From Prochlorococcus sp. AG-402-N08 (lineage in GTDB: Bacteria > Cyanobacteriota > Cyanobacteriia > PCC-6307 > Cyanobiaceae), in the NCBI GenBank assembly GCA_003216535.1, contig QCIS01000005.1:1-64000 (forward strand): DNA of 64,000 bases, read 5' to 3'. Below the pieces are notes generated by a model, which did not search any database, was not told the origin of the DNA, and saw only the letters and a list, made by a program, of their open reading frames with translations. The position numbers and the translations under genes were made by a program. Below are positions 1-64,000 of the stretch, one piece after another (position 1 is the stretch's first letter; every line of letters begins with the position of its first letter).

Positions 1-151
1 CATTATTAATATCGTATTCACTATCAATTGTTATACCTTTAGGCCTTTTATAATTACCATGTAAATCTGATGGCGCGAAGCCATTCATTAATTGGGTCCA
101 AAACCAAAACCAGAATTTTCTGGAGGCCTTTATGAGGTATTTATTTTGCAT
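1..151 (-). CDS. Glutathione S-transferase-like protein (5' end only)
   Basis: Only the first 50 codons lie in the window; the gene runs off the left edge. The frame opens with an ATG at 151 and is uninterrupted. The visible peptide is rich in Trp and Phe (FWFWFWTQLMNG) and then contains a YKRP segment. It resembles, from memory, the N-terminus of a roughly 400-residue GST-like family of marine picocyanobacteria, but no catalytic part is visible, so the function is a weak inference. Its start is only 23 bp from the divergent aspartoacylase start, so the two would have to share a very compact promoter region. Confidence 0.55.
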   Translation of the reverse strand, partial: MQNKYLIKASRKFWFWFWTQLMNGFAPSDLHGNYKRPKGITIDSEYDINN

Positions 152-174
152 GAAATTTTATTTTTAAAGAAAAA

Positions 175-1080
175 ATGACTGTTCAAAGAATACTTATCGT
201 TTCAGGCACCCATGGGAATGAAATTAATCCTGTGTGGGCGGTTAAGCAATTTAATAGAAGGGAAGATAGGCTTAATTATGGTATTGAGTATGAGTACATC
301 ATAGGTAATCCTGTTGCTTATGAAAAAGGGTGCAGATATATAGATGTAGATTTAAATAGATCTTTTAAAGAAAGTGAAAATTTTGATCAACATAAGAATA
401 GCTTTTATGAGACTAATAGAGCTGAATTTTTAGTAGATGAATTTGGAATTAACGGATCTAAACCCTGCCAAATTGCAATCGATTTGCATACTACTACTGC
501 AAATATGGGAACAAGCATTGTTTTGTATGGGAGGAGATTCAAAGATTTTTGTTTAGCTGCATTATTGCAGAACAAATTTGGATTGCCTATTTATTTGCAT
601 GAAAAAGATAAAGTCCAAACAGGCTTTCTTGTAGAAGCTTGGCCATGTGGTTTAGTTATTGAAATAGGAGCTGTCGCACAAAATTTTTATGATCCAAACA
701 TCGTTAATAGATTCTCTCTAATAATTAGCTCCCTAAGGGAAGAGATAGATAAATTAAAAAATAACCTTATAGTACTTCCAAAGGAATTGGTTGTTCACGT
801 TCATCAAGGAAGTATAGATTATCCAAGAGATGAAAAAGGAGATATTGATGGCCTAATTCATCCTGAGAGAATAAACCAAGATTGGAAAATGATTAAAAAA
901 GGAGATCCATTATTTCTTGATAGCCGAGGGATTATCCATAGATATGAAGGAGATCAGTTTGTTTGGCCGGTTTTTATTGGCGAAGTTGCTTATAAAGAAA
1001 AAAAAATTGCGATGAGCTACACGAAGAGAGAAGTTATTTGTTCTAACAATCAATGGGTTTATGAGTTTGAAAGTCTTTAA
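175..1080 (+). CDS. Aspartoacylase / succinylglutamate desuccinylase family protein
   Basis: A 301-residue zinc-dependent deacylase of the AspA/AstE (carboxypeptidase-like) family, whose characterised members hydrolyse N-acetyl-aspartate. The zinc ligands are visible: GTHGNE at residues 11-16 (His13, Glu16) and DLHTT at 103-107 (His105). The substrate-binding DLNR is at 59-62, and an EIGAVAQ segment near residue 165 fits the catalytic Glu. Length is normal for the family. It is monocistronic upstream of psbA on the same strand, with a 436-base gap, so it is not an operon partner. The family is secure; the physiological substrate in Prochlorococcus is not known from sequence. Confidence 0.9.
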   Translation: MTVQRILIVSGTHGNEINPVWAVKQFNRREDRLNYGIEYEYIIGNPVAYEKGCRYIDVDLNRSFKESENFDQHKNSFYETNRAEFLVDEFGINGSKPCQIAIDLHTTTANMGTSIVLYGRRFKDFCLAALLQNKFGLPIYLHEKDKVQTGFLVEAWPCGLVIEIGAVAQNFYDPNIVNRFSLIISSLREEIDKLKNNLIVLPKELVVHVHQGSIDYPRDEKGDIDGLIHPERINQDWKMIKKGDPLFLDSRGIIHRYEGDQFVWPVFIGEVAYKEKKIAMSYTKREVICSNNQWVYEFESL

Positions 1081-1137
1081 ATTAAGAAAAAAGAACAATA
1101 AACTAGCATTCTTTAATAAGGATTTTTTATTTAATAG

Positions 1138-1151
1138 ATAAGTTTACTTAA
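1138..1151. repeat. First copy of a 14-bp repeat containing the palindrome TAAGT-TT-ACTTA
   Basis: ATAAGTTTACTTAA occurs here and again, identically, at 1392-1405. The core has perfect 5-bp inverted arms around TT. The two copies flank the region upstream of psbA and the small antisense ORF at 1198-1326. This could be a regulator-binding site, but AT-rich sequence makes chance recurrence possible. Confidence 0.4.
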
Positions 1152-1197
1152 TATTTAATACATTTATTTTTTTTGGTTACTCTTAAATCTTAAAAAC

Positions 1198-1326
1198 TTA
1201 AATTCTTTCGCTCCAATAAATAATAGCTCCAAAAGCCTGTAATTGCAGTCTTCTATGCTTAGCCTGTCTTAAGGAAACTATCTCTTTCGATCTTTTTCCG
1301 TTAAAAAGCCATTCGATTATTACCAA
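1198..1326 (-). CDS. Possible small basic protein encoded antisense to the psbA upstream region
   Basis: A 42-codon open frame reads from a TTG at 1326 to a TAA at 1198-1200. The peptide looks like a real protein rather than random AT-rich translation: about ten Lys/Arg, a run rich in Arg, Lys and His (LRQAKHRRLQLQ), and a C-terminal FGAIIYWSER. There is no ATG, and GTA or ATA codons next to the TTG could also be considered. It lies in the only gap above 300 bases in the window (1099-1516), upstream of psbA and on the opposite strand. I do not recognise the family. The call rests on composition and on the otherwise unexplained length of the gap. Confidence 0.4.
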   Translation of the reverse strand: MVIIEWLFNGKRSKEIVSLRQAKHRRLQLQAFGAIIYWSERI

Positions 1327-1391
1327 GTGAAACCCTCAATAACAAAGAAAATATTAAGACATGGAGGTTCTTTTCTTGGACGGTGAGAAAA

Positions 1392-1405
1392 ATAAGTTTA
1401 CTTAA
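1392..1405. repeat. Second copy of the 14-bp palindromic repeat, next to the psbA promoter
   Basis: Identical to 1138-1151. This copy ends 10 bases before the candidate -35 element of psbA at 1416-1421. It contains GTTTACTT, which resembles a half-site of the HLR1 element bound by RpaB at cyanobacterial photosystem genes; a second similar octamer, TTTACACA, is at 1416-1423. The spacing is not that of canonical HLR1, so this is a suggestion only. Confidence 0.4.
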
Positions 1406-1415
1406 AGAAAAAAAA

Positions 1416-1447
1416 TTTACACATTTTTAGCGATTTTGGTCTAAAAT
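1416..1447 (+). promoter_or_regulatory. Candidate psbA promoter
   Basis: A TAAAAT -10-like element lies at 1442-1447. TTTACA at 1416-1421 is a possible -35, although the 20-bp spacing is long. Transcription would start near 1454 and give a leader of about 60 nucleotides before the psbA ATG at 1517. Confidence 0.45.
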
Positions 1448-1455
1448 CTTCGAAG

Positions 1456-1501
1456 CGGAAATATTTCTTCCGTTTTTATTTACACGTCTCACTTAAGAGA
1501 C
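1456..1501 (+). promoter_or_regulatory. Two small hairpins in the psbA 5' leader
   Basis: CGGAA (1456-1460) pairs with TTCCG (1468-1472) across a 7-base loop and is followed by TTTTTATTT. GTCTC (1486-1490) pairs with GAGAC (1497-1501) across ACTTAA. The first resembles a weak terminator or attenuator. The second ends 15 bases before the start codon and could affect ribosome access. There is no clear Shine-Dalgarno sequence. Confidence 0.4.
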
Positions 1502-1516
1502 ATACTTTACGAACTC

Positions 1517-2599
1517 ATGACAACTATTCAGCAGCAGCGTTCTTCGCTGTTAAAAGGTTGGCCACAATTTTGTGAGTGGGTAACATCAACTAACAACAGA
1601 ATTTATGTTGGTTGGTTCGGCGTCTTAATGATTCCATGCCTTCTTACAGCAGCGGCTTGCTTCATCGTTGCATTCATCGCAGCACCACCAGTAGACATCG
1701 ACGGAATTAGAGAGCCAGTTGCTGGTTCATTCCTATATGGAAACAACATCATCTCAGGTGCAGTTGTTCCTTCATCTAACGCTATTGGTCTACACTTCTA
1801 CCCAATTTGGGAAGCAGCTACTGTAGATGAGTGGTTATACAACGGTGGTCCTTACCAGCTTGTAATTTTCCACTTCCTAATTGGTATCTCAGCATACATG
1901 GGAAGACAGTGGGAGCTTTCATACCGTTTAGGTATGCGTCCTTGGATCTGTGTTGCATATTCTGCACCAGTTTCAGCAGCTTTCGCAGTATTCCTTGTAT
2001 ACCCATTCGGTCAAGGTTCATTCTCTGACGGAATGCCTCTAGGTATCTCTGGAACATTTAACTTCATGTTTGTTTTCCAGGCAGAGCACAACATTCTTAT
2101 GCACCCATTCCACATGGCTGGTGTTGCTGGTATGTTCGGAGGATCTTTATTCTCAGCTATGCACGGTTCACTTGTTACTTCATCTCTAATCAGAGAAACA
2201 ACTGAGACAGAGTCTCAGAACTATGGTTACAAGTTCGGACAAGAAGAAGAAACATATAACATCGTTGCAGCTCATGGCTACTTCGGTCGTTTGATCTTCC
2301 AATATGCAAGTTTCAACAACAGCAGAAGTCTTCACTTCTTCCTAGCTGTATTCCCAGTTGTTTGTGTATGGTTAACTTCAATGGGTATCTGCACAATGGC
2401 ATTCAACCTTAACGGTTTCAACTTCAACCAGTCAGTTGTTGATGCAAACGGTAAGATTGTTCCTACATGGGGTGACGTTCTTAACAGAGCAAACCTAGGT
2501 ATGGAAGTAATGCACGAGCGTAACGCTCACAACTTCCCACTTGATCTAGCAGCAGCTGAGTCTACAACAGTAGCTCTTTCAGCTCCAGCTATCGGTTAA
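1517..2599 (+). CDS. psbA: Photosystem II D1 protein
   Basis: A 360-residue D1, the PSII reaction-centre subunit that binds P680 chlorophylls, pheophytin, QB and part of the Mn4CaO5 cluster in the thylakoid membrane. Conserved hallmarks are present: the NRIYVGWFG start of helix A, the helix C segment [18 protein letters not shown], and [13 protein letters not shown] near the C-terminus. The Gln of GRQWE is residue 131 here (position 130 in standard numbering), the low-light/D1:1 type rather than Glu130. CtpA would cleave after Ala345, removing a 15-residue tail. The gene uses far more C-ending codons than its neighbours, as expected for very high expression. A strong terminator follows. Confidence 0.99.
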
Positions 2600-2620
2600 G
2601 CTTAAAGTTCTTAAACTTAC

Positions 2621-2650
2621 AAGCCCCCTTTTTGGGGGCTTTTTTTTTTT
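2621..2650 (+). terminator. Intrinsic terminator of psbA
   Basis: AGCCCCC (2622-2628) and GGGGGCT (2634-2640) form a perfect 7-bp GC-rich stem around TTTTT, followed by ten T residues. It starts about 20 bases after the psbA stop and isolates psbA from aroC. Confidence 0.95.
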
Positions 2651-2707
2651 AAATTTTCAATTGGTTTCATATAATGTTTATATATAGATAAAACATTTGA
2701 TATTTCT

Positions 2708-3805
2708 ATGAGTAGTAGTTTTGGAAAAATTTTTCGTGTTAGTACTTTTGGAGAATCACATGGTGGTGCAGTAGGAGTTATCCTTGATGGATGTCCACCT
2801 ATGTTAAAAATAGATATAAATCTGATACAAAATGAATTAGATAGACGCAGACCTGGCCAAAGTGACATTACAACACCCAGAAATGAAGAAGATAAAATTG
2901 AAATATTAAGTGGGATAAAGGAAGGGTTAACACTTGGAACTCCAATAGCAATGTTGGTAAGAAATAAGGATCAAAGACCAGGAGATTATAATAATTTGGA
3001 GCAGGTATTTAGACCTTCTCATGCAGATGGCACATATCATCTGAAATATGGAATTCAGGCAAGTTCTGGCGGTGGAAGAGCCTCTGCTAGAGAAACGATT
3101 GGGAGAGTAGCTGCTGGTGCTGTAGCAAAACAATTATTAAAAACCTTCTGTAATACTGAAATACTATCTTGGGTAAAGCGTATACATGATATTGATTCTG
3201 ATATAAATAAAGAGAAGATTTCTCTCAAAAAAATAGATTCTAATATTGTTCGATGTCCTGATGAAAAGGTATCAACAGAAATGATTGAGAGAATTAAGGA
3301 ATTAAAGCGTCAAGGAGACTCTTGCGGCGGTGTTATTGAATGTATTGTAAGAAATGTTCCCTCTGGCCTTGGAATGCCTGTTTTTGATAAATTAGAAGCT
3401 GATTTAGCAAAGGCTTTGATGTCTTTGCCTGCCACGAAAGGCTTTGAAATAGGTTCAGGTTTCTCTGGAACTTATTTAAAAGGAAGTGAACATAATGATT
3501 CGTTTATTAAGTCTGATGATTCTAGTAAGTTAAGAACAACATCAAACAATTCAGGAGGTATACAAGGCGGAATAAGTAATGGTGAAAATATTGAGATGAA
3601 GATAGCTTTTAAACCTACAGCAACCATTGGTAAAGAACAGAAAACAGTGAATGCTGAAGGGAAAGAAGTATTAATGAAGGCAAAAGGAAGGCATGATCCA
3701 TGCGTTCTCCCGAGAGCAGTTCCTATGGTTGATGCTATGGTAGCTTTAGTTCTTGCTGATCATTTGCTTCTGAATCAAGCTCAATGTGGCTTAATAAATA
3801 ATTAG
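2708..3805 (+). CDS. aroC: Chorismate synthase
   Basis: A 365-residue enzyme that converts 5-enolpyruvylshikimate-3-phosphate to chorismate, the last shikimate step, using reduced FMN. The N-terminal signature [16 protein letters not shown] begins at residue 4, followed by the [16 protein letters not shown] segment. [12 protein letters not shown] near residue 120 and [15 protein letters not shown] near the C-terminus are the other family signatures. Length is typical. The gene begins 58 bases beyond the psbA terminator, so it has its own promoter, and it converges on the next gene with no clear terminator. Confidence 0.98.
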
Positions 3806-3839
3806 TAGTTTTGTTAAATAAATTATATTTATCTTTGAT

Positions 3840-4466
3840 TTAATTATTTTTGAGCCATTCAAATATTTTTGGATCAAATTTTTTATTTATAATACCTTTA
3901 TCTCCAATTACGATTGCTTTATATCCTAAAGATTTATAAGTTTTTACATCATTTATTGATAGGCTTCCAGCAGCAATAAAATCAATACTTTCAAAGTTGA
4001 GTATATCTATCAAACTATCTTTACTTTTTATTGGATAAATTTTGATAATGTTGCAATTTAAATTTATCGCTTCCTCAAGATCTTTTAAATTTTTAATTCC
4101 GGGAATTAATAAATAATTTTTTGACTTCGAATAATTGAAAAGATCTTTATCCCAAAATTTCATCATTGAAAAATTTAATCCAATTTTTAATGAATCTTCT
4201 ATAGATTGCTTATTAACTATGGAGGCAGAGCCTAAATTAATTCTTGGAAATTTGAGTTTGATTGCGGATACAAAATCTAACCAATCAGCATTTTTAGACC
4301 AACTTATCTCAATATTTTTTAATCCTAATTTTACTAAGCTTTCTAATTCTTCAAAAAATAAATTCCTTATAGAAGTATTTGAGTAAATATTATCTTCAGG
4401 TTTTATAAGTAAAAAAAAAGATTCTTTGAGCAGCAATTCAGAAAAAGCATCTTCTCTATTATTCAT
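3840..4466 (-). CDS. Divergent KDPG/KHG aldolase-like protein
   Basis: A 208-residue single-domain TIM-barrel protein resembling Eda, which splits 2-keto-3-deoxy-6-phosphogluconate into pyruvate and glyceraldehyde-3-phosphate (Entner-Doudoroff pathway). The barrel strands align in order: a Glu-containing NIEISW strand, LLIPGIK, then IIKIYPI, whose Lys matches the Schiff-base Lys of E. coli Eda (FKFFPAE), and IAAGSLS where Eda has the phosphate-binding TGGIS. Several Eda signatures are altered (SPG to MKF, GGI to GSL), so substrate specificity may differ. It ends the same-strand block that begins with ftsH, 21 bases downstream of the ftsH stop. Confidence 0.7.
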   Translation of the reverse strand: MNNREDAFSELLLKESFFLLIKPEDNIYSNTSIRNLFFEELESLVKLGLKNIEISWSKNADWLDFVSAIKLKFPRINLGSASIVNKQSIEDSLKIGLNFSMMKFWDKDLFNYSKSKNYLLIPGIKNLKDLEEAINLNCNIIKIYPIKSKDSLIDILNFESIDFIAAGSLSINDVKTYKSLGYKAIVIGDKGIINKKFDPKIFEWLKNN

Positions 4467-4487
4467 TAAATATTTATTTTTTGAAAA

Positions 4488-6341
4488 TTAAATATAGTTG
4501 GCTACTTTGACTTCTGATCGATTAAGCAAATCTTGGATATCTTCAGTATCTATTGTTTCTCTCTCGATTAGCATTTGAGCCATTTCGTCGAGGACAGTTC
4601 TATTATCTGATAAAACTTTTGTAGCTCTCTTATAGGCAACATCAACAAGTTCTGAAACCTCTACATCAATTGTCGCAGCAGTATCTTCAGAGAAGTCTCT
4701 AGTAGAGCTCATATCCCTTCCAAGAAACATTCCACCTTGAGATTGACCTAAAGCGACTGGACCTATTTTGTCACTCATGCCAAACTTAGTAATCATTTGT
4801 CTTGCTACATTGGCAACTTGTTGTAAATCATTTGAAGCTCCAGTTGTTACCTCTTCTTCTCCATAGACTATTTCTTCAGCAACTCTTCCACCAAGAGCAA
4901 CAGCCATTTGATTTTGAAGGTAAGAACGAGAGTAAAGACCTGATTCCATCCTTTCTTCACTTGGAGTAAAGAAGGTTAAACCTCCAGCTTGACCTCTAGG
5001 AATTATGGAAACTTTTGCTACAGGATCATAATCAGGCATTAATGCCCCTACGAGCGCATGACCAGCTTCGTGATAAGCAACTAATTCTTTTTTCTTATCA
5101 CTGATAACTCTATCTTTCTTTTCTGGGCCAGCCATAACTCTTTCAATGGCATCACCGACTTCATCATTACTTACTTTATCTAAATCTTTTCTAGCTGCTA
5201 GTATTGCTGCCTCATTTAAAAGATTAGCTAAATCTGCCCCTGTGAATCCTGGTGTTCTTCTAGCGACCTTATCTAAATCAACGTCTTTTGAGAGAGTTTT
5301 ATCTTTAGCATGAACATTTAATATTTGTAATCTTCCAGCGTAATCTGGTCTATCTACTGTTACCTGTCTATCGAATCTTCCCGGACGCATTAAAGCTGAA
5401 TCCAAAACGTCTGGTCTATTAGTTGCAGCCACTATTATTATTCCTGAATTACCTTCGAAACCGTCCATTTCGGTTAGGAGTTGATTTAATGTTTGTTCTC
5501 TTTCATCATTTCCTCCTCCCATACCAGCACCTCTTTGTCTTCCAACTGCATCTATTTCGTCAATGAAAACAATGCAAGGAGCATTCTTTTTGGCTTGTTC
5601 AAAAAGATCTCTAACTCTACTAGCACCAACTCCTACAAACATCTCTACAAATTCTGAACCTGATATTGAGAAAAAAGGGACACCTGCTTCTCCAGCAACT
5701 GCTTTTGCTAGCAATGTTTTTCCTGTGCCAGGAGGACCAACAAGAAGAACTCCTTTTGGAATTTTTGCTCCAACTGCAGTAAATCTATCTGGACTCTTAA
5801 GAAAATCTACAACTTCAGTGAGTTCTAATTTTGCACCTTCAACACCAGCAACATCTGAAAAGGTTACTTGTGTAGATGGTTCCATTTGGAGTCTGGCTTT
5901 GCTCTTACCAAAACTCATAGCAGGATTACCACCTCCAGCATTCCCGCTTTGTGATCTTCTGAAAAGAAAAAATAGGCCACCTATTAAAAGTACTGGGAAA
6001 ATCAAGCTACTTACCGCTTGCTGCCATGGATTAGCTAATTTTGTTGGAGTTACTGCAATATCTACATTATTCTCAGTTAAGATTTTTAATAAATCTTTGT
6101 CTGGGGCTAAATTAACCTCAGATCTACTTCCATCATTTTCAACTACTTGAGCTGTCGCATTGTCTGGAGATATAAGGACTCTACTGATTTCTTTATCTTG
6201 AACTGCTTCTATAAAATCACTATATCTTAAGGTCTTTGTCGCATTTTCTGTACTAGGTTTATCAAAAACGGAAGTTCCAATGAAAATTACGGTAATAACA
6301 GCTAGAACATAAAGTCCTACGTTTCTCCAGCGTTTGTTCAC
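4488..6341 (-). CDS. ftsH: ATP-dependent zinc metalloprotease FtsH
   Basis: A 617-residue thylakoid or plasma-membrane AAA protease. Two membrane segments (about residues 7-25 and 108-127) flank a lumenal or periplasmic domain. The AAA module has Walker A GPPGTGKT at 202-209, Walker B IVFIDEID at 257-264, and the second region of homology ending RPGRFDR near 319-325. The zinc-binding HEAGH is at 424-428. It resembles the cyanobacterial FtsH2/FtsH3 type that removes photodamaged D1; that subtype assignment is inferred from overall similarity. The KDPG-aldolase-like gene follows closely on the same strand. Confidence 0.97.
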
Positions 6342-6387
6342 GATAAATAATCTTTAATAAATCTATAATACTAATAATAAAACATTA

Positions 6388-7563
6388 TTAAGAGCGTCTT
6401 AGAACATCTACTACACTTTTGAATGCAAACCATTCAGGAATTGGTTCGCCGCTCCTCAATTTCTTCCTAAATTCTGTACCACTAAGTTTCATAATTTTAT
6501 AATTAAATTCCTTAGCTTCTTCAGCTGTAATATATCCTTTTTCCTTTGTATAAACTAAATTTTTTGAAGGTACAGTTTGCATCATTAACTCGCCTGCACA
6601 TTTTTTCGCAAAATTCTGGGCGTCATATGGGCCATAAAAATCTTCTCCAGTTGATGATGACTTACAACCAGCCATATCTCTACCAATAATAAAATGGGTG
6701 CAGCCATAATTTCTTCTGATTATCATATGTTGAAGGGCTTCTCTTGGCCCGGCCATATGCATTGAATAAGGTAAAAAGGCCCATTTTATTCTTTCATCAG
6801 ATATTTCATCTTCTAATTCTTTATAGGTCAAATATCTAACTTTTCCGGGGATATCATCTTGTTGAGTTGGCCCACAAGTTGGATGTACTAAAACAACCGA
6901 TTTAGAAGAGACATTATCTGAGAGTAAGGCATTAGTAAATAATTCATAATGTGCTCTATGAATTGGATTTCTGCATTGAAATGCAACTACATCATGATTT
7001 GATGGAAGTGTAGATCTAACTTCTTCAGGAGTTTTGCAGGGGAATTCTCTAACCGGAAGTTCGAAACCATTAACTTTCCCTCCTATATAAAATCTCCCTC
7101 TCTCATTAAAGATCATCTTGACAGCAGGATGATCTAAAGAATTAGTACCATAACAAAGTTCAGCTTCTAAAGATTTATCAGGCTCCCATTTAGAGCTAAC
7201 TTCTAAAACTGCTATTTTTTGTTTTTTATAAGTAAGTAATATTGTCTCCCCAGCCTTTATTTCTTCATTATTTGAATCAAAAACAATAGGCAAACCAAAA
7301 AGCAACCCGTTTGCATCTCTATTATTTTTAATTACTGATTTGTAGTTATTTTCATCCATGAAACCTTCCAAAGGAGAAAAAGCTCCAACCATCAAAAGTT
7401 CTACATCGCATGCATTTCTTTCGCTGCATTCAAACTCATAGGTAACCTTAGATATAAGATCATTTTTAAGCTTTTTATCTTTGATAATTAAATTTTTTAG
7501 TTCCCCTCCATAAGGCGGTATTAGTCCATTAGTGTTTGTTTTAGTTTTTTGTTGTAATTCCAT
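6388..7563 (-). CDS. sat: ATP sulfurylase (sulfate adenylyltransferase)
   Basis: A 391-residue homodimer-type enzyme making adenosine 5'-phosphosulfate from ATP and sulfate, the first step of sulfate assimilation. The nucleotide-binding FQCRNPIHRAHYEL (about residues 195-208) carries the HxxH motif. VHPTCGPTQQDDIPGKVR and GRDMAGCK are also diagnostic. No APS kinase domain is fused. The gene lies downstream of psbO on the same strand but is separated from it by a strong terminator, so it should be transcribed independently. Confidence 0.97.
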   Translation of the reverse strand: MELQQKTKTNTNGLIPPYGGELKNLIIKDKKLKNDLISKVTYEFECSERNACDVELLMVGAFSPLEGFMDENNYKSVIKNNRDANGLLFGLPIVFDSNNEEIKAGETILLTYKKQKIAVLEVSSKWEPDKSLEAELCYGTNSLDHPAVKMIFNERGRFYIGGKVNGFELPVREFPCKTPEEVRSTLPSNHDVVAFQCRNPIHRAHYELFTNALLSDNVSSKSVVLVHPTCGPTQQDDIPGKVRYLTYKELEDEISDERIKWAFLPYSMHMAGPREALQHMIIRRNYGCTHFIIGRDMAGCKSSSTGEDFYGPYDAQNFAKKCAGELMMQTVPSKNLVYTKEKGYITAEEAKEFNYKIMKLSGTEFRKKLRSGEPIPEWFAFKSVVDVLRRS

Positions 7564-7589
7564 TTTTTTAATTGATAAAGAAAAATTTT

Positions 7590-7620
7590 GAAAAAAAAAA
7601 AGGGGTTTAACCCCCTTTTT
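7590..7620 (-). terminator. Terminator of psbO
   Basis: GGGG (7602-7605) pairs with CCCC across a TTTAA loop, and A and T runs on the two sides extend the stem. Read on the minus strand, an 11-T tract follows the stem. It lies just past the psbO stop and looks capable of working in both directions. Confidence 0.85.
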
Positions 7621-7634
7621 CTCTTAAGTTAGAT

Positions 7635-8429
7635 TTATGCTTTTCTTCCGTATAGCTCTCCGATTATTTTTACATCAAGTGGATCTTTTGAACCCATATC
7701 TGTATCTGAAGGTTGGATAGCTTCAAAAGTGCCAGCAAATTCGTCTGTGTCAGAATCTACATTATTGATTGAAAGAGTAATAACTCCAGTACCATTTACA
7801 TCAACTTTAATATTTTCTTTAGCAAGCTCTTCATCATCACCTCCCAATGCAACTAAACCTTGAGCATATTCAACTCCAGTATTTTTAGCTCTTGCTTTAG
7901 GATCTAAAAAATCACCAGTTCTGTAATTTGGTGTAAATGTTGAACCACTAACCTCAGTTCCTGGTTCAATAGATGAAGGTAAATCAGCTGTAAGGTCTTT
8001 TGCTGAGAATGCAAATGGCACCTCTAAGCCGCCAGGAGTTAAGACAGTAATAAGTTGAAAATCAATGCCACCTTTTTCGGTGAAAGTTCCTGAGTCTATA
8101 TCTCCATAAACTTCTGTCACTGTGGTGTTATTTCTAGGACTAATAATTTTTGTAGAAACAAATTCTGCAGCTTTTCTTTTCGTCCCAGGCACTTTTACAT
8201 AAACTTCTGTTGGATGCATGCATATTCCCTTAAGGCTATCTCCATTCCCTAAGGATATTGATCCAACAAGAGATGAGTCTAATGTAGGACAATCATTAGC
8301 TTTTCCGGTATTAACTACATCTGTAAATTGTGCATTTCCTCTTTCAGAAAAAGCAAATGTTTTAACAGGTACGAAAGCAAAAGTTATACAAAGTGAAATA
8401 GCAAAAGCTAAGAAAGAACGAATTCTCAT
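7635..8429 (-). CDS. psbO: PSII manganese-stabilising protein PsbO
   Basis: The 33-kDa extrinsic lumenal subunit that stabilises the oxygen-evolving complex. I take the ATG at 8429 (264 residues), because it begins directly with a signal peptide (MRIRSFLAF, a hydrophobic stretch, then cleavage near TFAF). The open frame extends 15 codons upstream to another ATG, which would put a polar segment before the signal peptide. The mature part has the conserved Cys pair (NDCPTL and KGICMHP), GGIDFQL and FLDPKARA. It is followed by a terminator. Confidence 0.97.
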   Translation of the reverse strand: MRIRSFLAFAISLCITFAFVPVKTFAFSERGNAQFTDVVNTGKANDCPTLDSSLVGSISLGNGDSLKGICMHPTEVYVKVPGTKRKAAEFVSTKIISPRNNTTVTEVYGDIDSGTFTEKGGIDFQLITVLTPGGLEVPFAFSAKDLTADLPSSIEPGTEVSGSTFTPNYRTGDFLDPKARAKNTGVEYAQGLVALGGDDEELAKENIKVDVNGTGVITLSINNVDSDTDEFAGTFEAIQPSDTDMGSKDPLDVKIIGELYGRKA

Positions 8430-8646
8430 AATTAAAGTTGCAGTAAAGTTATGTGACGATTGATTAATGGTCACCTAAATAGTTCAGTACGGATATTACA
8501 AGGGAAAGTACCGTAAAAGATGGGACTTTTAAATCCTCGAAACAACCCGTAGCTTTTTAGATTTTTAAAAACTTGAATTATTGTAAGCTATCACATTATT
8601 TTTTAATGATTAAGATTACAAAAAAATACAAATTAAAAATTTTTTT

Positions 8647-9903
8647 TTAATTGTTTATTGAAACAATTTGAGTTATTAATTTATTTGCTAAATCAATTTT
8701 TGATGTTTTTTTTATATATTGTTCCATATTTCTTGTATCGAATAGCCAACCTTCATTTTGCGCTAAAAAACCAAATCCTTGGCCTTCAATATCAATTGGA
8801 TTTGCGAATAAATAATCACAACCTTTTTGAATAATCTTTTCTTTAATTGATATTCTTGCTTCTTCAATAGATCCTGTAAAAGCGCAAAAGCCCACAAAAA
8901 TTTGGTTATCTTTTTTAAATTCACTAATTGTTTTTAAAATATCTGGGACTAACTCAAAATTTTTATTTAAGTAATCATTAATTTTATTTTTGGGAATTTT
9001 AGATGAAGTATCAGAGTTTATCTTGAAATCAGAAACTGCTGCATTCATGAAAAAATAATCACAATTTGATATCTCATTATTAAGTGCTCTAATTAAGTCA
9101 ACACTTGTTTCAATTTCATATCTTTTTATTCCATCAGTAAGATTTTTATCTATTTTCAGAGGCCCATGAACATATTTTACTTCTGCACCTCTGAACCTTG
9201 CTACTTGAGAAAGTAGTAGGCCCATAGTTCCAGAACTTTTGTTAGTAATGTGTCTTGCCGCGTCAATTTTCTCTGAGGTGCAACCTCCAGTTATTAAAAT
9301 TTCTTTATTAAGTAAATCTTTGCGATATGCTTTTTGTTTGTGTGAAGCTATAAATTCAAGAGCTAATTGAATTAGATCATTTGGAGGTATCTTACCGATG
9401 CCAATAGCATCACATGCTAAGAGACCTTCACTTGGTTTCAAAGACAAAACATTTTCGTAATTCTGTAAATTCTCATAATTTTTTTGGACAGCTTTATTTA
9501 GCCACATTTGTGTATTCATTGCAGGTGCAACAATAATTGGCTTTATATTTGCTATTAAAATGCTTGGAATCAATCCCTCTGCATTTCCAGTTACCCATTT
9601 TGCTAATGTTGTCGCTGTTAAAGGGGCAATGATTAAAATATCAGCCCAATTGCTTAGTTCTATGTGAAGAGGAGTTGATTGACTATTTGACCATTGATCA
9701 TTTTCTAAAATGCAAGGGTTTCTACTTAATATTGAGAGAGAAAGTGGTCTTATTAATTTTTCTGCATTTTCAGATAAAACGCATCTTATTTCATAATTTT
9801 CTTTCGCTAATTGGCTAACTAATAATGGAATTCTTACAGCTGCAATACTGCCAGTTATTAAGAAAAGAACCTTTATTTTTGAGTCCCTACTTTTAGTTTT
9901 CAT
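8647..9903 (-). CDS. coaBC: Bifunctional phosphopantothenoylcysteine decarboxylase / phosphopantothenate-cysteine ligase
   Basis: A 418-residue CoA-biosynthesis enzyme that first joins cysteine to 4'-phosphopantothenate (CoaB) and then decarboxylates the product to 4'-phosphopantetheine (CoaC). The N-terminal flavoprotein half has VLFLITGSIAAVR, the APAMNTQMW motif (PXMNXXMW) and a substrate-clamp-like ACDAIGIG. The C-terminal CoaB half starts near residue 205 with ILITGGCTSEKID and includes FMNAAVSDF. Length is normal. Its ATG overlaps the end of the DUF2555 gene by 11 bp, which suggests translational coupling. Confidence 0.96.
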   Translation of the reverse strand: MKTKSRDSKIKVLFLITGSIAAVRIPLLVSQLAKENYEIRCVLSENAEKLIRPLSLSILSRNPCILENDQWSNSQSTPLHIELSNWADILIIAPLTATTLAKWVTGNAEGLIPSILIANIKPIIVAPAMNTQMWLNKAVQKNYENLQNYENVLSLKPSEGLLACDAIGIGKIPPNDLIQLALEFIASHKQKAYRKDLLNKEILITGGCTSEKIDAARHITNKSSGTMGLLLSQVARFRGAEVKYVHGPLKIDKNLTDGIKRYEIETSVDLIRALNNEISNCDYFFMNAAVSDFKINSDTSSKIPKNKINDYLNKNFELVPDILKTISEFKKDNQIFVGFCAFTGSIEEARISIKEKIIQKGCDYLFANPIDIEGQGFGFLAQNEGWLFDTRNMEQYIKKTSKIDLANKLITQIVSINN

Positions 9904-10114
9904 CGAAAGGTTCCTGATCGAGGAGATGGATATAATTAGTTGTTAATTCAGGTCTGTTTATTGCAAGAGCCCTAAGTAAGTGCCAATCTTTTAAACCATC
10001 GAATGGAGTATTATAGTTATCTTCTTCTAGCCTTTCAGCAAGCTCAAGGGTCATTTCTTCATCAAAAGAATTTACAAGTTCCTCACTTATTTTATTTTCA
10101 GAAATGAATTTCAT
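9893..10114 (-). CDS. DUF2555 family protein
   Basis: A 73-residue acidic protein of a small family confined to cyanobacteria. The core EDNYNTPFDGLKDWHLLRAL followed by RPELTTNYIHLLD matches the family as I remember it. I choose the ATG at 10114; the frame extends five codons to a TTG at 10129. No membrane segment or catalytic motif is visible and the function is unknown. The 3' end overlaps coaBC by 11 bp, so the two are probably cotranscribed. Confidence 0.8.
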   Translation of the reverse strand: MKFISENKISEELVNSFDEEMTLELAERLEEDNYNTPFDGLKDWHLLRALAINRPELTTNYIHLLDQEPFDEN

Positions 10115-10329
10115 ATTGAGTAAAGCCAATATATTCTAATAATAAAGCCTCAAGTAATTATTTAAAATTTATATAAGTATTAAGTTTATATTCAATGATA
10201 GGAAAATTTTCAATAATCATAATTTTTCAAATTTTTGTTAAGTAATTTATCTTCATTCTCAGTCATAAATATGCAAAATCTCCTTTTCAAAAATATTCTC
10301 TCTTACAATAATACTGTCAAAATTTTATC

Positions 10330-10530
10330 ATGTCGCAAACCAAAAGAGAGCAAGTCATTAGTCACATTCGCTATTTAAGACAAGAGCTCAGAGAAATGCA
10401 TTTAGGAATAAAAGAAGATGACCTTTTCCCTGAACCAGGCGAATTAAGAGGATTAATGGCTCAGTTGGAAGCATTACTTGAATTAATAGAGGGAAATACT
10501 AAAATCCAATCAAACTCTGAAGCAGCTTAG
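10330..10530 (+). CDS. Conserved small picocyanobacterial protein
   Basis: A 66-residue, mostly helical protein with alternating charged and Leu residues (IRYLRQELREMHLGIKEDD, then GLMAQLEALLELIEG), which suggests a short helical hairpin or coiled coil. I do not recognise a named family. It is preceded by a 215-base region divergent from the DUF2555 gene. The Ycf20-like gene follows after 10 bases on the same strand, so the two are probably one operon. Confidence 0.75.
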   Translation: MSQTKREQVISHIRYLRQELREMHLGIKEDDLFPEPGELRGLMAQLEALLELIEGNTKIQSNSEAA

Positions 10531-10540
10531 TTTATGCAAA

Positions 10541-10882
10541 ATGGTTGTTAAACCTCAAAAGACAAAATTTCAGCTAAAAATTGTTGAAAATATTCAGACA
10601 TTAAGTATTTGGGCTAATAATCCATGGCGAAGATATTCAATATCATTGATTACACTTTTAATTGGCTACTTTTTTGGAAGTTCTCTGGGAATGGTAAGTG
10701 CCGTTGTGGAACTCATGGATCCTGTAGCTGCTTTCTTATCAGTTGTTTTTATCGAGATTTTGATATTTCTAAGAAGAAATTTTAGATTTGAAAGGAAAAA
10801 GAAATTTTTAGTACTTTTATTAGATTCTTTAAGATTAGGATTATTTTATGGTTTCTTTACTGAAAGTCTTAAGTTGCTATAA
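10541..10882 (+). CDS. Ycf20-like membrane protein (DUF565)
   Basis: A 113-residue membrane protein conserved in cyanobacteria and plastids. The family core NPWRRYSISLITLLIGYFFG is followed by a second hydrophobic stretch (PVAAFLSVVFIEILIFL) and a third near the C-terminus. Algal and plant Ycf20-like proteins have been linked to non-photochemical quenching, but the biochemical role is unresolved. It follows the small helical protein by 10 bases and converges on pyrB, leaving a 2-base gap. Confidence 0.8.
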   Translation: MVVKPQKTKFQLKIVENIQTLSIWANNPWRRYSISLITLLIGYFFGSSLGMVSAVVELMDPVAAFLSVVFIEILIFLRRNFRFERKKKFLVLLLDSLRLGLFYGFFTESLKLL

Positions 10883-10884
10883 AT

Positions 10885-11901
10885 TTATTTGTTGTATTTC
10901 TGTAATAGATAAAGTAAAGCCATTCTTATAGGGATACCATTTGCAACTTGATTATTAATTAAGCAATTAGGATATTGATCTACTACTTTACTACTTATTT
11001 CAATATCTCTATTAATGGGACCAGGATGGAGAATTGGAATTTCTTTATTATTCAATGATAATTTCTCTTGGGTTAAGCCGTAATCCAAACTATATGAATC
11101 GATGCTACTTAGTAAATTCTCCTTCATTCTCTCCTTCTGGAGTCTTAAAACAATAATCGCATCTGCAATTTTAATTGATTCTTCCAATGATCTAGAAATT
11201 GTTATGGAACCTCTTGATTTAATAGGATCTTCTATTTGATTTGGTGCGGGGGTTTTTAAAAAATTGATAAATTCATCAGGTATTAATTTCTTAGGACCAC
11301 ATAAGATTATGTCTGCCCCGAATGCACTCAAAGCCCAAAGATTTGATCTGGCAACCCTTGAATGATTAACGTCTCCAATTATTAAAATTTTTTTGGAATT
11401 TAAAACCTCTGGATTCAGTGTTTTTTTGGAAAAGAATTTTATCAATGTATAGATGTCAAGCAATCCTTGGCTAGGGTGACTATGTAATCCATCTCCCGCA
11501 TTAAGAACCGAAGTCTTGGAATTTATTGAATCGAGTTTTTTGGCGATTTCAAAGGTTATGTAACTCGATGAATGTCTGATAACTAATGTATCCGCCCCCA
11601 TAGCAGAATAAGTTAGGGCTGTATCAATTATTGTTTCGCCTTTTGTTAAAGAACTTGAGGATGGCGCAAACGTTTGGACATCAGCAGAAAGCCTTTTTGC
11701 TGCAAGCTCAAAACTATTTTTTGTTCTTGTACTAGCTTCAAAAAATAAAGACGTTACCAAAGTCCCCTGTAAAGCTGGTATTTTTTTCGTTCCTCCATTC
11801 TTTAGTGCATCAAATCTATTGGCTAATTCAAATACTGACTCATAATCTTTAATTGAAAAATTAGCTAGTGTATGGATATGTTTATGAGGCCAAATTTGCA
11901 T
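10885..11901 (-). CDS. pyrB: Aspartate carbamoyltransferase catalytic subunit
   Basis: A 338-residue enzyme joining carbamoyl phosphate and aspartate to give N-carbamoyl-aspartate in pyrimidine synthesis. The carbamoyl-phosphate site is visible as [12 protein letters not shown] near residues 52-63, with [19 protein letters not shown] and the C-terminal [11 protein letters not shown] also conserved. No regulatory-chain gene (pyrI) is nearby, as usual in cyanobacteria. The 3-methyladenine glycosylase gene lies 21 bases upstream on the same strand, so they may be cotranscribed. Confidence 0.97.
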
Positions 11902-11922
11902 TACGCTTAAAAAGAAAAATGT

Positions 11923-12531
11923 TTATTGAAATTTAGGTGTTCTATCACCTTTTAACCTTTTACTTACACTCCTACTATTTTTGAGATACCAACGCCATTT
12001 TATATTTTTTGCCTTTGATATGCCAATTCTTGTAGTTTGAATAAGATCTTTTTCCTCTAGAGTGTAGTCTCTTGGAGAAATCCATAAAGATTTGTTATTA
12101 ATAACTTCCAGTGAGTTAAATGAAATGTCTACACTGAATGTCTTAGTAACTAATCCAGGTCCAGAAGCTATTCTTTCATTAATTTTAGATATAAAAACTG
12201 ATCTTATTAATACACCACTCGCAAAATTTTCTTTATCAGTAACTATATTTAAACAATGATGAATGCCATAAGATTTGTAAATATAAAATGATCCAGGTTT
12301 GCCAAATAATGATTTATTTGATTCAGTCATTTTGCGGTAGCCATGACAGGCTTCCTCTTCCTGTGAATAAGCTTCAGTTTCAACAATAACCCCCTTAACT
12401 TGATCTATCTCATTATTTTTTTTTATGAGGTAACAGCCTATTAAATCAGGGGCAACAAGTTTGGAGTGCCGATAAAAAAATCTTTTTGGAAATAATTCTT
12501 CTTCTATTTTTCTATTTTTATCTAATAACAT
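11923..12531 (-). CDS. 3-methyladenine DNA glycosylase (AAG/MPG family)
   Basis: A 202-residue monofunctional glycosylase of the alkyladenine (MPG) family, which excises alkylated purines in base-excision repair. Recognisable parts are APDLIGCYLI, the catalytic-region VETEAYSQEEEACHG near residues 50-64 (Glu activating water), the nucleotide-flipping strand YIYKSYGIHHCLNIV, and the SGPGLVT loop. Length matches bacterial homologues. It is first of a probable two-gene unit with pyrB and divergent from gatC. Confidence 0.9.
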   Translation of the reverse strand: MLLDKNRKIEEELFPKRFFYRHSKLVAPDLIGCYLIKKNNEIDQVKGVIVETEAYSQEEEACHGYRKMTESNKSLFGKPGSFYIYKSYGIHHCLNIVTDKENFASGVLIRSVFISKINERIASGPGLVTKTFSVDISFNSLEVINNKSLWISPRDYTLEEKDLIQTTRIGISKAKNIKWRWYLKNSRSVSKRLKGDRTPKFQ

Positions 12532-12677
12532 ATTAAGCCGAGAAAAATAATTAAGGCTATTAATTGAAATTGATTTTCAAAAATATGTGATTATTTTTTT
12601 AATTATTTGAAATTCCAAGGATATATTAATAAGATGTTCTTAATAAACTATTATTTAATAAGAAAGATATTAAAGGT

Positions 12678-12971
12678 ATGACAAAAATAACTAAAGAGGA
12701 AGTAAAAAAGGTTGCTCATTTAGCGAGATTAGAACTTAACGAGAATGAAATAAATAATCATGTAGAACAATTAGAAAAGATATTGGATTATATAAAACAA
12801 CTTGGAAAAATTGATACAGATGCTGTCCCCTGTACAACGAGAGCTATAGAGGTTATAAATGTATTTAGAAAAGACGAAAAGAAAAATACTGATTGCAACG
12901 AAGAGCTTTTAGAACTGGGCCCATCGATAGAAGATAAATATTTTAAAGTACCAAAAATTATTAATGAATGA
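12678..12971 (+). CDS. gatC: Glutamyl-tRNA(Gln)/aspartyl-tRNA(Asn) amidotransferase subunit C
   Basis: A 97-residue scaffold subunit of the GatCAB complex, which amidates misacylated Glu-tRNA(Gln). The family signature VKKVAHLARLELNENEI opens the protein, followed by LEKILDYIKQL and the central VPCTTRAIEVINVFRKDE. gatA and gatB are not in the window, which is common in cyanobacteria. It converges on crtR with a 1-base gap. Confidence 0.95.
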   Translation: MTKITKEEVKKVAHLARLELNENEINNHVEQLEKILDYIKQLGKIDTDAVPCTTRAIEVINVFRKDEKKNTDCNEELLELGPSIEDKYFKVPKIINE

Positions 12972-12972
12972 A

Positions 12973-13992
12973 TTAGTTGCTTCCTATAAATGTTTTGTTG
13001 ACTATCTTTAATAAAAATTTTTTTATTTTATAGCCTGGATATAAATTTATGATTTTTCTTATTTTCCCCCTCTTTTTGCTATGACTTCTTACACCTATTA
13101 GTAAATCATAAATAAAGTTAAAAACGTCTTCTTTACTTTCAAATATCCCAACCCTTTGAGGGGAGCCTTTTTTATCCAATAATGGCTTAGTTTTTTCATA
13201 GGCTGCTTTGTATTCAAACCAGGGAATAGAAGGCCAAAGATGATGAATAAGATGGTAATTTTGACCCATTATTAATAAATTCATAAATTTACTTGGATAA
13301 ACTCGAGAATTTATCCATTTATTTCTTGATCGGAAAGGTCTATGAGGTAAATAATCAAAAAATATTCCTAAAGTGACTCCTACCATTAATGCTGGGCCGA
13401 ACCACAGATTATAGATTAAATTCATAAAGTCAAATTTCAAACCTGCCAAGATAATTGTAATGAATATGGATCTTTCAATTCCCCATTGTAGTAATTCATA
13501 TCTTCGCCAAAGTTTTCTTTGAAAGAAAAATACCTCATGATAAAAAAATCTTGGAGCAATTAGCCAAATTGGACCAAAAGTACTGACAATATGATCCGGA
13601 TCATTTTTTGGGTCATTTACATGAATATGATGTTGTAAATGAACTCTCGTAAAAACTGGGAAGCTAAACCCTAATAGAATTGCTGAACCATGACCCATTA
13701 GTTGATTTATCCAAGGAACTGGATGAGCAGCTTTATGACAAGCATCATGAATTACAGTACCTTCAATGTGTAAAGCTAAAAAAGCAGTGGTTACAAGTAA
13801 AGGTAAAGGCCATTCTCCTCTATACCATTGCCATATACTAAGAAAAGCGAGAAAATAACCGCCAAAAAATAAACCTAATGTTGGATTCCAAAAACTTGGC
13901 GGATCTACGTAATTTTTAATCTCTTTTTGCCAATTAAATGTTTTCGAATAATTAGTATTTTTCGTTGTATTTTTACTGGTTAAGTTTGAAAT
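12973..13992 (-). CDS. crtR: Beta-carotene hydroxylase, probable non-canonical start codon
   Basis: A di-iron membrane hydroxylase converting beta-carotene to zeaxanthin. All three histidine clusters are present if the frame is extended upstream of the first ATG (13698): HDACHKAAH, then HLQHHIHVNDP, then HLIHHLWPSIPWFEY. The 98 codons upstream (13699-13992) are open and clearly CrtR-like (YVDPPSFWNPTLG and membrane helices) but contain no ATG, GTG or TTG; a TAA sits at 13999-14001. ATT at 13990-13992, behind a purine-rich stretch, is the most likely start, giving 339 residues; ACG just upstream is an alternative. Starting at 13698 would delete the first His cluster and about two helices. Confidence 0.88.
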   Translation of the reverse strand: MSNLTSKNTTKNTNYSKTFNWQKEIKNYVDPPSFWNPTLGLFFGGYFLAFLSIWQWYRGEWPLPLLVTTAFLALHIEGTVIHDACHKAAHPVPWINQLMGHGSAILLGFSFPVFTRVHLQHHIHVNDPKNDPDHIVSTFGPIWLIAPRFFYHEVFFFQRKLWRRYELLQWGIERSIFITIILAGLKFDFMNLIYNLWFGPALMVGVTLGIFFDYLPHRPFRSRNKWINSRVYPSKFMNLLIMGQNYHLIHHLWPSIPWFEYKAAYEKTKPLLDKKGSPQRVGIFESKEDVFNFIYDLLIGVRSHSKKRGKIRKIINLYPGYKIKKFLLKIVNKTFIGSN

Positions 13993-14160
13993 CGTTTCTT
14001 ATATTCTTTAAACAATATAACTAATATTTTAAGATGATTGCATGCTCAAATATAAAAAATTTCTTTTAAGAACTATTTAATTTAATTTAATGTGTCAAAT
14101 TAATCACCTTAAGAAAAAAAATTTTTAAAATAAACCTCTTTCAACTATTATTTTATTTGA

Positions 14161-14242
14161 GCGGTCGTGGCGGAATTGGTAGACGCGCGAGTTTTAGGTA
14201 CTCGTATCTTCGGGTGTGGGAGTTCAAGTCTCCCCGACCGCA
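14161..14242 (+). tRNA. trnL-UAG: tRNA-Leu (UAG)
   Basis: An 82-base class II tRNA. The acceptor stem GCGGTCG pairs with CGACCGC and is followed by discriminator A. The anticodon stem CGAGT/ACTCG encloses TTTAGGT, giving anticodon UAG. A long variable arm (ATCTTCGGGTGT) and a T arm with GTTCAAGTC are visible. CCA is not encoded. Confidence 0.97.
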
Positions 14243-14314
14243 CTTAAGGGATTTCTGATAGATAGTTTGTTTATTTATATCAACTTCTTATAATTTATTT
14301 AAATAGTAAATTTA

Positions 14315-14764
14315 ATGAATAGTTTGATATTTTATTTGGGAATTTTTTATATCTTAATTGGGACCATTTTTTTATCTGTACCGATAATTTATCTTGAGCT
14401 CGGAAAACCAAAAGACTTAATAAAAGCTTTTTTAAATTTATTAGTAGGTTTTATATTAATAATTAAAAATAAAGCAATAGATGAATCATTTTTTTTAATT
14501 TTACTCTTCTTAACAGTACTAGTTATTTTTTATCTAGTAGAGCTTTTTCTATCTAGATGGTACCAATTGACAGAAAAAGAAAAGAAAAAATTAACTACCT
14601 TTTTGGAATTTAAAAAAAACCTTTCTAAAATATTTGAAGCTATTAATCTGGGATTTGGTAATTTCAATAAACATTCATATTTTTTTAATTTTGGTAGCAA
14701 CAATAAAAATACAAGTCAAAAAAAGTGGGTAAGAAATGATAAAAATGATAATATAAAAGTCTGA
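14315..14764 (+). CDS. Ycf66-like membrane protein
   Basis: A 149-residue protein with three hydrophobic segments in the first 85 residues (LIFYLGIFYILIGTIFLSV, AFLNLLVGFILIIKN, FFLILLFLTVLVIFYLVELFL), then a charged, Lys- and Asn-rich tail. The layout of the N-terminal half resembles the Ycf66 family of cyanobacteria and plastids, whose function is unknown. The assignment comes from the pattern and from remembered gene order beside ileS, so it is moderate. It follows tRNA-Leu by 72 bases. Confidence 0.6.
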   Translation: MNSLIFYLGIFYILIGTIFLSVPIIYLELGKPKDLIKAFLNLLVGFILIIKNKAIDESFFLILLFLTVLVIFYLVELFLSRWYQLTEKEKKKLTTFLEFKKNLSKIFEAINLGFGNFNKHSYFFNFGSNNKNTSQKKWVRNDKNDNIKV

Positions 14765-14885
14765 AATCAAATAAATTGGTTATTTGAAACATACCAAAAA
14801 AACTACAGGTCAATTAAGAAAGAATATAATGAATTAGATTTAATTAAATAATTCTTTTGATCACCAATATTTCTTATATCGTCGT

Positions 14886-17792
14886 ATGAAATCTCAAAAT
14901 AGAAAAGAACAAAAATCAGATTTTTCTTATAAAGAAACTTTAAATTTACTTAAAACTGACTTCTCAATGCGTGCTAACTCAGTTGTAAGGGAACCTGAGA
15001 TTCAGAATTTTTGGTCTAACAATGACATTGATTTCGAATTAGGTTCAAACAACTCAGGTGAAATATTTACATTACATGATGGCCCTCCTTATGCAAATGG
15101 AGCGCTTCATATGGGTCATGCCCTTAATAAAGTTTTAAAAGACATAATAAATAAGTACAAAACCTTGAGAGGATTTAAGGTACATTACGTGCCTGGATGG
15201 GACTGTCATGGATTACCTATTGAATTAAAAGTTCTTCAGAATTTAAAATCTGATGAAAGAAAGAATCTTAATACTTTAAATCTCAGAAAAAAAGCAACAG
15301 ATTATGCTTATATCCAAATTAATAATCAAATGGAGGGTTTCAAAAGGTGGGGCATATGGGGAGATTGGGATAACCCTTACTTAACTCTTAAGAAAAGTTA
15401 TGAATCTACTCAGATAGGAGTATTTGGGAAAATGTTTTTAAATGGCTATATATATCGAGGTCTTAAACCTGTGCACTGGAGTCCAAGTTCGAGGACTGCA
15501 CTTGCAGAAGCAGAATTAGAATATCCTAATGAACATTATTCAAAGAGTATTTATGTTTCTTTAAAAATCACTAAACTATCTGAGGAAATTCTATTAAATT
15601 TCAACCAAGAAAATCTTAATATCAAAAAAGATCTTTTTCAAAATAATTCTTTCATAACTATTTGGACCACTACTCCTTGGACCATACCTGCAAATGAAGC
15701 AGTTGCAGTTAATCCAAAAATAAAGTATGTTTTTGCTATCGATGAAGAGAAACAAACTTTCCTTTTTGCAAAAGATTTATCATCTGAAATAAGTAAGAAA
15801 TTTAATAAAGATTTCAAGGTCCTTTTTGAGGTTAAAGGCTCTAAATTGGAAAATATTGAATATCAACATCCATCTAAGAATAAAATTTGCAGAATTGTAA
15901 TTGGAGGAGATTATATTACTACAGAATCAGGTACTGGAATTGTTCATACTGCTCCTGGTCATGGGATAGATGATTTTAATGTGGGTCAAAAATATGATTT
16001 ACCAATAACATGTGTTGTTGATGAAAAAGGTAATTTAAATGAATATTCTGGTCAATTCAAAGGATCAAATGTCCTGAAAGACGCTAATGATTTAATTATT
16101 GAATACTTAAAAGGAAATAATATGCTTCTATTACAAGAAAATTATAAGCATAGATACCCGTATGATTGGAGAACCAAAAAACCAACTATTTTTAGGGCAA
16201 CAGAACAATGGTTTGCATCTGTAAATGGCTTTAGATCATCTGCATTAAAGGCAATCGAAGATGTTGAATGGATGCCAGCAACTGGAAAGAAAAGAATTTA
16301 TTCTATGGTTGTTGGTAGAGGAGATTGGTGTATTTCTAGACAAAGGTCATGGGGAGTCCCAATTCCAGTTTTTTATAAAAAAAATGGAAATGAGATTCTC
16401 CTTAACAGCGAGATAATTAATCATATTCAAGAACTTTTCAGTGAACATGGAGCAGATATTTGGTGGGATTGGGATGTTAAGAATCTATTGCCAGAAAATT
16501 ATGCAAAAGAATCGGATCTATGGAAAAAAGGTACTGATACAATGGATGTTTGGTTCGATTCAGGATCTAGCTGGGCCGCAGTATGTGAACTAAGAAGTGA
16601 ATTAAAATATCCAGCAGATCTTTATTTAGAGGGCTCAGATCAACATCGAGGTTGGTTCCAGTCTTCTTTGCTAACATCTGTAGCAGTCAATAATAAACCT
16701 CCATATAAGAAAGTTTTGACTCACGGTTTTGCTCTTGATGAAAATGGAAGAAAAATGAGCAAATCTTTAGGCAATGTTGTTGATCCAAATATAATTATTA
16801 ATGGAGGTAATAATAAAAAAACTGAACCTGCTTATGGTGCTGATGTTTTAAGGCTATGGGTAAGCTCTGTGGATTATTCAGTAGATGTTCCAATTGGTTC
16901 AAATATACTCAAGCAACTTTCAGACGTTTACAGAAAAGTTCGTAATACTGCAAGATATCTTCTAGGTAATATTCATGATTATGATCCTAAAATTGATAGT
17001 TTTGAGATTGATCAGTTGCCTCTCTTAGATCAATGGATGTTAGGCAGATTAGTTGAGGTTACAGATCAAATATCAAATGCTTATGAAAATTATGAATTTT
17101 CAAAGTTTTTCCAAATCTTACAAAGTTTTTGCGTTGTAGATCTATCAAATTTTTATTTGGATATTGCAAAGGATAGGTTATATGTAAGTGCTAAATCACA
17201 ATTTAGGAGAAGATCATGTCAGTTTGTTATGTCAAAAGTTGTTGAAACTTTAGCCCTACTTATTTCTCCAGTGCTTTGTCATATGGCAGAAGATATTTGG
17301 CAAAATATTCCATATTCAACAAAAGAAAAATCAGTATTTCAAAGAGGATGGCCAATATTATCACAGTCATGGAAAAATCAAATTCTTAATGAGCACATTG
17401 CAAATCTAAGAAATTTGAGAGTTGAAATTAACAAGGCTATAGAAGGATGTAGGAACAAACAAATAATTGGGGCAGCTTTAGAAACTGAAGTTAATTATTT
17501 ACCTGAAGATAAAGTTGTAAAAGATTCACTGACTTGGCTAAAAGAATTTGGCAATCAAGAAGTAGATTTATTTAGGGATTGGCTTATAGTTTCAAACTTC
17601 CAAGTGGCGTCCGATTTGGAGGAGAATTCCCTGATTATCGATAACAATGCACTTGGGAAAATTCAAATAATGAAAGCTCATGGTCAAAAATGTGATAGAT
17701 GTTGGCATTATCAAAAAGAAACTTTTAATGGAATCCAAAATACAAAATTATGCAAAAGATGTTCAAATATTATTAATCTTGAATTTACTTAA
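14886..17792 (+). CDS. ileS: Isoleucyl-tRNA synthetase
   Basis: A 968-residue class Ia synthetase charging tRNA-Ile, with an editing domain that hydrolyses Val-tRNA. The HIGH motif appears as HMGH at residues 75-78 within [10 protein letters not shown]. The editing-domain [10 protein letters not shown] and [12 protein letters not shown] segments are present. KMSKS lies near residue 620. The C-terminal zinc finger has Cys936, Cys939, Cys956 and Cys959. It is the bacterial (ileS1) length and architecture. The 3' end overlaps the convergent gene at 17789 by 4 bp. Confidence 0.98.
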
Positions 17793-18124
17793 ATCCAGTT
17801 TTTTTGATTCAAAAAAAAACCTGAGTTTTGATTCTCTCTTATAAAATTATCCTCGGTTTCTGTTAAGGGGGCTTTATAAAGTTTTAAGTTTGTAAGTATA
17901 TAAGTATATGCAATAACTTTCTTTTCTAAATCTATTTCAATTGGATGCGTTGTTGAGCTACTGAAACCTTTAAAAATAAGTATTTCTAGTTGTTCTTTGT
18001 GATTTTCTTTTAGAATGAAACCTTCTACTTTAAGTATCCTATTAGGTATCTCGGAACTTATTTTTTCAAGATTATTTATTAAATCAATTTCTGCCATTTT
18101 CGGAGAAGTAAGAGTTTCTTCCAT
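17789..18124 (-). CDS. Conserved cyanobacterial protein with a GFSSSTTHP motif
   Basis: A 111-residue soluble protein without membrane segments or signal peptide. The segment [16 protein letters not shown] near residues 48-63 is a strongly conserved signature of an uncharacterised family of cyanobacteria and plants (I believe DUF7734). A second ATG nine codons in (18097) is possible. It overlaps the upstream DUF3177-like gene by 41 bp in a different frame (14 bp from the alternative start), so the two are almost certainly cotranscribed and perhaps translationally coupled. Function unknown. Confidence 0.78.
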
Positions 18125-18707
18125 TTCTAGGTAATTTTATTATTGACCATTGAATAAGGCCTAAAATAAAGATTAATAATGAAAATAATCCTAAAAATTT
18201 TGCTATCGGCTGAGTAAAGTTAGCTCCGAAGAAAAAATTAAATAAATTTTTTATAAAAATATATAAATTTGAAGATGGCTTAAGCCATATTGAACACTCA
18301 TCTGAATTAATAAAAGAAAAGCAATTTAAGTTTTGCAGACTCTGAATTAAGAAATTGAGAGATATAAAAGTTACTGCCCATCTCCATATTTTTGTAGTTG
18401 TGGTAAGGGAGTAAGAAAAATTATATTCTCTTAATTCATCATTAATATCGTTCCAAAACCAAACTGAAACTGTCATTAATAATGTTGAAATATTTGTTAC
18501 GACAAGAGCATAATTATACTTACCTATTAAAAGTAAGAGGCTTATAAAAAATAAAAGGGATATTTTCCAATAAATTGATAGAAGTTTAATAACTGCTTTA
18601 TTTCTTTTTTTAATTGACCAGAAGGATAGAGTAACAGGAATACCAATAAGGAAAATTATTGAAAGTTGAAAGGATAGCCAAATAGAAAGTTGATTAAAAA
18701 CGTTCAA
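18084..18707 (-). CDS. DUF3177-like membrane protein
   Basis: A 207-residue protein with about five hydrophobic segments (residues roughly 10-28, 45-63, 65-85, 110-128 and 165-190) and a short basic linker, KKRNK, after the first. VWFWNDINDEL in the middle and the Trp-rich KIWRWAV match the cyanobacterial DUF3177 family as I remember it. It starts with TTG at 18707; a stop lies a few codons upstream, so no ATG is available. It overlaps the following gene by 41 bp. Function unknown. Confidence 0.72.
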   Translation of the reverse strand: MNVFNQLSIWLSFQLSIIFLIGIPVTLSFWSIKKRNKAVIKLLSIYWKISLLFFISLLLLIGKYNYALVVTNISTLLMTVSVWFWNDINDELREYNFSYSLTTTTKIWRWAVTFISLNFLIQSLQNLNCFSFINSDECSIWLKPSSNLYIFIKNLFNFFFGANFTQPIAKFLGLFSLLIFILGLIQWSIIKLPRNGRNSYFSENGRN

Positions 18708-18829
18708 AACTTTTTCTTTTTAAATATATAATAATTCAACATCAAACTATTACTCTTGAACTTACTATTGTCATAGTTATGAATATTATGCATCCTTATA
18801 TTATTGCCTAGAAATATATTGATAAATGT

Positions 18830-19459
18830 ATGAGACAGCATGTTAATCCGCTTAATAGTAATTTTAATCAAATTGAGAGAATACCTTCTTTAAGAGAAAT
18901 GTTTGGTGATTCAAAATTAAATCTTCATTTGGATATAGGTTGTGCTGCTGGTGAGTTTCTATTTGATTTAGCTTCATTTAATACCAGTTGGAATTATTTA
19001 GGAATTGAAATTCGTGAGAAATTAGTCAAAAATGCTAAATTAAAAGTACTTGAAAGAGAAACCAAAAATTTATATTTTATATTTGGTAATGCTAATAATA
19101 TTTTGGATGATGTCCAAAGTAAATTTATTATCAAGAATTTAAAAAGTATTTCTTTTAATTTTCCTGATCCTTGGTTTAAAAAGAGACATTATAAAAGGCG
19201 TGTAATTCAGCCAGAATTTATTAATATTCTTTCAAATTCATTGCAAAAAGGCAGTTTGATTTTTATAAAAACAGATGTAAAGGAATTATTCGATTATATG
19301 GATTCAACTATATCAAGTAATTTCTATTTTAAAAAATTAGATAAAAAAGATTTTGATTATTCCGAAAGTTTTAATCCAAATAAAATTAAAACTAATAGGG
19401 AAAAGTATGTGTTTGTTAACCAACTTGATATTTTTGAAAGGATTTATATAAAAATTTGA
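18830..19459 (+). CDS. trmB: tRNA (guanine-N7-)-methyltransferase
   Basis: A 209-residue SAM-dependent enzyme making m7G46 in the variable loop of tRNAs. The SAM-binding motif I is [15 protein letters not shown] near residues 35-49. The catalytic family signature is [17 protein letters not shown] near residues 108-124. Length is normal. It converges on glmM with a 7-base gap and is monocistronic. Confidence 0.95.
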
Positions 19460-19466
19460 TTTATCT

Positions 19467-20819
19467 TTAATTTAAAATTTTATTAATTTCTAAAAAGAGT
19501 TTGTTTGATATTTCGCTTGATAAAGAATCAACTTTCTTATGATTGTTTGCCTCAACTAGAACTCTTATTACCGGTTCTGTTCCGCTAAGCCTTATATAAA
19601 CTCTACAATTATCCGAATATGTTGCCTGAAAAATTTCTATAGTTTGATCAATTAAGAGTTTGGTTTTTAGATTAAATTTATTAATATTAAAATCTAAATT
19701 GATGTTGGTTAGTTTTTGAGGAAAAGGTTCGAAACTACTTTTAAGCCAATCATTTAAATTAATATTTTTCTTTTTACAATATTTAGAAATTTGAAGTGCA
19801 GTCAATATCCCATCTCCAGAAAAGTTATTAATTTTTGAAAGTATATGACCTGACTGCTCACCTCCTAAAACAGCTCTTTTTTCCTTGATTGCGTTATGCA
19901 CATATTTATCCCCTACATCAGTTCTATGTAAAATTCCTCCAATTTTCTTCCAGGCTTTTTCAAAACCTAAGTTTGCCATTTGAGTTGATATTAGTAAATT
20001 ATTTGTAAGAATTTTTTGTTCCATGAGTTCTCTACCCCAAAGAAAAAGAATGTGATCTCCATCTAACACATTGCCTTTTGAATCTATTCCAATTACTCTA
20101 TCGGCATCCCCATCGAAGCTAAAACCCATATCTGCAGGACTTTCTCTTAATGCTCTTTTTAATGGTTCGAGGTTAGTAGAACCACAATTCATATTAATTT
20201 TTAACCCATTTTGAGAGTTATTTATAACTCTTACATCCGCACCAAGAGACTGAAAAATTTTTTTTGCGCAGCTTGTCGCTGATCCGTAGCATGTATCTAA
20301 TATTATTTTTAATCCGCTTAAATTTTCTCCACCCATTGTTTGGATTAAGCTTTTAATATACATATCCATAAGATCTTTATTTGTTTTTAGGGGAATCACT
20401 TTTGTAGGAACTGATATATTTTGATTGGTCTCTTCAATTAATTTTTGAATTTTATTTTCAAAATATTTGGTAATCTTTTGACCATTATGATCAAAAATTT
20501 TTATGCCATTATATTCCGGCGGATTATGACTTGCAGATATTATGATCCCGCCACTAAGGTTCTCTTGTTTGATTAAAAAAGGTATGGCTGGGGTAGGGCA
20601 GATTCCAAGATTTATAAATTTTTTGCCACTTTCATTTATACCTTTTGTTATTGCCTGAAGCAGAATATCTCCACTAATTCTTGTATCTCTTCCAATTAGT
20701 ATTGGACTTTTGTTCTCTAAAATCGAACCTAAAGCATATCCTACTTTGTAGGCTAGAGAATAAGTGATCTCTTCATTAAATCTTCCTCTTATTCCATCAG
20801 TTCCAAAGATTGATTGCAT
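19467..20819 (-). CDS. glmM: Phosphoglucosamine mutase
   Basis: A 450-residue alpha-D-phosphohexomutase converting glucosamine-6-phosphate to glucosamine-1-phosphate for UDP-GlcNAc and peptidoglycan. The N-terminal [12 protein letters not shown] is typical of GlmM. The phosphoserine loop is [14 protein letters not shown] near residue 95, the metal loop is [12 protein letters not shown] near residue 235, and the C-terminal phosphate-binding [14 protein letters not shown] completes the four domains. A second family member, of the phosphogluco/phosphomannomutase type, is at 50320-51774. Confidence 0.96.
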
Positions 20820-20929
20820 AATAAGATTTCAGGAATCAAAGAAATTTTGATAATTATTTAGTTCTTATTTTATCAGTTGATTAAAAGCTTAAAGTTTCAA
20901 ATTCTCTTTATTTGTATAACTTATTTAAA

Positions 20930-21502
20930 ATGTTTTTAGTTAGTAATATCCTAAAAGTGCAACCTGAAAGTCTAGAGCCAATTTTAAAGTCAAAACTAAA
21001 AACAATACTTATTTTGATTATATCTATTGTTGTTATTTCTTTACTTTTGTTTAGGAATTTCTTTTTTAAATCAACTTATCTTCTAAAGAGTTTTGGAGAA
21101 TTATCTGTTGACCCTCAAATAGCTTTTACAAATAATAAGCCTACATTTCTGGAATTTTATGCTGAGTGGTGTGAAGTTTGCAAAGAAATGGCTCCACAAG
21201 TTTCTGCTTTTAAAGATGAATATGAAAAAGATATTAATTTTGTTTTTTTAAATGTTGATAATCAAAAATGGAGTAATTATATCCAGAAGTTTGCCGTCAA
21301 CGGGATTCCTCAAGTAAATCTTTTTGATAAAAAGGGTAATCTAATATCTACTTTTATTGGTAAACAAGATGAAATGAAAATAAGAGAATCTATTTATAAT
21401 TTAGAAAAAGAAGGAAAGGCCTATGAGGAGATCATAAATACTGAATTTTCAATTATTCAAGAAAATAAAAATAATAAGTTTAGTCCCCGTAGTCATGGAT
21501 AA
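20930..21502 (+). CDS. Membrane-anchored thioredoxin-like protein (TxlA/HCF164 type)
   Basis: About 190 residues. An N-terminal membrane segment (TILILIISIVVISLLLF) is followed by a thioredoxin fold with the redox motif WCEVCKEM. The cis-Pro is in NGIPQV. The same arrangement is found in TxlA of cyanobacteria and HCF164 of plastids, which pass reducing power across the thylakoid for cytochrome b6f assembly. I take the ATG at 20930; a TTG six codons upstream (20912) is the longest option. The role is inferred by family. Confidence 0.85.
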   Translation: MFLVSNILKVQPESLEPILKSKLKTILILIISIVVISLLLFRNFFFKSTYLLKSFGELSVDPQIAFTNNKPTFLEFYAEWCEVCKEMAPQVSAFKDEYEKDINFVFLNVDNQKWSNYIQKFAVNGIPQVNLFDKKGNLISTFIGKQDEMKIRESIYNLEKEGKAYEEIINTEFSIIQENKNNKFSPRSHG

Positions 21503-21505
21503 TTT

Positions 21506-22138
21506 TTACCATTCTAAAGATTTTGATACAATCGGAAAACTTTGTTTAAAAATATACTTACAATTTTGAGCGATAGACTTGTGTTCTTTTTGGGTACCGT
21601 TAGCTGATCTTAAATGAATGTAATGAATCCAAGATCTGCATGATCCAGACATATAGATTCTGGTTGGGGTTGCTAATGGTAAAACAAATCTCGCACATTC
21701 TTTGGCCACGCCTTCAGCAAGTAAATCTTCATATAATTCTGAAGCAGCCTGAAAATGCAAACCAATTTTTTCATTGAATCTTTTTTTTAACTCATCAGAT
21801 AGGTCAGGAATTGAATTTTGCCTATTTTTAAAATCTTGACGCCTTAATTCGGGTAAGGGAATATTTCCCAATTGAGAACTATCTGCATATCTCTGTGAAA
21901 ATTCCTGAAAAGTAAATGATCTATGTCTTAAAATCTGGGCAGCGATTCCTCTGTTAGTTTCTATTTGTAGGGTCATAAATGACTGTTCAAAAACACTCCA
22001 ATGTTCATTTTTAATACAGTAGCTCAATAATTTCGAATAGTCCTCATTATCCTGATTTTTTGGATTACTTACTCTCGCAATGTAAGCCATTGTTTTTTCT
22101 GCATCAGGAGTTAGCGAAATAAGTTCAACTTTACTCAT
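21506..22138 (-). CDS. thyX: Flavin-dependent thymidylate synthase
   Basis: A 210-residue ThyX that makes dTMP from dUMP using FAD, NADPH and methylenetetrahydrofolate. The signature RHRSFTFQEFSQRY fits RHRX7S near residues 76-85, and the C-terminal segment SGSCRSWIHYIHLR has the catalytic-region residues. ThyX replaces ThyA in these cyanobacteria. The dcd gene ends 1 base upstream on the same strand, giving a dUMP-to-dTMP operon (dcd, thyX). Confidence 0.97.
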   Translation of the reverse strand: MSKVELISLTPDAEKTMAYIARVSNPKNQDNEDYSKLLSYCIKNEHWSVFEQSFMTLQIETNRGIAAQILRHRSFTFQEFSQRYADSSQLGNIPLPELRRQDFKNRQNSIPDLSDELKKRFNEKIGLHFQAASELYEDLLAEGVAKECARFVLPLATPTRIYMSGSCRSWIHYIHLRSANGTQKEHKSIAQNCKYIFKQSFPIVSKSLEW

Positions 22139-22139
22139 T

Positions 22140-22733
22140 TTAGATCTTTGCTAGGGTCACTTTTTCTGGTTGGTTTTGATATTTACCTCTTCTATCTTCA
22201 TAGGTTGTAGAGCATGGATCACCTTCAAAAAAGAGTAGTTGGCAAATACCCTCTTCAGCATAAATTCTGCAATCTGCACCTGAACTATTACTAAACTCCA
22301 AAGTTAGATGACCTTCCCACCCTGCCTCTGCAGGCGTTGTATTAACAATTATTCCTAATCGTGCATATGTACTTTTGCCTATACAGATCACAGTTATATT
22401 TTCTGGTACTTTCATCTTTTCTAAAGCCACTCCTAAACCATAGGAGTGAGCAGGAAGAATAAAAAAGTCTCCATCTTTATCATGGTGAAGAACAGTTTTT
22501 TCTAAGTTATTAGGATTAAACTTTTTTGGATTCATCACAGTACCAGGGATATGTCTGAAAATTAGGAATTCTTTTGATGAAAGTCTTAAATCATAGCCAT
22601 AAGATGAACATCCGTAACTCAAAACTGGCTTTTGTTTATTGTCAGGCTCAAGATGCCTAACTAAATTTGATTGAAAGGGCTTTATCATCCCTTCCGAGGC
22701 TTTTTGATTTATCCAGAGATCATTTTTCAGCAT
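22140..22733 (-). CDS. dcd: dCTP deaminase
   Basis: A 197-residue trimeric enzyme of the dUTPase superfamily that deaminates dCTP to dUTP. Diagnostic parts are PASEGMIKPF-like ASEGMIKPF at the start, SYGCSSYGYDLRLS, GKSTYARLGIIVNTTPAEAGWEGHLTLEFSN in the middle with the catalytic Glu, and a C-terminal GKYQNQ lid. It lies 1 base from thyX and 4 bases after the CobO-like gene, so the three form one tight transcription unit. Confidence 0.96.
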   Translation of the reverse strand: MLKNDLWINQKASEGMIKPFQSNLVRHLEPDNKQKPVLSYGCSSYGYDLRLSSKEFLIFRHIPGTVMNPKKFNPNNLEKTVLHHDKDGDFFILPAHSYGLGVALEKMKVPENITVICIGKSTYARLGIIVNTTPAEAGWEGHLTLEFSNSSGADCRIYAEEGICQLLFFEGDPCSTTYEDRRGKYQNQPEKVTLAKI

Positions 22734-22737
22734 TGTT

Positions 22738-23319
22738 TTATGAGCGAAGTTCGGTAATTTGGTTGGCCATTAATAATAGATCTTTAGGAATATCTGTACC
22801 AGTTAGGATTACATCTCCTGATATAAATCGGTTTTCAAGTGTTGAAATCAAATCATCTTTATCGATAATTTTCATTTCAATAGCTAAAGAAATTTCATCA
22901 AGTATTATTTGGTCATTCTCGCCAGACTGTAGTTCTTTTTTACAAAAATTCCATAATTCAGAAGTGGATTCATGAATAGATTTTTTTAAATTTTCATTGT
23001 TTTCAATTTCTTCAGAATTATATTGATCAAAGGAATGAGATGATCTTACCCAGGTTAAATTGCCGCATAGCTTTACTGCATTATCAACTCCTTGTTTGAC
23101 TCCTCCTTTCATAAATTGTATTAAGAGAACTTTTCTACCAAGAGCAGCATTTCTTAGAGAGTCTCTAATGATAGATGGGTAGCTTCCCCGAAATGAAGAT
23201 TGATAGATTTGAATCTGTCCGTTTTGTGTAAATCTTTTTAAGTTAACTTTTTTAGCAGTATTTATATTTACAACATCAAGATTATTTTTGGAATAAGTAT
23301 GGGATGAGCTAATTACCAT
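22738..23319 (-). CDS. cobO: CobO/BtuR-like corrinoid adenosyltransferase with altered P-loop
   Basis: A 193-residue protein related to CobO/BtuR, which adds the adenosyl group of ATP to cob(I)alamin derivatives. The fold is recognisable in RKVLLIQFMKGG, NLTWVR and the Walker-B-like QIILDEISLAIEMKIID, and GDVILTG near the end. The region that should contain the GxGKGKTTAA P-loop reads QSSFRGSYPSII at about 40-51, so the Lys and Thr that bind triphosphate are missing. Either ATP is bound differently or the enzyme has changed function. It heads the dcd-thyX cluster and is divergent from ntcA. Confidence 0.82.
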   Translation of the reverse strand: MVISSSHTYSKNNLDVVNINTAKKVNLKRFTQNGQIQIYQSSFRGSYPSIIRDSLRNAALGRKVLLIQFMKGGVKQGVDNAVKLCGNLTWVRSSHSFDQYNSEEIENNENLKKSIHESTSELWNFCKKELQSGENDQIILDEISLAIEMKIIDKDDLISTLENRFISGDVILTGTDIPKDLLLMANQITELRS

Positions 23320-23456
23320 TATTTAGATTCTTTCTACATGCAGTATAATTAGAATCTATTGACGCTGCATATAGTGTAATTTTACTTAAAAAAGTGTTAA
23401 GCAACTAGAAAATTACTGAAAAGGACTTATTGATAAACTAATAAGAATCCAAAATT

Positions 23457-23498
23457 GTTACAGTTGATACAAGATATTTTAGAGTGTCTCCTTAAATT
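23457..23498 (+). promoter_or_regulatory. Candidate NtcA-activated promoter of ntcA (autoregulation)
   Basis: GTTACAGTTGATAC at 23457-23470 fits GT-N10-AC and differs from GTA-N8-TAC at one base. TAAATT at 23493-23498 is a plausible -10 element. The distance from the box centre to the -10 (about 31-32 bases) is that of class II NtcA promoters with the box centred near -41. It implies a start near 23504 and a very short leader before the ATG at 23519. Confidence 0.6.
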
Positions 23499-23518
23499 TT
23501 TTAATAGTCAAGATATTT

Positions 23519-24253
23519 ATGATACCTGCTTCACGAGGATTCAACCGCTTTAGTTCGGCACAGTCAGGACAAAGTAAAATTAACTCTGTTGGAGAACGTT
23601 TTCCAATCAATAGAACTTTAATGGAAGTTATAAAAGGTTTAGATGGTGCAAGCACAGAAATGGTTGAGAGATCTAAAACAATATTTTTCCCAGGAGACCC
23701 TGCTGAAAGAGTATATCTTATAAGAAGAGGAGCAGTAAGACTGTCAAGAGTTTATGAGTCAGGTGAAGAAATAACTGTTGCCCTTTTAAGGGAGAATAGT
23801 CTCTTTGGTGTTCTATCTCTTCTAACAGGACATAGATCTGATCGTTTTTATCATGCCATAGCATTCACAAGAGTTGAAATGATAACAGCACCTGCAAATT
23901 CTGTTTTAAGAGCTATAGAGGAAGATGCATCAGTCGGTCTATTACTGTTACAGGGGCTTTCAAGTAGAATCCTGCAAACCGAAACAATGATAGAAACTCT
24001 TACACATAGAGATATGTCTTCTCGTTTAGTAAGTTTTTTAATGGTTCTTTGTAGAGACTTTGGAGTTGCAGGTGAAAAAGGTATTACAATAGACCTAAGG
24101 CTTTCACATCAGGCAATTGCTGAAGCAATTGGTTCAACAAGAGTAACCATTACAAGATTGTTGGGAGATTTAAAGGATTCAGGGCTACTTAATATTGAAA
24201 GAAAAAAGATAACAGTGTTCGATCCAATTGCTCTTGCCAAAAGATTTAATTGA
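23519..24253 (+). CDS. ntcA: Global nitrogen regulator NtcA
   Basis: A 244-residue CRP-family activator that senses 2-oxoglutarate and turns on nitrogen-assimilation genes. The cNMP-like effector domain contains [14 protein letters not shown] and [34 protein letters not shown]. The C-terminal winged helix has [24 protein letters not shown], the recognition helix near residues 205-220. It is about 20 residues longer at the N-terminus than the 222-223-residue NtcA of Synechococcus, and the predicted transcript start is compatible with this longer form. The DUF3084 gene follows closely. Confidence 0.97.
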
Positions 24254-24274
24254 TTCATCATAAATTATGATGTA

Positions 24275-25258
24275 TTGATAGTATACAAAAGTGTGGCTTG
24301 GATTTTAATTGTTTTTTTAATATTACTTGGGGGATTAATTGCACCATTTGGGGATGTTCTTGGAACAAAAATTGGAAAAGCAAGATTTAGTATCTTAAAA
24401 TTAAGACCGAAAAAAACAGCAACCATAATAACCATAATTACTGGTGGCTTTATTAGTTCAATATCAATAGGGTTATTAATTTTAGTTAGTGAAGAATTCA
24501 GACAAAGGCTTTTTATTGATATTCCTTTTTTGCAAAAAACTTTAGATGAAAGTAAAAAGGCCTTAATCCCTTTACAGGAAGAAAGAAAGGAACTTGAAGG
24601 TAAAATTATTCAAAAAGAAAAGGAGTTAAATCAATTAAAAAATAATATTAAAGTATTTAGGAGAGGAAATATTGTTATTAAAAGAGGACAAACTTTATTT
24701 ATTGCTGAGATTAATCCCAGCTCAAATATAAAAATAGACCTAACAAAAATCTATAATGAAGCTGATAAATTTGTTAGGAAAATTGTCATCCCAGTTAATA
24801 AAGAAGCAAAGAATATTCTTTTGTGGCGACCTAGTGATATTACAAAAATTGAGACAATTGCTGCTAGAGGGGGTAATTGGATTTTATTAATTAAATCAGC
24901 AACAAATGTTTTAAAAGGAGATAATTATGTTTTTGTATCTCCTGATTTATTAGAGAATAATTTTATAGTCAAAAAAGGGGATGTTATTACAAGTTCAATT
25001 CTGGAAGCAAGTGATTTAAATCTTAAATCAATCAATTTAAATATTAAATCATTGCTTAGAAAAACAAGGGATGAAATTAAGTCAAAAGGATCTCAAGTTA
25101 GTGAAATTAATACAAGTGGAAATTTTGTAAAAAAAATTAGAGACTTTCTTCAAGAAAATCAAAATATCAAATTTAAGTTAGAAGTAGTATCTTTAAGGGA
25201 TAGTAAAACTGTAGAACCCATAGTTGTTGAAATTAATATTTTAAAGATTTCTTCTTAA
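24275..25258 (+). CDS. DUF3084 family membrane protein
   Basis: A 327-residue protein with two N-terminal membrane helices (about residues 5-28 and 48-70) separated by a basic loop with GTKIGKARFSILKLRPKKTA, the family signature. A coiled-coil stretch follows at about residues 88-125 (ESKKALIPLQEERKELEGK), then a mixed soluble domain. Only TTG (24275) is available as a standard start near the hydrophobic N-terminus. It follows ntcA by 21 bases and its stop abuts the next ATG, so the three genes form a likely operon. Function unknown. Confidence 0.82.
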   Translation: MIVYKSVAWILIVFLILLGGLIAPFGDVLGTKIGKARFSILKLRPKKTATIITIITGGFISSISIGLLILVSEEFRQRLFIDIPFLQKTLDESKKALIPLQEERKELEGKIIQKEKELNQLKNNIKVFRRGNIVIKRGQTLFIAEINPSSNIKIDLTKIYNEADKFVRKIVIPVNKEAKNILLWRPSDITKIETIAARGGNWILLIKSATNVLKGDNYVFVSPDLLENNFIVKKGDVITSSILEASDLNLKSINLNIKSLLRKTRDEIKSKGSQVSEINTSGNFVKKIRDFLQENQNIKFKLEVVSLRDSKTVEPIVVEINILKISS

Positions 25259-25696
25259 ATGCCTAAAGTAATAACTATTGATCCCGGAAAAAGTAAATGC
25301 GGCTTAGTCTTAGCAGAAATTAGCGAAAAAAAAGTTTATCTAGCAATCATTGTTAAAAGTGAATTAATTGAGAATTATCTCAGAAATTTAATTGCCGCTG
25401 AGAACATATCACGCATTATTATTGGCAATGGTACCACCAGTAGAGAAATCAGAGAAAAACTATATTTTTTTAAAAAAGAAATAATAACTTTTGAGGAAAA
25501 AAATACTACCTATAGGGCTAAAGCAAGATATTTTGAACTTTTCCCAATAAGTGGCCTGAAGTTTTTAATACCTAGAGAAGTTTTTATTCTTAATAAAAAC
25601 CTTGATGCGTTATCAGCTTTAATAATTTTAGAAGATTATTGCAAAATGAAGTTTACTTTGAATCAAAATATAGATTTTAAAACTTGGCTGAAATAG
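25259..25696 (+). CDS. RuvC/YqgF-like RNase H-fold protein
   Basis: A 145-residue protein whose N-terminal VITIDPGKSKCGLVLAE matches the first strand and Asp of the RuvC/YqgF ribonuclease-H superfamily. IIIGNGTTSREI forms the second conserved block and LDALSALIILEDY near the C-terminus carries an Asp in the position of the last catalytic residue. It could be a Holliday-junction or pre-rRNA nuclease-like protein; specificity cannot be told from sequence. It starts directly at the DUF3084 stop and overlaps the convergent DUF3146 gene by 20 bp. Confidence 0.75.
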   Translation: MPKVITIDPGKSKCGLVLAEISEKKVYLAIIVKSELIENYLRNLIAAENISRIIIGNGTTSREIREKLYFFKKEIITFEEKNTTYRAKARYFELFPISGLKFLIPREVFILNKNLDALSALIILEDYCKMKFTLNQNIDFKTWLK

Positions 25697-25934
25697 TAAA
25701 TTTATATTCATTCCCTGCTTCTAGTTCATAATCTTTTTTCAACAAAAATCTCAATAAAGCATCCTCAATTAATGCTCTTCCCAAAGGTGGATTTACAGTT
25801 AATAAACCTTTTTGAAAGGACCATGTAAAAGTCCACTTAAATTGACTAGCTTCCACAACCCCCTGAATTTGCTTTTTTGAGAAGCTATATTCCTTAACAC
25901 TTACATTAGCAATCGTTTCAGGTTTTGAACGCAT
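25677..25934 (-). CDS. DUF3146 family protein
   Basis: An 85-residue soluble protein of a cyanobacteria-specific family. The pattern VVEASQFKWTFTWSFQKGLLTVNPPLGRALIEDALLRFL, given here in pieces as FKWTFTW, PPLGRALIEDALLRFL and AGNEYKFTI, is typical. No membrane segment is present. It starts 3 bases after the pth stop on the same strand, so they are cotranscribed. Its last 20 bp overlap the convergent RuvC-like gene. Function unknown. Confidence 0.75.
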   Translation of the reverse strand: MRSKPETIANVSVKEYSFSKKQIQGVVEASQFKWTFTWSFQKGLLTVNPPLGRALIEDALLRFLLKKDYELEAGNEYKFTISAKF

Positions 25935-25937
25935 TTC

Positions 25938-26540
25938 CTAGGTTTGGTCTTTGTCAAAAGAATTTAATTCATTAATTATATATTCTTCTTTTTTAGTATT
26001 TAGTTGTTCTAGGGATTCTATTACTCTCTTATACACTTTATCCAATATTGATTTTTCTTCTAGAGAAATATTTCCTAGTACATGTGAAATGGTGTTGAAA
26101 TTATTTTTTTCTTTTATTAGAGGAGGTGAACCAATACCAATTCTTATTCTCTTAAAGTTTTTTGTCTGCAATTGTTCAATAATGCTTTTAAGCCCGTTAT
26201 GTCCACCTGAGCTTCCTTTTCTTCTAAATCTTATTTTCCCAAGGGGAAGATCTTTATCGTCGACTATTATGAAAATCTGATCTAAATTTATTTTGTACCA
26301 ATCAACTATTGCTCGGACAGCATAACCACTGTTATTCATAAACGTATTTGGTAAAAATAACCTGAAAGTAGAATCATTGATTTGAAATTCTGAGAAGGAA
26401 CTTTTAAGCTTATCTTTTAACAAAAAATTCGAATTATATTTTTTAGAGAGATTTTCAAGCAGTAAAAAACCTATATTATGTCTACTTTTTGAGTACTTTT
26501 TACCAGGATTTCCTAATCCAATTAAATATATTTCTTTCAT
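25938..26540 (-). CDS. pth: Peptidyl-tRNA hydrolase
   Basis: A 200-residue enzyme that releases peptides from peptidyl-tRNA dropped by ribosomes. GLGNPGKKYSKSRHNIGF at residues 8-25 contains the catalytic His, and PNTFMNNSG, IVDDKDLPLGKIRFRRKGSSGGHNGLKS and FKRIRIGIGSP are the other conserved blocks. Length is normal. It lies downstream of psbH but is separated from it by a strong terminator. Confidence 0.97.
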   Translation of the reverse strand: MKEIYLIGLGNPGKKYSKSRHNIGFLLLENLSKKYNSNFLLKDKLKSSFSEFQINDSTFRLFLPNTFMNNSGYAVRAIVDWYKINLDQIFIIVDDKDLPLGKIRFRRKGSSGGHNGLKSIIEQLQTKNFKRIRIGIGSPPLIKEKNNFNTISHVLGNISLEEKSILDKVYKRVIESLEQLNTKKEEYIINELNSFDKDQT

Positions 26541-26598
26541 GATGTATTTCTCAATCTATTTCATTGAGAATTATAAATATACAAACAAACTATAACTA

Positions 26599-26636
26599 AA
26601 AAAATAAAAATCCCTAAAATTTTATTAGGGATTTTT
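26599..26636 (-). terminator. Terminator of psbH
   Basis: AAAAATCCCTAA (26606-26617) and TTAGGGATTTTT (26625-26636) form a perfect 12-bp stem with a 7-base loop. On the minus strand a T-rich tract follows. It lies between the psbH stop and the pth start. Confidence 0.9.
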
Positions 26637-26670
26637 AGATTAAAAATAACTTTTAGAGCTTTTCAGAAAT

Positions 26671-26871
26671 TTAGTTTCCGTTCCAATCTACTGAGAAACC
26701 TTGTAGTAGTAGTGATTGGTTATAAATTTGTAGAAGAATAACTAAAAAGACTAAAAGTAGTAATCCTATTACTGTCATCACAGGAACTGCTCCCCAGCCA
26801 GGTACCACTTTCCCTTGACCTGAATTGCCAATAGCCTTTAGAAGACTTCCTAATGCTGTTTTTTGACCCAT
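26671..26871 (-). CDS. psbH: Photosystem II protein PsbH
   Basis: A 66-residue single-helix PSII subunit near the QB side, involved in electron transfer and PSII assembly. The conserved start [21 protein letters not shown] is followed by [30 protein letters not shown], the membrane helix at about residues 27-46. It is divergent from psbN, the classic arrangement of cyanobacteria and plastids. Confidence 0.98.
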
Positions 26872-26951
26872 GTTGAATTCACTAAATCGATTATTATTTC
26901 GCTATTGTATAAGAACTTATACATAAATTGTTTACAAACTTAGCAAAATTG

Positions 26952-27104
26952 ATGCAAACTTTATCATCCGCTCCAGATCCTGCAGTTTCAATAGCTGTAA
27001 CAATTCTGGCATTACTTCTGGCTTTGACGGGTTTTGGTCTATGGACTGCCTTTGGACCTAAAGCTGCAAAGCTTACAGATCCATGGGATGATCATGATGA
27101 TTAA
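26952..27104 (+). CDS. psbN: PsbN protein
   Basis: A 50-residue single-helix protein. It has an N-terminal membrane segment (VSIAVTILALLLALTGFGLW) followed by the family signature TAFGPKAAKLTDPWDDHDD. PsbN is not a PSII subunit but is needed for assembly of the PSII reaction centre in plants. The ATG is at 26952 and TAA at 27102. It is divergent from psbH and 108 bases upstream of psbI on the same strand. Confidence 0.96.
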   Translation: MQTLSSAPDPAVSIAVTILALLLALTGFGLWTAFGPKAAKLTDPWDDHDD

Positions 27105-27212
27105 TTTATTTTAAAGTATTTCAAAATTTTCCAAAAATACAAAAAGTAAACCTTTTACCATAATTTAAATATAAATTTAATAGGATATAAATCTGTCAGC
27201 ACTAGTAATTTC

Positions 27213-27341
27213 ATGCTTGCCCTTAAAATTTCTGTATACACAATTGTTTTTTTCTTCGTTGGAATCTTTCTCTTCGGATTTTTAGCTAGTGACCCAACTA
27301 GGACACCTAATAGAAAAGATTTAGAAAGTCCACAGGATTAA
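27213..27341 (+). CDS. psbI: Photosystem II protein PsbI
   Basis: A 42-residue single-helix PSII reaction-centre subunit that contacts D1. [19 protein letters not shown] begins the helix, then [17 protein letters not shown] is the conserved stromal tail. The ATG is at 27213 and the TAA at 27339. It follows psbN with a 108-base gap and converges on leuD. Confidence 0.97.
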
Positions 27342-27424
27342 TTTTTTTAGACTTTTTCCAAATTTTGAAAAAATAAAAAGATTTTAAAATATTTCGATAA
27401 CTTTTAAATTTTTTTTTAAAGTTA

Positions 27425-28045
27425 TTAAATCTCATCACTAAATTTTATATAAGGTAGTTCTTTAAATTTTCTTTCTACTAAAGAAGAGTTTTCAAGTAAT
27501 GTTGCTGTAGCATCCCATTCACCGGATAAAAACATTTTTTTTGTGCTCTCTTTAATCTCAAGATTAAAATTTAAATCTTTTGATTTGGCTGAAGAATTTT
27601 TCAGATCAATTTCTAAGAATAAACTCTTACTAATGTTATATTTTTGAATATTTTGTATTAACTTTTTAGGAAGAGTAAAACAAGGAATTCCAATTGCAAT
27701 ACAATTGCTATAAAAAATTTCAGCAAAACTCTCACCTATTATTGCTCTTATACCCCATCGAATTAGGGCTTGAGGTGCATGTTCTCTACTAGAGCCGCAA
27801 CCAAAATTACTATTAACGATAAGAATAGAGGAGTTTTGATTTTCTTTTAGATCAAAGGTATGACTTCCTTTCAAGGTTTTTCTATCGTCTTCAAAAACAG
27901 ATTTGCCTAATGAATCAAAATTAACACATTTTAAGAAACGCGCAGGAATAATCCGATCAGTATCAATGTCGTTACCAATCAATGAGATGCATTTCCCAGT
28001 TATTTGTGAAATTTTTCCAATTGGCGGAGTAAACTCGGCTTTCAT
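27425..28045 (-). CDS. leuD: 3-isopropylmalate dehydratase small subunit
   Basis: A 206-residue swivelling-domain subunit that, with LeuC, isomerises 2-isopropylmalate to 3-isopropylmalate in leucine synthesis. GNDIDTDRIIPARFL, NFGCGSSREHAPQAL and ESFAEIFYSNCIAIGIP are the aconitase-swivel signatures. The stop of leuC and the start of leuD overlap (TAATG), so the two are translationally coupled. Confidence 0.96.
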   Translation of the reverse strand: MKAEFTPPIGKISQITGKCISLIGNDIDTDRIIPARFLKCVNFDSLGKSVFEDDRKTLKGSHTFDLKENQNSSILIVNSNFGCGSSREHAPQALIRWGIRAIIGESFAEIFYSNCIAIGIPCFTLPKKLIQNIQKYNISKSLFLEIDLKNSSAKSKDLNFNLEIKESTKKMFLSGEWDATATLLENSSLVERKFKELPYIKFSDEI

Positions 28046-29451
28046 TAGCTGATAAATTCTCTAACATCACTGACTTTGCCATTAATTGCAGCAGCAGCAA
28101 CCATTGCTGGACTCATGAGTAATGTTCTCCCGCTAGGAGATCCTTGTCTACCCTTGAAATTTCTATTACTAGAACTAGCACTAACTTGATTACCTATAAG
28201 CTTATCTGAATTCATTGCTAAACACATTGAGCAGCCTGGCTCTCTCCATTGAAATCCAGAATCCTTAAATATCTGATCAAGACCTTCTTGTTTTGCTTCA
28301 TTGGCTACTTTTTCTGAGCCGGGCACTACAAATGCTTTTACATTCTTAGATACTTTTTTGTCTTTTAATACTTTAGCTGCAATTCTCAAGTCACTTATTC
28401 GCCCATTTGTGCAACTGCCGATGAAACAAACTTCTACAGGAATATCTTTTATTGATTGCCCTGGATTGAAACTCATATATTCGTAAGCCTCTTCAGCAAC
28501 TAATTTATCGTTTGGGGACAATTCATCTAAAAGGGGGATTTGTTGATTAATGCCTATACTTTGGCCCGGAGTAATCCCCCATGTGACCGTTGGTTCTATT
28601 TTAGAAGCATCTATTTTAATTACATCATCATAAATTGAATCTTCATCGCTTTTTAATGATTTCCACCACGTGAGCGCTTTTTCCCAATGAACGTTTTTTG
28701 GTGCGTATAATTTATTTTTAATATATCTAAAGGTCTTTTCATCAGGGTTTATGTAGCCGCATCTTGCTCCGCCTTCAATAGACATATTGCATATAGTCAT
28801 TCTTTCTTCCATTGATAATGCATTGATCGCAGGCCCTGCGAACTCATATGCAAAACCCACCCCAGCCTTTACACCGAGTTTATTAATAATATGAAGTACT
28901 AAATCCTTAGCATAAACCCCATTGGATAATTGATTTTCACACCAAATTTGCCTCACCTTTAATTTGTTCATTGCTATGGTTTGGGTAGCAAGAACATCTC
29001 TTACTTGGCTTGTACCTATCCCAAAAGCAATTGACCCAAAAGCTCCATGAGTTGAAGTATGAGAATCTCCGCAAGCGATTGTCATTCCTGGCTGAGTTAA
29101 CCCTAATTCTGGCGCTACCACATGAACTATTCCTTGATTACCACTGCCAATATTAAAAAATCTTATTTTATGTTCTAAGCAATTATTCTCAAGTGTTTCA
29201 ATCATTTGTTCAGCAAGATTATCTTTGAAAGGCCTGCTCTGATTGTCTGTTGGCACAATATGATCAACAGTGGCAACAGTTCTATCAGGGAATTTTACTT
29301 TTAAGTTTTTATCTTTTAAAGCGCCAAATGCTTGAGGACTTGTGACTTCATGGATAAGGTGAAGACCAATAAATATTTGATCAGATCCACCTGGAAGACT
29401 GGAAACTTTGTGTAAATCCCAAACTTTATCAAATAAGGTATCTTGACTCAA
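28045..29451 (-). CDS. leuC: 3-isopropylmalate dehydratase large subunit
   Basis: A 468-residue aconitase-family subunit binding a 4Fe-4S cluster. The cluster cysteines are in IGSCTNGR and in GCSMCLAMN near residues 345-415. [21 protein letters not shown] is also diagnostic. The start is TTG at 29451, giving [14 protein letters not shown], the expected N-terminus. leuD overlaps its stop, and cinA lies 13 bases upstream on the same strand. Confidence 0.97.
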
Positions 29452-29464
29452 TTTGTAAAAATAG

Positions 29465-30739
29465 TTACTTACTATTTGATAATAGGATTAATCTGAGGCT
29501 GTTCAAACAGACATTTACACTTAGTGTTTGAATTTCAATTCTATTTCGTGTTGAGTTAAATAGTTTTTTTATATTAGTAATATGATTATTCGGTCCTGAA
29601 ATTGAAATATAGACAAGTCCAACCGGTTTATCTTGACTACCTCCGTTAGGACCCGCTATTCCACTTATTGATATTGCCCAATCTGCTCTTAATTTCTCTT
29701 TTACATTAATTGCCATGGCCTCACAAACTTCTTCAGAAACTGCTCCATATTTTGTAAGCTTTTCTTCAGAAATATTTAATAATGAATTTTTTAGCTCATT
29801 ACTATAGGAAACAATACTACCTTGAAAAACTTGAGATGAGCCTGATATTGATGTTAGTGATGAAGATAGAAGGCCTCCTGTACAGGATTCAGCAAAAACA
29901 ATAGTTTGGTCCCTCTTGGTCAATTCTTTTATTAAAACGCTAGGAAGAGTATCATTATCCTCTCCAAAAATAAACTTAGAAAACTCTTTTTTTAGTTTTT
30001 CTTTTACAGGTTTAATAATATTCTTTGCTTCCACTTTATTCTTAGCTCTGGCTGTGATTCTGAGTTTAACCTCTCCTAAGTTTGCATATGGAGCAACAGT
30101 TGGGTTTTTAAGATTTAATAAATCGTTAATTTTTTCTGCAATACTAGATTCTCCAATGCCTGCAAATTTAAGAGTATTTGAAAAAAAGGAATAACTATCT
30201 GAGAATTTGGTTTTAATGAAATCATACGCCGTCTCTTCCCACATGGTTTTCATTTCACTGGGCACTCCAGGAAAAGTAAGAATAGTAAATCCTTTTATTG
30301 GTTCCCATATCATTCCTGGGGCAGTGCCACTAGGGTTATTAATTATTTGAGCATTTTTTGGGAATAAACATTGTTTCCTTAAGCTAGAGGAATCGTCCTG
30401 GAGATTTGAGTTTGAAAGTTTTTGTTTAATTTCATCCCATAAGTGCGGTCTTTCAAAAAGAGATACATTAAAAGATGAGGCTATTGCTTCAGTAGTTAAG
30501 TCATCTGGGGTTGGTCCCAAGCCACCCGTTGTAATTAGAAGATTACTTCTTTTCGATATTTCTTGAATTGCTTTTATAATTCGATCACTATTATCTCCTA
30601 CAGTTGATTGCCTAAAGTGATTTAAACCTAATTTAGACAACTGTTCAGAAATCCATTGAGCATTTGTGTTTGTAATATTTCCTAAAAGTAGCTCTGTTCC
30701 AATAGAAAGAATTTCAACTCCCTTGGAATTAGGACTCAT
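29465..30739 (-). CDS. cinA: CinA-like protein (nicotinamide-nucleotide amidohydrolase / competence-damage family)
   Basis: A 424-residue two-domain protein. The N-terminal MoCF-like domain starts with [20 protein letters not shown] and contains [13 protein letters not shown]. The C-terminal CinA/PncC domain (from about residue 260) has [12 protein letters not shown] and [10 protein letters not shown]; PncC deamidates NMN to NaMN. The full-length form has been linked to pyridine-nucleotide recycling and, in some bacteria, transformation. It overlaps glyA by 4 bp, so the order glyA-cinA-leuC-leuD may be one transcript. Confidence 0.95.
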
Positions 30740-32007
30740 TTTATTGATGCTTCAAGTTTGCCTTCATAAAGAGGAAAACGATTACATAAGGTTAATACTC
30801 TTTCTTTACATTGACTTTCAATCAGTGAATCGTTTGGATTAAGTAATCTATCAGCAATAATTTCGCCAACTTCAGCAAAAGCACTTTCATTAAATCCTCT
30901 GGTAGTTAAAGCAGCAGTACCCAACCTTAACCCACTGGTTACAAAAGGTGATTCAGGATCAAATGGAACAGTATTTTTATTTGCTGTGATATTTACTTCG
31001 CTTACTAGCAAATCAGCAATTTTTCCAGTCATATTTATACTTCTTAAATCAAGTAAAACAATATGATTATCAGTGCCTCCACTCACGATATTGATACCTC
31101 TATTTATTAAAGTTGAAGCTAGAATTTTTGCATTTTTTATTACTTGTTGGGAATAATTAACGAAATCGGGTTGTAAGGCTTCACCAAATGCTACTGCTTT
31201 AGCGGCAATTATATGTTCCAGGGGCCCACCCTGAGTTCCAGGGAAAACAGATTTATCAAATTTCTTTCCAAATTCTGCATCTTTACATAAGATAAGTCCA
31301 CCTCGAGGCCCTCTTAATGTTTTATGGGTAGTTGTAGTTACTACATCACAATAGGGTATTGGATTTGGATGAAGTTTACTTGCTACGAGCCCAGCGATGT
31401 GCGCAATATCGGCCATCAAGAATGCATCAACTTCATCTGCAATATTTCTAAATGATTCAAAATCAATTGTTCTTGGATAAGCAGAATATCCGCATATGAT
31501 TAATTTTGGTTTTGTTTCAAGTGCTATCTCTCTTATTTCATCAAAATTTAACTCACTAGTTTCTTTATTTACACCATAGTGAACTGCATTGAACCACTTG
31601 CCACTCATATTTACTGGAGATCCATGAGTAAGGTGTCCACCATGAGATAAATCCATCCCCATGATTGTGTCGCCAGGTTTAAGTAGACTTAGGAAAACAG
31701 CAGCATTTGCCTGAGCTCCACTATGGGGTTGAACATTAGCCCAATTAGCATTAAATAATTTTTTCGCTCTCTGAATGGCTAATTCCTCGATTTCATCAAC
31801 AAATTCACATCCCCCGTAATATCTTTTTTGTGGTAATCCCTCGGCGTATTTATTTGTAAGTACCGATCCTTGAGCCTGCATGACGGCAATTGATGCGAAA
31901 TTTTCACTTGCTATTAACTCAAGATGGCTTTCCTGTCTATTTTTTTCAGAGTTAATAAAATTTGATATTACTGGATCACTATCTTTAAGATTTTGAAGAA
32001 TATTCAT
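30736..32007 (-). CDS. glyA: Serine hydroxymethyltransferase
   Basis: A 423-residue PLP enzyme interconverting serine and glycine with tetrahydrofolate, the main source of one-carbon units. The PLP lysine lies in [15 protein letters not shown] near residues 223-237, and [27 protein letters not shown] and [12 protein letters not shown] are conserved. Length is normal. The ATG lies 77 bases from tRNA-Arg. The last 4 bp overlap the start of cinA. Confidence 0.98.
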
Positions 32008-32084
32008 TGAGTTTGATAAGTAATATCCATAATATAGACGATATTTTTTATAAAAATATAAAAAGAATATTTCATAATTCTAAA

Positions 32085-32158
32085 CGCGCCTGGAGAGATT
32101 CGAACTCCCGACACCCTGATCCGTAGTCAGGTGCTCTAATCCACTGAGCTACAGGCGC
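32085..32158 (-). tRNA. trnR-ACG: tRNA-Arg (ACG)
   Basis: A 74-base tRNA read on the minus strand. GCGCCTG pairs with CAGGCGC, with discriminator G. The anticodon stem CCTGA/TCAGG encloses CTACGGA, giving anticodon ACG (inosine-modified, reading CGN). The T arm carries GTTCGAATC. No CCA is encoded. Confidence 0.97.
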
Positions 32159-32244
32159 ATAATTATGTAATATCTCTGTTTCAGGGTCTCTTAGTCAACT
32201 AGATTTCGGGTAAAATATCTATTATTAACAATCTAATTATTAAT

Positions 32245-32496
32245 ATGCCTATAAAGTGGTACGGAAATGGTGATTTAGAAGATCCTATCTACAAACATTT
32301 TTCTCGAATAGTAAATTTTATTATTCACTGCATGATATTTACTGCGATTGTAAGTGGCTCTTGGCTTTTAAAAGAAATTAAATATGAAATCGCTTTTTTT
32401 AATAATTTTGCAATTCTCTGGTCAGTTCTTTTAGCCTGCCATTTACTTTTTGTAATTATAAAAAAACCTAAAGATACTTCAAAACAATCAACTTAA
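32245..32496 (+). CDS. Small two-helix membrane protein
   Basis: An 83-residue protein starting MPIKWYGNGDLEDPIYKHFSR, followed by two hydrophobic segments (FIIHCMIFTAIVSGSWLL at about 27-44 and FAILWSVLLACHLLFVII at about 55-72) and a short charged tail. The start resembles a small conserved picocyanobacterial family, with no known function. It precedes the DUF3181 gene by 15 bases, so the two are probably one operon. Confidence 0.72.
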   Translation: MPIKWYGNGDLEDPIYKHFSRIVNFIIHCMIFTAIVSGSWLLKEIKYEIAFFNNFAILWSVLLACHLLFVIIKKPKDTSKQST

Positions 32497-32511
32497 ATCA
32501 ATTTTTTATTT

Positions 32512-32802
32512 ATGGACTCTCAGATGCGAATAAGTGATCTAGAAAATATTATTTCAGAAAAGGTTTTTATAAAAATAGAAAAGTGGAATTTATATCTTGG
32601 AGATGCTGGTCTAGCTAGACATCTTGCTATTGAATGTATCAGCAATAAAGATCAAGATCCATTGGAGGCTGCAAAAATAAGTTTGAAAGCAATTAATGTA
32701 AAAGTAGGGGACGGTGTTAATAGTATTCCACTTATTAACTTAATCACTACTTCACAAATTCTAGACTTAGAGAAGATTTTGGTAAGTTTTTTTGAAAACT
32801 AA
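32512..32802 (+). CDS. DUF3181 family protein
   Basis: A 96-residue soluble protein of a small cyanobacterial family. VFIKIEKWNLYLGDAGLARHLAIEC and VGDGVNSIPLINLI are the recognisable parts. No catalytic or metal motif is obvious. It has two nearby ATGs (32512 and four codons on); the first is used here. It follows the two-helix protein gene closely and converges on murJ. Function unknown. Confidence 0.75.
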   Translation: MDSQMRISDLENIISEKVFIKIEKWNLYLGDAGLARHLAIECISNKDQDPLEAAKISLKAINVKVGDGVNSIPLINLITTSQILDLEKILVSFFEN

Positions 32803-32811
32803 ATCTTTTTT

Positions 32812-34380
32812 TTAAACTTTAAATTTGTTTACTTTGAAGCATTTTGTAAGTAAAAAATAAATTACAAAAAAAGTTAGAGATCCAAATATTAATAAAAAAA
32901 ATTCTCCGAGTTTTGAATTGAAGTTATTCGCAGTTTTGATAATAGTAAAACAAGATGTGCTACTTATAAATGCTGCTAAGGACATTAGGCTAATTTTCCT
33001 CAATAAATCCAAGTTAGGCAAATGGATATTTTCATTTCGCAGATTGAAAGAAAGCAAAATACAAACTATAAAGTTAACTATTACTGAAGATAAAATTATT
33101 CCTACAACCCCAAAATTATATGGTGAAAGATTCCCAAAATTCTTAATTGGGGCACCAACTAAAAACCAATCAAAAAAAATATTTAATACTATACCTGCAA
33201 ATGAAGACTTAAAAGGGAAGTTTGTTTTTTCTATTGAATAGTAAGTTCTTACTAATAAATCTCTATAAAGATAAAAAGGTATGCCAACTGCATAGGCAAT
33301 TAATATATTCTTTACTTTTAAAGCCGCTGAATAATCAAAGAACCCTCTTTGAAAAACTAATTGTACGATTTGATTATTGAAAGTTATGAAAAATCCGGTT
33401 AAAAAAATAGTTGTCAAGAAACAGTATTCAATACCAGATATTAATGTTTTTTGGAGGCCTCTTTTGTCTTTATAAATGCTCAATTTAGAGAATTTTGGAA
33501 GTAAAGGCAAAATCAAAGAGTTAGATAATATGCCTAATGGGGCTTGTATAAGAAAGTTTCCATAAGCTAGTCCCGATGCTGCTCCTTGAAAACTTGAAGC
33601 GAAAAACATATCGATAAAAACATTAATTTGATTTAGACCTGATGAGATAGATGCTGGAATAATTAGTTTGAAAATCCTTTTCTCTTCGTCTTTAAATAAA
33701 CTTAAGGTTGACTCTAATCTCAAGAGACCGATTTTATTTATTTCCGAAATTTGAACAACAAACTGAATTAAAGTTCCTGTCAAAGTTGCAAAAGCTAGTA
33801 ATCCCGTATAGGTAAAGAAATGAGAAGATGTATTTTCTTGGTTGAAAATCCAACTAAATAAAATAAAAAAAATAGTAGTTACGCTTGTTATTGCTGGACT
33901 TATACTTGATAAAAAGAATTTCCTTTGGGAATTTAATGCGCCAAAGCTTAAACCTATGAAGCCGGATAAAGGGATACAAGGTGTAAGTATTTTTAATTGG
34001 TAAGTGGCAATAGATTTAGATTCGTAACTTAAATTGGGGGCTAAAAAATCAATTAGTAAATTGGAATTTGAGTAAATCAATATGGCTAAAAAGAATAATA
34101 ATATTGAAAGTTTTATGCTGACTTGAGTTAAAACAATCCCCCCATTTTTTTTGTTAAGGGGAGTTAGAACTGCAACGACTGCGTTATGTAAGGGACCATT
34201 AATCCCTCCAATGATTATTAGCAAAAAACCAGGAATTATATACGCATAATTAAATGCGTCGTATGTTACCCCAATCCCAAAAGCAGCAGCTATAAATATT
34301 TGTCTTATACATCCAGCTAATTTACTAAGACTAGTACCAAACGAAATTGAAAAAACATTATTTTTTAAAAATGAATGCAT
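32812..34380 (-). CDS. murJ: Lipid II flippase MurJ
   Basis: About 522 residues with 14 or so hydrophobic segments. MurJ (MviN family, MATE-like superfamily) moves lipid II across the plasma membrane for peptidoglycan. The N-terminal TSLSKLAGCIRQIFIAAAFG and YIIPGFLLIIIGGINGPLHNAVV are characteristic. I chose the ATG at 34380; the frame extends to a TTG at 34419, which would add a 13-residue basic N-terminus. It is divergent from sfsA with a gap under 75 bases. Confidence 0.92.
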   Translation of the reverse strand: MHSFLKNNVFSISFGTSLSKLAGCIRQIFIAAAFGIGVTYDAFNYAYIIPGFLLIIIGGINGPLHNAVVAVLTPLNKKNGGIVLTQVSIKLSILLFFLAILIYSNSNLLIDFLAPNLSYESKSIATYQLKILTPCIPLSGFIGLSFGALNSQRKFFLSSISPAITSVTTIFFILFSWIFNQENTSSHFFTYTGLLAFATLTGTLIQFVVQISEINKIGLLRLESTLSLFKDEEKRIFKLIIPASISSGLNQINVFIDMFFASSFQGAASGLAYGNFLIQAPLGILSNSLILPLLPKFSKLSIYKDKRGLQKTLISGIEYCFLTTIFLTGFFITFNNQIVQLVFQRGFFDYSAALKVKNILIAYAVGIPFYLYRDLLVRTYYSIEKTNFPFKSSFAGIVLNIFFDWFLVGAPIKNFGNLSPYNFGVVGIILSSVIVNFIVCILLSFNLRNENIHLPNLDLLRKISLMSLAAFISSTSCFTIIKTANNFNSKLGEFFLLIFGSLTFFVIYFLLTKCFKVNKFKV

Positions 34381-34450
34381 TTGGATTTGTCTAAATTTTT
34401 CAAGAAGTTTAAGTTTCAATTATATTTGATTTTTAACTTACGACATATTT

Positions 34451-35191
34451 ATGAATGATCGGATAATTGAATTTGATCCATTAATTGAAGGGGTTTTAAT
34501 CAAAAGGTATAAAAGGTTTCTTGCAGATATTAAATTACAGAGTGGAGAGGTAGTTACTGCTCATTGTGCTAATACAGGCCCAATGAAGGGACTTTTGAGT
34601 GAGGGAGCAAAAGTAAGAATAAGTGTTTCGCCTTCTCCAAAAAGAAAATTACCTTTTACTTGGGAACAGATATGTGTTTTAGATGCAAAAAATGAAGAGG
34701 TTTGGGTAGGTATAAATACTCTATTTGCAAATAAGTTAATCAAAAAGGTTATTGAGAAAAATTTGCTAAACGAAATAATAGGAGAAATAGAAACAATTAA
34801 AAGTGAAGTCCCTTATGGAAAAGATAAAAAAAGTAGAATTGACTTTTTTTTAACCCCAAAATCTTCAAATCCTGATAATCGTAACATTTACATAGAGGTT
34901 AAAAATACGACTTGGATTAAACAAAATGTAGCTCTATTCCCAGATACAGTAACGAAAAGAGGCCAAAAACACCTCATGGAATTAAAGGAATTAATTCCTG
35001 AAAGTAAAAGTATTTTAGTACTTTGTATTACAAGAAAAGACGCTTGTTACTTTGCCCCTGGAGATGACGCAGATCCCTTGTATGGCAATCTTTTTAGAGA
35101 ATCTTTAAGTGCAGGTATGATAACAATTCCATGTTCATTTGAATTTCATAAAGACCACGTAACATGGAATGGAATTAAACCTTTAAAATAA
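34451..35191 (+). CDS. sfsA: SfsA family nuclease-like protein
   Basis: A 246-residue protein of the SfsA family, named from a sugar-fermentation stimulation effect in E. coli and structurally a DNA-binding, nuclease-like fold. [14 protein letters not shown] near the start and [12 protein letters not shown] are the OB-like part. [17 protein letters not shown] and [16 protein letters not shown] in the second half match the PD-(D/E)xK-type core. Length is normal. The physiological role is unclear. It lies 180 bases upstream of amt, on the same strand. Confidence 0.92.
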
Positions 35192-35274
35192 TCGGAAAAA
35201 CTTGATATTTTGAAATTCAAAAAAAATAATTTCAAATTTAACAAATAATTTTTTAAGGTGCAACTATAAAAATG

Positions 35275-35317
35275 GTATAAACAACTACTAGACACGGATA
35301 AGTTTTTTGAATAAATT
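35275..35317 (+). promoter_or_regulatory. NtcA-activated promoter of amt
   Basis: GTATAAACAACTAC at 35275-35288 is a perfect GTA-N8-TAC box. A -10-like TAAATT is at 35312-35317, so the box centre lies about 31-33 bases upstream of the -10, as in class II NtcA promoters. Transcription would begin near 35322 and give a leader of about 50 bases. Confidence 0.85.
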
Positions 35318-35330
35318 TAAATTTGAAAGG

Positions 35331-35352
35331 AAACAGCACAAACTGTTTTTTT
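35331..35352 (+). promoter_or_regulatory. Terminator-like hairpin in the amt leader
   Basis: AAACAG (35331-35336) pairs perfectly with CTGTTT (35343-35348) across CACAAA and is followed by more T residues. It sits just after the predicted transcript start and 19 bases before the ATG. It could attenuate transcription or shape translation; the stem is short and AT-rich, so termination would be weak. Confidence 0.4.
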
Positions 35353-35371
35353 GCAGATCTAATTTTTTTTT

Positions 35372-36832
35372 ATGACCACTGCTTTGCAAACGCCTCAAAG
35401 GCGCTCTAGGTCCAAGTTACAAGATGCGAGTCTTGTTAATGGACCTATGCTCCTTTTGAGGAGTATTCGAGGATTTAGTTCAAACCGCTCTATGTTGTGG
35501 CTTGCAACTGTTCCCCTAGCTTTGTTTGGTTTAGGTATTTTTAATCTTTCAGCTCACGCAGCTGATTTACCTGAGTTGAATGCAGCTTTTCTTGCTAACA
35601 ATTTATGGCTTTTGATCGCTACTATTCTAGTGATCTTTATGAACGCCGGTTTCGCTATGGTTGAGGCAGGTATGTGCCGTTCTAAGAACGCTGTTAACAT
35701 TCTTGCTAAAAACCTCTTTGTATTTGCTCTAGCTGTAACTTCTTATTGGTTTATCGGCTATTCATTAATGTACGGAGGAAGTGTTGCTGACGGATGGCTT
35801 TATTTTGGCGGCTTATTTTTTGATCCAACAGTTACTGCAGATATGGTAACTGATGCTGGGTTAGTCCCAACTGTTGATTTCTTGTTCCAGTCTGCATTTG
35901 CAGGAACTGCGGCAACGATCGTTTCTGGTCTTGTTGCTGAAAGAGTTAAATTTGGAGAATTTGTTGTTTTTGCGATTGTATTAACTGCATTTATTTATCC
36001 AATTGCTGGTAGCTGGAAATGGAATGGTGGTTGGCTTGATTCTCTAGGTTTTGTTGATTTTGCTGGTTCTTCAATTGTTCACTCAGTTGGAGCATGGGCA
36101 GGTCTAGTAGGAGCAATGCTTCTAGGGCCAAGAATTGGCAAATACTCTGATGGGAAACCCCAGGCTATGCCAGGTCACAATATGGCTATAGCTACTTTGG
36201 GTGCATTAGTTCTATGGATAGGTTGGTATGGATTTAACCCTGGTTCTCAACTTGCTATGGACGAATGGGTTCCATATGTTGCTGTAACAACTACCTTGGC
36301 AGCAGCAGCTGGTGCTATTGGAGCAACTATTGTTTCAACATTAACTTCTGGTAAGCCTGATCTTACAATGATTATTAACGGAATCCTTGCTGGATTAGTT
36401 AGTATCACTGCTGGTTGTGGCGATATGTCTCTTGCTGGAGCCTGGTTTGCAGGACTAGTAGGTGGAATTATCGTAGTATTCTCTGTTGCAGCCCTAGATG
36501 CTGCTGAGATCGATGATCCTGTGGGTGCATTCTCCGTTCACGGAGTTTGTGGTGTATGGGGTACTATAGTTATCGGTCTATGGGGTACAGCTGTGCAAGG
36601 AGATGGTGCTGGTATGGGATTGTTTAATGGTGGAGGTATAAGCCTTCTTCTAATTCAAGCTCTTGGTGCCGCAGCTTATGCTATCTGGACACTAGTTACT
36701 TGCTGGATTGCTTGGTCTGTAATTGGAGGATTATTCGGAGGAATCCGAGTATCTGAAGAGGAAGAGACTCAAGGTTTAGATATAGGAGAGCACGGAATGG
36801 AAGCATATCCAGACTTCGCATCTGCTAAATAA
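35372..36832 (+). CDS. amt: Ammonium transporter (Amt family)
   Basis: A 486-residue plasma-membrane ammonium channel/transporter with about 11 helices after a cleavable N-terminal segment (LWLATVPLALFGLGIFNLSAHA-A is the likely signal, near residues 43-64). Family landmarks include the FMNAGFAMVEAGMCRSKNAVN helix, DFAGSSIVHSVGAWAGLVGA with a conserved His, WYGFNPGSQ, and HGVCGVWGTI, with the second pore His. The codon use is richer in GC than that of neighbours, as for psbA, indicating high expression. NtcA probably activates it, and a strong terminator follows. Confidence 0.97.
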   Translation: MTTALQTPQRRSRSKLQDASLVNGPMLLLRSIRGFSSNRSMLWLATVPLALFGLGIFNLSAHAADLPELNAAFLANNLWLLIATILVIFMNAGFAMVEAGMCRSKNAVNILAKNLFVFALAVTSYWFIGYSLMYGGSVADGWLYFGGLFFDPTVTADMVTDAGLVPTVDFLFQSAFAGTAATIVSGLVAERVKFGEFVVFAIVLTAFIYPIAGSWKWNGGWLDSLGFVDFAGSSIVHSVGAWAGLVGAMLLGPRIGKYSDGKPQAMPGHNMAIATLGALVLWIGWYGFNPGSQLAMDEWVPYVAVTTTLAAAAGAIGATIVSTLTSGKPDLTMIINGILAGLVSITAGCGDMSLAGAWFAGLVGGIIVVFSVAALDAAEIDDPVGAFSVHGVCGVWGTIVIGLWGTAVQGDGAGMGLFNGGGISLLLIQALGAAAYAIWTLVTCWIAWSVIGGLFGGIRVSEEEETQGLDIGEHGMEAYPDFASAK

Positions 36833-36853
36833 TCTAACCTTAGATTGATCTTA

Positions 36854-36887
36854 GAAACCTGACTTATGTCAGGTTTCTTTTTTTTTA
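36854..36887 (+). terminator. Terminator of amt
   Basis: GAAACCTGAC (36854-36863) and GTCAGGTTTC (36868-36877) form a perfect 10-bp stem with a TTAT loop, followed by nine T residues. It sits about 20 bases after the amt stop and before ispH. Confidence 0.95.
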
Positions 36888-36921
36888 CGAAAAATTATTT
36901 AAAATGTTGTAATATTTAAAA

Positions 36922-38118
36922 ATGGATACTCAAGCTTTTAGACGATCGCTGCATCATTCTGATAGATACAACAGAAGAGGTTTCGATTCTCCAACAAAAA
37001 GAGCTCAAGCTTTAGAAGAAGCTTACCAAAGTGATTTGATAAGTTCTATTAGAGATAATGGTTTTAATTTTACAAAGGGGAGGCTCAACATTAAGTTAGC
37101 CCAAGCGTTTGGTTTTTGTTGGGGAGTTGAAAGAGCTGTAGCAATGGCTTATGAGACTAGAAGACATTATCCTAATGAGAATATCTGGATCACAAACGAA
37201 ATAATTCATAATCCATCAGTTAATGATCATTTAAGAAAAATGAATGTAAAATTTATTTCAGCTAAGAATGGAATTAAGGATTTTTCGTCAGTTTCAAATG
37301 GGGATGTAGTTATATTGCCTGCTTTCGGAGCTACTGTTCAAGAAATGAAACTCCTTCATGAGAAAGGTTGCCATATTATAGATACAACTTGCCCTTGGGT
37401 TTCAAAGGTTTGGCATACTGTTGAGAAACATAAAAAACATGTTTTCACATCTATAATTCATGGAAAATTCAAACATGAGGAGACTCTTGCTACTAGCTCA
37501 TTTGCCGGTAAGTATTTAGTGGTACTTGATCTAGATGAAGCAAACTATGTATCTGAATACATTCTGGGGAGAGGAAATAGAAATGAGTTTATGAATAAAT
37601 TTGCTAAAGCTTGCTCTGATGGATTTGATCCTGATAAAGATTTAGATAGAGTCGGGGTTGCAAATCAGACAACTATGCTTAAAAGCGAGACCGAAGAAAT
37701 TGGAAAAGTTTTTGAAAGAACCATGTTAAAAAAATTTGGACCAGAAAACTTAAATAGTCACTTTTTAGCTTTTAATACTATTTGCGATGCAACTGAAGAA
37801 AGACAAGATGCAATGTTTTCTTTGGTTGATGAAGACCTTGATATTCTTGTTGTTATAGGAGGCTTCAATTCGTCTAATACTACTCATTTACAAGAAATAG
37901 CTATTACTAAGAATATTTCTTCTTTTCATATTGATACACCAGAAAGAATATCAGTTGAAGAAAATTCAATATTACATAAACCACTTGGATCAGATTTAGA
38001 ACTTAAAAATAATTTTTTACCTAGTGGAAACATTAATGTTGGAATTACATCAGGAGCATCTACTCCTGATAAGGTTGTTGCTGATGTTATTGAAAAGTTA
38101 ATTGATATTGCTTCTTGA
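36922..38118 (+). CDS. ispH: 4-hydroxy-3-methylbut-2-enyl diphosphate reductase
   Basis: A 398-residue iron-sulfur enzyme, the last step of the MEP isoprenoid pathway, making IPP and DMAPP. The three cluster cysteines appear in [25 protein letters not shown] and [12 protein letters not shown]. It belongs to the long cyanobacterial/plant form with an N-terminal extension of about 60 residues relative to E. coli LytB. Its isoprenoids feed chlorophyll phytyl chains and carotenoids. Confidence 0.97.
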
Positions 38119-38222
38119 ATTTATTATTTCATCTATAACTTTGCTTAGTTTTTTTAATTTATTGTTCAGATAATTCCAAAAGATCTACTTTATTAACTAG
38201 AATGATGGAAAATTTATGAAGC

Positions 38223-38783
38223 ATGGAAGACAAAGCACAAACTAATCAAGTTCAAACTGCCAGTATGAATAGAACAAAAGCTCCCCAAAAAGTTGAAGTT
38301 GTAGTTGCTAATTCATCATCAGGGTCAGAAGTAAATATCCTTGGAGAACTTTCTATTTTTGTTTTAAGAATCGGTTTTTGTGCTTTGATGATTCATCATG
38401 GCCTAGAGAAACTTCAGGATCCTCAAGGTTTTGCTGAGTTTGTGGTTGGTAAGTATTTCCCATTTTTGCCAGGTGATCCTGTCATTTGGACTTTTGGAGC
38501 AGCGATTACTCAATTGGTATGCCCAGTAGGATTGGCTTTAGGGATTTTTGCGAGGCTCTCTTCTCTTGGTTTATTCTCCACAATGGCTTTCGCGGTATAT
38601 TTTCATCTCCTAGATACGGGACTTGAAGGTTTTCCTCTGGCAGTAGTTGAAGGACATAATTATGCTTTCGAATTGTCTTTTATATATGGAGCTATCTCTC
38701 TCTACTTTCTATGCGCAGGTCCAGGAAGACTCTCTCTATTTAGAAAGACCAATAAAATTACTTATTATCCAAAATCAACTTAA
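38223..38783 (+). CDS. DoxX family membrane protein
   Basis: A 186-residue protein. The first 45 residues are polar, then about four hydrophobic segments follow (near 48-62, 90-110, 112-130 and 150-168). The family pattern FVLRIGFCALMIHHGLEKLQDPQGFAEFV begins the domain. DoxX proteins are a loosely characterised quinone-related or redox-associated membrane family. The long polar N-terminus is unusual for DoxX; an internal ATG at residue 15 would shorten it. It converges on purH with 1 base between. Confidence 0.88.
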   Translation: MEDKAQTNQVQTASMNRTKAPQKVEVVVANSSSGSEVNILGELSIFVLRIGFCALMIHHGLEKLQDPQGFAEFVVGKYFPFLPGDPVIWTFGAAITQLVCPVGLALGIFARLSSLGLFSTMAFAVYFHLLDTGLEGFPLAVVEGHNYAFELSFIYGAISLYFLCAGPGRLSLFRKTNKITYYPKST

Positions 38784-38784
38784 T

Positions 38785-40338
38785 TTAATGCAGAAAATGT
38801 CGTTTTTGAGTTAATACCATTGAGATCCCTTTTTTATTACACATATCAATACTTTCTTGGTCTCTTAAACTTCCTCCTGGTTGGATAATAGCTTTTATTC
38901 CATACTCATTTGCTAGTTCTACAGTATCTGCAAATGGAAAAAATCCATCACTGGCTAAGACGGCGTCAGAACATAATTTTCCAGCAGCTTTTAATGCAAT
39001 TTTTGCTGCTCCAACTCTATTCATTTGACCAGCTCCAATTCCAATAGTTTTTTGGTCTTTTGCGATAACAATGGCATTAGACTTTACGTGTTTGCAAATT
39101 TTCCATGCAAAATTTAGATCTAGGTTGATTTGATTACTCGGATTTTTATTAGTTACTGAAATCCAATTTTCAGTTTTTTCTTCACTATCATCAGTATCTT
39201 GGACTAGTAATCCTCCCATGATTGATTTAGTAGCAGGTTGATTCTTTTTTGGAAGTTGAGCTTTTGAAAACTTTAAAATTCTTAAATTCTTTTTAAATTT
39301 TAAAATTTCTAAAGCTTCCTCATCAAACGATGGAGCTACGACACACTCTAAGAAAATATCTTTGAGGTGAATTGCGGCCTCAATATTAACATTTGAATTA
39401 AAAGCAACTATTCCTCCAAATGCACTAACTGAGTCGCATTCCAAAGCATTCAAAAATGCTTGAGAAGCTGAATTACTTATAGAGGCACCACAAGGATTAT
39501 TGTGTTTTAGAATAACAGAAGCAAATGTGTCGGTTGTAAGTTCATCTTTTTCTGCGTAGCCAAATTCCAAAACTGTTGAAAGTGCAGACTCAAGATCTAA
39601 TAAATTGTTATAACTCAACTCCTTACCCTGTAACTGTTCTGCTGAGTTCCATCCAATGTTACTTAAACCATACCAAAAAGCCTTTTGATGAGGATTTTCC
39701 CCGTATCTTAAAGTTTTGATTAGTGGATAAGATTCAATATATTTCGAAGACTTTAAATCTCTTTCTCTGCGTATCCAATTTGATATTGCAGTGTCATAGT
39801 CAGCGGTATGTTGAAAAGCTTCAAAGGCTAATTTTGCTTTAAATGATTCATTTAATTCCCCCTTATTCCTTTCTTCAAGAAATTCTTGATATTGACAAGG
39901 ATCTACCAATACGGAAACGTCTTTATGATTTTTAGCGGCAGAACGAATCATTGATGGCCCTCCGATATCGATATTTTCAATAGCATCTTCCCATTTAGAT
40001 CCTTTTTCAACAGTTTTCTTAAAAGGATATAAATTTACAACTACTAAGTCGATTAGTTCAAGATTGTTAGTTTCTATGTCTTTTTTATGTTCCTCATCAG
40101 TTCTCTTGGCTAAAATTCCTCCGTGGATTTTGGGATGTAGAGTTTTTACTCTTCCTCCAAGGATTTCTGGAGAATTAGTAAAATCTGCAACTTTAATAAC
40201 TGGAATTTTTGCTTCCATTAAATGATTAGCAGTTCCTCCACTTGATAGAATTTTATAATTAAATTTTTCTACCAATTCTCTACAAAATGGGATTATATTT
40301 TTTTTATCAGACACACTTACTAAGGCTAATGATGACAT
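38785..40338 (-). CDS. purH: Bifunctional AICAR formyltransferase / IMP cyclohydrolase
   Basis: A 517-residue enzyme catalysing the last two steps of IMP synthesis. The N-terminal cyclohydrolase half starts LALVSVSDKKNIIPFCREL and has SSGGTANHL, GGRVKTLHPKIHGGILAKR and SMIRSAAKNHKDVSVLVDP. The C-terminal AICAR transformylase half includes LRYGENPHQKAF, VILKHNNPCGAS, and SDGFFPFADTVELANEYGIKAIIQPGGS near the end. Length is normal. It is divergent from the esterase gene with 33 bases between starts. Confidence 0.98.
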   Translation of the reverse strand: MSSLALVSVSDKKNIIPFCRELVEKFNYKILSSGGTANHLMEAKIPVIKVADFTNSPEILGGRVKTLHPKIHGGILAKRTDEEHKKDIETNNLELIDLVVVNLYPFKKTVEKGSKWEDAIENIDIGGPSMIRSAAKNHKDVSVLVDPCQYQEFLEERNKGELNESFKAKLAFEAFQHTADYDTAISNWIRRERDLKSSKYIESYPLIKTLRYGENPHQKAFWYGLSNIGWNSAEQLQGKELSYNNLLDLESALSTVLEFGYAEKDELTTDTFASVILKHNNPCGASISNSASQAFLNALECDSVSAFGGIVAFNSNVNIEAAIHLKDIFLECVVAPSFDEEALEILKFKKNLRILKFSKAQLPKKNQPATKSIMGGLLVQDTDDSEEKTENWISVTNKNPSNQINLDLNFAWKICKHVKSNAIVIAKDQKTIGIGAGQMNRVGAAKIALKAAGKLCSDAVLASDGFFPFADTVELANEYGIKAIIQPGGSLRDQESIDMCNKKGISMVLTQKRHFLH

Positions 40339-40371
40339 TATTGGAAAATTTGCTTACTTAAGAATATAAAC

Positions 40372-40989
40372 ATGAAATACGATATCAATCATGAATTTGT
40401 TTCGATTACCTCTCAAACTGCAACTCATAGAATTATTTTGATACATGGTTGGGGAGCTGATGCAGACGATCTTTTAACATTTGGAAAGGAGGTTACAGAT
40501 AAGATAAATTTTGATTTCGAAGTAATTTCTTTGAGGGCCCCTGGATTGCATCCAAGCGGTCAGGGAAGACAGTGGTATGGATTGTACCCACATGATTGGA
40601 ATGGAGCTGAGTTTGAAGTAAATAAACTTTTGGGCACATTAAAAAAATTTGACACTGATCAGATTCCACTAAAAAAAACAATTTTATTGGGTTTCTCTCA
40701 GGGGGCAGCTATGGCAATTGATGCAGGATTAAAATTAAATTTAGGATTAATTGTTGCTTGCAGTGGTTATCCACATCCAAACATGGTCCCGGGAGAAAAT
40801 TGCTCACCACTAATAATTAGTCACGGTTTATTTGATGATGTGGTGCCTATAGATGCTTCAAGGACTATTTATGAAAAGGTAAAGAGTAAGTCTTCTAAAT
40901 TTTGTGAATTACTAGAATTCGATGGATTTCATCAAATTGATTCAAATTTAATTAATTTTATAAGTTCAAATGTAAGTAATATTTTTTAA
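40372..40989 (+). CDS. Phospholipase/carboxylesterase family alpha/beta hydrolase
   Basis: A 205-residue serine hydrolase of the small carboxylesterase family. The nucleophile elbow GFSQGAAMA near residues 108-116 carries Ser. An Asp (GLFDDVVP) and a His (FDGFHQI) near the C-terminus complete the triad. HGWGADADDLL is the oxyanion-hole region. The substrate is unknown. Its stop overlaps the convergent DUF3155 gene by 4 bp. Confidence 0.87.
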   Translation: MKYDINHEFVSITSQTATHRIILIHGWGADADDLLTFGKEVTDKINFDFEVISLRAPGLHPSGQGRQWYGLYPHDWNGAEFEVNKLLGTLKKFDTDQIPLKKTILLGFSQGAAMAIDAGLKLNLGLIVACSGYPHPNMVPGENCSPLIISHGLFDDVVPIDASRTIYEKVKSKSSKFCELLEFDGFHQIDSNLINFISSNVSNIF

Positions 40990-41354
40990 ACAAAAGCATA
41001 TTCGTATTCTTCAATCTCTTCCCAATCATCTGCAGTAAGTTCTAGACCTTCAAATATTTTTTCTTCACCAATTCCTTCAACTACAACTTTTAGTGATGGA
41101 AATAAAAAATGATTTTCTTCAGCATATTGAGCGCTAAATAACCCTTTTTCCCCCCAAAAAAACCTATCCGTGGTATGTTCATTTCTTCTGACGTTGAAAA
41201 CTGAAGGAGCAGAGAGACCATTTTCAGCTATGAATCTTCTTGCTGCTGTAACTGGTTTATGTTTGCCAGTTTCGATATGATAAATAGGCACATGAGCCAT
41301 TACCCTTTGGCCAGCCAATCTTCTTCTGCTGATTCTTTTTCTTTTTTTTGACAT
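40986..41354 (-). CDS. DUF3155 family protein
   Basis: A 122-residue protein with a very basic N-terminus (MSKKRKRISRRRLAGQRVMAH) and an acidic C-terminus. The HIETGKHKPVTAARRFI segment is the cyanobacterial DUF3155 signature. The basic start suggests nucleic-acid or ribosome binding, but the function is not known. A strong Shine-Dalgarno AGGAGT (complement of 41363-41368) lies 8 bases before the ATG, rare in this window. A perfect inverted repeat at 41382-41410 lies in its leader. Confidence 0.85.
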   Translation of the reverse strand: MSKKRKRISRRRLAGQRVMAHVPIYHIETGKHKPVTAARRFIAENGLSAPSVFNVRRNEHTTDRFFWGEKGLFSAQYAEENHFLFPSLKVVVEGIGEEKIFEGLELTADDWEEIEEYEYAFV

Positions 41355-41381
41355 TGATTGGTACTCCTGAAATTATTAATG

Positions 41382-41410
41382 AGATTAGTCTTATTTATTT
41401 TTACTAATCT
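41382..41410. promoter_or_regulatory. Perfect inverted repeat upstream of the DUF3155 gene
   Basis: AGATTAGT (41382-41389) and ACTAATCT (41403-41410) form an 8-bp inverted repeat with a 13-base spacer. It begins 28 bases upstream of the DUF3155 ATG. It could be an operator or a leader stem-loop; no known regulator is implied. Confidence 0.4.
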
Positions 41411-41445
41411 TATATATGTGATTTTAAATTCACTTCAAATTACAT

Positions 41446-41520
41446 AGAGGACCCATCAACCCCTGATGTAGCTTAAAATATGATTAGATGTTCATATTTA
41501 AGGCTGGCAAAGTCAGACCT
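41446..41520. ncRNA. Candidate structured RNA: three consecutive hairpins
   Basis: In the 246-base gap between the divergent DUF3155 and histidine-kinase genes, three hairpins follow each other: CATCA/TGATG (41454-41468, loop ACCCC), AAATATGA/TCATATTT (41476-41499, loop TTAGATGT), and AGGCTGGC/GTCAGACCT (41501-41520, loop AAA with one G-T pair and one bulged A). The stretch is GC-richer than its flanks. Orientation is undecided. It may be a small RNA, or the leader of either flanking gene. I match it to no known family. Confidence 0.35.
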
Positions 41521-41600
41521 CTTTATATATCTTAATACTTTTTTCATATTTTACAAGCCCTTTTCAGATTTTTTTTAAATTTCTCAAAATTTCACCAATT

Positions 41601-42737
41601 ATGAATCTCTCAAAAAAATTTGAAGAATTAATCATAAAACAGTTAGAGAGTTTTGGTTGCTCAATGGGCGTGACTAATTTAGTTATGTATCTTGCTTCAG
41701 CTAAGCAAGGAACTAAAGCATCTTTTGAAATGATTGGTCAATGGCCACAAATTGATAGGCTTTTAATATCAATAGAGGATGATCCTTCACTAAAAGTTTC
41801 ATCTCCCAATAGAAGATGGTACCCTCTTCAAGAAAACGATATTCTACTTGGTGTCCTCAGGGTAGAAACTGATTTGCAAGGGGGGAATTGGCCCATATCT
41901 CTTGATTCTAGGTTAAAAGCGCTTTCAATATCTTTAGCTAAATGCGTCTCTATCGAATTAGAACGTCAAAATAAAAATGAAGAAATCAATTATTTAAAAA
42001 ATCAAGTCAATGTCATAATCCATCAATTAAGGAATCCATTAGCTGCTCTAAGGACATATGCAAAATTACTAATAAAAAGACTTGGTTCAGATGATGACTC
42101 TATTGAAATAGTTGAACGCATGATAATAGAGCAAAAACAAATTAATCAATATATGGATTCTTTTGCGCAATTAAATTCACCTATTCAACTTCCTCTAGAA
42201 ATTGGAGAGGAAAGATTATTATTACCCCCAAATTTAGATAACAATAAGGTAATAACTGTTCAGAGTTTATTGAGGCCAATACTAGCAAGGGGTAAAGCTA
42301 ATGCAAACTTAGAGAATAGAGATTGGACTGAACCCTCTCTTTGGCCAGATTGGACTTTATCACCACTAAAGGCAAAATATGCTGTTATTGCTGAAATTGT
42401 TGCTAATTTATTAGAAAATGCGTTTAAATATGCCCAAAAACATGCTGAGATTGGCCTCGTAATTACAAGTAAAGGGCTGTGTATATTTGATGATGGTAAA
42501 AAAATAACTAAAAATGAAAACGAGAAAATTTTTCAAAAAGGTTTTAGAGGATCTGCAGCTAAGAAGAAGGACGGCACTGGTGTGGGACTTTTTTTAGCGA
42601 GGAAATTAGCAAAACAAATTGGAGGAGAATTGAGATTGCTGGAAAATTACTCGATTGATAATACTGAGAAATTAAAAAATTTTAAAGAGAAAAATGTTTT
42701 CTATTTAGAACTTCCTATAAAAGAGTTGCATGCATAA
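41601..42737 (+). CDS. Two-component sensor histidine kinase, Hik2/CSK-like
   Basis: A 378-residue soluble kinase without membrane helices. An N-terminal GAF-like region (about residues 1-120) precedes the DHp domain, with the phospho-His in IIHQLRNPLAALRTYAKLL (His141). The ATPase domain has N-box NLLENAFKYA at 269-278, a degenerate G1 box (IFDDGKK) and G2 GTGVGLFLARKL near 329. The H-box and layout resemble cyanobacterial Hik2 and the chloroplast sensor kinase, which respond to redox or salt. No response regulator is adjacent. The 3' end overlaps convergent cobS by 23 bp. Confidence 0.85.
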   Translation: MNLSKKFEELIIKQLESFGCSMGVTNLVMYLASAKQGTKASFEMIGQWPQIDRLLISIEDDPSLKVSSPNRRWYPLQENDILLGVLRVETDLQGGNWPISLDSRLKALSISLAKCVSIELERQNKNEEINYLKNQVNVIIHQLRNPLAALRTYAKLLIKRLGSDDDSIEIVERMIIEQKQINQYMDSFAQLNSPIQLPLEIGEERLLLPPNLDNNKVITVQSLLRPILARGKANANLENRDWTEPSLWPDWTLSPLKAKYAVIAEIVANLLENAFKYAQKHAEIGLVITSKGLCIFDDGKKITKNENEKIFQKGFRGSAAKKKDGTGVGLFLARKLAKQIGGELRLLENYSIDNTEKLKNFKEKNVFYLELPIKELHA

Positions 42738-43479
42738 ATAACATTGCAGTTTCGACTAATACAACACTTGCACCGCAGGCATCTCCATTGAAGCCTCCAA
42801 TTTTATTCCCCAGAATGTTTGGAATAGAATAACTTAAAAAAATACCAACCAAAATAAGAATTAAACATTTAATTAATATTGCTTGGGATGTAATTGAAAC
42901 TAATTGGTATGTAATGAAAAATAAAAGAAAAATAATGGAGATCAAAGACTCTTTTTTAAATCCATTCCAAAACTTTTTATGACTAATAGATTTTTTCTTA
43001 TAACTCATATATTTGAACTTTTCGATAAAAAATAAATTTGAAAATCTTCCCCAAAATAGGCATATTGGTAAAACAAAAATTATTAGGTTTTGAATTTTGA
43101 GTATGCAAGCAATTTGAATTAAAGTTATAAAAATTAAAGATTGAACGCCAAATGAACCAACTTTACTGTCTTTCATCGCTTTTAAACGTTTCTTTTTACC
43201 CGCAAAAATACCATCGAAAGTATCCATTAAACCATCGAGGTGTAGACCACCAGTAATTAAATATCCTGAAGCCAAACAAATTAATGCAGATTCATAAATT
43301 GACCAAGAGTTTGTTCTTAAGAAAATAAAAATATAACTCTGTATTGTTCCAATAAAAAATCCTAAAAGCGGCGCAAATTGTGCAATATTTTTAAATTCGG
43401 GTTTAATTAAGGGTATCTTTGGAAATGTCGTATAAAATATCCAAGAACCTGCAAAATTTTTTATTAAGTAATTTTTGAT
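42715..43479 (-). CDS. cobS: Adenosylcobinamide-GDP ribazoletransferase, probable non-canonical start
   Basis: A membrane enzyme joining adenosylcobinamide-GDP and alpha-ribazole, a late cobalamin step. The GGLHLDGLMDTFDGIFAG motif and KVGSFGV are clear. The first standard start in frame is a TTG at 43275, in the middle of a conserved helix. The open frame continues upstream to a TAA at 43489-43491 and encodes typical CobS sequence (AGSWIFYTTFPKIP, then IAQFAPLLGFFIG), but has no ATG, GTG or TTG. ATC at 43477-43479 would give 254 residues, the normal length; ATA at 43464 is another option. A frameshift at the T6/A4 run near 43453-43462, linking to a TTG at 43498, is also possible. Confidence 0.85.
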   Translation of the reverse strand: MKNYLIKNFAGSWIFYTTFPKIPLIKPEFKNIAQFAPLLGFFIGTIQSYIFIFLRTNSWSIYESALICLASGYLITGGLHLDGLMDTFDGIFAGKKKRLKAMKDSKVGSFGVQSLIFITLIQIACILKIQNLIIFVLPICLFWGRFSNLFFIEKFKYMSYKKKSISHKKFWNGFKKESLISIIFLLFFITYQLVSITSQAILIKCLILILVGIFLSYSIPNILGNKIGGFNGDACGASVVLVETAMLFMHATLL

Positions 43480-43553
43480 GAGATAAAATTAGATTCAATA
43501 TTAAATAATAGGGTAGATTAATAAAAAAGGATCAAAAAATTTTATAACTTATC

Positions 43554-44672
43554 GTGTTTGAATTTGAAATTACATCGAATTGCAGTAATACAGAAGCAAG
43601 AACTGGTATATTTCATACTCCAAACGGTCAGGTAAAAACACCAAAATTCATGCCTGTGGGTACTTTGGCAACGGTTAAAGGAATTTCATCTGAGCAGTTA
43701 ATCTCTACAGGATCAGAAATGATTCTCTCAAATACCTTTCATCTTCATTTACAACCTGGAGAAAAATTAATTAAAGAATCTGGCGGAATACATAAGTTCA
43801 TGAATTGGCCTAATCCTATTCTTACTGATTCAGGCGGATATCAAGTTTTTAGTTTGGCCAAATTAAATAATATTACTGATAATGGTGTGGAGTTTAAAAA
43901 TCCAAGAGATGGTAGTCATGTATTTTTATCTCCTGAAAAAGTAATACAGATTCAAATGGATCTTGGATCGGATGTTGCGATGGCTTTTGATCATTGTCCT
44001 CCGCATACAGCTAACGAAAATGATATTGAGGAATCTTTACATAGAACTCATACATGGTTACAAAAATGTGTTGAGACTCATCAGAAATCCAATCAAGCAT
44101 TATTCGGAATAGTTCAAGGTGGTAAGTATCCGAGATTAAGAGAACATAGCGCAAAATTTACAAGTTCTTTTGATCTGCCTGGAATAGCAGTGGGAGGTGT
44201 AAGTGTTGGAGAGGCAGTTGAAGAAATACATAGTGTCATTAATTACGTCCCGAAATTCTTACCAATAAATAAACCAAGATATTTAATGGGAATTGGCTCT
44301 TTAAGAGAAATTTCTTTAGCTGTTGCTAATGGATTCGATATATTTGACTGTGTTTTGCCTACAAGACTAGGAAGACATGGGACTGCATTTCTTAATGATG
44401 AAAGATTGAATTTACGAAATGCTCGATTTAAAAATGACTTTTCTCCAATTGACAAAACTTGTAAATGCGAAACCTGTAAGTCCTATTCTCGTGCATATTT
44501 GCATCATTTAATTAGAAATGATGAAATATTAGGTCTCACTTTAATAAGTCTGCATAATATTGCTCATTTAATAAGATTTACCAATGCTATTTCTACTGCA
44601 ATTAAAGATAATTGTTTTACAAATGATTTCGCTCCTTGGAAAACATCCTCTATTGCTCACCATACGTGGTAA
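43554..44672 (+). CDS. tgt: Queuine tRNA-ribosyltransferase
   Basis: A 372-residue enzyme exchanging guanine-34 for preQ1 in GUN-anticodon tRNAs. The catalytic barrel has [11 protein letters not shown] near residue 90, the nucleophile region [24 protein letters not shown] and [15 protein letters not shown]. The zinc site is [17 protein letters not shown] near residues 303-319. The start is GTG at 43554. psbK follows after 33 bases on the same strand. Confidence 0.97.
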
Positions 44673-44705
44673 CGTCTTATCATAATTAATTAATTAATCA
44701 AAAAG

Positions 44706-44846
44706 GTGCTCATTCTATTTAATACATTCGCTGAATTGCCAGAGGCTTACAGGGCCTTTGCTCCAACTGTTGATGTTCTTCCACTAATTCCTTTATTTTT
44801 CTTTTTATTAGTATTTGTTTGGCAAGCTGCAGTTGGATTTAAATAA
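44706..44846 (+). CDS. psbK: Photosystem II protein PsbK
   Basis: A 46-residue single-helix PSII core subunit near CP43. The conserved part is [21 protein letters not shown] followed by [17 protein letters not shown]; the mature protein starts near the Lys/Pro region after processing. The start is GTG at 44706, preceded by AAAAAG, and the stop is TAA at 44844. It follows tgt by 33 bases. Confidence 0.96.
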
Positions 44847-44872
44847 AATTCTTATAGTTTAGATTGTCATTA

Positions 44873-45877
44873 TTAGAAAGGATTCTCAAGTAAAATCGCA
44901 TCTCCAGAATTTTCTACAGCAGACTCTATAAAATCAGCAATTTTTAAAGCTCTTGAGGCTTGCTCACCATCTACTTCAGGAATTTCTTTGCCTTGAACAC
45001 ATTTAAGAAAATGCTCCAGTTCTGCATAAAGAGGTTCAATGGAGGTTGTACTAACTTCTTCTACATATCCATCATTTCTATAAACTAATTCGCCATGCTC
45101 TGCTGTGTATGATTCATGAGACTTTCGATGGATTTGTAAAGAGTGATTTAAAAAATCAGTTTCAACTAGCCCATTTTGACAGTGAGCACTTAAACTTCTA
45201 ATTTTTTTGTGACTCATTTTGCTGGCAGTTAAGCTTGCTATAACATTATTTTTAAAAACTAAAGTAGCATTGACATAATCTATTAATCCTTTGCTATTTC
45301 TGCCTCCAACAGCCGCTAATTTTTGTATTTTTGAGTTTACAAGCTCTAAAACAAGGTCAATGTCATGAATCATTAAATCCATTACTACTGATACATCATT
45401 TGCTCTGTCTGCATGAGGACTGTGCCTCCTTGCTTCTAAAACAACAATTTCTTCATTATGTACTATTTTATTTAATTCCCTAAAAGCAGGATTAAATCTC
45501 TCAATATGCCCAACTTGTAATAGACAGTTACTTGCATTAGCAGCCTCTATTAAAGATATTGCTTCTAACTCGTTTGCTGCAATTGGTTTTTCAATGAGTA
45601 CGTTAGTACCTTCATTGAGACAATCTAGTCCTACTTTTTGATGAAGCAGTGTCGGAACAGCGATACAGATAGCATCAACTTTTGGAATTAAGTCCTTATA
45701 ATCTTTGAACCATTCACATTGAAATTGCTCAACAGCTAATTTACCTCTTTCTTCATTTGGATCTGCGACTCCAATCAGATTTGCATCTTTGAGTAAACTT
45801 AGTACTCGAGCATGATGCCAGCCCATATTCCCTATACCTATGACTCCAACCTTTACGGGTGATGAGGTTGGTTGCAT
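44873..45877 (-). CDS. Gfo/Idh/MocA family NAD(P)-dependent oxidoreductase
   Basis: A 334-residue two-domain dehydrogenase. The Rossmann N-terminus VGVIGIGNMGWHHARVL carries the glycine-rich loop, and IEKPIA near residue 95 holds the catalytic Lys. The C-terminal domain has the HxxD-type segment MIHDIDLVLEL near residue 170. Substrates in this family are sugars, inositols or related compounds, and which one applies here cannot be told. It is not next to an obvious sugar-biosynthesis cluster. Confidence 0.88.
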   Translation of the reverse strand: MQPTSSPVKVGVIGIGNMGWHHARVLSLLKDANLIGVADPNEERGKLAVEQFQCEWFKDYKDLIPKVDAICIAVPTLLHQKVGLDCLNEGTNVLIEKPIAANELEAISLIEAANASNCLLQVGHIERFNPAFRELNKIVHNEEIVVLEARRHSPHADRANDVSVVMDLMIHDIDLVLELVNSKIQKLAAVGGRNSKGLIDYVNATLVFKNNVIASLTASKMSHKKIRSLSAHCQNGLVETDFLNHSLQIHRKSHESYTAEHGELVYRNDGYVEEVSTTSIEPLYAELEHFLKCVQGKEIPEVDGEQASRALKIADFIESAVENSGDAILLENPF

Positions 45878-45927
45878 AATTTCAAATTCATATATTAATT
45901 ATCATTATCCTCTATAGGGAGCCACAT

Positions 45928-47196
45928 TTAGCTTTTGGGAAGAATTATTTTAACACGATCAATTTTTGGACCTGACATAGAAATAACTTCAAATTTAACT
46001 TTATTAAAATCTAAAACGTCGCCAATTTTTGGAACCATTTGAAATTTTTCTAGCATAAATCCAGCAAGAGTATGGTAATCGGCCCCTTCCGGAATAGCAC
46101 ATCCTAACTTCTTATTGATATCAATAATTTCTGATTGTCCAGCTATTGACCATTTTTTTGAGTAATTATCTAACATTCTCATATCTGAATAAATTCTATT
46201 GTTGAGCATTTCCTCTCCAACTATTTCGCCATTTAGATCAGCTGCAGTTATGAGCCCCTCTGTTCCACCGTGTTCATCAACAACTAGTAAGAAAGGATTG
46301 TAGTCTCTTACTATTGGAAATATTTCTGCTAATGAACATGTTTCTATTATTTTTGTCACTGGTAGAAGGAAGGGCACCAATAATGTATTGGCTTCCAATT
46401 CACCTTTTGATATTGGCTTAGCTAGATAACGCAAATCTAATACACCTAATACATCATCTAAAGACTCACCAATCACAAAGAAGCGAGCATGGCGAGTTTT
46501 ATCTACTTGTTTCATAAGTTCTGAAAAGGTTATATTTTTTGGTAAAGTGACCATTTCAGATCTTGGAATCATTACTTCTTTAACTTGTGTATCTTTTAAA
46601 GCAAAAACTCCTTCAAGAATATTCTTCTCATCTGGTTTTAAACCTGTTACATTATTTGTTTCTATAAGAGTTTCTAATTCTCCTGCGGATAAACCCGAGT
46701 TTAAAGAATCCCATTTGTTATTTAAATTGAACAAGCCTAAACATGCGCTAGCAAAAAATTCTATTGTCTTAACTATAGGATTCATACCTTTTCTTACGGC
46801 ATCGAATATTGTGGTTAGCCTTAATGCAGCAGATTCTGGATTGTTAATTACTAGGGCTTTAGGAATTAGTCCAGAAACAAGAGTAACAATTAAAACAACA
46901 AATAAAAATAATAGAAGATCATAAAATCTATTTGACAAAATATTGCCTTTCCAATAATCATTAGCCACGTTATTGCTGAGCCATCCAATAGCAATTAATG
47001 AAATTGTTACTCCAAATTGAGAAGCAATTAATGAAGATCTAAAGCGTTTTTGAATTTTTAAAATTGAAAATGCTCCTTTCTTTTTTTCTTCTATTAACCT
47101 TAAAACTTTGCTTGGCCTTATTAATAAAAAAGAAAGTTCACTCGCCGCGAAAAAAGCTGGTAAAAATAAAAGAAATAAAAGTAGAGTTATTTTCAT
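45928..47196 (-). CDS. CNNM/CorC-type membrane protein with CBS domains
   Basis: A 422-residue protein of the HlyC/CorC/TlyC (DUF21) family. Three or so membrane helices occupy residues 1-20, 55-75 and 88-110. Two CBS domains span about residues 205-325 (VMIPRSEMVTLPKN and VVDEHGGTEGLITAADL). A C-terminal CorC_HlyC domain (ADYHTLAGFMLEKF, IGDVLDF) closes the protein. Members are implicated in Mg2+ or Co2+ handling or efflux. The older name hemolysin is not supported functionally. Confidence 0.92.
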   Translation of the reverse strand: MKITLLLFLLFLPAFFAASELSFLLIRPSKVLRLIEEKKKGAFSILKIQKRFRSSLIASQFGVTISLIAIGWLSNNVANDYWKGNILSNRFYDLLLFLFVVLIVTLVSGLIPKALVINNPESAALRLTTIFDAVRKGMNPIVKTIEFFASACLGLFNLNNKWDSLNSGLSAGELETLIETNNVTGLKPDEKNILEGVFALKDTQVKEVMIPRSEMVTLPKNITFSELMKQVDKTRHARFFVIGESLDDVLGVLDLRYLAKPISKGELEANTLLVPFLLPVTKIIETCSLAEIFPIVRDYNPFLLVVDEHGGTEGLITAADLNGEIVGEEMLNNRIYSDMRMLDNYSKKWSIAGQSEIIDINKKLGCAIPEGADYHTLAGFMLEKFQMVPKIGDVLDFNKVKFEVISMSGPKIDRVKIILPKS

Positions 47197-47214
47197 TCAA
47201 TGACAAATGAATAA

Positions 47215-47287
47215 TGGGGGTGGCGAGGATCGAACTCGCCTTAGCCAAATTATGAGTTTGGTGCATTCACCAGATTGCTACACCCCC
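47215..47287 (-). tRNA. trnM-CAU: tRNA-Met (CAU), elongator type
   Basis: A 73-base tRNA on the minus strand. GGGGGTG pairs with CACCCCC, with discriminator A. The anticodon stem CCAAA/TTTGG encloses CTCATAA, giving CAU. The acceptor stem is fully paired at its first position, so it is not an initiator tRNA. A CAU anticodon could also belong to a lysidine-modified tRNA-Ile2, which sequence alone cannot exclude. Confidence 0.93.
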
Positions 47288-47427
47288 AAGGGAATTTATG
47301 TAATTTTAATTACATTGAATTTCAATATACAATATAAAAATAATATTTCAAAAAACACCTCATTAGGAAGTTTTTGTGAGATTTCTTTTTTTCTTCTAAT
47401 CTTTAAATATAAATTAAACTTTCACTA

Positions 47428-47988
47428 ATGAGTAATTTTTCGGAAAAGTATGATTTAAATAAAGCAAAATTATTAAAACAGCTAATTGAAAAATCTTACA
47501 AGAAAGGAAACTTCACTTTATCTTCAGGAAAAAAAAGCAGTCATTACTTGAACTGTAAACCAGTATCATTAAATGGCGAAGGCTTAAACTTAATAAGTGA
47601 TTTATTTTTAGAGTTAAAGGACTCAAGGTCAAAAGCTGTAGCAGGACTGACATTAGGTGCAGATCCTATTGTAAGTGGATTAATCGTCAAAGCAGTTTCG
47701 CAAGGCTTAGACCTTAATGGTTTGATAATTCGAAAAGAAATTAAAAAATACGGTACCAAAGCTGGAATAGAGGGTCCTACATTAGAAGAAGGAACTTTGG
47801 TAACTGTCTTAGAGGATGTGGTTACAACTGCGGGTTCAGTAATAAAAGCTATAAAAAAGCTAAGAGACAATAATTATGTTGTTGAGGAAGTTTTGTCTAT
47901 AGTTGATAGGCAAGAGGGGGGATGTAAAGCCCTTAACGATGAAAATGTTAAATTAAAGAGTATTTTTACAATAAAAGACTTTTTATAA
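47428..47988 (+). CDS. pyrE: Orotate phosphoribosyltransferase
   Basis: A 186-residue enzyme adding PRPP ribose-phosphate to orotate in pyrimidine synthesis. [17 protein letters not shown] starts the substrate-binding part, GADPIVSGL and [11 protein letters not shown] (here [13 protein letters not shown]) hold active-site lysines, and [18 protein letters not shown] near residues 128-145 is the PRPP-binding loop with its paired acidic residues. ygfZ begins 10 bases later on the same strand. Confidence 0.96.
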
Positions 47989-47998
47989 TTATCTCAAA

Positions 47999-48835
47999 AT
48001 GCAAGATATAAAAAAAAAGTTTTGGCTTGAAAAATTTGATTTTTTTTCTGTTACTGGAAAAGATGCTAGAAAATTTTTGAATGGAATAACGACTGGTAAT
48101 ATTCTAAATTCGGAAAAAAAAATTATCAAAACTTGTTGGTTAACTCCAAATGGAGTTCTTAAGGCATTAATTGAAATTATTGTTTTAGAAAGAAACTTGG
48201 AAGTAATTATCTTGGTGGGTAACACTAATGAAATAATTGATTACTTTAATCAAATTATTTTTCCAGTGGATGATGTACTTATAAGTAAATCTTTCTTGAT
48301 AAATAGAATTCAGGAAATTGATGAATCTAGTTCATGGAGAACTTACCAACCAATTTTCTTCAAAAATGAAGATAAAGAATTTGAAATATATAAAAATAAA
48401 CTAAATTTGCTTAATCCCAATGATTTAAAACTTTGGAAGATTAATCAGGCAATACCCTCTTTAGAAATGGAAATAAACGGAAAAAATAATCCTCTTGAGC
48501 TCGGATTAAAAGATCTTATAGATTTTAATAAAGGTTGTTTTTTAGGACAAGAAACAATGTCAAAAATAAAAAATGTTTCTTCTTTAAAACAGGAAATAAG
48601 AATTTGGAAATCATTTGAATCTAATTTTAATTTAGACGTTGAAGATAAAAATTTATATTTAAATTCTGCAAAGGATATTTCTGTAGGTAAAATCACTAGT
48701 ATTTATAAATCAGATTTTGAAATAAAAGGCTTAGCAATGATAAAAAGAAAATATTTAGAAGAAGAAAGTTATTTTTTTTCAGAAATTTTTGGAAAAGTTA
48801 TTATAAATAAATCTGTAGGATCAATTTTTATTTAA
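47999..48835 (+). CDS. ygfZ: YgfZ/GcvT-like folate-binding protein
   Basis: A 278-residue protein of the YgfZ family, related to glycine-cleavage T protein, that supports iron-sulfur protein maintenance and tRNA modification. KGCFLGQETMSKI near residues 178-190 is the hallmark KGC-Y-x-GQE-like motif (Tyr replaced by Phe). TPNGVLKALIEI and GDARKFLNGITTGN-like KDARKFLNGIT near the start are typical. It follows pyrE by 10 bases and overlaps the next convergent gene by 15 bp. Confidence 0.9.
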   Translation: MQDIKKKFWLEKFDFFSVTGKDARKFLNGITTGNILNSEKKIIKTCWLTPNGVLKALIEIIVLERNLEVIILVGNTNEIIDYFNQIIFPVDDVLISKSFLINRIQEIDESSSWRTYQPIFFKNEDKEFEIYKNKLNLLNPNDLKLWKINQAIPSLEMEINGKNNPLELGLKDLIDFNKGCFLGQETMSKIKNVSSLKQEIRIWKSFESNFNLDVEDKNLYLNSAKDISVGKITSIYKSDFEIKGLAMIKRKYLEEESYFFSEIFGKVIINKSVGSIFI

Positions 48836-50239
48836 TTGATTTTTTATCAAATATTTTGCAATTTGTAGAGTAGCTAAACAATCATCTTTGTTATATTGGA
48901 TAATTTTTTTTAAAAATATTTCGTTTTCTGTTATTTGATATTGAATCCACCAATAAAGAGCTTTCGAGCCACTTACGTTTTTCTGCACCCATTCAAATCC
49001 AAGCCAATTAGAAACGGTTTTTAAGCCATAGTTTTTTAGGGGTAATATCCAAGACTTTCTTATTAAGGTATGTAAGTCTATAAATCTTGAGGTAAGTGAG
49101 TCAATTTCTTCAAAACTTAAATTTAGGTTTTTAGCAATATTTATTATAGCTATTTTTTCAGTTTCTCCGTAATGTAAAACTGGCCATTCCTTGTTTGCAA
49201 AAAGTAATTCAGTAATTTGCCTGTAAGATTCTTTTTTGTTGTTTTCGAGATTTAAGATTGGCTCATAAATAAGATCTTCATTTTTTGTAAACAAATTATT
49301 TATTTTTAAAAAACCATATAAAAAGTCATGCTTATCATCTGGATTTGACTCAATATCAAATATGTAAAATCCCGAACATGTTTTTTCTAATAGATCGTTA
49401 GTATCCTTTTTATTGGATATGCAATATGGTTCACCAGAAATATATGCTTGTGCTTGCTTTATAAATACTGAGGCTTTTTCATACTTTTGATCGTTGAATT
49501 TAGATAATTTCTCTCCAAGTTTTTTTTCATTATGAGAAGCTAATGATTGGGTATTAGATATTCCATTTGTTTTTAGTAATGAGGCCGTTTTGGATCCTAT
49601 CCCATCTATATCTGTTAGATATCCATTCTCTTTTGCTTCTTTATCACAAAATTTTTGCCATGAACAAATAGTACATTTTTTTCTATCTTGAGTTATTTCT
49701 GGCATAAATCCCTCCAAGCATTCATTCAAACTTAATAAAACATTCAAAACTTTTTTTCTTAATTTTTTATTTAAATAAATTTCTTCAACATTAACTTTAT
49801 TACCAACACTTGAAATTACTAATCCTTTTTCAATTTTAGACTCTTGAAAAGTTCCTAATAAAAGAGAACTAAAAGCTAGGTCGAATAAATGTTCTTTAGT
49901 GGTTTTGTGGCCTAACTTATAAACAGCAGGTAAATATTTATATGGTCCCCATTTACTTATACCTTTAGTCTTCACAAGTAATTGTGGACGTATCTCAGCG
50001 TTAATATTTTGAAAAAAAATCTCATTGATTTTTAAGCCAATTACCCCTCTATAACCATTTTTGCATGCTTTTAATCCTGTATATATTTCACCATTACAAA
50101 ATTCATAGAAAATTTGAAACTGATTAATTTTATCTATAGCTTTATGCGGAGACCAAACTTCACAAGATCTTTTACCCTTAAAATCTAGCCATGCTTTTCT
50201 TTTGCATCTTATAAAACTTTTTAAATGAAGAGAATTCAA
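48821..50239 (-). CDS. RecB-family nuclease of the TM0106 type
   Basis: A 472-residue two-part nuclease. The first half is a PD-(D/E)xK domain (KSFIRCKRKAWLDFKG at the start) with a cysteine cluster of a probable Fe-S site, including CTICSWQKFCDKE near residues 185-197. A helix-hairpin-helix (DIDGIGSKTASLLKTNGI) follows. The second half is RNase H-like (YIFDIESNPD, PVLHYGETEKIAI, YNKDDCLATLQI). The family is inferred to act in DNA repair. The start is TTG at 50239; no ATG is close. Confidence 0.85.
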   Translation of the reverse strand: MNSLHLKSFIRCKRKAWLDFKGKRSCEVWSPHKAIDKINQFQIFYEFCNGEIYTGLKACKNGYRGVIGLKINEIFFQNINAEIRPQLLVKTKGISKWGPYKYLPAVYKLGHKTTKEHLFDLAFSSLLLGTFQESKIEKGLVISSVGNKVNVEEIYLNKKLRKKVLNVLLSLNECLEGFMPEITQDRKKCTICSWQKFCDKEAKENGYLTDIDGIGSKTASLLKTNGISNTQSLASHNEKKLGEKLSKFNDQKYEKASVFIKQAQAYISGEPYCISNKKDTNDLLEKTCSGFYIFDIESNPDDKHDFLYGFLKINNLFTKNEDLIYEPILNLENNKKESYRQITELLFANKEWPVLHYGETEKIAIINIAKNLNLSFEEIDSLTSRFIDLHTLIRKSWILPLKNYGLKTVSNWLGFEWVQKNVSGSKALYWWIQYQITENEIFLKKIIQYNKDDCLATLQIAKYLIKNQLNKN

Positions 50240-50319
50240 ATTATTGTCTAAAGGCGGTTTTAAAATTTACTTATATAAATTAATATAGACAATAAGAAGA
50301 TATCAAGGAACTTTTAAAT

Positions 50320-51774
50320 TTGAAAGTTGATAAATTAGATGACATAAAATTTGGAACGGATGGGTGGCGAGGAATAATTGGATTTGATTTTAATCTATCC
50401 AATCTTTCAAGAGTTGTTGTTGCTGCATGCCAGGAGTTGCATTATCAATACTATAAAGAAGTTAATTCAAAGAAAATTATAATTGGATATGATCGTAGAT
50501 TTATGGCAAGCGAATTTGCCAAGCAAATAGTTCCTTTCGTAAGAGGAAGTGGTTTCGAACCGATCTTATCTAATAGCTTTGTAACAACACCGTCTTGTAG
50601 TTTCTATGCAAAAGAAATGGGTTGTTTAGGAGCTTTAGTTATTACAGCAAGTCATAATCCATATAATTGGCTGGGTCTCAAAATTAAGAGCTTTAATGGT
50701 TGTTCTGTTGACGAATGTTTTACAAGTGAAATTGAAAAAAGATTGAATCTTGGAAATTCAATTGAAAAAAAAGAAGGTGTTAATCAATTGGTAGATATTA
50801 AGAAGTTTCATTTGGATAGAATCAAATCCCTTTTTGATATTGACTTTATTTCCAATAGATTGAAAAAAATGAAAATGAGAATTTTTGTAGATTCTATGCA
50901 TGGTTCAGCTGCAAATTGTATGGCTGAGATTTTTGCTTCTAATGATTCAGAAGTTGTTTCAGAAATCAGAAAAAATGCTGATCCTTTTTTTGGAGGAAAA
51001 CCTCCTGAACCTCTTTTAAATTATGTAGATGATTTAAATCAAACACTAATACAAAATTCAAAAGATGAAGTGAAAACTTTAGGAATTATATTTGATGGTG
51101 ATGGTGACAGAATTGCGGCAATTGATGAAAAAGGAAGATACTCTAGTACTCAAGATTTACTTCCATACTTTATTAGTTATTTAGGCGAAATTAAAAAAAA
51201 TTCTTATCCAGTTTTGAAGACTGTTAGCGGTTCAGATATTATTAAAAATATATCAGAGAGTCAAAATAGAGAGGTTTTTGAACTTCCAGTTGGCTTTAAA
51301 TATATTGCTGAAAAAATGATTAAAGAGAAAATATTTATTGGAGGAGAGGAATCTGGGGGGGTTGGTTTTGGTGAATTTATGCCTGAAAGAGATGCTTTAT
51401 ATTCAGCGATGGTTTTATTAAATGGAATTGCTGAAAAATCTCAATATTTATACGAAACCTTAGATGAAATACAAAAAGATTTTGGGCCAAGTTTCTATAA
51501 GAGAATTGATATTAAATTTCCAAATCAGTCAGAAAAAAATTCTGTAAGAGAATTTATAATAAATAATATTCCTGAGAATATTAATAATCACAAGTTAAAA
51601 AGTATCTCAAAGATTGATGGAATAAAGTTGAGAATTAATAAAAATTTTTGGCTTCTTTTTAGGTTTTCAGGAACCGAACCTCTTTTAAGATTGTATTGTG
51701 AAGCACCAAAAGAATCTTATTTAGATGAGGTATTAAAGTGGGGTCAAGAATTTATAAATTTCGCAGGTAAATAA
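50320..51774 (+). CDS. Phosphoglucomutase / phosphomannomutase
   Basis: A 484-residue alpha-D-phosphohexomutase. FGTDGWRGIIGFDF opens it, the phosphoserine loop is VITASHNPYNWLGLK near residues 107-121, the metal loop FDGDGDRIAAID near residue 256, the sugar-binding loop GGEESGGVGFG near 343, and the phosphate loop RFSGTEPLLRLYCE near 448. Whether glucose or mannose is preferred is not told by sequence. The start is TTG at 50320. rdgB follows after 2 bases, so the two form an operon. Confidence 0.93.
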   Translation: MKVDKLDDIKFGTDGWRGIIGFDFNLSNLSRVVVAACQELHYQYYKEVNSKKIIIGYDRRFMASEFAKQIVPFVRGSGFEPILSNSFVTTPSCSFYAKEMGCLGALVITASHNPYNWLGLKIKSFNGCSVDECFTSEIEKRLNLGNSIEKKEGVNQLVDIKKFHLDRIKSLFDIDFISNRLKKMKMRIFVDSMHGSAANCMAEIFASNDSEVVSEIRKNADPFFGGKPPEPLLNYVDDLNQTLIQNSKDEVKTLGIIFDGDGDRIAAIDEKGRYSSTQDLLPYFISYLGEIKKNSYPVLKTVSGSDIIKNISESQNREVFELPVGFKYIAEKMIKEKIFIGGEESGGVGFGEFMPERDALYSAMVLLNGIAEKSQYLYETLDEIQKDFGPSFYKRIDIKFPNQSEKNSVREFIINNIPENINNHKLKSISKIDGIKLRINKNFWLLFRFSGTEPLLRLYCEAPKESYLDEVLKWGQEFINFAGK

Positions 51775-51776
51775 GG

Positions 51777-52352
51777 ATGAGAAATTTATATTTAGCGAGC
51801 AAGAATAAAGGTAAAATTGAAGAATATAAGAAATTGCTGGCTGGAGTTAATTGTAAATTATTACTTCAGCCAGAATCGATAGAAGTTGAAGAGGATGGAA
51901 TGACATTTAGAGATAATGCTATTAAAAAAGCGAGTGAAGTTTCGAGAAAAACAAATAATTTTTCAATAGCAGATGATTCTGGAATTTGTATTGAAGCATT
52001 AAATGGTAAACCAGGCATTTACTCCTCAAGATATGCAGAAAATGATCAGAAGAGAATTGAACGAGTTTTAAAAGAACTTAATGGAGTTAAAAATAGAAGT
52101 GCTTTCTTTATTGCCAATATTTGTCTTTGTTCCCCTAACGGTGAAGTGATTATAGAATCTGAAGCTAAATGTTTTGGCAATATTATTTTAAACCCTAGAG
52201 GAAAAGATGGTTTTGGGTATGACCCAATTTTTCAGGAGCGTTCTACCAGATTAACTTTCGCAGAAATGAATAGTAATATTAAAGACTCTTGTAGTCATAG
52301 AGGTAAAGCATTAAAAAAAATTATTCCAGATTTAATTAAAATTTTTTCTTAA
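51777..52352 (+). CDS. rdgB: XTP/dITP pyrophosphatase (RdgB/HAM1)
   Basis: A 191-residue house-cleaning enzyme that hydrolyses non-canonical purine nucleotides such as dITP and XTP. LASKNKGKIEEYKKLL begins it, FSIADDSGICIEALNGKPGIYSSRYA near residues 61-86 is the catalytic block, and GFGYDPIFQ with SHRGKALKKI near the end are conserved. It starts 2 bases after the phosphohexomutase stop and converges on the carotenoid oxygenase gene. Confidence 0.96.
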   Translation: MRNLYLASKNKGKIEEYKKLLAGVNCKLLLQPESIEVEEDGMTFRDNAIKKASEVSRKTNNFSIADDSGICIEALNGKPGIYSSRYAENDQKRIERVLKELNGVKNRSAFFIANICLCSPNGEVIIESEAKCFGNIILNPRGKDGFGYDPIFQERSTRLTFAEMNSNIKDSCSHRGKALKKIIPDLIKIFS

Positions 52353-52354
52353 TT

Positions 52355-53839
52355 TCAACTAACCCAAGATCCATGAAGGCCATGGGGAATTGAAATGGGT
52401 AATTCATAAACAGCTAATTCTTTTAAGTCTTTTGCGTCTAGTATCACTAAATCGCTTCCTCTTCGTTCTCCGTTCCATAAAAGTATAAATAAAAATCCTT
52501 CATCTTCTTTAGAAGAGTTTTTTGATGGAACCATAATTGGTTCGCTTACGAATCCACTTGGACCTGCTGACCAAGAAATTTCTTCCTTTGAAATTAAATT
52601 TATTTTTTTTATTGCTTGAAGTGGAGCGTTCCCTAGCTTTTGAGATGTGCTTGCCATCCAACTAAAAGTTGCTTTTAATCCTAAATTTTTGGGATTAACA
52701 ACAGCAAATTCACAACATTGTTCACTAATGGTCTCAAGTTCGCAAGTTTTTTTCTTTAGATTGATAGTTGATCTTTTCAGTTTTCCCTCTGGATATTTAT
52801 CAAAATCAATATCCCTAAAATTCTCGTCTGGACCAACTGATGGGAAATCATCATAAAAAATACTATCTAATACGATTTTGGAATCTTTTTCAAACGCATT
52901 GACATGATGAAAAACGAATCCTTCTGGAGCATCGATTGTTAAGGGTGGCTGACCTCTAAATAATCCACTTTCTCTGGGGATGATAAAAAACTTTGCCTTT
53001 TTATTTGGATTCGACTTTAAACATTGTGCTGCCCCTCTTTGGCCCATTAGAAATGGCAGAGGGTTGAAATCGATAGCATTCTGTAAGAATATTGCCCAAT
53101 TAGTTGTAATTGCAAAATCATGAAGGAATGCAAAGCCATTGAAGGTATCTTTTCTGTCGAAAATGAGCTCTCCAGGATTTTTACCAGCATTATTAAATTC
53201 CATTAATCTAATGGTACTTTTTGGCCCGGTTTGTACTCCAAAAGTGACTAAAAGTTCTGAAGATGTATTTGAGTTTAGGTCTGTTTTGGGATGAGCACTG
53301 AATGCTTCGTTGGGCTTTAGTACCCCTTTTAATGTTGTTAAACCAATAGTGTCAAGACTATCAGGATCCATTGCATGTGGACCTGCTGCTTCCCATAGTG
53401 CGAGGATTTCATCTCCTAATTTAATGACATGAGTATTAGCGATATTCTTAAATTTTAGATCTAATGCATTATTTAAAATTCCTCCATTTTTTTGAGTCCC
53501 AAAAACACCTCTATAAATAAATTTATTTATTTTTTCTTCTTCCAAATAACCTTTAGTTTTAACAAATCTATTTGTTAAGAATGGCTGACCATTTTCGAAT
53601 TTTATGGATGTGATCATTCCATCACCATCAAATGGATGATGAACCCATTGTCCACCTCTCTCTAATATTCCTGGACCATTTCTTAATAATGTTCCATTTA
53701 AATTTTTAATATTCTTACCTTTGCTAATTTTGAGAGGCTGCTTAGTTAGCTCCTTTTTTACATTTTGATACGCACTTGACCAATCTTCTTTATTAAAACT
53801 TTTAATTTTGTCAATTTTTTTATCTTGTAAATTAGTCAC
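52355..53839 (-). CDS. Carotenoid cleavage oxygenase
   Basis: A 494-residue Fe(II)-dependent dioxygenase of the RPE65/CCD family, which cleaves carotenoids or apocarotenoids. A seven-bladed propeller binds Fe through four histidines: HPFDGDGMI, SAHPKTD, FLHDFAIT, HHVNAFE and HGLHGSWVS are the conserved histidine-containing segments. Length matches cyanobacterial Diox1/ACO-type enzymes. The start is GTG at 53839. Function on zeaxanthin or apocarotenals is inferred; whether it cleaves carotenoids made with crtR is unknown. Confidence 0.92.
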   Translation of the reverse strand: MTNLQDKKIDKIKSFNKEDWSSAYQNVKKELTKQPLKISKGKNIKNLNGTLLRNGPGILERGGQWVHHPFDGDGMITSIKFENGQPFLTNRFVKTKGYLEEEKINKFIYRGVFGTQKNGGILNNALDLKFKNIANTHVIKLGDEILALWEAAGPHAMDPDSLDTIGLTTLKGVLKPNEAFSAHPKTDLNSNTSSELLVTFGVQTGPKSTIRLMEFNNAGKNPGELIFDRKDTFNGFAFLHDFAITTNWAIFLQNAIDFNPLPFLMGQRGAAQCLKSNPNKKAKFFIIPRESGLFRGQPPLTIDAPEGFVFHHVNAFEKDSKIVLDSIFYDDFPSVGPDENFRDIDFDKYPEGKLKRSTINLKKKTCELETISEQCCEFAVVNPKNLGLKATFSWMASTSQKLGNAPLQAIKKINLISKEEISWSAGPSGFVSEPIMVPSKNSSKEDEGFLFILLWNGERRGSDLVILDAKDLKELAVYELPISIPHGLHGSWVS

Positions 53840-53911
53840 AACGAAATAATTACTTTATCTATTTTCGCCAAAAATCAGCTGAATTGTGGCTGATTAGAAA
53901 AAATTCCTATT

Positions 53912-54517
53912 TTATTGATTTTCTAGCATTCCTTTACTGCTTGGAATTGAATCAGATCTTCTTAGATCTATTTCGGTAGCCATTCTCATTGCTCTTGAAA
54001 AAGCTTTAAAGCAAGCCTCAACTATATGATGTGAATTACTACCTCTTATTTGATTAATATGCAGAGTAATACCACTGTTATTTACAAAAGCAATAAAAAA
54101 CTCTTTTACTAATTCAGTATCATAATTTCCTATTCTAGGAGCTTTTAATTGAAGTTCATAAGATAAATGTGGTCTACCAGAACAGTCTAAAGTCACTTGA
54201 ACTAATGCTTCGTCTAATGGGGCAAAGAAATGTCCAAATCTACTTATTCCTTTTCTTTCTCCCAAGGCTTTTGAAAATGCTTTGCCTAATGCGATTCCTA
54301 CATCTTCATTTGTATGATGATCATCAATATGGGTATCTCCAATTGCTTTTATTTTTAAATCGAATAAACCATGACTAGATATTTGATGAAGCATATGATC
54401 TAAGAATGGTATCCCGGTTTCAATCTCGGAAATCCCATTACCATCTAAGTTTATAAATACAGAAATATCTGTTTCATTCGTTTTTCTTTTTATTTCAGAT
54501 TGCCTTAGAGATGACAT
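53912..54517 (-). CDS. hisB: Imidazoleglycerol-phosphate dehydratase
   Basis: A 201-residue Mn-dependent enzyme of histidine synthesis (step 6). The metal-binding motifs [12 protein letters not shown] near residues 71-82 and [17 protein letters not shown] near residues 159-175 are clear, with [11 protein letters not shown] early. It is the monofunctional form. It lies 20 bases downstream of fabI on the same strand, so they may be cotranscribed. Confidence 0.97.
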
Positions 54518-54537
54518 TTTTATGCAAAAAATTTAGT

Positions 54538-55320
54538 TTACATTCCATTAATGCAGTAACCCGCATCAACATAAATTGTTTGGCCTGAAATGCCGCTAGA
54601 GAGATCACTTAATAAAAAAGCAGCAGTATTACCTACTTCCGTTTGAGTGACTGTTCTGCGTAAAGGAGCCTTTTCTTCAACATTGTGAATCATATCTAAA
54701 ATGCCACCTATAGCAGAACTAGCAAGTGTTCTTATAGGTCCAGCACTTATTGCATTAACTCTAACTTGTTTTTCGGGCCCAAGTTCTGCAGAAAGATATC
54801 TTACAGAAGCTTCTAAAGCTGCTTTTGCAACTCCCATCACGTTGTAGTTAGGAATCGCCCTCTCTGATCCTAAATAAGTTAATGAGACAACGCCAGCACC
54901 ATCACTAAAAAGTGGTTTTGCTGCTTTACATAAAGGTGCTAACGAATACGCACTTATATTAAGAGCTCTATCAAAACCCTCTGAAGTGGTAGCACTATAA
55001 TCTCCAATCAATTCGTCGCGTCCTGCAAATGCTAGGCAGTGAACTAATCCGTCAATTTGCCCCCAATTGTTTTTTATATTTTTAAAGATTTCTTCAATTT
55101 GAGCTGGATTTTGAACATCAAGAGGCAAAAATAACGATGGGTTTAACGGTTCAGTTAGTTCTCTAACTTTAGATTCGAATCTTCCCTTATCATCAGGCAA
55201 ATATGTGATTCCAAGTTCTGCGCCAGCTTTTGACAGTTGTTGAGCAATACCCCATGCTATTGAACGATTATTGGCAATTCCTGTAACAAGAATTTTTTTG
55301 CCAGTTAGATTTAGAAGCAT
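54538..55320 (-). CDS. fabI: Enoyl-[acyl-carrier-protein] reductase (NADH)
   Basis: A 260-residue SDR-family enzyme catalysing the last reduction of the fatty-acid elongation cycle. I chose the ATG at 55320, giving MLLNLTGKKILVTGIANNRS, the standard N-terminus; the open frame runs 27 codons further but yields a hydrophobic, non-homologous lead. The nucleotide loop is GIANNRSIAWGIA, and the catalytic pair lies in the Y-x6-K block YNVMGVAK near residue 160. Confidence 0.95.
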   Translation of the reverse strand: MLLNLTGKKILVTGIANNRSIAWGIAQQLSKAGAELGITYLPDDKGRFESKVRELTEPLNPSLFLPLDVQNPAQIEEIFKNIKNNWGQIDGLVHCLAFAGRDELIGDYSATTSEGFDRALNISAYSLAPLCKAAKPLFSDGAGVVSLTYLGSERAIPNYNVMGVAKAALEASVRYLSAELGPEKQVRVNAISAGPIRTLASSAIGGILDMIHNVEEKAPLRRTVTQTEVGNTAAFLLSDLSSGISGQTIYVDAGYCINGM

Positions 55321-55426
55321 TTTGTTTATTATTTCTATATATTCTCCTATATAAAAGTACCTCTCTTTACGTATTACCGCAAAATATACAATAATTTTCA
55401 AATATCAAAGAATATTTAACTTAAAC

Positions 55427-56020
55427 ATGGTCAGAACAAATTCTATGGTTTTGGAATTAGGTTTTCAATTACCTAATTTCGAAATGTTAAATGCTAATTC
55501 TTCAAAGAATCAATACTTTAATTCTCATAATCTAGATAATCGACATTTACTTTTAATGTTTATTTGTGCCCATTGTCCATTTGTTAAATATATTGAGAAT
55601 CAAATTTTCACCTTAAGTAAAGAAATTGAAAATACAGTTCAAACGGTTGCAATTTCTAGTAATGATATTGTCACTCATCCTTCAGATTCTCCTAAAAATT
55701 TAAAATTACAAGCACAATCACAGGGATGGAGTTTTCCTTATCTATATGATGAAAATCAAAAATTTGCTAAGGAGTTAAAAGCTGCTTGCACCCCCGATTT
55801 TTATCTTTTTTCAAATGAAGGAGATGGTAATTTTTTATTGTTTTATCATGGCCAATTAGACGATAGTAGACCAGGTAATAATATCCCTCTTTCTGGTAAA
55901 GATTTGCGTTTTGCTGTAAGAGATTTGAATCAAGATAATTCTTATCCTTCAAATCAGATGCCCTCTTTAGGTTGCAATATTAAATGGACTCCTGGAAAAG
56001 AACCGAGTTGGTATAAGTGA
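55427..56020 (+). CDS. Thioredoxin-like peroxiredoxin-family protein (AhpC/TSA)
   Basis: A 197-residue thioredoxin-fold protein. FICAHCPFVKYIENQ near residues 45-59 has a CxxCP motif at the redox site. The cis-Pro is at AACTPDFYLF. The C-terminal block PSLGCNIKWTPGKEPSWY is shared with a widespread redoxin family of unknown substrate. It is divergent from fabI with 106 bases between starts. Confidence 0.85.
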   Translation: MVRTNSMVLELGFQLPNFEMLNANSSKNQYFNSHNLDNRHLLLMFICAHCPFVKYIENQIFTLSKEIENTVQTVAISSNDIVTHPSDSPKNLKLQAQSQGWSFPYLYDENQKFAKELKAACTPDFYLFSNEGDGNFLLFYHGQLDDSRPGNNIPLSGKDLRFAVRDLNQDNSYPSNQMPSLGCNIKWTPGKEPSWYK

Positions 56021-56073
56021 ATTAAAATGTTTTTTTACCCATACAAATATGGTTTAGGGTTAATATATTTAAT

Positions 56074-57279
56074 ATGCAAATACCTCCATTTACTTTAAAT
56101 AGGCAGTTCCAAGAAATTGGCTCTGAGATTGAGAGTGAGGTTTTTAAAGTTTTAAAAGGGGGCCAGTATATAGGAGGACAAGAGATTGCTAAATTTGAGG
56201 AGAGTTTTTCTAATCTGATTGGCGTTAAAAATACTATTGGATGTAATAGTGGAACTGATGCTTTAGTTTTAGCTTTGCGCGCATTAGATATTGGTGTGGG
56301 TGACGAAGTTATTACCTCATCTTTTAGCTTTTTTGCGACTGCAGAGGCTATTAGTGCAGTTGGTGCTAATCCTGTTTTGGTAGATATAGATCCTGAAACT
56401 TATCTCATTAATACTGAACTAATAGAACAAGAAATAAATTCTAATACCAAGGCAATTATGCCAGTTCATCTATTTGGGAATGCAGTGAATATGAACTTAA
56501 TAAAATCATTGGCCAACAAATATGACTTAAAAGTAATTGAAGATTGTGCTCAGGCAACATGCACAATGTGGGAAAATTCCAAAGTTGGTAGTATCGGTGA
56601 TATAGGTTGTTTTAGCTTTTTCCCTACTAAAAATTTAGGCGCTGCTGGGGATGGTGGAGCAGTAACAACTTCAGATCAGAAGATTGCCAAAAAAATTAGA
56701 GAACTAGCTGTTCATGGTAGTCCAATAAGATATCATCATACTCAAATTGGATATAACAGCAGACTTGATACCATTCAAGCCGCCATATTAAATATCAAAA
56801 TTAAATATATTTCTAAGTGGATTAATAATCGTCAAAGAATCGCCAATAATTATCTTAATTTATTAGAAAAAAATCCATTTATTAGTTTTCCAAAAATTAG
56901 CTCTGATTCAATTTCCCATTCTTGGAATCAATTTGTCATCAAGTTAAGAAACGATAAATATTTTTTAAATGAAGATTTTTCAAATTTATTTGATACTGAT
57001 TGCAAAAAATACTATTCCTTAAGGAATTTGGTAAAACAACAACTTTTTGAAAAAGGTATTAATTCAATTATTTATTATCCAATTCCAATACATGCACAAA
57101 TAGCTTACAAAAATAAAAATTTTTCTAGAACAAAACTCATAAATACAGAGAGAATTTGTACTGAAGTTCTTAGTCTTCCAATGTTTCCTGAAATTTCTTA
57201 TGAAGAGCAAGTTTATGTTGCAGAAAATTTAAATAAAGTTTTAAAGCATTGCATAGAGGAAATTCAAATTTCAGCATAA
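56074..57279 (+). CDS. DegT/DnrJ/EryC1/StrS family aminotransferase
   Basis: A 401-residue PLP enzyme of the family that aminates keto-sugar nucleotides. The PLP lysine is in FSFFPTKNLGAAGDGGAV near residue 188. GCNSGTDALVLALRAL, EDCAQA and RLDTIQAAIL are the other hallmarks. Such enzymes usually belong to surface-polysaccharide clusters, but none is present here. It overlaps the convergent photolyase gene by 16 bp. The amino-sugar product is unknown. Confidence 0.92.
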   Translation: MQIPPFTLNRQFQEIGSEIESEVFKVLKGGQYIGGQEIAKFEESFSNLIGVKNTIGCNSGTDALVLALRALDIGVGDEVITSSFSFFATAEAISAVGANPVLVDIDPETYLINTELIEQEINSNTKAIMPVHLFGNAVNMNLIKSLANKYDLKVIEDCAQATCTMWENSKVGSIGDIGCFSFFPTKNLGAAGDGGAVTTSDQKIAKKIRELAVHGSPIRYHHTQIGYNSRLDTIQAAILNIKIKYISKWINNRQRIANNYLNLLEKNPFISFPKISSDSISHSWNQFVIKLRNDKYFLNEDFSNLFDTDCKKYYSLRNLVKQQLFEKGINSIIYYPIPIHAQIAYKNKNFSRTKLINTERICTEVLSLPMFPEISYEEQVYVAENLNKVLKHCIEEIQISA

Positions 57280-58700
57280 AGTGACTTAAATAATCTTTGT
57301 TGTATGTTGTGATTGACAAAAGGACTTGAATAATTATTTTTTTCTAAATTAGATATCTCCCCATTTAATATGTCCGAATTTGATACTTTAGATAATTCAG
57401 GAATCCAATATTTTATATACTCGCAAATAGGATCAAATTTTTTTGCTTGGGTATGTGGATTAAAAATTCTAAGTGGTTTTGGATCCATACCGCTACTGGC
57501 GCTCCACTGCCATCCCCCATTATTTGCAGCTAAATCTCCATCCACTAAAGTCTCCATAAATTTTTTCTCACCCATTTGCCAATTGCATATAAGATCTTTT
57601 ACCAGAAATGAAGCGACTATCATGCGACATCTGTTATGCATCCAGCCAGTACTATTTAGTTGACGCATTGCAGCATCAACTATAGGTACTCCGGTATCTC
57701 CGTTGCTCCAATGTTGAAACCATTCATTATTGTTTTGCCACGGAAATTTATCCCATTTTTTTCTATATGGACCTTTCTCTAGCTCTGGGAAATGGAATAA
57801 ACAATGTTGATAAAATTCACGCCAAACAAGTTCTTTTTGCCAAGTTTCAATTGATAGGTAATTTTCTTGATTTTCAAAATCTGAATTTAAATTTAATGTG
57901 GCGTTCCAAACTTTTCTAATGCTGATGGTGCCGAATCTGAGAGAGGCACTTAAAAAAGATGTCCCATTATGGGAAGGTAAATCTCTTGCAGAATTATAAG
58001 AATATATTTTTTTTTCGTTAATGAAGTTTTCTAATAATTTTTCTGCAGCATTCTCTCCAGGTCTACATGGACAAATATTCGATCCAGAAAATTTGATATT
58101 TTTGAGAAATTTCTTTAGAACCGAATCAGATGAATTTATTTTCTTATTTTCTTTGAGTTTATTATCTATATCTTTAAACTGGAAAATAACTTTATCCTGA
58201 TTGTATGAACCTAATAAATTCATTTTTGATTTAAGGTTTTTGTAAAAAGGTCCATAAACCGAGTAAGCTTTATTACTTCCTGAATATATTTTTAAAGGTT
58301 CTATTAATAAGTGATCCCAAGATTCAATAACTTGAATATTTTTTTCTTTTAAATTTTTTTTTATTTGTAAATCTCGATTAATCTCATAAGGTTCAATTGA
58401 TTTATTCCAAAAAACAAATTCAGCATCTATTGTCTTTGCTAATTGAGGAATTATTAATACCGGATCTCCCTCTTCTATAACGAGTCTACTACCCATTTTT
58501 TCCCAATTATTTCCTAATTCTTGAAGCGAATTTCCTAGAAACCAAGCTCTTGAATTGGCATTGAAATCATGTGAGTAATTTTTATCTAATATGTAAGTTG
58601 AAGTTATAGCATTTGATAATGAAAATGCTTTGATTAAAGCTTGATTATCAAATATTCTTAAATCCTTTCTATGCCAAAAAAGTATTCTAGGTTTATTCAT
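57264..58700 (-). CDS. phrB: DNA photolyase / cryptochrome family
   Basis: A 478-residue flavoprotein. The N-terminal Rossmann domain begins PRILFWHRKDLRIFDN. The C-terminal FAD domain has LVWREFYQHCLFHFPE, GDTGVPIVDAAMRQLNSTGWMHNRCRM and GDLAANNGGWQWSASSGMDP. These match class I CPD photolyases, which repair UV-induced cyclobutane dimers with blue light. The ATG overlaps the NUDIX gene stop by 4 bp, and its 3' end overlaps the DegT gene by 16 bp. Confidence 0.95.
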   Translation of the reverse strand: MNKPRILFWHRKDLRIFDNQALIKAFSLSNAITSTYILDKNYSHDFNANSRAWFLGNSLQELGNNWEKMGSRLVIEEGDPVLIIPQLAKTIDAEFVFWNKSIEPYEINRDLQIKKNLKEKNIQVIESWDHLLIEPLKIYSGSNKAYSVYGPFYKNLKSKMNLLGSYNQDKVIFQFKDIDNKLKENKKINSSDSVLKKFLKNIKFSGSNICPCRPGENAAEKLLENFINEKKIYSYNSARDLPSHNGTSFLSASLRFGTISIRKVWNATLNLNSDFENQENYLSIETWQKELVWREFYQHCLFHFPELEKGPYRKKWDKFPWQNNNEWFQHWSNGDTGVPIVDAAMRQLNSTGWMHNRCRMIVASFLVKDLICNWQMGEKKFMETLVDGDLAANNGGWQWSASSGMDPKPLRIFNPHTQAKKFDPICEYIKYWIPELSKVSNSDILNGEISNLEKNNYSSPFVNHNIQQRLFKSLYAEI

Positions 58701-59260
58701 AATTTATCTAAAAATTGTTTAGCTCTAAACCAAGCTGTCACAGTTTTTGCGTCAAGAATTTCATCCCCACTAGAAATAAGATTATCTAGTTCGTCAGGAT
58801 CTAAAATTAATACTTCTATATCTTCATCTAAATCTCCTTTAACCTCGAAATTTAGTTTGCTCAAATCACGCGCTAAAAATAAATAAATCTCTTCATCTGC
58901 ATAACCAGGAGCAGGGACAAGAGTTCCTAGTTCATCCCATTTTTTTGCACTGAATCCAGACTCTTCTTGTATCTCTCTTTGAATTGAATTAATAGGTGTT
59001 TCGCCTATTTCTAATGTACCTGCTGGAAATTCTAATAAATACCTCGAAACTGCAAATCTATATTGCCGAAGAATAATAACTTTATTGTCTTTAGTAATAG
59101 GTACGGCTAGGGCAGCGCCAGGATGCTTAATGTATCCATATTCACCTTCATGTCCATTTGGAAGCTCTATTCTATTTATTTCGAAACTAAATTTTTTAGA
59201 TTTTAACTCAGATATTTTTTTTTTAAAAATAGATCTTTTTATACAGTTTTTATTGCCCAT
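58697..59260 (-). CDS. NUDIX hydrolase, ADP-ribose pyrophosphatase-like
   Basis: A 187-residue hydrolase. The NUDIX box GTLEIGETPINSIQREIQEESGF fits GX5EX7REUXEEXGU near residues 80-102 (shown here in parts as GTLEIGE and REIQEESGF). RQYRFAVSRYLLEFPAG upstream is typical of ADP-ribose or NDP-sugar diphosphatases. It overlaps the photolyase gene by 4 bp, so the two are coupled. Confidence 0.92.
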   Translation of the reverse strand: MGNKNCIKRSIFKKKISELKSKKFSFEINRIELPNGHEGEYGYIKHPGAALAVPITKDNKVIILRQYRFAVSRYLLEFPAGTLEIGETPINSIQREIQEESGFSAKKWDELGTLVPAPGYADEEIYLFLARDLSKLNFEVKGDLDEDIEVLILDPDELDNLISSGDEILDAKTVTAWFRAKQFLDKL

Positions 59261-59307
59261 AATTTTTAAATAGAAATAGCTTAACAGTTATTTTTTGGTT
59301 TTGTAAA

Positions 59308-59886
59308 TCATTTGATAGACCATTTTGGGACATCAAACTTTTTTATTTTTTGGCTTCTACTTAAGATCTCAGATAGTGGCGTAATAACGAAATTCCGATT
59401 CATAAATCTAGGGTGAGGTAATGTTAATTCCTCGTCAATCGTATGAAAATCTTCCCACCAGAGAATATCTAAATCGAGACATCTTGATAGCCATTTCTTA
59501 CCCTTTGGAGTATTTTCGCGTCCGAAAAATCGCTCTAACTTTTTTAGCTCTTTTAAAAGTAATTTCGCCTTTTTATTTGATGGTTTTGGAAAAGAATTAC
59601 TTTTTATGAGCAATAGAGTATTTAAATAATTTGGCTGCTCATTTTCAACTCCATGAGGTAATGTCTCATAAATTGAAGACCAAAAAAAGTTTGCATGAAA
59701 TTTCCTTTTCTCTTCTTGTTTTTTGTTGGAGTTATCACCCCACTCATTTATTATGTCTTCAATTTTTGGTTTGCAAATTAGTAGTGACTCAAGGGGGCTT
59801 CCGAATTTACTATCAATATTTGCTCCTATAGATATACATAGTCCATTTTTGATATTAAGATTTGATAATTCCACTACAAAAAACAA
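59308..59886 (-). CDS. folK: 6-hydroxymethyl-dihydropterin pyrophosphokinase
   Basis: A 192-residue folate-biosynthesis kinase. [16 protein letters not shown] near the start resembles the GSN-GD segment of Fol[26 protein letters not shown], and [14 protein letters not shown] (RxxDxD-like) followed by [18 protein letters not shown] are the family signatures. The start is uncertain: TTG at 59886 or GTG at 59874, with no ATG in frame. chlD lies divergent, with its GTG 36 bases away. Confidence 0.9.
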
Positions 59887-59922
59887 AGTTATTGGATAAA
59901 TTCTATATCAGGTATTTTTAAA

Positions 59923-62100
59923 GTGATTTTGAACCCCGAGTTAAAAGAAAAAGGAGAAATAAAAGATTTAATGAAGTCAAAGGATTCTTTTAGAGCTTTC
60001 CCTTTAGCGGCAATTACAGGTCATAGCTTATTGAAATTATCTTTGCTTTTGGCAGCAGTTGATCCCAGTTTAGGAGGAGTGATTATCGCTGGCGGTAGAG
60101 GTACTGGTAAGTCTGTATTAGCAAGGGGTTTGCATACTTTACTCCCTCCTATAGAAGTATTAGATAATGAATCAATACTGGAAAAGCTAAGGAAGATAAA
60201 TAGTAATATTTCATTAAGACCTATCGGTAGGAACCTAAATCCAGATAAGCCAGAGGAATGGGATATTAGTACTAATAAATTGTTAGAGGAGTCAATTGGA
60301 AGTGATTATTTGAATCAAAGTGAAGAAATTCCAACAAAAGTAAGAGAGGCACCATTTATTCAAGTCCCCATTGGCATAACTGAAGACAGACTTGTTGGAT
60401 CAATTGACGTCGCTGCCTCATTAAGTACGGGGGAACAAGTTTTTCAGCCTGGAATTTTGGCAGAGGCTCATAGAGGTGTTCTTTATGTAGACGATATAAA
60501 CTTATTGGATGATGGTATTGTAAATTTAATTCTTGAAGCTACAGGAAGAGAGAAAAATAATATTGAAAGAGATGGTTTAAGCCTTTCTCATCCTTGTAAG
60601 TCACTTTTAATAGCAACTTATAATCCTGAAGAAGGTGCTTTAAGAGATCATGTTTTAGATCGTTTTGCTATTGTGCTTTCCGCAGATCAATCTATTGATA
60701 ATGCTCAAAGAGTTGAGATTACAAAATCTGTTTTATCTCACGCAGAAAATAATTTTAAATTTTCAGAAAAATGGTCGGAAGAATCTGATAATTTATCCAC
60801 TCAATTAATTTTGGCAAGGCAATGGTTAAAGGATGTCAAGATAACAAAAGAGCAAATAACCTATTTAGTGAACGAAGCTCTTAGAGGCGGAGTAGAAGGG
60901 CATAGGTCAGAATTATTTGCAGTAAAAGTAGCAAAGGCTAATGCTGCTCTTCGAGGCGATGAGAATGTAAACTCTGAAGACCTAAAAGTCGCAGTAAGGT
61001 TAGTAATTCTTCCACGAGCAATGCAAATTCCTCCAGAAGATGATGATATTCAACCACCCCCTCCAGAAGATCAGAGTCCCCCACCTCCACCTCAATCAAA
61101 CAATGAAGAGTCTGAACCTCAGACTAATGAAAATGATAATGAGCAAGACCCAGAACAAGAAGAAGATAATTCTGATGGAGAAGAAGAATCTACTCCCGAA
61201 ATACCTGAAGAATTCATATTAGATCCTGAGGCATGTATGGTTGATCCTGATTTATTACTTTTTTCATCAGCAAAAGCTAAAGCTGGAAATAGCGGGAGTA
61301 GATCAGTGATATTTAGTGACAGTAGAGGAAGATATGTAAAACCTATTATTCCAAGAGGTAAAGTAAAAAGAATTGCTGTAGATGCTACTCTTCGAGCTGC
61401 CGCTCCTTATCAAAAATCTAGAAGATTAAGGAATCCTAATAAAGCAATTGTTATTGAAGAAAATGATTTTAGGGCAAAGCTTCTTCAAAAAAAGGCAGGG
61501 GCCTTAGTTATTTTTCTGGTTGATGCTAGTGGTTCTATGGCTTTAAATAGAATGCAAAGTGCTAAAGGGGCTGTGATAAGACTTTTAACAGAGGCATATG
61601 AGAACAGAGATGAAGTAGCTCTTATTCCTTTTAGAGGTAATCAAGCCGAAGTTCTTTTACCTCCAACAAGATCAATAACTGCTGCAAAAAGGAGGTTAGA
61701 AACAATGCCTTGTGGTGGAGGATCACCATTGGCACATGGACTTACACAATCAGCAAAAGTAGCAAAAAATGCTCTTTCAACTGGAGATATAGGTCAAGTT
61801 ATTGTTGTGGGGATTACTGATGGAAGAGGAAATGTCCCATTAGGATTATCTCTAGGAAAAAATGAGGTTGAGGAAAAAGATAATGAAAATGTCAATTTAA
61901 AACAAGAGGTTCTTGATATTGCTGCAAAATATCCAATGCTTGGAATAAAACTCTTAGTAATTGATACAGAGAGAAAATTTATAGCAAGTGGATTTGGTAA
62001 AGAATTAGCAGAGGCAGCTCAAGGGAAATATGTCCAACTGCCAAAAGCCACAGATAAAGCAATCGCAGCTATGGCGCTAAATGCTATAAATGAATTCTAA
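59923..62100 (+). CDS. chlD: Magnesium chelatase subunit D
   Basis: A 725-residue subunit of the ChlI-ChlD-ChlH complex that inserts Mg2+ into protoporphyrin IX for chlorophyll. The AAA-like N-terminus (about 30-340) has a Walker-A-like [13 protein letters not shown] and [16 protein letters not shown] Pro/Asp/Glu-rich linker covers about 365-430. The C-terminal von Willebrand A domain has the MIDAS motif [11 protein letters not shown] near residue 535 and [12 protein letters not shown]. The start is GTG at 59923. Confidence 0.97.
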
Positions 62101-62107
62101 ATATTCC

Positions 62108-62953
62108 TTATGGATAAATTTCGTTAAGGAATTTTGAAAGTCCAATCGTTAAATCTCTTATTGATTTAGTAAGTTCTTTATCTTGTGTTAATTTCTCAAA
62201 ATCATCACTCATAGCATCTATTTTAGTGGTGATAGACCTAGCAGCATTAATTGTCAATTTAATGTCATTAAGGGTTTCTCTGTCATCGATATTAGACAAA
62301 ATGTTATTCAAATGATTAGCAGCAACTGTAATTTCTTTAATTAGAGGTTCAACTCTTTGTATTTCTTGTTTCGATAAATAAATTAGTTCATCAAGATTTT
62401 CTTGTGTTCTGTCAAATTGGTCAATTGAGTTAACAACGTTCTCAATTAAGTTTTCTTGATTTGTTTCTTTTAGAATTTGACTTATTTTATTAGTTATATT
62501 TGAAAGACTTGATAGTTGTTTACCTGAAATAGTATCTCCCTGACAAATAATTAATTTGGCATCGCATTTTTCGGATGTAGGTTTTGCAATGTTTTTAGGA
62601 ATTGACTTGTCACTAGTTTCTAAAGCGACTTGCACATCTCCTCCAAGAAAAGAATTTGTAACTACTCTTGCAAATGCAGGCCTCGGGAGAATAATGTCAG
62701 GATTATTTAAAACTATTTTTGCTTTAATTGATTCATTCGTAAACAAGATATCTTCTATCGATCCTACTAAAATTCCTCTGTAAGTAACTGGAGATTTTTT
62801 TGATAAACCGCTCGCGTTATTAAATTCAGCAAAGAGATGCCAATTTTTTGAAGATAATCTTACTCCCCTTAGCCAAAAAGAAAAAAATGTGAATATTAAA
62901 ATTCCTCCCAATAAGGAAAACCCAACTATTGAATCTCGTAAGCTTCTACGCAT
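62108..62953 (-). CDS. MCE/MlaD family ABC-transporter substrate-binding protein
   Basis: A 281-residue protein with an N-terminal membrane anchor (about residues 8-28), an MCE domain (YRGILVGSIEDILFTNESIKAKI near residues 57-79) and a long helical C-terminal part. It resembles MlaD of Gram-negative bacteria and TGD2 of plastids, which carry lipids between membranes. It lies 5 bases downstream of the ATPase gene. The permease subunit (MlaE/TGD1-like) is not in the window. Confidence 0.9.
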   Translation of the reverse strand: MRRSLRDSIVGFSLLGGILIFTFFSFWLRGVRLSSKNWHLFAEFNNASGLSKKSPVTYRGILVGSIEDILFTNESIKAKIVLNNPDIILPRPAFARVVTNSFLGGDVQVALETSDKSIPKNIAKPTSEKCDAKLIICQGDTISGKQLSSLSNITNKISQILKETNQENLIENVVNSIDQFDRTQENLDELIYLSKQEIQRVEPLIKEITVAANHLNNILSNIDDRETLNDIKLTINAARSITTKIDAMSDDFEKLTQDKELTKSIRDLTIGLSKFLNEIYP

Positions 62954-62958
62954 AATTT

Positions 62959-63744
62959 CTAAATGTCTTTGGGTTGCATTGGACCATCAAGTTTTCCATG
63001 CCTAAATTGAAATACATAAGGATCATTACTCTCTTTAAATTCATTAATAGAACCTGCCCATCTAAATTTGCCTCCATAAAGCATTAAAACTTTATTTGAA
63101 GTCCTTTCTATAGTACTAAGAACATGGCTAACCACAATAGATGATCCACTAGCTTTATCATTTGTCTTATTGATTAAATCTTCAATTCTTGATGAGGCAA
63201 TTGGATCAAGACCTGCAGTTGGTTCATCAAAAAGTAATAAAGGTTTTGTCTTTGCGTTAAGAGTTTGATCAGTAATTAATGCTCTAGCAAAGCTTACTCT
63301 TTTTTGCATGCCTCCGCTTAATTCATTTGGAAGTTTATTCTCAACATTAAATAATCCTACCTCAGCTAAACATTCACATACAATTTCATGAATTAACTTT
63401 CTTGATAGGTTTTTATTTCTTTTAAGGAGAAAACCTACATTTTCTTCAATAGTTAAAGATCCTAATAAAGCTGGGTTCTGAAAAACTAGTCTTACATCAG
63501 GAGGATTATTTTGATCTAATCTCAAATATGTTTGTTTTTCTCCAAATATTCTGAATTCTCCTTTGGTAGGTAAAATTAGACCGGCCAGTATTTTTAAGAT
63601 AGTTGATTTGCCAGAACCTGAGGGGCCAACAATAGCTAATTTCTCTCCATCTTCAAGTTCAAAATTTAGTTGATTAAGCACATTAACTTCTCCCCAGCTA
63701 ATAGAGAGGTTTTTTGTTTCAACTGCATGCTTTAATTTTTTCAA
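62959..63744 (-). CDS. ABC transporter ATP-binding protein (MlaF/TGD3 type)
   Basis: A 261-residue ATPase pairing with the MCE protein. Walker A is GPSGSGKST near residues 39-47, signature NELSGGMQKRVSFARAL near 140, Walker B LLLFDEPTAGLD near 169, and the switch His is in IVVSHVLST. The start is TTG at 63744; no ATG is in frame. It precedes the MCE gene by 5 bases, so they form a lipid-transport operon whose permease is elsewhere. Confidence 0.93.
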   Translation of the reverse strand: MKKLKHAVETKNLSISWGEVNVLNQLNFELEDGEKLAIVGPSGSGKSTILKILAGLILPTKGEFRIFGEKQTYLRLDQNNPPDVRLVFQNPALLGSLTIEENVGFLLKRNKNLSRKLIHEIVCECLAEVGLFNVENKLPNELSGGMQKRVSFARALITDQTLNAKTKPLLLFDEPTAGLDPIASSRIEDLINKTNDKASGSSIVVSHVLSTIERTSNKVLMLYGGKFRWAGSINEFKESNDPYVFQFRHGKLDGPMQPKDI

Positions 63745-63881
63745 AACCTATATCAAAGAAAAAATTTATCTTCTATTACATATTGCCTATTTTTAGGAAT
63801 AAAAAAAAGGATGTATGAATTTGATTTATAATGGATATATGAAGTTTTTTAATTTGAGAATAATAAGTCAAGAGGTTTTAA

Positions 63882-64000
63882 ATGAATAAACGGAAAAAAA
63901 AAGTAAGAAGATTTTATAAGAGTTTTAAAAAGTCTAATTTTGTCTCATTAAGAAAAATTTTAAGAATTTTGAGTTGGCTTTTGCCTGGACTAGTAATAAA
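63882..64000 (+). CDS. Membrane protein, 5' end only
   Basis: The first 39 codons of a gene running off the right edge. It begins MNKRKKKVRRFYKSFKK, a strongly basic N-terminus, then enters a hydrophobic stretch (LSWLLPGLVI) that could be a signal anchor. The pattern of a short basic segment followed by WLLPGL recalls cyanobacterial YvcK/CofD-like (UPF0052) proteins, but only a few residues are seen, so this is a guess. It is divergent from the ABC operon, with 137 bases between starts. Confidence 0.55.
   Translation, partial: MNKRKKKVRRFYKSFKKSNFVSLRKILRILSWLLPGLVI

Follow-up and report, generated by a model that had tools for sequence, protein, structure and literature searches.

What does a protein of the CobA/CobO/BtuR family do once it lacks the P-loop of that family, and how is it connected with the deoxynucleotide genes beside which it is encoded? 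Both questions are raised by a gene in the window, i.e. the whole 64,000-nucleotide stretch of Prochlorococcus DNA analysed here, for which a first-pass annotation had suggested another mode of ATP binding, a partner enzyme or a changed function. Enzymes that depend on adenosylcobalamin, other than ribonucleotide reductase (RNR), have known chaperones and reactivases. To our knowledge, no dedicated helper has been named that would keep class II RNR supplied with undamaged adenosylated cofactor in a cell that evolves oxygen. Here, we followed the gene across the cyanobacterial phylum and compared its inheritance with that of RNR and of the neighbouring genes.

A CobA-like gene upstream of dcd and thyX

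The gene occupies positions 22738-23319 and is separated by 4 bases from dcd, which is in turn 1 base away from thyX, in agreement with the initial reading of this locus. The features are as follows:

22738..23319, minus strand: PRK07414-type CobA/CobO-like gene without a P-loop (open reading frame of 193 aa; PF02572 and NF005648 matches; 31-copy alignment)
23164..23211, minus strand: former P-loop segment, residues 37-52, QIYQSSFRGSYPSIIR (alignment to 1g5r/4hut; pN/pS)
22894..22902, minus strand: Walker-B-like L140-D141-E142, kept (alignment of PRK07414, CobO and PRK07413 rows)
22795..22803, minus strand: T173-G174-T175, where CobO and PRK07413 read TGR (alignment; pattern over 68 copies)
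22140..22733, minus strand: dcd, dCTP deaminase (TIGR02274, 119.7 bits; 4 bases downstream of the PRK07414-type gene)
21506..22138, minus strand: thyX, FAD-dependent thymidylate synthase (TIGR02170, 167.5 bits; 1 base downstream of dcd)
23519..24253, plus strand: ntcA, divergent neighbour across a 199-base gap (TIGR03697, 366 bits)

The divergent ntcA is not thought to be part of the PRK07414-dcd-thyX unit. An NtcA site shared with ntcA was considered and rejected, as the two NtcA-like boxes (5/6 matches) in the gap (23320-23518) are not in excess of chance (1.2 expected).

The window protein matches PF02572 (CobA_CobO_BtuR) over residues 33-192 with 78.5 bits, the gathering cut-off being 25.7. 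Its best NCBIfam model is NF005648 (PRK07414, 'P-loop NTPase family protein'), matched at 137 bits and thus below the curated cut-off of 248, which is the case for all PRK07414 copies of the window's family (family f1), the best of them reaching 180.5 bits. The window protein is orthologous to the NF005648 members over the cut-off, with which it falls into one clade and shares the adjacency to dcd (in f7 and other families).

As noticed at the outset, the CobO/BtuR landmarks RKVLLIQFMKGG and QIILDEISLAIEMK are found in the window protein and the GxGKGKTT loop is missing, the loop by which adenosyltransferases of this family hold the triphosphate of ATP. In the alignment to PDB 4hut/1g5r, QSSFRGSYPSII sits at the position of CobA's TGNGKGKTTAAF, and the former loop, which reads SSFRGSYP, places S41-S42-F43-R44-G45-S46-Y47-P48 over CobA G36-N37-G38-K39-G40-K41-T42-T43, with residue pairs numbered by counting from the start of the printed alignment.

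A CobA-like fold is probable from the AlphaFold2 model of the window protein, which was built on a shallow alignment of 37 close copies (pLDDT 64, pTM 0.58). The top four Foldseek rows are all Salmonella CobA (probability 1.00, E 2.8e-3 to 6.5e-3, none at E <= 0.001, TMq 0.47-0.51), and comparison with CobA by VIA gives Z 8.6-8.9 over 139-149 residues with an rmsd of 3.5-5.0, the next row having Z 5.4. Because the model is middling, the pocket of the predicted structure cannot be judged.

Intact paralogues in the same genome

The genome to which the window belongs (97% complete, 28 contigs) encodes a canonical CobO of 233 aa, with GNGKGKTT and over the cut-off of two CobO models, as well as a two-domain PRK07413 protein of 386 aa (NF005647, cob(I)yrinic acid a,c-diamide adenosyltransferase), whose loops EGKGKSQ and EGKGKST are both intact. 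These two genes rule out that the window gene is the only adenosyltransferase-like gene of the genome. PduO as a replacement adenosyltransferase, for which the first-pass annotation had proposed a search, was rejected, no PF01923 match being found in this genome. The same annotation had named a canonical CobO elsewhere in the genome as the observation that would speak against its reading and, as far as adenosyltransfer is concerned, CobO is indeed there, together with PRK07413. Since both have intact loops, the adenosylation carried out by the cell can be accounted for without an altered ATP site. A changed or partner role in deoxynucleotide synthesis is backed by the co-inheritance with RNR described below.

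Loss of catalytic residues across the cyanobacterial group

PRK07414 was surveyed in 386 genomes of the phylum, 186 of which belong to the window's class. Strong copies were identified in 137 of these 186 genomes, under 21 family labels; within the window's family, each of the 58 genomes is matched at E <= 1e-36. As for PRK07414 copies outside the class, the two that were read (L073 and L074) exceed the cut-offs of ordinary CobO models and were rejected.

We read 68 copies, one per genome, for motif patterns. Neither GxGKGK[ST] nor F-x-W[ED] occurs in any of them (0/68 each), and an arginine after TG is likewise found in 0/68 by pattern (one row has no TG; the window protein has threonine), while the [LI][DE]E string, a loose pattern, is present in 68/68. 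Comparison with homologues, as suggested at the outset, thus reveals that the altered loop is not specific to Prochlorococcus, and its decay in Prochlorococcus only is ruled out by the other families that share it. Going beyond the initial observation, the loss of the loop is group-wide and is accompanied by the loss of further CobA landmarks, namely the TGR arginine (R161 of Salmonella CobA) and the F-x-W motif (F91/W93 of the same protein), which in CobA displaces the lower ligand.

The residue alignment comprised 31 PRK07414, 12 CobO, 9 PRK07413-N and 9 PRK07413-C domains, and GxGKGK[ST] is present in all rows of the latter three groups (12/12, 9/9 and 9/9). Two loop glycines, the second loop lysine, the TGR arginine, one glutamate, one aspartate and one asparagine are found in 100% of the CobO/PRK07413 rows and in <20% of the 31 PRK07414 rows. 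What PRK07414 has kept, while the P-loop, the TGR arginine and F-x-W are gone, is the QFxKGG strand and the LDE site (L140 and E142 100%, D141 97% of the 31 rows), the latter being common to the CobO and PRK07413 rows. In addition, several near-fixed residues are peculiar to PRK07414 (R44, at the place of the first lysine of the P-loop, in 30 of the 31 sequences or 97%; W90 100%, Q76 97%, A58 100%), and 17 columns are invariant among these diverse copies. PRK07414 shares with CobA/CobO/BtuR (PF02572; Salmonella CobA 1g5r, 1g64, 4hut) the sequence family, the probable fold, LDE, QFxKGG and TG, but the copies read lack GxGKGK[ST], the TGR arginine and F-x-W of those enzymes.

In the domain tree, drawn with a midpoint root and containing two long-branch rows, the 31 PRK07414 rows constitute one side of a branch with a support of 100/100 and a length of 2.64 changes per column; support for the CobO group is weak (82/27). 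PRK07413 shares the superfamily and co-inheritance with RNR with PRK07414, but consists of two fused domains with both loops intact and is placed in separate clades. A frame-broken PRK07414 remnant with 7 stops in the match was seen at G385:C1:1599676-1600215 (L071), in a genome that keeps PRK07413 and the B12-dependent reductase RTPR, and judging by its sequence would represent a loss of PRK07414 in progress.

Purifying selection on the former loop

For pN/pS, we fetched 80 close loci (79 titled Prochlorococcus and one Synechococcaceae; 82-93% identical) and compared 75 of them with the window copy, dropping five in which the match did not span all 193 codons (the slice being short or holding a stop). 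Over these 75 close copies, pN/pS is 0.20 overall, 0.65 for residues 1-33 and 0.135 for residues 34-193. The former loop (residues 36-52) has a pN/pS of 0.13, which points to purifying selection. Kept under such selection in 75 close copies, the segment owes its altered sequence neither to a sequencing error nor to chance.

Co-inheritance with B12-dependent RNR

All 49 genomes of the class without a strong PRK07414 copy and 31 genomes with one were searched for the adenosylcobalamin-dependent RNR of the RTPR type (TIGR02505), PRK07413 and dcd; ThyX was searched in the same set with one genome exchanged (G330 for G296). RTPR (E <= 1e-50) is present in 31/31 genomes with PRK07414 versus 7/49 without it, and in 79 of 80 further PRK07414-bearing genomes, in several of which it is split into pieces; it exceeds the curated cut-off in 30/31 and 78/80, respectively. 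Overall, RTPR was found in 110 of the 111 PRK07414-bearing genomes tested, which are all those of the class but 26 of the window's family. The 111th genome, G296, has no RTPR and encodes the adenosylcobalamin-dependent diphosphate reductase NrdJ_Z (412.7 bits, cut-off 399.95), and B12-dependent RNR is thus present by model in 111/111. The NrdJ_Z of G296:C20 (L270, 1258-4329) carries an inserted stretch, probably an intein, to which part of a replicative helicase model can be aligned.

Of the genomes with neither RTPR nor PRK07414, 12 were searched with PF02867 and 11 have a match; nine of these were read, and all nine exceed the cut-off of TIGR02506 (NrdE_NrdA, class I type) while falling below that of NrdJ_Z. 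PF02867 matched none of five RTPR-bearing genomes. The twelfth genome, G051, has no match to RTPR or PF02867, yet has PRK07413, and its RNR is therefore missed or outside the assembly. G233, its congener in genus g28, has an RTPR match interrupted by stops.

Phylogenetic dependence was assessed by Pagel tests with a chi-square reference on a single midpoint-rooted FastTree tree of RpoB from 79 genomes, a set picked by PRK07414 status and not by RTPR status, with G131 left off (no rpoB match). Some states were scored by hand: the broken PRK07413 piece of G203 as present, the frame-broken PRK07414 of G385 as absent, thyX of G330 as present from locus L075, and weak Thy1 matches at E <= 0.001 as present. 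Both PRK07414 (LR 40.6, p 3e-8; table [[30,0],[7,42]]) and PRK07413 (LR 45.5, p 3e-9; table [[36,1],[1,41]]) track RTPR. As controls over the same 79 genomes, dcd (p 0.80) and ThyX (p 0.11) show no tracking of RTPR, nor does PRK07414 track dcd (p 0.28). The associations of PRK07414 and PRK07413 with RTPR rest on repeated changes, since parsimony requires 8 changes for RTPR, 8 for PRK07413 and 10 for PRK07414 on this tree. Moreover, the link to RTPR is not simply one to B12 synthesis, because CobO-like matches are kept in 37 of the 42 RTPR-less genomes.

RTPR occurs without PRK07414 in seven genomes (four of one genus, G203, G284, and G385 with its frame-broken copy). PRK07414 is consequently not strictly needed, given that these seven and the cyanophage P-SS2 go without it. 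In G087, PRK07414 is present and no PRK07413 was detected. Among the control genomes, one, presumably that of Synechococcus elongatus PCC 7942, exceeds the cut-offs for RTPR, PRK07413 and PRK07414.

In many cyanobacterial RTPR and ThyX matches, continuity is lost through large in-frame insertions or frame breaks of the sort expected from inteins or introns. Two genomes of genus g38 have RTPR in separate N- and C-terminal halves, which are ~85 kb apart in G085 (C1:2606770-2607573 and 2693823-2696006) and ~720 kb apart on opposite strands in G241 (C1:1109741-1110859 and 1830880-1831911), an arrangement that would fit a gene divided in two and rejoined through split inteins.

Gene order around PRK07414

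The link with dcd noticed in the window is real and common to many families: dcd lies directly downstream of PRK07414 on the same strand in 48/68 loci from 11/19 family labels, mostly at <100 bases; in 12 of the 21 family-f1 loci the two genes overlap by one base. Next after dcd comes thyX, both in the window and in L061 (family f9). No dcd over the cut-off was found in 7 of the 31 PRK07414-bearing genomes; in two genomes of this kind, G286 and G197, dut is near PRK07414, in G197 along with thyX and a deaminase-like ORF. The latter (L180, 2799-3374), located between dut and PRK07414, is dCMP-deaminase-like and was named from its sequence alone. In G296, dut, dcd and PRK07414 are found together (L181). 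PRK07413 lies ~3 kb from PRK07414 in one locus, L056, and nrdJ was not seen among the PRK07414 neighbours in the loci inspected. By gene order, PRK07414 is thus tied to dcd and not to cobalamin genes.

Possible function of PRK07414

We consider it probable, if far from certain, that the window gene encodes a CobA-family protein that has given up ATP:corrinoid adenosyltransfer and now plays an accessory part in B12-dependent deoxynucleotide synthesis. From the loss of residues, the co-inheritance and the position beside dcd, we infer that it assists the B12-dependent RNR route. PRK07413 would act as the adenosyltransferase for this RNR, supplying its adenosylated cofactor or restoring it, and PRK07414 as the non-catalytic partner of PRK07413 or, alternatively, as a scaffold or sensor tying the cofactor step to dNTP output (dCTP -> dUTP -> dTTP). 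The remodelled pocket, with its near-invariant R44 and W90, might bind a nucleotide or, at a guess, a corrinoid. In a more elaborate version, which we put forward tentatively, the two proteins may form a dedicated cofactor-service system for B12-dependent RNR, with the pseudo-adenosyltransferase PRK07414 acting as a partner, a delivery or reactivation factor, or a dNTP-sensing regulator next to PRK07413, whose type is also encoded by a phage that has an RTPR, and coupled to the dTTP branch via dcd. If true, PRK07413 and PRK07414 would be the RNR counterpart of the chaperones and reactivases of other adenosylcobalamin enzymes.

The gene order itself favours a role on the Dcd side, which need not exclude one on the cofactor side. 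PRK07414 could act directly in pyrimidine deoxynucleotide metabolism, binding dNTPs or else working with Dcd or regulating it; its link to RTPR would then be indirect, as RTPR makes dCTP, the substrate of Dcd. The adjacency in 48/68 loci and the overlap in 12/21 family-f1 loci are in keeping with this, as are the dut, thyX and deaminase-like neighbours in genomes without dcd over the cut-off. Nevertheless, we regard this role as unlikely, considering that across the tree PRK07414 tracks RTPR (p 3e-8) and not dcd (p 0.28), that 7/31 genomes have PRK07414 without a dcd match over the cut-off, and that G296 keeps PRK07414 together with NrdJ_Z, which reduces diphosphates and yields no dCTP directly, although dcd does adjoin there. 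Because inheritance follows RNR and not dcd, and because PRK07414 stays with the other B12-dependent RNR in G296, we think it more likely that PRK07414 assists PRK07413 or RNR in the loading, maintenance or sensing of the cofactor than that it is a partner of Dcd.

Retained adenosyltransferase activity, with ATP bound otherwise (e.g. by R44 together with LDE, or by a heterodimer formed with PRK07413), appears improbable. LDE, QFxKGG, TG and W123 are common to PRK07414 and its intact paralogues, and the arginine at the first P-loop lysine in 30/31 sequences would suit such an activity; however, the second lysine and two glycines of the loop, the TGR arginine, and the glutamate, aspartate and asparagine are each found in <20% of the 31 rows, F-x-W[ED] is found in 0/68 copies, and with intact paralogues in the genome nothing requires a further enzyme of this type. 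Even harder to accept is a functionless relic kept by operon structure, which the missing catalytic residues and the frame-broken copy in G385 might suggest: the pN/pS of 0.135 (residues 34-193) and 0.13 (former loop) in 75 close copies, the matches at E <= 1e-36 in 58/58 genomes of the window's family and the 17 invariant columns in 31 copies all argue against it. The association of PRK07414 with RTPR is strong.

In the open-access literature that we searched, we found no paper naming PRK07414 and none linking PRK07414 or PRK07413 with RTPR; in two passages of a Trichodesmium paper (PMC5816740), NrdJ and BtuR are mentioned apart. Within the limits of that literature, the co-inheritance of PRK07414 and PRK07413 with adenosylcobalamin-dependent RNR is new. 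Through it, two families annotated as 'adenosyltransferase' and 'P-loop NTPase' can be tested as components of the B12-dependent route to DNA precursors in phototrophs that abound in the ocean, and it comes with a correction of annotation, as the 'P-loop NTPase' family NF005648 is without a P-loop in all 68 copies read.

Carriage by cyanophages

The published 'cobO' of cyanophage P-SS2 is one of six genes that the paper describing it (PMC2784084) counts as new to phage genomes, with roles that 'remain unclear'. This gene (NC_013021.1, 23802-24836) is of the PRK07413 type (NF005647, 395 bits, under the cut-off of 426), and its product is 49% identical to the PRK07413 of the window's genome over the whole length. 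The RNR of P-SS2 is a class II RTPR (647 bits; NC_013021.1, 6853-9423), and the record also lists dcd, thymidylate synthase (by annotation) and thioredoxin; no separate PRK07414 match was found in it. Judged from these sequences, the pairing of a PRK07413-type protein with RTPR looks functional. Phage-borne PRK07414 was considered for two IMG/VR contigs, whose copies share 92% and 89% identity with that of the window, and rejected, since both are probably host DNA. The phage records matched are P-SS2, through its PRK07413-type protein, and unannotated records from human faecal samples.
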